Source: a virus. From it: 24,690 nt of DNA. Below the pieces are notes generated by a model. The model had not been told where the DNA came from. It saw nothing but the letters and a program-made list of their open reading frames with translations, and searched no databases. Shown piece by piece: positions 1-24,690 of this stretch. Numbering within the stretch: position 1 is the first letter of the stretch; the number at the start of each line of letters is the position of its first letter. The stretch is taken from the IMG/VR virus record IMGVR_UViG_3300021407_000039, positions 1 to 24,690 of that record, one strand, 5' to 3'. The position numbers and the translations under genes are program-made.

Positions 1-143
1 GCCCGCTCGCCCGTCTGGTTGAGGTACGACCCGAGCTGGTCGTCCTTCGACTGCCGGGCGTAGCGGTGGACCGACGCGGCGAGGTTCTGCGCCATCTCCA
101 GCGTCGAGAGCTGCCGGTCCCGGTCGGCGCCGATCGTGGTCAC
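1..143 (-). CDS. Unknown protein, N-terminal part (runs off the window)
   Basis: A GTG at 141-143 overlaps the TGA of the upstream gene (GTGA), the junction style used throughout this operon. The reading frame stays open to the window edge for 47 codons and begins MTTIGADRDRQLSTLEMAQN. The visible part is hydrophilic and probably helical, with no recognisable motif. It is the most downstream visible member of the recT operon, so an early-phase role is inferred from position only. The function is unknown. Confidence 0.6.
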   Translation of the reverse strand, partial: MTTIGADRDRQLSTLEMAQNLAASVHRYARQSKDDQLGSYLNQTGER

Positions 144-529
144 GCCTTACCGCCCTTCCCGCCCTTGGCCTCGGGCTCGTCGGGGTCGGCGCCGGGGTCC
201 TCGGGGTCGAGCGTCATCTCCTTGAACGTGGCCTCCAGCTCGTCCTCCAGCTCCAGCGGGAGCGTCGCCTGATCGGAGCGGAACTCCAGCGAGCGGCGGA
301 TCAGTTGCTCGGCCGCGCCCAGGTCGGTACGAAGCACGACCTCGATGCGGCGGAACCGCACCGTGACCTCCTCGGCGTTCGTGTCGTAGTCGACGTTGCC
401 GCGCTTGGCGTCCACGATCCCGATGACGGCCCGGTAGCGGTGCGGGTCCTTGAGCAGCTCCGCGACGATCGCGGTCAGCCCGTTCTCCTCGCCGCGAGGC
501 AGGAGCGCTTGCTTCTTGACATCCGGCAT
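140..529 (-). CDS. Hypothetical acidic early protein
   Basis: This encodes 129 residues starting MPDVKKQALLPRGEEN. I chose the ATG at 529 over the longer frame because GAAGGAG lies about 7 bases upstream and the preceding gene stops at 534. The N-terminal two thirds look like a compact alpha/beta domain (AVIGIVDAKRG, then VTVRFRRIEVVL). A helical segment follows, and the tail is low-complexity: acidic (DPEDPGADPDEPEA) and then Gly/Lys-rich (KGGKGGKA). A basic Gly/Lys tail could touch nucleic acid, but that is speculation. It lies two genes downstream of recT in one operon. I do not recognise the family. Confidence 0.75.
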   Translation of the reverse strand: MPDVKKQALLPRGEENGLTAIVAELLKDPHRYRAVIGIVDAKRGNVDYDTNAEEVTVRFRRIEVVLRTDLGAAEQLIRRSLEFRSDQATLPLELEDELEATFKEMTLDPEDPGADPDEPEAKGGKGGKA

Positions 530-533
530 CGGC

Positions 534-782
534 TTAATCTCCTTCGGTGGAATCGAGTACGCGGTTGACAGCGCGGATCGCGGAGACCTGCGCCGCGTGG
601 AGCGCGGGCGAGCCGAGACCGGCTCCCCGCATCCCGCCCGGTGAATAGGCGGCATTGACGGCCCGCTGGATCGCGGGAGGGACCAGCCGCCAGTGAATGC
701 CGCACATCAGGAGGTGGTCGGGCACCTCGCGCGGGCACCGCCGCGCCGGGCACGGGTGCCGGTCCTCGATAGCGGTCGTCAT
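534..782 (-). CDS. Small zinc-finger-like protein
   Basis: This is an 82-residue protein whose ATG overlaps the recT stop codon (ATGA). The N-terminal half carries four potential metal ligands, C11, C16, C27 and H30, in the context HPCPARRCP and LLMCGIHWRLVP. This arrangement (C-X4-C-X10-C-X2-H) looks like a small structural zinc finger. The second half (AVNAAYSPGG, then AQVSAIRAVNRVL) looks helical. Small Cys/His proteins of this kind are common in actinophage early operons, but I know no firm function. Translational coupling to recT suggests a role in early DNA metabolism, as an inference from context only. Confidence 0.75.
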   Translation of the reverse strand: MTTAIEDRHPCPARRCPREVPDHLLMCGIHWRLVPPAIQRAVNAAYSPGGMRGAGLGSPALHAAQVSAIRAVNRVLDSTEGD

Positions 783-1861
783 GGCGGGTCTTGCTCAAGG
801 TCGGATTCGGGAGGAGGCGCCTCGGGTGTCTCCTCGTCGGGCGGCTCACCGTGAGCCGCGATCGACAGCAGCGAGTCGATCCGCGTGAGCACCAGCTCCA
901 TCTCAGGCCGGGTCAGCTCCGAGGTTGACCCGAGCTTGCGGGGCGGGTCGAGCCACGCCCCGAGCAGAGGCAGCGCCGCCTCCCGGTCGGTGATCTGGAG
1001 ATCGCGGAGCCCGGCGTGGAGCTTGTTCATCTGCGGCCGGGTCGGCTTGCGCTCGTCGGCCGGTTCCTCCGCGACCGGCCGGACGGGCTCCGCGGACTGC
1101 GGCGGCTCCGGTACGGTCGACGGCGGCGCCACGGGGAGCGCCGCGCGAGCCGGGGTCTTGCGCCGGGTCCTGGTCGCGGGAGCCGCCGCCGCTGCCGCGC
1201 CCTGCCCATCGGCCTCCGCTTGAGGCGCGGCCTGTATCATCGGCGGCGCGTCGGTGATCTCGTAAACGCCGTCCTCGATCTCCTCCGCGAAGTACGGGAG
1301 ACCCAGCAGCGCATCCGAGGCCACCCACCGCGACGCCTCGGCGGTCGCCCGAGCGATCAGCATCGCCTTCGGCTGCCGCGACCAGTTGCCGTCCGGGTGG
1401 CCGGGGTAGAGCTTCGCGAGCCGCGCCCGAGGCAGGTCCCACATCGACTGTTGCCACTGGTCGGTCCCGAACCGGCGAGCCCGGACCACGGCCCGCTCGG
1501 TGGTCGACTCCACCACGATGATCTCGTGGCCGTGATTCAGCAGGAGCGCCCGCGCCGCTATCGCGTACATCGCCACGGTGCCCCGGATGATCGTGAAGGA
1601 CCGCAGCGAGGCCATCGGCTTGATCCCGAGCTCCTGGCCCGCGAGGAGCACCGCCGCGATCGTCTGGACGGTGCCGTCGTAGTCGAGCACCTTCTTGGCC
1701 GGGTCGCGCTCCTGCGGGTTCTGCCAGCGCCGCAACTGGTCGGGTACGAAGTCGGTCGGCGCCAGCGCCTTCGCGATGTTCGCGGCGGCCTCGGCCTCGG
1801 CCGCCCACCCGCGTAGGCTCAGCTCGCCGTTGCCCGACGCGCCGCCGTTCCCGGCTGCCAT
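779..1861 (-). CDS. recT: RecT-family single-strand annealing protein
   Basis: This 360-residue protein would bind single-stranded DNA and anneal complementary strands in phage homologous recombination, working with the exonuclease at 1981-2799. Residues about 30-200 have the RecT core, with stretches such as ALAPTDFVPDQL, AAVLLAGQELGIKPMASL, FTIIRGTVAMYAIAARALLL and the late-core ARATAEASRWVASDALLGL. An Ala/Pro-rich linker follows (about 215-280). A C-terminal helical segment then runs from KPTRPQMNKLHAGLRDL to RPEMELVLTRIDSLL, and this second domain is not part of minimal RecT. The start has AGGAG about 8 bases upstream. A 25-codon reading frame with a better ribosome site overlaps the start (see 1819-1896). 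The family call is strong; the role of the C-terminal domain is unknown. Confidence 0.88.
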   Translation of the reverse strand: MAAGNGGASGNGELSLRGWAAEAEAAANIAKALAPTDFVPDQLRRWQNPQERDPAKKVLDYDGTVQTIAAVLLAGQELGIKPMASLRSFTIIRGTVAMYAIAARALLLNHGHEIIVVESTTERAVVRARRFGTDQWQQSMWDLPRARLAKLYPGHPDGNWSRQPKAMLIARATAEASRWVASDALLGLPYFAEEIEDGVYEITDAPPMIQAAPQAEADGQGAAAAAAPATRTRRKTPARAALPVAPPSTVPEPPQSAEPVRPVAEEPADERKPTRPQMNKLHAGLRDLQITDREAALPLLGAWLDPPRKLGSTSELTRPEMELVLTRIDSLLSIAAHGEPPDEETPEAPPPESDLEQDPP

Positions 1862-1896
1862 AACCGGGGCTCCTGATCCGCTACCATCGTGATCAT
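1819..1896 (-). CDS. Possible 25-residue leader peptide overlapping the recT start
   Basis: An ATG at 1894-1896 follows AAAGGAG with a 6-base spacer, a stronger ribosome site than that of recT. It opens a 25-codon frame (MITMVADQEPRLWQPGTAAR, then five more residues) ending in TGA at 1819-1821, inside recT and out of frame with it. It contains one TTA leucine codon, which is rare in high-GC actinomycetes. It could be a translational coupler or leader for recT, or a chance frame. Nothing in the peptide itself suggests a function. Confidence 0.35.
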   Translation of the reverse strand: MITMVADQEPRLWQPGTAARRATAS

Positions 1897-1943
1897 GCTT
1901 CGCTCCTTTGCTTCAACCGGGTCATAGGGGGCTGGCTAGGACG

Positions 1944-1972
1944 GCGGGTGCCGCGTATGGGCGAGCACCCGC
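1944..1972 (-). other. Hairpin between exonuclease and recT
   Basis: A perfect 8-bp inverted repeat (GCGGGTGC at 1944-1951, GCACCCGC at 1965-1972) with a 13-base loop lies in the 119-bp gap after the exonuclease stop and before recT. No T-run follows on the minus strand. It may stabilise or partly attenuate the transcript. Chance is possible in DNA this rich in GC. Confidence 0.35.
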
Positions 1973-1980
1973 TGTCGGTT

Positions 1981-2799
1981 TTAGGGGGCGGCGTCGGCCA
2001 GCTCAGCCGACGTGATCGCGCGAGCGGGGCTGTGGACCCACTCCCGCATCGACTCCTGGCGCTTGAGCATCCACAGCAGGTATCGGAAGCACATCCACGT
2101 GTCGTCGCCGGTATCGAGCGGACGCAGCTCCCACGAGTCCGACCGCAGCAGGACCGCGCCGCAGCGCTCCACCCGGAGCCAGTCCATCGGCCGCTCGTCG
2201 GGCAGTTGCCCGTCGTTCGGCGCGAACAGGTCACAGTGCTGGTAGCCGCAGGTCTGGAGCGCGGTCTCGGGGTAGATGCCCTTCTCCCCGGTCTTGAGAT
2301 CGAGGAGCCACCGCCCGGCCGGGATCACCTGGCCGTCGCTCTCGACCTCGGGGAGGTCCGCGATCAGGTCGAGGCGGCCCGCGTAGCGATGCTTCCGGCT
2401 CGCCACGACCAGCTCGGTTGCGACCGGCTGCGGGTCGATCACGTCGAGGAAGTCCATGTACGACTCGACGTAGCCGCGAAGCTCGATCGGCACCAGGTCC
2501 ATGTTGACCGGCTCCCCGACGATGGCGGGCTCCGCGATCTTGTGGACCTCGGTCCCGCGACGCTTGGCCGGGTCGGTGATCTCGTACCGCGCCCGCTTGA
2601 GCGTGTTCAGCGCCGCCGAGGGCGCCATCTCCACCAGCTCGCGGAGATGGTCGACCGCGTAGTCAGCGGTCGCGTTGGCAGCCCAGTCGATCAGGTTCTT
2701 GGAGGGCAGCATCCCCGTCACCTGCGTGACGCTCGGTAGTTTCACCCGGTCCAGGTGGTAGACAAAGCCGCGACCAGACCCCTTGCGTGTGATCGTCAC
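1981..2799 (-). CDS. RecB/Cas4-like PD-(D/E)XK exonuclease
   Basis: This 272-residue nuclease probably resects double-stranded DNA ends to make the single strands used by the RecT protein encoded next in the operon. The PD-(D/E)XK signatures are in the expected order: RRGTEVHKIAE with H86, a conserved E129 before RYAGRLDLIAD (D144), then WLLDLKTGEKG (D167 and K169) and QTCGYQ (Q182, Y186, the RecB-type QxxxY motif). No helicase domain is present and the length suits a stand-alone phage exonuclease. The start is a GTG overlapping the upstream TGA (GTGA). An exonuclease followed by RecT is the classic phage recombination pair, so the context supports the call well. Confidence 0.87.
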   Translation of the reverse strand: MTITRKGSGRGFVYHLDRVKLPSVTQVTGMLPSKNLIDWAANATADYAVDHLRELVEMAPSAALNTLKRARYEITDPAKRRGTEVHKIAEPAIVGEPVNMDLVPIELRGYVESYMDFLDVIDPQPVATELVVASRKHRYAGRLDLIADLPEVESDGQVIPAGRWLLDLKTGEKGIYPETALQTCGYQHCDLFAPNDGQLPDERPMDWLRVERCGAVLLRSDSWELRPLDTGDDTWMCFRYLLWMLKRQESMREWVHSPARAITSAELADAAP

Positions 2800-3062
2800 G
2801 ACCCGTTCACCCCCGCTCCAGGCTGTCGAGGGTCGGCGTTCTCACAGGCTGATCCCGACGTTACGTCAGATGATCTTGAGGCGGAACCCCCAGTTGTGTC
2901 GCGGCAAGTGTCCAGCTCAGCCGGGGCGCCCTGATTGAGGATCGCAGCGAGGTCGCCCACCGTGCGGTCGCCCAGCTCGGGGACGGCTGCGTTGGTCGTC
3001 TTGACCCACTCGCGCCCGGCCGCCTCCTCGGCGTCCTCCGGGCGGCGGTGACGCCCCGTCAT
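2796..3062 (-). CDS. Hypothetical early protein with disordered C-terminus
   Basis: This 88-residue frame starts with an ATG overlapping the stop of the XRE gene (ATGA), and its own stop overlaps the exonuclease GTG. Residues 1-50 look like a real helical protein (EEAAGREWVKTTNAAVPEL, then TVGDLAAILNQG). Residues 51-88 are Ser/Thr/Gly/Asn-rich (TTGGSASRSSDVTSGSACEN), and their codon use looks less biased than in the neighbours. The gene may have a disordered tail, or a recent frameshift may have replaced its original C-terminus. No family is recognised. Confidence 0.6.
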   Translation of the reverse strand: MTGRHRRPEDAEEAAGREWVKTTNAAVPELGDRTVGDLAAILNQGAPAELDTCRDTTGGSASRSSDVTSGSACENADPRQPGAGVNGS

Positions 3063-3292
3063 AGCAGCAGCTCGCCGGGGCGGTGCCCGTAGTAGCGGGC
3101 GAGCTTGACCAGCGTCTCCAGGCTCGGAGTCGCCCGCTCGCCGCCCAGTTCGAGCGTCTGGAGCCAGGCCGCGCTGAGGTCGTTGTCGACGCCGACGCGC
3201 TCGCGGGACAGGCCGCGCTCCTCGCGCCAGGACCGGAGCAACTCATGGTCGTACATGCGCGCGGCGGTATCGCCGCCCGTGGCGGTAGTCAA
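3059..3292 (-). CDS. XRE-type helix-turn-helix regulator
   Basis: This is a 77-residue single-domain DNA-binding protein. The HTH runs from about residue 17 to the end: LLRSWREERGLSRERVGVD, then LSAAWLQTLELGGERATPS and LETLVKLARYYGHRPGELLL, a typical XRE/Cro fold in which the ELG segment takes the place of the usual xxE-G turn. I chose the TTG at 3292 because GGGAG lies 6 bases upstream. An ATG at 3256 would give 65 residues but has no clear ribosome site. It is the first gene of the recT operon, behind a promoter candidate at 3496-3525 and operator-like repeats at 3432-3479, so it may control its own transcription in Cro style. It has no peptidase or dimerisation domain like that of CI/LexA repressors. 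Confidence 0.82.
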   Translation of the reverse strand: MTTATGGDTAARMYDHELLRSWREERGLSRERVGVDNDLSAAWLQTLELGGERATPSLETLVKLARYYGHRPGELLL

Positions 3293-3431
3293 GATGCGCT
3301 CCCGAAGGGTGGAATGATCCGACCGCGCGGCCGGGTGGGAGGGTGCAGGGCTCGCCCCTGCTGGTCGAGGCTGCGGCGGTTCTCCCGCCGCTGGTCGCGA
3401 GGTTTAACGACCCTTCGGGTGGTCGGGCGCG

Positions 3432-3479
3432 GGCCATCGTGACGATCCACCTGCGCTAACGTGGCCATCGTGTCGATCC
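3432..3479. repeat. Operator-like direct repeat upstream of the XRE gene
   Basis: GGCCATCGTGACGATCC (3432-3448) recurs as GGCCATCGTGTCGATCC (3463-3479). The two agree at 16 of 17 bases and start 31 bp apart, close to three helical turns. Both lie just downstream of the promoter candidate at 3496-3525. This position suits binding sites for a repressor, possibly the XRE protein itself. That assignment is inference. Confidence 0.5.
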
Positions 3480-3495
3480 GCCACGCTGAGCACCA

Positions 3496-3525
3496 GTCAT
3501 AGCCGGCCCGAGCGTCGGGCGTCAA
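3496..3525 (-). promoter_or_regulatory. Promoter candidate for the XRE-recT operon
   Basis: On the minus strand a TTGACG box (3525-3520) is separated by 18 bp from TATGAC (3501-3496), a good match to a vegetative actinomycete promoter. The spacer contains a perfect 6-bp inverted repeat, GCCCGA-gcg-TCGGGC (3506-3520), where a bound regulator would block RNA polymerase. Transcription would start near 3489 and give an untranslated leader of about 200 bases before the TTG start at 3292. That leader shows nothing else I can name. Confidence 0.5.
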
Positions 3526-3676
3526 GACCCCATTATGGCCCGTGGCCAGTTGCTCACGTAGCGGTGAACATGCGCTCGGCGCTCTCTAGAGCGACGCAGA
3601 GCCCTCTTACCTCGCCTCTGAATGGTTACACCAGAACGTTTCTACGAGCGTTTGTGCAGGTCAACGGCCTAATTAG
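3526..3676. other. Intergenic stretch with a short palindrome
   Basis: No gene is supported between the promoter at 3525 and the terminator at 3677. The stretch is less GC-rich than its surroundings. It holds CGCTCT-ct-AGAGCG (3580-3593), a palindrome with a 2-bp centre. Lying downstream of the integrase gene, it could be a protein-binding site or part of an attachment site, but its arms are short for a serine-integrase attP. I see nothing else in it. Confidence 0.35.
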
Positions 3677-3710
3677 AACCCGGCCTCTCGAACACCGGAG
3701 GCCGGGTTTT
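3677..3710. terminator. Strong intrinsic terminator after the integrase
   Basis: AACCCGGCCT (3677-3686) pairs perfectly with AGGCCGGGTT (3699-3708). On the plus strand the hairpin is followed by TTTT, and on the minus strand by CTAATTA. It begins 12 bp beyond the integrase stop, so it most likely ends the integrase transcript. Its near symmetry would let it also stop plus-strand transcription. Confidence 0.75.
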
Positions 3711-3722
3711 ATGGCACTCGGA

Positions 3723-5231
3723 TCAGGCGGCCAGGTCCTCGCGCGGCGTCAGCTTGATCCTGGTCGGGTCAAAACGGTTCCCGCGCCCGGCCGGGAGGAT
3801 CACCACCGAGCCGTAAAGCCGCTTGATCACCGCTCGGCGGCGCGGCATGTCGAGGTCATCCCACACCGCGCGGGCGGGTGCGTCGTGGAACGCGGCCAGC
3901 ACGTCGGGCGCCGCCGCGCTCGCCGCGATCCGCTCATGGATCGCGGTCTGCCGCTGGTCGATGCCGTCGAGGAGCGGGTACAGGTTCGCGGCGGTCAGGC
4001 GCCCGGCGATGTTCGCGGCCCGGTGCTGCGCCGCCTCCTGGCCGAGCCGGTCAAGCTCGGCGTGGAGCGCGGCCACGTCCACGCCCGGCCGCGTCGGCGG
4101 CCTCAGCCGTTCGAGGATGCCAGGTCGGCCGAGCAGGTCGATCGCGGCCTCGCCTATCCACTTGTCGACCTTCACGGCGTCGCGCCGGATGTGGCCGCAC
4201 TCGGCGCCCACGTAGGCCGATCCCCGGCCGCGTCCGGCGCCGCCGACCCGCAGCGGCTTCCCGCACACCCCGCACGTCCCGAACACGCTCACCAGCCAGC
4301 GGGGCTCGTTCCCGCGACCGGCGTTGGTCCTGCGGTCAGGGTTCAGCAGCAGAGCCCGGAGCCGGTCCCACACCTCCCGTTCGAGGATCGCGGGCCACGG
4401 CGCCTTGACCCACTTGCCGCCCTTCACGGCGAGCCCGGCCGTCGCGGGCTTGATCAGCGCGTCCCGCAGCGTCCGCGTCGACCACGGGGCGCCGGTCACG
4501 GTCGGCACGCCGCGCTCGCGGAGATCAGCGACCCGGCCCTTCATGGTGGACCCGGCCAGCAGCAGATCGGCGGCCAGCACCAGCTCGGCGGCCTCGGCCT
4601 CGTCCTTGACCAGGTTCCGCGCGTGCTCCTCGGTGCCCTCCTCGATCTGGAAGCCAAACGGTCGCCGCCCGCCCTGCCAGGAGACCCCGGCCCAGCGGCG
4701 CCGACCCTTGGTGATCTTGGCGCGGAGATCGGCCACGAACCGCCGCGCGTCCTCAATCCGGTCCTGGTACCTGTCCCGCTCGGGCCTCGTGCCGCCGTCC
4801 GTCAGGACCCACCTGGCGCCGCCCTCCTCATCCAGCGCCACGCACGACGCCCCGCCGATCCGGCAGGCGTCCAGCAGCATCATGCCGTCGCGGTGGTCGC
4901 GGGCGATCCGGCTCTCATCCGATACCAGCAGGCCCCGAGCCGCGCCCTGCTGGAGGTCCAGCATCACGGCGTCGAACACCGGGCGGTGAGTCCGCAGCTC
5001 CACGAGCCCGTTAGCGGAGGTCACGCGCCGGTTCGCCTTCGACGCGCTGGCTCCGCGGATGCGCCCGGTTCTCGGGTCCACGTCGTTCTCGACCCGCACG
5101 TTCTCCGGGGGCACGTTGGCGCCGGGGATCGTGGCGGCCAGCTCCCGCAGCTCGTCGGCGCGGGCGGTCAGCGCGCCGGGATCGTCGCCCCGGAAGTCGG
5201 ACTGCCGCAGGTAGATAATCCAGTCGTCCAT
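3723..5231 (-). CDS. int: Large serine integrase (site-specific recombinase)
   Basis: This 502-residue recombinase would integrate and excise the phage genome between attP and attB. The resolvase-type N-terminus begins MDDWIIYLRQS with the catalytic Ser11, and the active-site arginines R108 and R111 lie in DESRIARD. The recombinase domain follows, from about GGRRPFGFQIEEG (188-200). A zinc ribbon comes next (C320 and C323 in FGTCGVCGKPL, then C345 and H347 before IRRDAVKVDKWI). The C-terminal region is helical and probably coiled-coil (ALHAELDRLGQEAAQHR, about 388-404). I chose the ATG at 5231, which overlaps the upstream stop (TGATG) and has GGAGG 4 bases away; a GTG at 5249 is less likely. 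The length matches a compact member of the phiC31/TG1/Bxb1-type large serine recombinases. Confidence 0.95.
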   Translation of the reverse strand: MDDWIIYLRQSDFRGDDPGALTARADELRELAATIPGANVPPENVRVENDVDPRTGRIRGASASKANRRVTSANGLVELRTHRPVFDAVMLDLQQGAARGLLVSDESRIARDHRDGMMLLDACRIGGASCVALDEEGGARWVLTDGGTRPERDRYQDRIEDARRFVADLRAKITKGRRRWAGVSWQGGRRPFGFQIEEGTEEHARNLVKDEAEAAELVLAADLLLAGSTMKGRVADLRERGVPTVTGAPWSTRTLRDALIKPATAGLAVKGGKWVKAPWPAILEREVWDRLRALLLNPDRRTNAGRGNEPRWLVSVFGTCGVCGKPLRVGGAGRGRGSAYVGAECGHIRRDAVKVDKWIGEAAIDLLGRPGILERLRPPTRPGVDVAALHAELDRLGQEAAQHRAANIAGRLTAANLYPLLDGIDQRQTAIHERIAASAAAPDVLAAFHDAPARAVWDDLDMPRRRAVIKRLYGSVVILPAGRGNRFDPTRIKLTPREDLAA

Positions 5232-5548
5232 CACGCCTCCACCGGCCACACCGACCAGCCGCCAATCGCGGGGTCGCCTCGCTGCTCCCAGATCAGCGCG
5301 TACGCCTGCTTGTGCGTCATGGTCACGCGGCTGATCGTGGTGCCGTCGCGGTCGACGGTCTCAAGGATCACGGTCTCGGTGTCGCGGTCATCCTTGGCGT
5401 GCAGGCTCGCGTGCAGCTCTACCAGCTCGCGGTCTGAGCGCCAGATCAGCTCGGGCATCAGTTGCCCGTGGTTGTCGGCCAGGTCGCGCCGCAGCGCCGC
5501 CCGGCCCTCGTCGCCCAGCTCGACGCCAGGGCCGCGCTCCTCGGTCAT
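5231..5548 (-). CDS. Hypothetical protein in the integrase operon
   Basis: This 105-residue protein has its ATG overlapping the stop of the previous gene (ATGA) and its stop overlapping the integrase start. The N-terminal half is helical and acidic (DEGRAALRRDLADNHGQL, then LIWRSDRELVELHASLHAK). The C-terminal half looks like beta strands (TETVILETVDRDGTTISRVT) ending with Trp-rich GGWSVWPVEA. No catalytic or metal-binding motif is visible. Tight coupling to the integrase makes a role in controlling recombination possible but unproven. Confidence 0.75.
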   Translation of the reverse strand: MTEERGPGVELGDEGRAALRRDLADNHGQLMPELIWRSDRELVELHASLHAKDDRDTETVILETVDRDGTTISRVTMTHKQAYALIWEQRGDPAIGGWSVWPVEA

Positions 5549-5922
5549 CGCGGGTACCCCCTGCGCATCCGGTCGGCGGTCTCCTCGGTGGCGCCCGCGT
5601 ACCCCTCAAACACGATCTGCGTCGGGTGGGGCTCGCCCATCTCGGCGGCGAGGAGCGGCTCCCAGGCGTCGGGGTCCAGCGCCTCAATGTGCGCGGGGTC
5701 GCCGGGGACCAGGCGGTTGCACTCGGCCACGCACGCCTCCGCGTCGGCCTCGGCGGTCTCGCCCTTGAACCATCCGGCAACGTAGCCGCTGGCTCGCTTC
5801 ACATAGTGGGTGTACTGGTCGGCCTCCCGGCGTTCGGCGGCCTGGACCTCCAGCGCCGTCACGAAGCCTCGGTGGCCAAGCTGAATGGCCAGGCAGTCGT
5901 ACCAGCGCGCGTTGTGCTGCAT
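5545..5922 (-). CDS. Hypothetical first gene of the integrase operon
   Basis: This is a 125-residue acidic protein with an ATG at 5922 and AGAGGA about 6 bases upstream. The start is unlikely to lie further upstream because the divergent control region begins there. It has helical segments (FVTALEVQAAERREADQYTH and ETAEADAEACVAECNRL) and a Trp-containing C-terminal stretch (PDAWEPLLAAEMG). I recognise no family. It would be transcribed leftward from the 5923-6156 region, where a perfect TTGACA occurs at 5975-5970 without a matching -10 box. Confidence 0.7.
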   Translation of the reverse strand: MQHNARWYDCLAIQLGHRGFVTALEVQAAERREADQYTHYVKRASGYVAGWFKGETAEADAEACVAECNRLVPGDPAHIEALDPDAWEPLLAAEMGEPHPTQIVFEGYAGATEETADRMRRGYPR

Positions 5923-5947
5923 GTTCGTCCTCTCGGGTGGTGGTGGC

Positions 5948-5964
5948 GCGGGCCGGGTGCCCGC
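5948..5964. other. Small hairpin in the leader of the integrase operon
   Basis: GCGGGC (5948-5953) and GCCCGC (5959-5964) form a perfect 6-bp stem with a 5-base loop. It sits where the -10 box would be expected for the TTGACA at 5975-5970 on the minus strand. It may be a regulator site or may simply reflect high GC. Confidence 0.3.
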
Positions 5965-5996
5965 ACTACTGTCAACACCGGAGGCGCCTCATTTAT

Positions 5997-6038
5997 GCCG
6001 CAAACCATGCGCGGGCTTGCCCGCATATGGTTTAAGGC
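5997..6038. other. 42-bp near-palindrome: candidate phage attachment site or operator
   Basis: Two 19-base arms flank the 4-base centre CTTG (6016-6019). The arms share GCC-N2-AAACCAT-N2-GCGGG, agreeing at 15 of 19 positions, with mismatches only in two dinucleotides per arm. Large serine integrases use attP sites of roughly 40-50 bp built as imperfect inverted repeats around a non-palindromic central dinucleotide, here TT (6017-6018). The site lies 75 bp upstream of the integrase operon's first gene. Because it is also between divergent operons, an operator is an equally serious alternative. Confidence 0.45.
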
Positions 6039-6055
6039 CCCTATTCGGTACCGAC

Positions 6056-6108
6056 GCGGCCACAGATGGCAGCGAATAGGTGCGCGTGGCCGCTTGTGGC
6101 CGTAGTAT
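6056..6108 (+). promoter_or_regulatory. Operator-like GTGGCCG repeats and -10 box for the plus operon
   Basis: GTGGCCG occurs at 6086-6092 and again at 6096-6102, exactly 10 bp apart, and inverted at 6057-6063 as part of GCGGCCACA. A TAGTAT box at 6103-6108 follows directly and would place the transcription start near 6115, about 40 bases before the first plus-strand gene. No good -35 box is visible. This fits a regulated promoter with protein bound in the -35/spacer region. The regulator is unknown. Confidence 0.4.
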
Positions 6109-6156
6109 GTCGCGGGGACCTGGCCCGTAACCAGCCCGCGACAGAGAGGAACCGTA

Positions 6157-6540
6157 GTGGACACACCACCACCGACCGAGGGCCTGCGCGCCCTGATCAT
6201 CCAGCCCGATGCAGGAGGCGCCGCGATCGTGCGGCTGCCGCTCGGGGACCTGGCCGCCGCGACCGCGATCAACGACGCGATCGGCGGCCACTTCGAGGCC
6301 ATAGGCACCCAGGAGTGGATCGCCTACGTGGCCGAGGACGAGCGGGACTTCCCCGCTGGCCTGCGCCCCAACCTGCACGCCGACGCGCTCGCCCGAGCGC
6401 TCGGCTACTCCTGGCCGCCCGGCGACTTCTGCAAGGGCGTCGCCGTGTTCCTCGGCCGCCAGGGCGTCAACGAGACCGACGTGCCGCAGCGCGTGATCGA
6501 CTACGCCAGGGCGGCCGGACTACCTGTGAGGTCCCCGTGA
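6157..6540 (+). CDS. DUF3846-like protein
   Basis: This 127-residue protein starts at GTG 6157 behind GAGAGGA, the best ribosome site in the plus operon. The pattern LRALIIQPDAGGAAIVRLPL, then an IGGHFEAIG segment, DFPAGLRPNLHADALARAL and a KGVAVFLG strand near residue 108 matches the general layout of DUF3846 proteins. These are small phage and plasmid proteins of unknown function with a G-x-hydrophobic-E core and a 'LxPNxxA' segment. It is the first gene of a ten-gene leftmost-to-rightmost transcript. No enzyme motif is seen. Confidence 0.75.
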   Translation: MDTPPPTEGLRALIIQPDAGGAAIVRLPLGDLAAATAINDAIGGHFEAIGTQEWIAYVAEDERDFPAGLRPNLHADALARALGYSWPPGDFCKGVAVFLGRQGVNETDVPQRVIDYARAAGLPVRSP

Positions 6541-6758
6541 CCGTGACCGCCGAACCCGAGCCCCGATGGGCGACCGTAGCCGAGGCGTGCGCGTACTCGG
6601 GGATCAAGGAACGCACGATGCGCCGCTGGATCGCCCAGCGGCGGCTACCCGCGACGCGGCTCGGGCCGCGCCGAATCCAGGTTGACCTGAACGAGGTCGA
6701 CAAACTCCGAACCCCGATAACACCACCACCTGACAGGAGTGACCATGCCGAAGGCTGA
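6537..6758 (+). CDS. Excisionase-type helix-turn-helix protein
   Basis: This 73-residue protein has a GTG overlapping the preceding stop (GTGA). It contains an almost textbook MerR/excisionase-family winged HTH: WATVAEACAYSGIKERTMRR, then WIAQRRLPATRLGPRRIQVD and a final LNEVDKLR. Proteins of this kind bind DNA as small architectural factors, and in many mobile elements they are the excisionase or recombination directionality factor. The serine integrase nearby makes such a role plausible, though directionality factors of serine integrases are diverse and cannot be recognised by fold. It could equally regulate the operon through the GTGGCCG repeats upstream. Confidence 0.85.
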   Translation: MTVTAEPEPRWATVAEACAYSGIKERTMRRWIAQRRLPATRLGPRRIQVDLNEVDKLRTPITPPPDRSDHAEG

Positions 6759-7014
6759 TCAACCCGCTGCGTACTCCGTGCTCGCCTGGAAGGGCCAGCA
6801 GACCACCCCGAGCCGTTTGGGGTACGCAGACCCGATCGTCGCGCTGACTGAGGCGGTCGAGTACCTCAAGGCCGGGTACCAGGTGCGGCTGACCGATAGC
6901 TGCGTCGAGTGGTACGCGCACCAGCCCGTGCCCGACCCCATATTCCGCAGCGCCGCGACCGCGAACGGGCAGGCCGCAGCGTTTACCGGGCCTCCGCGGA
7001 TCGGGGGTAAGTGA
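6745..7014 (+). CDS. Hypothetical small accessory protein
   Basis: This 89-residue protein starts at the ATG 6745 with CAGGAG 5 bases upstream; an in-frame GTG at 6739 would add two residues. It overlaps the end of the HTH gene by 14 bases. A compact alpha/beta stretch is visible (YSVLAWKGQQ, then DPIVALTEAVEYLKAGYQVR and LTDSCVEWY). The last 25 residues are small and Ala/Gly/Pro-rich. No family is recognised. Its high content of aromatic residues and its strong ribosome site argue for a real gene. Confidence 0.7.
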   Translation: MPKADQPAAYSVLAWKGQQTTPSRLGYADPIVALTEAVEYLKAGYQVRLTDSCVEWYAHQPVPDPIFRSAATANGQAAAFTGPPRIGGK

Positions 7015-7226
7015 TGGTTGCGCACCAGGGTCCTACCGCCGCCGACCCCGACGAGATCGAGGTGACGGTGGCGGTCAAGCTGAGCGGGCGGCTGGCCACG
7101 ATCGAGGCCGCCGCCGACCTGGCCGCGACGCTAGACCAGGTGTTTGCCGAGCGCTATCCCGAGACCTACAAGGGGATGGGCGTGCGCCTCGACGTGACGC
7201 CGAAGCTGCCGGGGATGATCCCGTGA
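7014..7226 (+). CDS. Hypothetical small accessory protein
   Basis: This encodes 70 residues from an ATG overlapping the previous stop (TGATG); an in-frame GTG at 7011 is an alternative. It shows one beta strand (EIEVTVAVKLSGR), a helix (TIEAAADLAATLDQVFAERY) and a short C-terminal strand (GVRLDVTPKLP). This is a plausible small folded domain with no motif I recognise. It overlaps the next gene by GTGA. Confidence 0.68.
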   Translation: MVAHQGPTAADPDEIEVTVAVKLSGRLATIEAAADLAATLDQVFAERYPETYKGMGVRLDVTPKLPGMIP

Positions 7227-7618
7227 CCGTTGACTATGCGGAGATCGAGAAGCGGGCCGAGGCGTACCTCAACGACACCGACGACGCCATATTGGCGTGC
7301 CGGGGTCAGGGCCACGCATGGCCGAAGCTGCGCGCCCCGAAGGCGGGTAAGAGCCGCCTCCTCCCGAGGGGGATCGAGGCCCAGCGGTTCACCGATGGGA
7401 GCTGGCAGATCACCAGCACGTGCCCGGACTGCGGGATGCAGCGGACGCTGACCACGCTGCCGGGCGGCCCGATCGACCACCCGGCCCAGTACCGATACGT
7501 CCAGCCGCCCGGATACAAAGCGCCGAAGGGCGCGGGGATCACCCGCCGCGACTGCCTGGACGAGAGCTGGCGGCGCCTCCGCGAGGAGCTGCCGGTCGAG
7601 CGAGGCGGTACCGGATGA
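7223..7618 (+). CDS. Zinc-ribbon-like accessory protein
   Basis: This 131-residue protein starts at a GTG that overlaps the previous stop. Four potential zinc ligands are present: C26 and H31 in LACRGQGHAWP, and C67 and C70 in STCPDCGMQRT. The pattern (a C-X4-H pair, about 35 residues, then C-X2-C) is that of a small zinc ribbon, as found in many phage proteins that bind nucleic acid or proteins. The rest is basic (KAGKSRLLPRG, then GYKAPKGAGITRR). The function is unknown. Similar short proteins are frequent in actinophage accessory regions, but I cannot name the family. Confidence 0.75.
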   Translation: MTVDYAEIEKRAEAYLNDTDDAILACRGQGHAWPKLRAPKAGKSRLLPRGIEAQRFTDGSWQITSTCPDCGMQRTLTTLPGGPIDHPAQYRYVQPPGYKAPKGAGITRRDCLDESWRRLREELPVERGGTG

Positions 7619-8025
7619 AGGTCCACGAGATCACCGCGTATGACGACCTGGACCGGGTGGAGAAGGACTCCAAGACCCGCGCGGCCCGGACGCGGTTCGT
7701 CGGCCTCGACGGCGTGTGGGTGGAGATCGACGTGTCCGAGGAGCACGACGCCGAGCTGTCCGAGGTGGTCGGCCGGTACATGCGCGCCGGGGTCAAACCG
7801 GAGACGGCGCCGCGCCCGCCGAGCCGGAAGATCGCCCCGTCCAGCACCGGCCGCACCCGCGCGGAGGCGATAGCGGAGAACAAGGCTCTGCTGGCCTTTG
7901 CGATGGCCCGAGGGCTCCCGTACACCCCCGCCCGCGAGGGCTCTGGCGTGTACTTCCCGAAGGACACCCGCGAGGCGTACGCGGCTGACCAGACCGCGCG
8001 TGAGGCGGTTGCTGGTGGGCGGTAA
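7615..8025 (+). CDS. Lsr2-like nucleoid-associated protein
   Basis: This 136-residue protein starts with an ATGA overlap. Residues 28-62 (RFVGLDGVWVEIDVSEEHDA, then LSEVVGRYMRAGVKP) match the Lsr2 N-terminal dimerisation domain, whose hallmark is 'FGLDGxxYEIDLS' followed by a helix. After a Pro/Arg-rich linker (63-82), residues 88-122 (ENKALLAFAMARGLPYTPAR, then VYFPKDTREAY) correspond to the Lsr2 C-terminal DNA-binding domain. The AT-hook-like RGR of classic Lsr2 is replaced by AREGSG, so DNA binding may differ. Lsr2 silences AT-rich foreign DNA in actinomycetes. A phage version could protect, silence or antagonise, and those roles are inference. Confidence 0.62.
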   Translation: MKVHEITAYDDLDRVEKDSKTRAARTRFVGLDGVWVEIDVSEEHDAELSEVVGRYMRAGVKPETAPRPPSRKIAPSSTGRTRAEAIAENKALLAFAMARGLPYTPAREGSGVYFPKDTREAYAADQTAREAVAGGR

Positions 8026-8263
8026 GCGGATCGAGCCGACCGGCCGTTACGAGTGCCGCGAGCACTCCTCGATCAAGGGTCTGGTGAGCGTGTACTGGAT
8101 ACCCGCCCACGGGCTCCCCGACAACCGGCCGCTGCTGAACCTCGGACCCTCGGCGGTGCCGCTCCTGGCCGAGGCCCTGGCCGAATGGGAGCTGGCCCAC
8201 CACGTCCCCGAACCGAGGCCAGCGCCGGGCCTCCGCATAGTGAACGACGACGGCGAGATATGA
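8015..8263 (+). CDS. Hypothetical small accessory protein
   Basis: This encodes 82 residues from the GTG at 8015, with GAGG 9 bases upstream; an in-frame GTG at 8000 is possible. It overlaps the end of the Lsr2-like gene. The sequence GRYECREHSSIKGLVSVYWI is followed by LLNLGPSAVPLLAEALAEWE and a hydrophilic tail ending IVNDDGEI. One Cys and two His are present but do not form a clear metal site. The family is unknown. Coupled translation with its neighbours supports a real gene. Confidence 0.65.
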   Translation: MGGKRIEPTGRYECREHSSIKGLVSVYWIPAHGLPDNRPLLNLGPSAVPLLAEALAEWELAHHVPEPRPAPGLRIVNDDGEI

Positions 8264-8286
8264 CAACCAACCCGATAGGAGAACTG

Positions 8287-8541
8287 ATGACCACCACCGA
8301 CCAGCCGATGTACGGCATCTGGATCGAGGGGGACCGCGCCGCCGCCGAGCTGTGGCCCCGGACAGCGGAGGGCGCGATCACCGCGATAACGCGAGCCTGC
8401 CGCTACTCCAGGCGCGGCGCCCCGGTCGAGGTGCGCCGCCCGGACGGGACCGTGCTCGCCCAGTACAAGGCCGGGCGGCGGGCCGACCTGCCGGACGGCG
8501 GGATCGCCCACATGGCCGACGCCCGCGCGAGCGTCCAGTGA
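8287..8541 (+). CDS. Hypothetical small accessory protein
   Basis: This 84-residue protein starts at the ATG 8287, which has AGGAG 5 bases upstream. Another in-frame ATG at 8260 overlaps the previous stop and would add nine residues, so two starts are possible. It contains MYGIWIEGDRAAAELWPRTA, a helix (AITAITRACRYSRRGA) and two strands (PVEVRRPDGTVLAQYKAG). The overall look is a small alpha/beta domain without a recognised family. Confidence 0.68.
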   Translation: MTTTDQPMYGIWIEGDRAAAELWPRTAEGAITAITRACRYSRRGAPVEVRRPDGTVLAQYKAGRRADLPDGGIAHMADARASVQ

Positions 8542-8822
8542 CCGCGCCGCAGCCTCGGCCACCGGAGGAGGACCCGGCCGCCGAACAGGCCGAGCACGTC
8601 AAGTTCGAGGGCGCCACCCGGAGCGACACCGAGGATCGCCAGCCCTGGATCAAGATCGGGGTGAGCGTGGAGATCAGCGGCGAGTGGATCACCGAGGACA
8701 TGCTGGCCCACGCCGCCCGACAGCTCGTTGCGAGCCTCGTTGGGCGGCTCGGGATGGCCGCCGACGAGGCCAACGCCGAGGCGGCTCGGCGGCGAGGCCC
8801 CGAAGGGCCAGGCCCCTCATGA
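8538..8822 (+). CDS. Hypothetical small accessory protein
   Basis: This encodes 94 residues from a GTG overlapping the previous stop (GTGA). A Pro/Glu-rich N-terminus (PQPRPPEEDPAAEQAEHV) is followed by a strand (WIKIGVSVEISGEWI) and a long helix (EDMLAHAARQLVASLVGRLG), ending in a basic, Ala-rich tail. No known family is recognised. The next gene starts inside its stop codon region (ATGA). Confidence 0.65.
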   Translation: MTAPQPRPPEEDPAAEQAEHVKFEGATRSDTEDRQPWIKIGVSVEISGEWITEDMLAHAARQLVASLVGRLGMAADEANAEAARRRGPEGPGPS

Positions 8823-9100
8823 CGGACCAGCGACGGCGCGGCGGGTCGCTGGAGCGTCTGCCACATCCCGCGATCGTGTGCAGCGGCCCCCAGCTCCTCA
8901 AGGTGATCGAGGACATGGAGGCCGGGGCGATGGAACTCCCCGGTCAGGTGATCTGGCGAACCGACCTCGACGGCGAGCTACAGGTCCGGCTGGCCCGAGC
9001 GTGCGGCGGGACCGACGACCAGATAGCCGGCATCCGGGCGGTGCTGGAGGCCGAGGACGCAAACCGGCGCCAGCCGGGGGGGAGAGCTGGCGCCGATTAA
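8819..9100 (+). CDS. Hypothetical last gene of the plus operon
   Basis: This 93-residue protein starts at an ATGA overlap. It contains IVCSGPQLLKVIEDMEAGAM, then a strand (QVIWRTDLDGELQVRLARA) and a helix (DDQIAGIRAVLEAEDANRR). Its last codons lie inside the first of three terminator-like hairpins (9065-9095), so coding and termination overlap. I do not recognise the family. Confidence 0.66.
   Translation: MTDQRRRGGSLERLPHPAIVCSGPQLLKVIEDMEAGAMELPGQVIWRTDLDGELQVRLARACGGTDDQIAGIRAVLEAEDANRRQPGGRAGAD
9065..9095 (+). terminator. First of three convergent hairpins
   Basis: A perfect 10-bp stem (CGGCGCCAGC at 9065-9074, GCTGGCGCCG at 9086-9095) with an 11-base loop lies at the very end of the last plus-strand gene. 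There is no T-run, as is common for actinomycete terminators. It would act together with the two following hairpins. Confidence 0.5.
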
Positions 9101-9106
9101 GCTCGT

Positions 9107-9136
9107 GCGGCTCCTGACTCGGAGGCCAGGAGCCGC
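9107..9136. terminator. Second hairpin in the convergent region
   Basis: GCGGCTCCTG (9107-9116) pairs perfectly with CAGGAGCCGC (9127-9136) across a 10-base loop, directly after the plus operon. It is the most likely main terminator of that operon. No T-run is present. Confidence 0.6.
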
Positions 9137-9166
9137 GCGTGGACCGGGTTGATAACCAGGTCCAGA

Positions 9167-9206
9167 GTAACCCGCCCGGCGACGTTGAGGGGGCCAGGCG
9201 GGTTAC
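9167..9206. terminator. Third hairpin, facing the late operon
   Basis: GTAACCCGCC (9167-9176) pairs perfectly with GGCGGGTTAC (9197-9206). The loop is 20 bases. It ends 2 bp before the stop of the leftward late operon, so it most likely terminates that transcript. Being symmetric, it could stop both. Confidence 0.6.
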
Positions 9207-9208
9207 CT

Positions 9209-9667
9209 CTAGCTGGCCTGCTGGGTGAACATCGACCCGATGTTGTCGGGCAGGCCATACGGCGTCGGCGCGGGACCGCTAGCCGGGTCCTCCCACGCGA
9301 ACGGGCCAGTCTCGTCCCAGACCTTCACCACGTCGCGGTGACCGCGCTGGGTGGTCACGCAGACCTTGACGAGCTGCACGACCTCGATCGTCGCGGCGTG
9401 CTTCTGGTCGCCGTACTGGCCGCCGCCCTGGTCGCCCTGGCCGACCGGCTGACCGGTGAGCGTGTCGTGCTCCGTCTCCAGTGAGAGGAAGCAATGCGTG
9501 ACGGGCTTCGGGTGATGGTTCTGGTAGACGGTCGGGGTCGGGGTCGGGCTCGGGTACGGCTGGCCTCCGCTGGTCGCGGCGAGCGCGGGCACCGCTGAGC
9601 CGAGGATCAGGGCCGCGCCAGCGGCCACGGGCAGGAGCAGGAACCGCAAGCGGGTGGATCGCGTCAT
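9209..9667 (-). CDS. Secreted protein downstream of the lysis genes
   Basis: This 152-residue protein has a clear Sec signal peptide: basic MTRSTRLR, a hydrophobic core (FLLLPVAAGAALILGSAV) and a cleavage site after PALA (about residue 30). There is no lipobox. The mature part starts with a Pro/Thr linker (PYPSPTPTPT), contains a pair of cysteines that could form a disulfide, and has Gly/Gln-rich and acidic stretches. AAGGGA lies about 8 bases before the ATG. It follows the holin candidate in the late operon. A role in lysis, in blocking superinfection, or as a secreted lysogenic-conversion protein are all possible; the family is not recognised. Confidence 0.78.
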   Translation of the reverse strand: MTRSTRLRFLLLPVAAGAALILGSAVPALAATSGGQPYPSPTPTPTVYQNHHPKPVTHCFLSLETEHDTLTGQPVGQGDQGGGQYGDQKHAATIEVVQLVKVCVTTQRGHRDVVKVWDETGPFAWEDPASGPAPTPYGLPDNIGSMFTQQAS

Positions 9668-9693
9668 AACAGGTGTCCCTTCGATTGACAGCG

Positions 9694-9713
9694 GGCTCGC
9701 CCCGGCGAGCCCA
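9694..9713. terminator. Hairpin between holin candidate and secreted protein
   Basis: GGGCTCGC (9694-9701) and GCGAGCCC (9706-9713) form a perfect 8-bp stem with a 4-base loop, in the 69-bp gap after the holin stop. On the minus strand it could terminate or attenuate, making expression of the secreted protein partly separate from that of the late operon. No T-run follows. Confidence 0.5.
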
Positions 9714-9736
9714 CTAAGCAGACTCGCAGACCCCGT

Positions 9737-9994
9737 TCAGGGTTTACCAGGGTCGGGAGGTTCCGATCCGGTACCGCTCGGCGGATCGCGCGGCGGCCTG
9801 CGGCCCGAGCCCATGTATCCCGCCACCGCGCCGATCGCGGCGCCGAGGACCGTGGACACCGTGGCGATCTCCTCGCTGCTGATCGTGTAGGTAGGGTTCC
9901 GCCCGGCGTAGATCGCGCCGATGACCAGCACGGCGAACACGCCGAGGATCGCCAGCACGGCGGCGATGCCGCGCCAGTCGGGCTCGTGCCTCAC
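9737..9994 (-). CDS. Holin candidate (two membrane segments)
   Basis: This 85-residue protein starts at a GTG that overlaps the upstream fibre gene's stop (GTGA). Two hydrophobic segments are visible: about 9-31 (GIAAVLAILGVFAVLVIGAI) and about 43-63 (IATVSTVLGAAIGAVAGYMG). The second is followed by a Pro/Arg-rich hydrophilic tail (RRPPRDPPSG). Size, two membrane passes and the location close to the endolysin fit a class II-type phage holin, which would form membrane holes that release the amidase. No sequence family is recognised, so the call rests on topology and context. The longer frame upstream is a shadow of the fibre gene. Confidence 0.65.
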   Translation of the reverse strand: MRHEPDWRGIAAVLAILGVFAVLVIGAIYAGRNPTYTISSEEIATVSTVLGAAIGAVAGYMGSGRRPPRDPPSGTGSEPPDPGKP

Positions 9995-11508
9995 GGCACC
10001 GGGAAGTTGGGCGGCGGCCAGTCGCGGCGGGCGGCCAGCTCGCGCCCGGTCGGCGGCCACGGCGGCGCCGACACCGGCACGAACCGGACGCATTCGAGGA
10101 ATAGCGCGCTCAGCCCGGTATTGCCGGGGAAGTCGCTTCCAGGGTTGCTGTAGAGCTGGAGCTGGTAGCCCTGCGCCATCATCACCTGCCCGATCGCCCG
10201 GCCGCCGCCAGGGCCGATCAGGAGCATCGGGGCGGCGTAGATCGTGGTCGGGGCGTAGAACCCGAGCGGGATCGCGCCGATGACCGAGCCCGCGATCGGC
10301 ATCCCGCCTTGGGTCCAGGTGACGTAGCCCTGAATCCAGCAGACCCCTCGGTGGTAGTAGAACCGCAGCGGCGGCTCCTGGCCGCCCGCCGACCCGTCCA
10401 GCCAGCCGGGACCGAGCGACAGCGGCGCCCCGACCGGAGCCGACAGCAGCTCGGCGCGGGTGACCTGGCCGTCGACACCGGGAGGCCCCTGCGGGCCGGT
10501 CGCGCCCTGGACGCCCTGCTGGCCCGCGTCGCCCTGCGGGCCGGTCGGACCTTGCGCGCCCGTGGGACCTTGTACCCCCACCCCGATAGGCCCCATCGGA
10601 CCCTCCGGGCCGGTCGGCCCCTGGATGCCCTCCGCGCCGACCGGACCCTGCGGCCCGATCTCGCCCTGCGGGCCGGACGGCCCGATGATCCGGCCCACGT
10701 CGATCCAGCCGCCCGGAGCGGTGAGCTGCGACACGTAGACGTACATCGTGCCGTCGACCGGGTGGCCCTCGCGGTGGAAGAACAGGCCCTCCCCGATCCG
10801 CATCTGGTAGGCGGGAGTGCCGGGCCGGTCCCAGTCGGCCGGGAGGAACCCGGTCGGTACCTCGGTGGCGAGGTCGCTCGGGTCCTTCGACACGCCGAAC
10901 TGGCCAATGATGATCGTCGCGGAGCCGTCCTGGCCGGGCGGCCCCTGGAGGCCGGGCGTCCCCTGCGGCCCCGGCTGGCCCTGCGTCCCGATCGGCCCCT
11001 GGAGGCCGGGCGGTCCCTGCGCGCCGGTCGATCCCGCGCCCCCGGTCGGACCCTGCGCGCCCTGCTCACCGCGAGCGCCCTGCGGCCCGGCCGGACCCTG
11101 GCCGCCCTGCGGTCCTGGCGGCCCCTGCGCTCCTGCCGGGCCGGGAGGCGCCTGGAGCACACCCGGCGTGATCCACGGGACGCCGTTCGGGCTCTGGTCT
11201 CCGACGAACAGCCACAGCGACCCGTCCGGGTCGTAGATGAAGGACCACCCGATCTCCACCTGGAGGTCGGCCACCGGCCGCCCGAGCCCATCCCAGTCAC
11301 GCGGGACGAACCCGTCAGGAGGCAGCTCGGCCGGGGTCCGCTGAGCGCCGAAGGTGCCGATGATCAGCGTCGCCTGCCCGGAGGGACCGGGCGGCCCATC
11401 GGGTCCTTGCGGGCCGGGCGGTCCTGGCGGCCCCGCCTCGCCGGGGAACCCGGTCTCCACGTCGATGATCGCGGGGAGCGCCGGAACGGTTACGTCGATC
11501 TCGCTCAT
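9991..11508 (-). CDS. Collagen-like tail fibre with two repeated modules
   Basis: This is a 505-residue fibre. Residues 1-19 may be an attachment segment. Three Gly-X-Y (collagen-like) tracts follow, at about 20-44, 121-195 and 276-347, separated by two copies of a 75-80 residue module (46-119 and 197-276). The module is marked by ATLIIGTFG, then [12 protein letters not shown] and a [15 protein letters not shown] strand. A C-terminal head (349-505) ends Pro/Trp-rich. The collagen tracts should form trimeric triple helices, and the head probably touches the host surface. The true start is ATG 11508, overlapping the upstream stop; the longer frame is not supported. A related module occurs in the fibre at 13444-14904. 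Confidence 0.85.
10681..10920 (-). repeat. Fibre module, copy 2
   Basis: Residues 197-276 of the 9991-11508 fibre. Key residues: [32 protein letters not shown] and [12 protein letters not shown]. It is the most divergent of the three copies and carries a few extra residues before the last strands. It is flanked by collagen-like tracts on both sides. Confidence 0.7.
11152..11373 (-). repeat. Fibre module, copy 1
   Basis: Residues 46-119 of the 9991-11508 fibre. Key residues: [37 protein letters not shown] and ITPGVLQ. It is clearly related to the copies at 10681-10920 and 14002-14214. The pattern suggests a small beta-rich knob between collagen helices. Confidence 0.72.
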
Positions 11509-11888
11509 CGGGTCACATCCGGGGTCACGGTGACAGGTCCGCGGATCACGGTCAGCACCCGCGAGCCGGGGAATACGAGCTGGAGGTCCCACCGGCCGCT
11601 CGGGCAGATAGCCGACTGCGCGGGGTCCAGATGGCAGAACACGTAGTTGGGCTGGGTGACCTGCGTCCGCAGCTCCACCGCCGCCCGAGCGTCGGGCGTG
11701 CGCCTGATCTGCGCGGTGACCGAGGTCACCTGGACGAGGCTGTAGGGGATCGTCTTCTCCGCGTCGGCCCAGAGCCGGAACACCCACGAACGGTTGTCGC
11801 CCCGGTAGACGTTCAGCGCGATCTCGACTGGCAGCTCCGCGCCGTCGTCAATCAGGCGAGGCGCCGCATCCGCGAGTGTCCCGGTCAT
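11505..11888 (-). CDS. Baseplate/tail-tip protein (BppU-like N-terminal fold)
   Basis: This 127-residue beta-rich protein starts at the ATG 11888 with AGGAGG about 9 bases upstream. The sequence NVYRGDNRSWVFRLWADAEK is followed by VTSVTAQIRRTPDARAAVEL and ends with a strand [14 protein letters not shown]. This 'RGD-x-W...AQIR...T..G.v.v..DVT' layout is typical of small phage proteins resembling the N-terminal domain of baseplate upper proteins, which anchor fibres. It sits directly upstream of the collagen fibre with an overlapping stop/start, so it is probably that fibre's partner. The RGD triplet is part of this common pattern and should not be read as an integrin motif. Confidence 0.65.
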   Translation of the reverse strand: MTGTLADAAPRLIDDGAELPVEIALNVYRGDNRSWVFRLWADAEKTIPYSLVQVTSVTAQIRRTPDARAAVELRTQVTQPNYVFCHLDPAQSAICPSGRWDLQLVFPGSRVLTVIRGPVTVTPDVTR

Positions 11889-11900
11889 GGCTTGGGCCTC

Positions 11901-12440
11901 CTAGAACTTGGGCTCGCGCTCGGGGTGCTCTGGCCCCTCGGGCTCGGGCGGCGAGCCGGGCGTGCGGACCCACGCCCACGCGAGCGCGGAGCCGTACAGC
12001 ACCGCGACCCAGGTTCCGGGCAGGCCCCGCTCCGGGTGACGCGGCTCGTAGCCTTCCTCCACCTGCGGCGGCTCGGGATCGAGCACGTATCCGGTGAACT
12101 GGTCGGTGCCATCGGTGATCTGCACGCGGTGGCTCATGTTGAGGTCGGGCAGCTCGGGATGCCCGCCGAGGTCGTCGGGGTCATCCACGACCGGGTAGAC
12201 CGGGCGCGGCGGTCGGCCGACTGGCGGTAGGCCCTGGCCGGGTCGCTCGGGCCATCCGGGGATGATGGGACCGCCGCCGATGCCGGGCGGCTCGACGGGG
12301 AGCCCCTGGTCGGGGAAGCCAGGGATGCCGACCCCTGGCGGGAACTCCTCGATGCCCCAGTCAGGCGGGCCTCCGGGCAGTCCGGGCGGCGGGCCTGGTA
12401 CCCACACGCGGACCTTGGCGTATCCAGTGACGTACGGCAT
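11901..12440 (-). CDS. Pro/Gly-rich tail-region protein
   Basis: This 179-residue protein starts at ATG 12440 (GGAG 6 bases upstream). After MPYVTGYAKVRVWVPG comes a long Pro/Gly-rich stretch to about residue 85, with repeated PPG, PGFP and PPGIGGGP motifs, which is probably extended and disordered. A small C-terminal domain (about 95-155) includes SHRVQITDGTDQFTGYVLD and GTWVAVLYGSALAWAWV, followed by a charged PEP tail. It lies between endolysin and baseplate-like genes, so a tail-fibre accessory or virion decoration role is possible. No known family is recognised. Confidence 0.72.
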   Translation of the reverse strand: MPYVTGYAKVRVWVPGPPPGLPGGPPDWGIEEFPPGVGIPGFPDQGLPVEPPGIGGGPIIPGWPERPGQGLPPVGRPPRPVYPVVDDPDDLGGHPELPDLNMSHRVQITDGTDQFTGYVLDPEPPQVEEGYEPRHPERGLPGTWVAVLYGSALAWAWVRTPGSPPEPEGPEHPEREPKF

Positions 12441-12480
12441 GTTCGACTCCAAATCTCGAGTTGGCGGATCGGAGCCCCGG

Positions 12481-13281
12481 TCAGGTGACCGGAGCGCTCC
12501 AGGTCGCATTCCAGGTCTGCGGGCCGACGAGACCGTCAGCCGACAGGCCCTTCTCGCGCTGGAATTTCTTGCACACGTCCTCGGACGCGGGACCGAACTG
12601 CTGGTCGACGCTGATGCTCCAGCCCCGGTCGCGCATCTTCTGCTGCCAGGTCCGCACGTCGGGGACGGTGCTGTTGCGGGACCGGCCGAAGTAGTCGACG
12701 TTCATCTTGGGCGCCGACCCGCCGCCGCCACCCCCGCCGCCGCTCGGTGGAGCGACCGCGCCTCCCGCGATGGCCAGGATGCGGTCCATCGGGAAGCCGT
12801 TGCCGCAGTCGTGGTGATTCCCGCCGCCCGCGCCGAAGTTCTTGTGCTCACAGAACCCGCGTCCCGACCCCTGCGCCTGAGAGCTGCTGAGAGCCGTCCT
12901 CGGGATGTTGTACTGCTTGGCCAGCTCCCCGGCCAGTCGCCCCGCAGCGGTCAGCATGACGCCCTTGGACAGCCACGTGTCCCGGCTCCACCCGGACGCG
13001 GCGCCGCCCGGCGTGCAGAACGCGATCGAGATCGCGGCGCCGTTGAAGTTCGCTTGCGCCCACGCCCGGTCGGAGGTCCGCACGAAGTTCGCGGCCCAGT
13101 TGTCGCCGTGGCTCATGTCGACCGCGAAGTGGTAGGAGACCTTGGAGCTCGGGTTGGTGAGCCAGTTCCGCAGGCTCTCGGCGGTCGTGGAGCCCTCGGT
13201 GGTGTGGAACGCGATCACCCGCGCGCCGAGGCCGCCCCCGGAGTAGTGCTGGCTCGGCCACCACGCTCTAGTTACCGCCAT
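12481..13281 (-). CDS. Endolysin: N-acetylmuramoyl-L-alanine amidase with peptidoglycan-binding domain
   Basis: This 266-residue lysin would cut the bond between muramic acid and the peptide stem to release phage. The Amidase_2 domain spans about 1-175. It has the zinc-site pattern H26 (VIAFHTTEG), H146 (CEHKNFG) and D158 (HHDCGNGFP), the usual third-ligand position, here followed by Cys where Pro is common. A Gly-rich linker (179-189) leads to a peptidoglycan-binding domain (about 195-262: VRTWQQKMRDRGWSISVDQQ, then VCKKFQREKGLSADGLVGP). AAGGAG lies 6 bases before the ATG. There is no signal peptide, so it needs the holin candidate at 9737-9994. Confidence 0.93.
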   Translation of the reverse strand: MAVTRAWWPSQHYSGGGLGARVIAFHTTEGSTTAESLRNWLTNPSSKVSYHFAVDMSHGDNWAANFVRTSDRAWAQANFNGAAISIAFCTPGGAASGWSRDTWLSKGVMLTAAGRLAGELAKQYNIPRTALSSSQAQGSGRGFCEHKNFGAGGGNHHDCGNGFPMDRILAIAGGAVAPPSGGGGGGGGSAPKMNVDYFGRSRNSTVPDVRTWQQKMRDRGWSISVDQQFGPASEDVCKKFQREKGLSADGLVGPQTWNATWSAPVT

Positions 13282-13432
13282 CGGGTGCTCCTTCGTGATC
13301 GAGGTCGCCCACCTGCTCGGACTCGGGCACGATCGCCGGGTCCTCGGCCACCGGCTCCAGCTCCACGTCCTCGTCGGCGGTGTACGTGTCGTCGCGCCTG
13401 ATCAGGCGCCTCTTGCCTCTGCGGAGCGGCAT
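13268..13432 (-). CDS. Small acidic protein upstream of the endolysin
   Basis: This 54-residue gene starts at ATG 13432 behind AAGGAGGAG, a very strong ribosome site, and its TAG lies inside the endolysin start region (14-bp overlap). The N-terminus is very basic (MPLRRGKRRLIRRDD). The rest is acidic (TADEDVELEPVAEDPAIVPE). It fills the gap between the fibre and lysin genes exactly, which supports a real gene. It may bind nucleic acid or a structural partner; no family is recognised. Confidence 0.72.
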   Translation of the reverse strand: MPLRRGKRRLIRRDDTYTADEDVELEPVAEDPAIVPESEQVGDLDHEGAPDGGN

Positions 13433-13443
13433 TGGCTCCTCCT

Positions 13444-14904
13444 TCACTCATCGGTCCTCAAGGCCGCGCGAGCGCGCAACCTGTCCCAGCTCGGCCAGTC
13501 GCCCGTCTCGCGTGCGGCCCCGAGCGGGGTCGTGTCGCGCGGGATGATCAGGCTGAGGGTGATGACGCCCGTGCCGCCCGGCGTCGCTCGGGCGATGAAC
13601 TGCACGGCGCCCTCGCCGCCGAAGAACCATCGGTGCCACTGGTGGTCGCCGCCGACCCCGGCCTGCACCGAAGCGTTGCCGACTCCGGGGGCGTAGATAC
13701 GCGGCTGGTTGAGTGGCAGGCTCGGCCAGCAGTCGGGGGTCATGTTCCCGAAGCTCCACGTCCGGTTATTCGCCGCGTCGGTCCCGGTGATGTGCGCGCT
13801 GAAGTCGATCTGCACGCTGTTCAGGAACCCGAGCAGCCGGTAGCGGAGCAGGGTTTGCGCGCTGAGCCCGGCCGGGGAGCCCGGATTCGGCAGCGTGCGC
13901 CACGGCCCGATGTTGAGGTCGACGCCGCCCGGTCCAGGCTCGCCGCGCTCGCCCTGCGGACCCTGCGGGCCTTCCGGTCCCCGCTCGCCCTGCGGGCCTT
14001 GGATGAGACCCGGCGAGCCCCACCCGCCCGGCCAGTTCGGCAGGAACGTCCACAGCGCGCCGTCGACCACGTAGACCAGCGACCAGCCCGGTTCGAGCTG
14101 CGTGTCCTCGGAGGGACGGCCGGGACCGTCGAACCCGGCCCGGATCATCCCATCGGGCGGGAGGTCGGCCGGGGTCTGTACCTGGCCGAAGCTCCCGACG
14201 ATCAGCGTCGCCGTGCCCGCCTGGCCCTGCGGCCCCTCGGGACCGCGCGGCCCCTCGGGACCGGGGTCGCCTTGGTCGCCCTGCTCGCCCCGGTCGCCCT
14301 GGTCGCCGCGCGGCCCGGTCGGGCCGGTCGGCCCCTCGTCGCCGGGAGTCCCCTGCGGGCCTTCGGGACCGAGCGGGCCTTGCGGTCCTGGCGGCCCTCC
14401 GGGGTCGCCAGTCTCGCCCTGCGGGCCTGGCGGCCCGATCGGACCCTGCGGGCCTGGAGGCCCTGGCACCGACCCGGCGTAGTCCTGCTGACGCGGGACC
14501 AGCGTCATGTCCTCGGCCGAGGCCGCGCCTGCCGGGACCTCCACCGTGCCCAGCATCACGCCCGCGCCCGCCGCGCCCGCGAGCCGGACAGCTAGCCGGT
14601 ACTCGGCGGCCTCCGGGTCAACGATCACGGCCCACAGCTCGTCGGTGCGATCGTCGGCGCCGCCTGGCGCCGCGACGGCCTCCAGCGTGATCGGGGACGT
14701 GAGCACCGCCACCGTCCCGTCGCCGCAGTCGGCCAGCGCGAGCCAGCCAGGATCGAGGAGGATGTTCAGCCCGTCGCCGGGGCTCATGGTGACCGGCGTC
14801 ACGATGCCGGTCGACCGCGCCGCCAGAGCCGTGATCACCTGCCGGTCGTCCCAGGCCGCATACCGGCCCGACTGTCCCCAGCGGAGGAGCTGCGGCGTCG
14901 TCAT
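13444..14904 (-). CDS. Collagen-like tail fibre with paralogous N-terminal anchor
   Basis: This is a 486-residue fibre. Residues 1-140 form an anchor domain ([44 protein letters not shown]) that is clearly related to the N-terminus of the upstream neighbour at 14901-15815. A Gly-X-Y tract (146-230) follows, then one copy of the module shared with the other fibre (231-301), a short second collagen tract (303-327) and a head domain (329-486). I chose ATG 14904, which overlaps the upstream stop. Architecture and position after the Gp37-like protein suggest a side fibre that binds host cell-surface glycans; the ligand is unknown. Confidence 0.85.
14002..14214 (-). repeat. Fibre module, copy 3
   Basis: Residues 231-301 of the 13444-14904 fibre. 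Key residues: [45 protein letters not shown] and GSPGLIQGP. It is closest to copy 1 (11152-11373). The same module in two separate fibre genes indicates duplication or domain exchange within the phage. Confidence 0.72.
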
Positions 14905-15815
14905 GAGCCGATGTCCTCGACGGAGATCATCTGCGGGTTCCCGGCGACGCCGGTCCCATTCACCCGGAACTGGACGCCGTTGATGATGCTCCACATCCGC
15001 CCGGAGAACACCCGGTCAAACCGCACGTCGCTGATCGCGTGGCGGAATATCCACTCCACCTCGGCCTGCTGGTAGCCCGGAGTCACCCCGCCGACGTAGG
15101 AGAAGTTGAAGGCCGCCTCGCGGGCGAGCTGCGCGACCACGGCGGCCTGCCCAGCCGTCCGGTAGCCGATCCCGATCCGCAGCTCGCCGTTCTCGCGGAA
15201 CCCGCTCGGCGCCGCGACGAGCTGCGCCGAGTTGGTCACGAACCTGACCCGGTACCACTGGCCCGGCTCCATCCTGACCTCCTGCGAGGCCAGCTCGAAC
15301 CCGGACGACGCCGCGAAGCTCGTGCTCTGCCGGACGGCGTTGTCGTTGCGGAACTGGTAGGCCATCAGCCGCCGCTCGATCGCGGCATCCACCGACCGCA
15401 GCGTCATCGCCGCAGAGGTGTTCGAGTTGGCCGGGGCGGTGATGGTGGCCAGCGGAATCCCTGACCGGCCGCCCGCCTGCGCCGGGGTGATCACCCGCAG
15501 CTCGAACGTGCCCTCGTCGGGATTCGTGTCGGCCCACACGTAGTCGGTGCGGCTATCAGTCGCCGGGCCGGGATTGGCCTGGACGACCAGCTCGTCGCGG
15601 GTGCCGATCACGGCGCTGGTGAGGTCGTCGCAGCTCGCCACGCCGACCCAGCCGCCCTCGATGATCACCTGGAGCCCCGACCCCGCCCGGACGTACACCG
15701 GCCGCACCAGCCCGATCCGGCCCCCGGTCACCGCCGTGATCACAGCCCTGTCGTCGGCCGCGTCGTAGTTCGCGCCCTGGCCCCACGCGAGCTTGCCGCC
15801 CGGTGCTTCGCTCAC
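14901..15815 (-). CDS. Minor tail / receptor-binding protein, paralogous N-terminus
   Basis: This 304-residue protein starts at a GTG overlapping the upstream stop (GTGA). The first ~140 residues ([51 protein letters not shown]) match those of the collagen fibre downstream. The remaining half is different: [32 protein letters not shown] and a strand-rich end ([20 protein letters not shown]) suggest a beta-sandwich, possibly a carbohydrate-binding head. So two adjacent genes share an anchor and carry different distal parts. The exact function is inferred from order in the tail cluster. Confidence 0.78.
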
Positions 15816-17077
15816 TGGACTCGCCTCGTTCCTGCCTGTCGGAATCCGCCCTGGTGGAATGCCTGGCTCACCTGCCGGTCCATCCGCGTGAGCGCGCCGT
15901 TGATGCTCGTCCGGGTGGCCTGCGGCGGGCTCGTCAGCGTGGCCGACCAGGTGGCGATGCCGGTCGCCGCGTTCACCTCGATCTGGAGGAGCCGCGCCTG
16001 AAACTCGATGCCCTCGGGGATCAGCGGAGTGACCGCCCGCACCGTCACCGTGTCGCCCGCGCCGTAGGTCAGGATCGACGGATGCGACTCGGGCGGGCTC
16101 CCGGTGACCTGCTGCGCCGGGATCGAGTTGATGATCGTGCCCGTGTTCGACCGCTCCCACAGCGTCGATTCGAGGATCGTGCCCGGCCAGTCATCCACCG
16201 CGTCGAGCCGGGGCAGGCTCGGGTTGTTGATGTAGGTGATCGCCACCGGCCGCAGCGCGCCCTCGGGCGCGTCGCTGGCGAGGTCTCCCACCGCGAACGT
16301 GTGCGTGCGGAGCTGGTCGGAGTCCATCGCGAAGCGGTAGTTCAGGATCGCGCCGGGCACCGCCACCCCCAGCCCGCCCGAGTCGCTGCCGACCCTCGGG
16401 TACGCGATCCGCAGCGTGCAGAGAGGCCGCCCGTTCGGCCGCATCCCGTACTCGGTGCGGAACTCCGGGCCATCGAGGACGCCGCACAGGTTGATCAAGA
16501 GCTGGCCGCGCGAGCCGCCCTCCAAGAACTCGTACTTGCGGCGTCGGCCCCTGCCCGGCCCCGCCTCGGCGCTGACCACCACGCCGACCTCCTGCACCGG
16601 CTCCGCGAGCTGCCGGGCGATGACGGTCTGCTCCACGGTCTGCTCGGGCGGGTTGCCTCCCGGCCCGGCTGCGTTGCCGAACTCCAGGAACGGGTGCTGA
16701 TCCTGCTGCCGCCTGGTCAGGTAGCCGGGCAGCTCGATCAGCGTGAACTGCACATGCGCGGAGCCGTCCTGGTCTTGGAGGCCGGTCGGGACGCCGCACC
16801 AGTAGGGCTCGCCCGCGTAGAAGGCCCAGACCCGCCAGGACCACAGGTTGATCAGCACCTCGGAGGCGAGCCCGCACGGGAGGTTCACGGTCATGTTCCC
16901 GTGCCCGAACGCGCTGACCCGCTTCACGCAGTAGAACGACGACACGTCGACCATGCCCAGCGACCGGAACGGCGGGACCATCTGCTCGGCCCAGAAGGTC
17001 CACTCGCCGGGGAGCGGGGTCATCGGAACCCACGGGTTGATCGGCAGGCCGACCGGCATCGGCGCCGCAGCTCTCAC
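15812..17077 (-). CDS. Tail tip protein, ReqiPepy6 Gp37-like candidate
   Basis: This 421-residue protein starts at the GTG 17077, which overlaps the stop of the distal tail gene (GTGA). It lies directly after the distal tail gene and before the fibre genes, where many actinophages carry a Gp37-like (Siphovirus ReqiPepy6) tail protein. Visible stretches include SSFYCVKRVSAFGHGNMTVN, WRVWAFYAGEPYWCGV, TLIELPGYLTRR, TVEQTVIARQLAEP and a late beta region (TYGAGDTVTVRAVTPLIPEG). The resemblance is to the general layout of that family and not to a diagnostic motif. It is probably part of the tail tip hub that links tube and fibres. Confidence 0.68.
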   Translation of the reverse strand: MRAAAPMPVGLPINPWVPMTPLPGEWTFWAEQMVPPFRSLGMVDVSSFYCVKRVSAFGHGNMTVNLPCGLASEVLINLWSWRVWAFYAGEPYWCGVPTGLQDQDGSAHVQFTLIELPGYLTRRQQDQHPFLEFGNAAGPGGNPPEQTVEQTVIARQLAEPVQEVGVVVSAEAGPGRGRRRKYEFLEGGSRGQLLINLCGVLDGPEFRTEYGMRPNGRPLCTLRIAYPRVGSDSGGLGVAVPGAILNYRFAMDSDQLRTHTFAVGDLASDAPEGALRPVAITYINNPSLPRLDAVDDWPGTILESTLWERSNTGTIINSIPAQQVTGSPPESHPSILTYGAGDTVTVRAVTPLIPEGIEFQARLLQIEVNAATGIATWSATLTSPPQATRTSINGALTRMDRQVSQAFHQGGFRQAGTRRVQ

Positions 17078-18003
17078 ACCCACGTCGACCTCCACGCCAG
17101 CGTCACCGAGCCGCGCCCGCCCGACCGCAGCGTCCACCGCGCCGCCGCGCCCGGAGCGATCCACAGCGGCCGGGAGCCGGGCAGGATGAAGCTCGCCCGC
17201 GAGTACCCTCCGGGCGCCTCGGCGGTGAGCGTCGAAGTGGACACGAGGAGCTGCACTCCGGTCTCCAGGTAGGCCAGCCGGATGCCGCCCTGGCCGTCCG
17301 TCAGCAGCGATTCGGACAGGTCGCCCTCGTAGCCTGCGTACACCGGAGCGGGATGGTTGCCCTCGTTCCTCAGGAGCGCCGTGTTCGGGATCAGCGCGGC
17401 GTACCCCCACGGATAGGACTTCGGGTAGTCGCGGCCGGTCGCCTCGGTCACGTTGGTGAGCGTGACGGTCTGCCAGATCGAGTCGTACAGCGCGGGGTCG
17501 GCGGCGGTCAGCGTGACCTGGTACCGGAACCCGCCCCGGCCCATCGGCGTCACCCGGAACAGCTCGGTCCCGGCCCGCACGTCAACCGTCAGGACCCGCT
17601 GCGCGTCTATCAGCCCGAACGCGAGGAGCACCGGCTCCCGGTTCGCCGCCCGGATCACCAGATCGTTGCGGAGCCGCACGAGCTGGTCAGCCGGGCCGGT
17701 CGCGGCGCCCCGGATCGTGATCGTCCGCGCGCCCAGCGTCTTAGGTCCCCACGCCGACCCGTCCGAGATCACCCGCGCCACGTCGTTCCCGTCGAGCGGC
17801 GGCGAGTCGAGCACCCCGCCCACGTCCTCGACCACCGCGCACAGCCCGCTCGCCTGGTCGCCCGTGTTCAGCCAGAGCCCGTCCCACACGACCGGGATCA
17901 GCGGCACCAGCGGCGGATCGCGCGGAACCTGGTAGGTCCAGTCGAAGTCGCGTTCGTAGCCTCGCACCGCGACCCGCGAGGCCCTGAGCGGCATCCTGCT
18001 CAC
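17074..18003 (-). CDS. Distal tail protein (siphovirus tail component)
   Basis: This 309-residue protein starts at GTG 18003, overlapping the tape measure stop (GTGA). It follows the tape measure gene directly, the usual place for the distal tail (Dit) protein. The first half contains GARTITIRGAATGPADQLVR and the helix RLRNDLVIRAANREP, followed by strands such as RVLTVDVRAGTELFRVT and a strand GGFRYQVTLTAADPALYD, the classical Dit first-domain pattern of a ring-forming fold. The second half (about 215-309) looks like a separate beta sandwich. It would form the hexamer ring at the end of the tail tube. Confidence 0.78.
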   Translation of the reverse strand: MSRMPLRASRVAVRGYERDFDWTYQVPRDPPLVPLIPVVWDGLWLNTGDQASGLCAVVEDVGGVLDSPPLDGNDVARVISDGSAWGPKTLGARTITIRGAATGPADQLVRLRNDLVIRAANREPVLLAFGLIDAQRVLTVDVRAGTELFRVTPMGRGGFRYQVTLTAADPALYDSIWQTVTLTNVTEATGRDYPKSYPWGYAALIPNTALLRNEGNHPAPVYAGYEGDLSESLLTDGQGGIRLAYLETGVQLLVSTSTLTAEAPGGYSRASFILPGSRPLWIAPGAAARWTLRSGGRGSVTLAWRSTWV

Positions 18004-20690
18004 GCGACACCCCCCGCCGTCGCCCACGCCAGCTCACGCGAGACCAGCGCCGCGATCTCCAGCTCGTTCTGGCCCTCGCGCGGGTAGACGTTGATCGTCG
18101 CGCCCGCGCCGGACATCCCGCCCGCGCCGGACAGCGCGCCGAGCCCGCCGAGCGGCGAGCCGATCTCGGGGAGCTTCCCGAGGCTGATCGAGGAGACATC
18201 CTCCAGGCCGATCTCCAGCCCGGCCACCATGTCCTCGCCCACCGCCATCATCACCTTCGACGGGGAGCCGATCCCGAGCGCGCCCTTGATCGAGCCCATG
18301 ATCGGCCCGGTGACGTTGGCCTGGAGCCAGCCGCCCATCGACTTCGCGGCGGATAGGCCCTGCTGGAGCCCGGCGATCATCTGCTGGCCGACCGGGGTCA
18401 TGGCCGCCGCGTCGAGCCCGCTCTTGATCGCGCCGAGGACCGGCCCGGCGACGTTCTGCTGGATGAACCCGCCGAGCTGCTTGGCCTTCTCCAGCCCGGC
18501 CTTGAGCCCGGCCACCACGTCGCCGCCGATCGTGATCGTGATCGTGGACGGCGACGACACCCCGAACCCGGACTTGATGAACCCGACGACCGGCCCGGTG
18601 ACGTTCGAGCCGATCCAGCCGCCCATCGACTTCGCCGCCGATAGCCCGGTCTTGAGCCCTTCGACCATCGAGGTTCCCGCCGACCGGGCGGTGGAGACCA
18701 TCGAGGAGAACCCGGAGGACACCGCGCCCTGAATCTGGCTCATGGCGCCGGACACGATCCCCGGCATGGCCCGGAACGCCCCGGTCACCGCGCCGCTTAT
18801 GGCGCCGGTCGCGGAGGTCACCACGGAGACCAGCCCGGAGAACGCCGCCGAGATCGGGCCGCTCAGCAGCGAGGCCAGCGCGGACACCGCCGAGCCCAGC
18901 AGCCCGAAGGCCGGGATCAGCCCCGGCGAGTTCCCGGTGATCCAGTGCCACAGCTTCGTCACGATGCCGATCAGCCACTCCAGCGCGGCGCCGAGGAGCT
19001 TGATCGGGTGAACCACGGAGGTTATCGCGTTGACCCAGGTCAGCAGCTTGATAGCCAGCTCCGCGATCGGGACGATGATCTTGACGATGACCTCAAGCAG
19101 GAACCCGATGACCTTGATCGCGCCGACGATCACGGGGACCAGGATGTTCAGCGCGGCGCCGAGCCCGGCCGCGCCGCCGCCCTCCGCGCCGCCGCCCCCG
19201 GCCGCCTGGCCGAACAGCTCGCCTAGCGGCTTGAGGAGCTTCGATAGCTCCTTGAGGACCGGCCCGAGAGCGTCACCTACCGCCTTCACGATCTCCCAGA
19301 TGGCCAGCGCCAGCGGCTTGAGAGCCCCCTCCCAGAGCCCCTTGATCACGGGCATCAGGAAATCGAGAATCCCCTTACCGAGAGCGATGGCCCCCTCGCG
19401 GAAATCAGAACTGGCGATGAACAGGGCAGCGAACGCCGCCACGGCGGCGGTCACCGGGAGCGCCAGCCCGCCGAGCGCCGCACCGACCCCGCCAATCGGG
19501 CCGACCGCGCCGCCGAGGCTCGGGATGAGCTGGACCGCCGCCGCCTTCCCCACGGAGCCCAGCCCGCCCGCGACGAGCTTCGCCGGGCCGAGAAGGTTGG
19601 TCAGCGCCCCGCCGAGCACGGGAATCTGCGACAGGATGCCCGGAGCGACGAGCGCGGTCACCGCCGCCGCCCCGGCCAGGATCAGCGGGCCAAACCGCTT
19701 GATGATCTCGGTTACCCGCTCGATCTGCTCGGGCTTGAGGTTCTTGATCCACTCCGTCCAGCTCTTGACCAGCCCCTCGATCGGCTTGATGAGCTGCATC
19801 ACCGAGACCGTGATGGCATCGAAGATCGGCCACAGGACCCCGCCCGGCTCGACCGCCGCCGACAGCGCCTTGGCCATGTCATAGGCGAGCAAGATCACGG
19901 GGCCGAACGCCTGCACCAGCCCCTCGCCCACGCTGACCTTGATGTCGTCGGTCACCCGCTTGAAGGACCGGAGCACCTTCCCCGGCTCCTCCATCGCGAG
20001 CTTGTAGGCACCCGCGACCTTGCTCCCCTCCTGGAGCACGGCGTTGAGGGTGGCCTGCGCCTTCTCGCCCTCGGTGAGCTGCGCCCGCGTCTTCCCGAGC
20101 GTCTTCGCGTAGTCGTCCTGCGCCTTCGTCGCGTTGACCTGGATACCGGCGTTTCGGAGGACCATCGTGTTCTGGGTCGTGATCCCATGCACGAGGTCAT
20201 CCAGCACCTCGGTTGAGTTGCGGCCCGAGATCACCGCCGCGTCCTGCGCGACCCGAGCGAGGTCGGTCGCCTTGGCCAGGTCCAGGTTCGACCGGACGAA
20301 CTGAGCCGTGAGGCCCTGCGCCACGCCCAGCTCGATCCCCTGCGCCTTGACCCCGCCGACCACCTTCCGCAGCGAGTCGACGTTCAGGTTGTTCGCCTGA
20401 GCGAGCGCGACCAGCGTCGTGTCCATCTCGCTCACACGGGAGGCGGTCTTGAACGCCTCCACCCCGAACCCGGCCGCCGCGACGGTGGCCCCGGCGAGCC
20501 CGGTCGCCACGCTCTTGCCGACCGCCATCCCGAGCCCGCCGACCGCGCTCAGCCCGGCCGTCATGGACGAGGAGACACCGCTCGCCGCCGACTGGCCCGC
20601 CTGCGTCGCCGCTTGGGTGATGTCGGGCTTGAGAGTCCGGGTGTCGGCGCTCACTGGTATCGTGAGCGCCCCGTACGTGTAGCTAGCCAT
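18000..20690 (-). CDS. Tape measure protein
   Basis: This is an 896-residue protein, the largest gene here. The N-terminus (GALTIPVSADTRTLKPDI) and residues 80-260 have the phage tail tape measure pattern (FKTASRVSEMDTTLVALAQA, TQNTMVLRNAGIQVNATKAQ). Several hydrophobic stretches follow in the middle (FGPLILAGAAAVTALVAPGI, VTAAVAAFAALFIAS and others). A C-terminal block has repeats of about 45-50 residues (see 18200-18668). It sets tail length; at roughly 1.5 angstrom per residue this length would give a tail near 130-140 nm, as a rule-of-thumb inference. The ATG overlaps the chaperone stop region. The C-terminal SPSKVMMAVGED motif is typical of this family. Confidence 0.93.
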   Translation of the reverse strand: MASYTYGALTIPVSADTRTLKPDITQAATQAGQSAASGVSSSMTAGLSAVGGLGMAVGKSVATGLAGATVAAAGFGVEAFKTASRVSEMDTTLVALAQANNLNVDSLRKVVGGVKAQGIELGVAQGLTAQFVRSNLDLAKATDLARVAQDAAVISGRNSTEVLDDLVHGITTQNTMVLRNAGIQVNATKAQDDYAKTLGKTRAQLTEGEKAQATLNAVLQEGSKVAGAYKLAMEEPGKVLRSFKRVTDDIKVSVGEGLVQAFGPVILLAYDMAKALSAAVEPGGVLWPIFDAITVSVMQLIKPIEGLVKSWTEWIKNLKPEQIERVTEIIKRFGPLILAGAAAVTALVAPGILSQIPVLGGALTNLLGPAKLVAGGLGSVGKAAAVQLIPSLGGAVGPIGGVGAALGGLALPVTAAVAAFAALFIASSDFREGAIALGKGILDFLMPVIKGLWEGALKPLALAIWEIVKAVGDALGPVLKELSKLLKPLGELFGQAAGGGGAEGGGAAGLGAALNILVPVIVGAIKVIGFLLEVIVKIIVPIAELAIKLLTWVNAITSVVHPIKLLGAALEWLIGIVTKLWHWITGNSPGLIPAFGLLGSAVSALASLLSGPISAAFSGLVSVVTSATGAISGAVTGAFRAMPGIVSGAMSQIQGAVSSGFSSMVSTARSAGTSMVEGLKTGLSAAKSMGGWIGSNVTGPVVGFIKSGFGVSSPSTITITIGGDVVAGLKAGLEKAKQLGGFIQQNVAGPVLGAIKSGLDAAAMTPVGQQMIAGLQQGLSAAKSMGGWLQANVTGPIMGSIKGALGIGSPSKVMMAVGEDMVAGLEIGLEDVSSISLGKLPEIGSPLGGLGALSGAGGMSGAGATINVYPREGQNELEIAALVSRELAWATAGGVA
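18200..18668 (-). repeat. Tape measure C-terminal repeats
   Basis: Three successive units of about 45-50 residues start with MVEGLKTGLSAAKSMGGWIG, VVAGLKAGLEKAKQLGGFIQ and MIAGLQQGLSAAKSMGGWLQ. Each continues with N-V-(T/A)-G-P and a (F/A/S)-I-K-(S/G) helix. Units 1 and 3 end in S-S-P-S or G-S-P-S followed by a hydrophobic strand and G-(G/E)-D. A partial fourth unit begins MVAGLEIGLED. The DNA of the units is similar, so unequal crossing-over could change tail length. Confidence 0.75.
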
Positions 20691-21392
20691 CGCTGCGCTC
20701 CACCTTCACGCCCGGCATCCCGGCGAGCGTCGCGGCGGCCTCGGCCCACGTGCCCGCCCGCCGCTCGCCAGCAGTCCGCGGAGCGCTCGTCGCGGCGGGA
20801 ACGGCCCGGCCTGGCCGGGGGATCGGCCGGGGCTTAGGCACGTTCTTGGCGCCGTGCGCCCGCATCGTGATCCACGACAGCCCGGCCACGTGATCGACCA
20901 GCGCGGCCAGCAGCTCGGACTCCGTGCTCCACAGCTCCCCGAACCGGCGAGCCTCGGGCGGGAGGCGGTCCAGCAGCACCGCGACCCGCCGCGTTGACGT
21001 ACGAGGGTCGAGCACGTCGACCCCGTACACCTGGAGCATTACCGCCTCGATGTCCGGGTTGAAGCGCGCCGCACAGGTCGCCTGGAGTTTGGGAGGCTCA
21101 TCCCGGCCTGGACCGCGCCCGACGCCCGGAACAGCGCCGTCAGCTCCCCGATCGTCAGACCGGCCTCGCACAGCCCGTCGTAGGTCTCGGCGCCGATCAG
21201 CTCCGAGAGCGCGCCCTCCAGGTCACCTTGAGCCACCGCCCGGACGGTGGTCATCGACCACCCCGACATCGGCGGGAGCTCGTACCCCTTGCTCTTGTAT
21301 TGGAACGCGAACGGGGCAGCCGTCGCCTCGGCCGCCGCTGCGGCCTCCAGGTCGAATACGCCGTCGCCGTTAGCGCTCGGGTCGGGGGTCAC
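20683..21392 (-). CDS. Tail assembly chaperone, frameshifted long form
   Basis: This is the fusion made when ribosomes slip -1 at CCCAAAC (21093-21087). The zero frame provides the first 102 residues (from GTG 21392) and the -1 frame the next 134 (LQATCAARFNPDIEAVMLQV, then a basic Pro-rich stretch and VERSDG), 236 in all. This corresponds to the lambda gpG-gpGT arrangement, in which both forms bind the tape measure protein during tail assembly. The coding extends in two frames between the major tail and tape measure genes, exactly where this pair is expected. The short form is listed separately. Confidence 0.85.
21039..21392 (-). CDS. Tail assembly chaperone, short form
   Basis: This 117-residue product is made by ribosomes that do not shift. 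It starts at a GTG overlapping the major tail protein stop (GTGA). The helical middle (GWSMTTVRAVAQGDLEGALS, ELIGAETYDGLCEAG) is typical of gpG-like chaperones. After the slip site the zero frame adds only a short basic tail (SRRPVRRASTRTSRR) before TAA at 21039. It keeps the tape measure protein soluble until the tail tube forms around it. Confidence 0.85.
   Translation of the reverse strand: MTPDPSANGDGVFDLEAAAAAEATAAPFAFQYKSKGYELPPMSGWSMTTVRAVAQGDLEGALSELIGAETYDGLCEAGLTIGELTALFRASGAVQAGMSLPNSRRPVRRASTRTSRR
21087..21093 (-). other. -1 ribosomal frameshift site (CCCAAAC)
   Basis: On the minus strand the heptamer C-CCA-AAC lies in the zero frame, matching X-XXY-YYZ with X=C, Y=A, Z=C. Slipping back one base re-pairs the tRNAs on CCC and AAA, and translation continues with CTC in the -1 frame, which is open from this point to 20683. 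I did not find a clear downstream stimulatory hairpin by eye. Confidence 0.85.
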
Positions 21393-22021
21393 GCCGCCTT
21401 TTCAGCGGCCGGGGCCTTGCGGGTGCGGAGCGGGGCGCCAGCGTCGGCGGCGGGCGGCCCGAGGAGCACCTTCGCGAGCTTCCCGCCGTCGTCCAGAGCC
21501 GAGAGCGTGCAGTCCAGCGGCACGGCGGCGCCGCGCGTGATCTGCATGTCCCCGGCGTCACTGAGACCGGCCCGGTAGAAGATCAGCCGGAACACCCGCT
21601 CCGCGTCGCGGCTGTCGATCCCGACCATGTAGAGGTGGGCAGGAGTGTCCGACCGCAGGTCCATGTCCAGCAGACCCTCGCTGTCGGGGGTCTCCTCGTC
21701 GGCGTCGAAGTACAGCGCCAGCGTCTTGCCGTTGAGCTGCCAGAGCGTGAACTGGAGCGTGATGCTGCGCCCGGTGATCACCGACCGGATCGGCACGACC
21801 GACTGCCACGGGGTGATGTCCTCCTGGTCGACGGACTGGCCCACGGTCGGCCCGTCGTCGCTGAGGTACCCGAGCACCTTCCACTCATCGGGCCAGTCGT
21901 CGTCGGTGCCCTCGGGGAGATCGGAGCCGAGCGGTGCCAGGTAGATTCCTGGCCCGTTCGCGGTGCCTACCTGGACTTCACTCGGGTCCAGTTCGCCGTT
22001 TGCGGGTGGGGCTGGAGGCAT
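21389..22021 (-). CDS. Major tail protein (tail tube)
   Basis: This is a 210-residue protein that would polymerise into the tail tube. It carries a beta-rich pattern: GIYLAPLGSDLPE, DEWKVLGYLSDDGPTVGQSV, the strand pair SVITGRSITLQFTLWQLNGK and a C-terminal GDMQITRGAAVPLDCTLSAL. The position between the tail terminator candidate and the frameshifted chaperones is diagnostic. The ATG at 22021 has AAGGA about 9 bases upstream. The last 25 residues are Ala/Pro/Lys-rich and probably flexible. Confidence 0.85.
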   Translation of the reverse strand: MPPAPPANGELDPSEVQVGTANGPGIYLAPLGSDLPEGTDDDWPDEWKVLGYLSDDGPTVGQSVDQEDITPWQSVVPIRSVITGRSITLQFTLWQLNGKTLALYFDADEETPDSEGLLDMDLRSDTPAHLYMVGIDSRDAERVFRLIFYRAGLSDAGDMQITRGAAVPLDCTLSALDDGGKLAKVLLGPPAADAGAPLRTRKAPAAEKAA

Positions 22022-22035
22022 GACGAAGTTCCTTC

Positions 22036-22425
22036 CTACAGGGCCTCAGCAGGAGCTTCCGCTGCGCTTCGGCGGGGATGGACACGGATCTCGTACCGCG
22101 CCGTGTATCGCGGGGTGCCGTCGTCATCCGGCAGCCAGAACGGTCCCTCGACCGCCTGGACGTAACAGACCGTGCCCTCAGACCAGGGCACGTCGGGCAG
22201 GCCGATGACGGTCTGACGCACCGTCTCGGCCAGGGCTCGCGCGGCCTCCTTGCGCTTATGCCGCGCGTCGATCTGCACGAAGTGGGCGTAGAGCCAGCCC
22301 GGTCCCCCGAGCTGCGTCGCGGAGTACGCGAACGAGGTCAGGTCCCCGAGCTTCGTCAGGGCCTTGATGTTCGCCCAGACCCACGCCTCCAGGTCCGGCT
22401 GAACGATCACGGGCGCGGCGGCCAT
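22036..22425 (-). CDS. Tail terminator candidate
   Basis: This 129-residue protein has its ATG overlapping the previous stop (TGATG). It contains DLEAWVWANIKALTKLGDLT, YAHFVQIDARHKRKEAARAL, AETVRQTVIGLPDV and a strand TVCYVQAVEGPFWLPDD, then YTARYEIRVHP. The helix-plus-strands layout, ending in a 'xxRYxxxxxv' strand, and the place before the major tail protein fit a gpU/HK97-gp11-type tail terminator. The assignment rests on gene order and general fold. Confidence 0.7.
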   Translation of the reverse strand: MAAAPVIVQPDLEAWVWANIKALTKLGDLTSFAYSATQLGGPGWLYAHFVQIDARHKRKEAARALAETVRQTVIGLPDVPWSEGTVCYVQAVEGPFWLPDDDGTPRYTARYEIRVHPRRSAAEAPAEAL

Positions 22426-22712
22426 CAGGCGCCACCGCTCGCGAGCGCCCGCCCGAGCGGAGCACGGGGCGGCCGGGTCCGGGTGCCGTACTCCACGAAC
22501 CGCGCGTAGGGGACAGTGTTGATCACGACCGACGTACCGGGGTCGGAGTAGCCGGGCCGGACCTCCCAGCCCGCCGCCATCCGGCCCGTCAGCCGAGGCG
22601 TGTTCGACGCCGCCGCCGACGCGATCCGCGCCGTGATCTCCGCGACGTTCTGCTGCACCGCGAGCCTCGGAGCCTGCGGGTTGGTCACCGTGAAAGTCAC
22701 GCCGTCAGCCAT
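22425..22712 (-). CDS. HK97 gp10-like head-tail protein
   Basis: This 95-residue protein starts at ATG 22712, overlapping the upstream stop. It has the core of the HK97 gp10 family: the helix NVAEITARIASAAASNTPRL, then TGRMAAGWEVRPG (the conserved 'TGrLr..w' turn), a strand TSVVINTVPYARFVEYGT (the hallmark 'YaxfvEyGT') and a final PRAPLGRALA helix. It acts in neck formation or tail completion. It is somewhat shorter than typical members, but the key motif is complete. Confidence 0.85.
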   Translation of the reverse strand: MADGVTFTVTNPQAPRLAVQQNVAEITARIASAAASNTPRLTGRMAAGWEVRPGYSDPGTSVVINTVPYARFVEYGTRTRPPRAPLGRALASGGA

Positions 22713-23070
22713 GCCGGATCGTCCTCACCGTCGCCGCGAAGCACGTCAGGTCGTCGCTCAGCGGATCGGTGACCAGCCGGACGTGCGCGAGGCTGTAGAC
22801 CTCGCCGCGTATCCGGGCGGCCATGCCCTCGACCGGAGCGGCGTCGGCCGGGAGGAACAGGTTGCCGTCGTCGGTGCGAGCCGGGTCGTGGGGTCCGTGC
22901 CCGCCGCCATCGGCCGCACGTGCGTCCGATTCCCCGGTGAGGAGCTGGAGCGAGCCCATCCCGGCCCACACCCGGCGAGCGGACGGCCCGGCCTCCTCCC
23001 GCCAGCCGTGCGAGTCGAGGTCGCCCGCCTGGTACAGCTCGACCGGATCGGGCGCCAGCAACAGGCTCAC
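22705..23070 (-). CDS. Head closure candidate
   Basis: This 121-residue protein starts at GTG 23070, overlapping the upstream stop (GTGA). It contains LLLAPDPVELYQAGDLDSHG, then AGMGSLQLLTGESD, a Gly/His/Asp-rich loop (AADGGGHGPHDPARTDDG) and the strand-helix pair EVYSLAHVRLVTDPLSDDLT. Position between a connector and the gp10-like gene fits a head closure (stopper) protein. The His/Asp-rich loop is unusual and might bind metal. The family is not firmly recognised. Confidence 0.62.
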   Translation of the reverse strand: MSLLLAPDPVELYQAGDLDSHGWREEAGPSARRVWAGMGSLQLLTGESDARAADGGGHGPHDPARTDDGNLFLPADAAPVEGMAARIRGEVYSLAHVRLVTDPLSDDLTCFAATVRTIRHG

Positions 23071-23441
23071 GTGACCTCCCACACGTTCGGCGCCGGGATC
23101 GACGGGAGGAAGTCGTCATGCGCGTTGCGGAGCGGGATCGACACCGCGTTCGTGAACGAGCGGTGCCACGTCGCGCGGGCCATCGCCATGCCCAGCTCGC
23201 CGCCCGGAGTGGCCCGCCCGTAGCTCACCGACTGCGCGCCGGTCGCCACCTGCGCGACCGCCATCGCGGGAGGCAGCGTCGCGGCGTAGCTCTCCCACAT
23301 GAGCGCGGCGGCCAGGTGCGGATCGTCGTCCCACCACGCATCCGCGATGGCCTGCGCTTCGTCCCGAGGCAGCCCGCCATCCGCAGGCGGCGCCAGCGGC
23401 GGCGCCCACGCCTCCCACGACGGCGAGCTGCTCACGGTCAC
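23067..23441 (-). CDS. Head-tail connector candidate
   Basis: This encodes 124 residues from a GTG overlapping the capsid gene stop (GTGA). It has Pro/Trp-rich start residues (SSPSWEAWAPPLAPPADGG), a helix (PRDEAQAIADAWWDDDPH), then LAAALMWESYAATLPPAMAV and a C-terminal part PLRNAHDDFLPSIPAPNVWE. It lies directly after the major capsid gene, where the adaptor (gp6/gp15-type) protein usually is. It is an assignment by order; the sequence is not typical. Confidence 0.58.
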   Translation of the reverse strand: MTVSSSPSWEAWAPPLAPPADGGLPRDEAQAIADAWWDDDPHLAAALMWESYAATLPPAMAVAQVATGAQSVSYGRATPGGELGMAMARATWHRSFTNAVSIPLRNAHDDFLPSIPAPNVWEVT

Positions 23442-24433
23442 TTCTTGGCGCTGGAGCGCTCAGCCAGCGGGGCGTCAGGCGGCGGGGTCAGGCCGAGGAG
23501 CCGCGTCCTGGCGAACGGGACCGCCCCGGCACCTCCGACGCGCGGGGTGATCGGCTTGATGATCGTGCAGCCGAATCTGGCCCACACCTTGATCGGCACA
23601 ACGTTGTCTTGGAAGCCCGACACCGAGCTGGCCATGTCAGCGCCGAGGATCACGCCGGACGGGTCGATGCGGAACCGGATGTCCTGCCGGACCCCGATCA
23701 CCAGGTAGTCCCACGCCCCGGTAAAGAAGTCGGTCGCGGTCACCTGCGCGTACTGGCTGTAGGCGATCCGCTCGCCGTAGAGGGTCGGCCGCGCCGAGTT
23801 GCCCACCTGCTCCGTGCCCAGCAGGAGCGACCCGTTCGCGTCGCGCACTCCCCGGAACTGGCCCTTGGCGCCGATGTCCGCGGAGTGCCCGGTGACGTTG
23901 AGGCCCTGGCCCTCGACGTAGCTCATGGCGTTGTTCACGGCGTCCACCGCGTCGATCGCGGTCGGGAACGGCCCGGCCCCGAGCCCGACAGCGGTCGAGT
24001 AGAGCGGATTCGAGAGGCCCTGGACCGGGAAGGTAGCCGGGATTCCGGCGCCGCCGAACATCACCGTCTCATCGAGCCGCCGCGCGATGGCCTCCGCGAG
24101 CTTCGGCCGCGCCCAGTTCCACAGGTTGATCGTGTTGTCCTCAAGGTACTGATCGGGGATCGCGGCCACGGCGGCGATCTCCTCAGCGGTGATCACCTGC
24201 GGCTTGAGGAACAGGTCGGTGTACTGCTTACGTCCAGCGCCCGCCGGTTGCAGGTTCGCCCCGGTGATCCACTGAGCGGCGGGGAGCTTCCCGGTCACCG
24301 GAAGCTCGGTGATCTTCGTGCCCATCGGCATCGTCTGGGCGAGCTGGAGCACGGCTGACTGCTGCTCCACCTCGTCAATGATCTGCTGGCTGTACTCGTG
24401 GGGGATGATCCCCGAGAAGTCGGAGAGGGGCAT
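23438..24433 (-). CDS. Major capsid protein, HK97 fold
   Basis: This 331-residue protein has the pattern of HK97-type capsid proteins: SGIIPHEYSQQIIDEVEQQS, AVLQLAQTMPMGT (N-arm region), a KITELPVTGKLPAAQW strand, LFLKPQVITAEEIAAVAAIP (E-loop/spine-helix region), then ARRLDETVMFGG and GIPATFPVQGL. Later come an ATDFFTGAWDYLVIGVRQDI strand and a final VPIKVWARFGCTIIKP. The ATG at 24433 has only a weak AGG nearby, but a 257-bp leader precedes it. No scaffold or protease gene is seen in this window; they, the portal and the terminase would lie further right. Confidence 0.9.
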   Translation of the reverse strand: MPLSDFSGIIPHEYSQQIIDEVEQQSAVLQLAQTMPMGTKITELPVTGKLPAAQWITGANLQPAGAGRKQYTDLFLKPQVITAEEIAAVAAIPDQYLEDNTINLWNWARPKLAEAIARRLDETVMFGGAGIPATFPVQGLSNPLYSTAVGLGAGPFPTAIDAVDAVNNAMSYVEGQGLNVTGHSADIGAKGQFRGVRDANGSLLLGTEQVGNSARPTLYGERIAYSQYAQVTATDFFTGAWDYLVIGVRQDIRFRIDPSGVILGADMASSVSGFQDNVVPIKVWARFGCTIIKPITPRVGGAGAVPFARTRLLGLTPPPDAPLAERSSAKK

Positions 24434-24502
24434 TGCGGGGGCCTGCTTTCAGCGAGACACGTCGGATAGGTCTCGCCGCGTTTCCGCGCCACCGCTGGCC
24501 AG

Positions 24503-24592
24503 GCCGCATCACGCCGCGCGCTGGCCGGGCCTCGGGATCACCCCTCGTAAAGCGCCCGGATTCGGCTACCGGCTGCCGCCGCATCACGCCGC
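24503..24592. repeat. 15-bp direct repeat before the capsid gene
   Basis: GCCGCATCACGCCGC occurs at 24503-24517 and exactly again at 24578-24592, 75 bp apart. Each copy itself contains GCCGC twice. It lies between the promoter candidate and the capsid start, so a regulator site or an mRNA element is possible. Chance cannot be excluded at this GC. Confidence 0.45.
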
Positions 24593-24606
24593 ACGGCATC
24601 GGAGCT

Positions 24607-24636
24607 AGCATCGCCCCGGCCTGCACGGGGAGTCAA
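24607..24636 (-). promoter_or_regulatory. Weak promoter candidate for the capsid-tail operon
   Basis: On the minus strand TTGACT (24636-24631) is followed after 18 bp by GATGCT (24612-24607). The -35 is good and the -10 is poor. If used, it would transcribe the late genes from about 24600, leaving a leader of about 165 bases. The operon may instead be fed by a promoter to the right of the window. Confidence 0.35.
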
Positions 24637-24690
24637 GCGCCGACGACACCGGCCGCGCTCTGCGGTACATTTCACCGGAGCATAATCCGG

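Follow-up and report, generated by a model that had tools for sequence, protein, structure and literature searches.

An Operon of Ten Small Genes Beside the Probable attP of a Temperate Phage with a Serine Integrase

Introduction

What is the role of a block of ten small genes that runs against all the other genes of a phage? The question is raised by the IMG/VR virus record IMGVR_UViG_3300021407_000039, the whole linear sequence of which (24,690 bases, ca 70% GC) was analysed here and is called the window. Its minus strand carries the genes for capsid, tail, tape-measure and collagen-like tail proteins, an endolysin, a serine integrase, an HTH protein of the Cro/CI type, an exonuclease and a RecT-like protein, and the sole module on the plus strand is the block at 6157–9100. 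The sequence comes from a temperate phage whose high-GC host is almost certainly an actinobacterium; the distant relatives of the capsid and RecT proteins belong mostly to phages of actinobacteria (Mycobacterium, Gordonia, Arthrobacter). A first-pass annotation of the sequence had described the block as one operon, located at a typical place for lysogeny control, anti-defence or superinfection immunity functions. In the present work, the operon is examined gene by gene and compared with about eight related viral contigs.

Architecture of the Operon

The ten frames, called p1 to p10, fill positions 6157–9100 of the plus strand. Neighbouring frames overlap by 1 to ca 14 bases, mostly in 4-base overlaps of the GTGA/ATGA type, or are separated by gaps of at most ca 23 bases. 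With the starts chosen here, the GC fraction is 0.75–0.95 at codon position 3 and 0.46–0.61 at position 2, as is typical of coding sequence at a genomic GC content of 70%. Because the frames overlap, we infer that p1–p10 are co-transcribed. Between the stop codon of p10 (9098–9100) and the end of the late gene that runs toward it, three strong hairpins occupy 9101–9212 (not assigned to a strand; fold −69.9 kcal mol−1, z = −6.1). These hairpins are probable terminators for both of the converging operons; the terminator scan reported no T-run terminator at this location. No sigma-70-like promoter for the operon was found in the promoter search, and the Rfam search gave no matches. The overlapping or abutting frames, the coding-type composition and the hairpins after p10 bear out the first-pass description of a ten-gene plus-strand operon. 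Its orientation opposite to the integrase, exo, recT and all late genes, which lie on the minus strand, and its location between the integrase and the lysis genes were also described correctly.

The Probable attP

The large serine integrase is encoded at 3723–5249 on the minus strand. Its matches to the Pfam families Recombinase and Resolvase exceed the cut-offs, and it is 48–58% identical to the integrases of L017, L020, L021 and L027. Between this gene and the operon there is a quasi-palindrome at 5993–6042 (not strand-specific), with arms at 5997–6016 and 6019–6038 around a central TT at 6017–6018. With 16 of 20 positions matched, it is the top palindrome with 20-bp arms in the whole window, and this score did not occur in any of 300 shuffled versions of the region. 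Random sequence of the length of the window reaches 14–16 somewhere, while for random 250-bp regions this happens in only 1 case out of 300.

The attP sites of serine integrases are ca 45–50 bp long, contain inverted repeats and lie by the int gene (PMC5311408). The present palindrome has such a length, with a 2-bp centre, and lies on the integrase side of the operon, ca 0.75 kb from the integrase. Two small minus-strand genes of 105 and 125 aa (5231–5922) occupy the space between them and were not seen at this position among the relatives examined. As a positive control, the verified attP of phiJoe was scored by the same measure; with 15/20, it ranked first among the palindromes in a 12-kb stretch of that phage. 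TT- or AA-centred palindromes with differing arm sequences are present by the integrase also in L017/L021, L024, L025, L027 and L028. In total, six integrase lineages, including the window, have a palindrome at the same place, and most of these score far above shuffles. The one in L027 is moderate (its score is reached by 12 of 300 shuffles), and in L025 there is a frame between the palindrome and the integrase. No such palindrome was found by the integrase in L023, L026 and the incomplete L020. On these sequence grounds, 5993–6042 is very probably attP, a conclusion that we hold with high although not full confidence.

Since the contig crosses the intact site, the DNA of the window was not integrated there. 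If the palindrome is attP, integration would leave the operon, which starts ca 140 bp from it, at one end of the prophage. Between attP and p1 there is also a perfect 8-bp inverted repeat, CCTATTCG...CGAATAGG (6040–6080, not strand-specific). The octamer occurs twice in the window, both times within this stretch, and two copies are present in 1 of 100 shuffles. The repeat is a candidate operator.

The layout can be compared to that of phiJoe (KX815338), in which attP separates int from the divergently transcribed gene for the recombination directionality factor (RDF) (PMC5311408). Shared by the two phages are the serine integrase, the attP and a small directionality-type gene, arranged in this order with divergent transcription, as well as a similar palindrome score of attP and an Lsr2-like gene nearby. 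There are also clear differences. The int–attP spacing is 18 bp in phiJoe versus ca 0.75 kb in the window, the centre of attP is GG versus TT, and the integrases are remote (24% identity over 287 aa). Furthermore, the attP side of the window carries a ten-gene operon, and p2 is an HTH protein of the excisionase family, unlike gp52 of phiJoe.

The Gene Products

The first gene, p1 (6157–6540, plus strand, 127 aa), scores beneath the cut-off of DUF3846 (PF12957) with 16.5 versus 27.5 bits. Its 47% identical relative in L027 is, however, a clear member of the family (42.3 bits against the same cut-off of 27.5), and p1 can thus be called DUF3846-like, weakly by itself and more securely through this relative.

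The second gene, p2 (6543–6758, plus strand, 71 aa, or 73 aa if started at 6537), encodes an excisionase-type HTH protein. It is above the curated cut-offs of both TIGR01764 (39.0 vs 28.8 bits) and HTH_17 (37.4 vs 27), and its profile matches PDB entry 4j2n_A (Gp37) over nearly the full length, with E = 4.6e-11. We take Gp37 of 4J2N to be the Xis of Pukovnik, a mycobacteriophage that carries a tyrosine integrase. Relatives of p2 in four phages are ca 51–56% identical to it; in the comparison with Gp37 and the mycobacteriophage "excise" proteins, phage relatives were ca 43–48% identical. Unlike the case of Gp37, the sole visible integrase of the window is of the serine type, and p2 lies across attP from it. 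Homology of p2 to the phiJoe-type RDF, gp52, was considered and rejected, as blastp gave only an 11-residue match with E = 0.25. It is nevertheless possible that p2 is an RDF, though no homolog of gp52. A PADLOC match of p2 to mad1, an HTH protein (4.6e-6), is far beneath the NCBIfam MADS1 cut-off, and this identity was rejected as generic HTH similarity.

Next to be considered are p5 and p6. The former (7223–7618, plus strand, 131 aa) is zinc-finger-like, with the pattern Cx4H...CxxC, and is 42% identical to a protein of L027 in which all four possible zinc ligands are retained; its matches to DUF7895 and OapC are below cut-off and were set aside. The latter (7615–8025, plus strand, 136 aa) has an Lsr2-like dimerisation domain, just above the cut-off of PF11774 (30.7 vs 29.6 bits) and with E = 9e-9 against PHROG 1223. 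The first-pass annotation had recognised four products, and its assignments of p2 as excisionase-type and p6 as Lsr2-like stand. The DUF3846 label fits p1 only weakly, and what could be established for its zinc-ribbon protein, p5, is a set of possible zinc ligands kept in L027.

The remaining six products, p3, p4 and p7–p10, had been left unrecognised, and we likewise obtained no useful family match for any of them. The gene p3 (6745–7014, plus strand, 89 aa) has relatives in the opposing operons of G001, G002 and L024, that is, the operons that correspond to the present one. The most constant gene of these operons is p7 (8015–8263, plus strand, 82 aa), which occurs in the window, G001, G002, L017 and L021, and in a remote version in L027; its structure model is of modest quality (pLDDT 67). 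Relatives of p8 (plus strand, 84 aa) were found in G001, G002, L017 and L021. Its start most likely is at 8287, giving a gene at 8287–8541, and not at 8260 as initially assigned, because a good ribosome site precedes this ATG and the homology begins nearby. The model of p8 (pLDDT 72, also of modest quality) has a predicted beta-beta-alpha-beta-beta fold, and no significant match to it was found in the PDB or BFVD. Thus p3, p7 and p8 represent conserved families without a name. Finally, p4 (7014–7226, 70 aa), p9 (8538–8822, 94 aa) and p10 (8819–9100, 93 aa), all on the plus strand, have no relative among any of the sequences examined.

Related Phages

Among 50,697 phages, neither DNA related to the operon region nor proteins related to p1, p3, p5 or p7 were found, and two scans of genome contigs also gave no relative. 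Several related viral contigs were identified and compared with the window. In G006/L027 (38.5 kb), with a serine integrase 53% identical to that of the window, the operon reads p1, p2, p5, p6, a 120-aa gene, a short gene, the remote p7 and a 60-aa gene, which is the order of the window. The backbone p1-p2-p5-p6-p7 thus recurs in order and at the same place in this serine-integrase phage, and p3, p4, p8, p9 and p10 are exchangeable between related phages. This is the outcome of the comparison between conserved and variable genes that the first-pass annotation had proposed.

In L017 and L021, with integrases 48–49% identical to that of the window, the opposing operon starts with a relative of p8, which is followed by five other genes, p7, and then a 62-aa gene that is also found in G001. 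The opposing operon of L024 has relatives of p3 and p1. The sister phage G001 (37.8 kb) is collinear with the window but has a tyrosine integrase, and G002 (16.8 kb) spans the same middle part. Their opposing operon, at the same place, consists of the integrase, a 62-aa gene, a cysteine-rich gene of 165 to 179 aa, p3 and p7. In these two phages the relative of p2 is the first gene of the rightward exo/recT operon. In G002, an Lsr2 gene and the relatives of p1 and p8 are located farther down this operon, and in G001 at the opposite contig end; the early operon of G002 also holds replication-initiation-like, ParB-like and methyltransferase genes. The location of these p2 relatives near a tyrosine integrase means that p2 is not tied to one type of integrase. 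Taken together, the layouts of the relatives define a locus that is constant in place and orientation and in which a recurring set of genes has swappable neighbours.

Proposed Role and Alternatives

We consider it reasonably probable that the block is an attP-side operon which couples excision and lysogeny control with variable cargo, close to the int|attP|RDF layout of phiJoe. The operon would begin beside attP, read away from the serine integrase toward the late genes and be stopped by the hairpins. Integration would part it from the integrase and place it at the opposite end of the prophage under its own promoter, for which the ca 140 bp of phage DNA upstream of p1 would be available. There, p2 could act in excision as an RDF and/or as a regulator, p6 could modulate Lsr2-type silencing of the host or the prophage, and p3, p4 and p8–p10 would be exchangeable cargo. 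In this way, the decision between lysogeny and excision would be served by an excisionase-type protein, an Lsr2-like protein and conserved small proteins, all from one operon. For p2 and p6, the roles are here deduced from family and place. It has been noted that the surroundings of phage Lsr2 genes are enriched in integrase and HTH_17 domains, and it has been postulated that these Lsr2 genes help to maintain lysogeny (PMC8612146). Against the proposal speak the dissimilarity of p2 and gp52, the negative search for a sigma-70-like promoter and the absence of such a palindrome by the integrase in L023 and L026.

The chief rival is an early lytic module moved to the other strand. The operon would then be a reshuffled replication and recombination module, turned on right after infection, without any special role in lysogeny. 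In G002, p1, p2, p8 and Lsr2 indeed share the early operon with exo, recT and replication genes, and in G001 partly likewise, so these genes may serve early lytic growth. The first-pass annotation had stated that its view would fail if every gene belonged constantly to a known replication module, which is true only in part, namely for these four genes in the tyrosine-integrase relatives. However, p3 and p7 remain in the integrase-side opposing operon even in G001/G002, p4, p9 and p10 have no relative, and in G006/L027, L017 and L021 the operon lies by the probable attP, again separate from exo/recT. We therefore regard this alternative as possible but somewhat unlikely. Another reading, in which 5997–6038 serves as an operator for a repressor or as a terminator hairpin instead of attP, and the operon is merely divergent from the integrase operon, would suit a palindrome in a divergent intergenic region, the usual location of operators, the core stem of which was flagged on the plus strand by the terminator scan. 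A TT-centred palindrome beside the integrase in five further lineages, with differing arms, is on the other hand what is expected of attP and not of one operator, and the verified attP of phiJoe scores similarly, which makes this reading quite unlikely.

It is also conceivable that the variable genes are mainly cargo directed against competing phages or host defences. Small variable genes in a constant place near the attachment site would agree with this, and p8 showed a very weak fold likeness to AcrIF9. With E ~1–2, this likeness is within the noise and was rejected, and the BFVD search gave nothing significant. The PADLOC models gave no match to known anti-phage defence systems, and among defence and anti-defence families nothing appeared beyond the HTH cross-match of p2 to mad1 and a marginal match of a short stretch of p9 to a CARF model (0.0018). 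Such a function as the main one is thus improbable. Of the functions initially suggested, lysogeny control is the one that agrees with the excisionase-type p2 and the Lsr2-like p6 by the probable attP in a partly variable operon, while anti-defence and superinfection immunity found no support.

The proposed arrangement, in which a temperate phage has an accessory operon on its attP side, is a familiar one; what is new in it is minor and concerns p6. The locus provides a worked case of temperate phages of high-GC hosts that keep a lysogeny-type backbone by the probable attP and swap its neighbours, and in which the same genes sit in an attP-side operon in some phages and in an early lytic operon in others. 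If the attP assignment is true, a TT-centred site can be read in five further lineages of uncultured phages, which would yield new pairs of serine integrase and attP.

The Lsr2-like Protein

Like the phage Lsr2-like proteins described previously (PMC8612146; PHROG 1223, 6509), p6 has the dimerisation domain and lies in a context near integration genes. Unlike them, p6 and its L027 relative are without the RGR AT-hook. The Lsr2 DNA-binding domain that contains this motif (PF23359) has no match in p6, matches the L027 relative weakly and partially (E = 0.034), and matches the sister-phage protein well. In an alignment of p6 with the proteins of L027, G001, G002 and L025, RGR is kept in the C-terminal domain of the sister-phage proteins and the L025 protein. 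In p6 and the 46% identical L027 relative it is absent, and a longer loop, R..G.Y.P, takes its place. The presence of this loop in both proteins, despite their divergence, suggests that it has retained a function and has not arisen by decay, although two sequences are few.

One can speculate that p6 belongs to an RGR-less class of Lsr2-like proteins that would join the Lsr2 filaments of the host through the dimerisation domain, bind other DNA or none, and act as a counter-silencer run from the attP-side operon. We regard this specific scenario as unlikely; the RGR-less p6 is nonetheless a candidate for phage interference with host silencing. It is the most unusual part of the operon.

In the related serine-integrase contig L017, a perfect 12-bp inverted repeat (L017:2346-2379) adjoins the probable attP on the operon side, and its relative position matches that of an 8-bp inverted repeat at 6040-6080 in the window. 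The sister phages L013 and L014, which carry a tyrosine integrase, have a pair of 53-55-bp direct repeats with a spacing of 60 bp between the excisionase gene and the integrase (L013:13425-13537 and L014:12025-12139). They may be arm sites for the integrase or else have a regulatory role.

We turn now to the relative L023, in which two very strong palindromes, scoring 17-18 of 20 matched arm positions and with centres unlike those of the probable attP sites, are found away from the integrase start (L023:9858 and L023:5267). They are probably terminators or operators. The same contig has, between the integrase and the early genes, a 259-residue frame (L023:5296-6075) that looks like an HTH part with a Nudix-like box downstream of it.

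The late operon of the window ends with the gene for a small protein (9209-9667) whose N-terminus is signal-peptide-like. The equivalent place in L017 is occupied by a different secreted-looking protein, a relative of which lies between an HTH gene and the integrase in the serine-integrase contig L027. The endolysin region of the window is bracketed by two mutually related collagen-like tail proteins (9991-11787 and 13444-14994), a pair that is also present in relatives.
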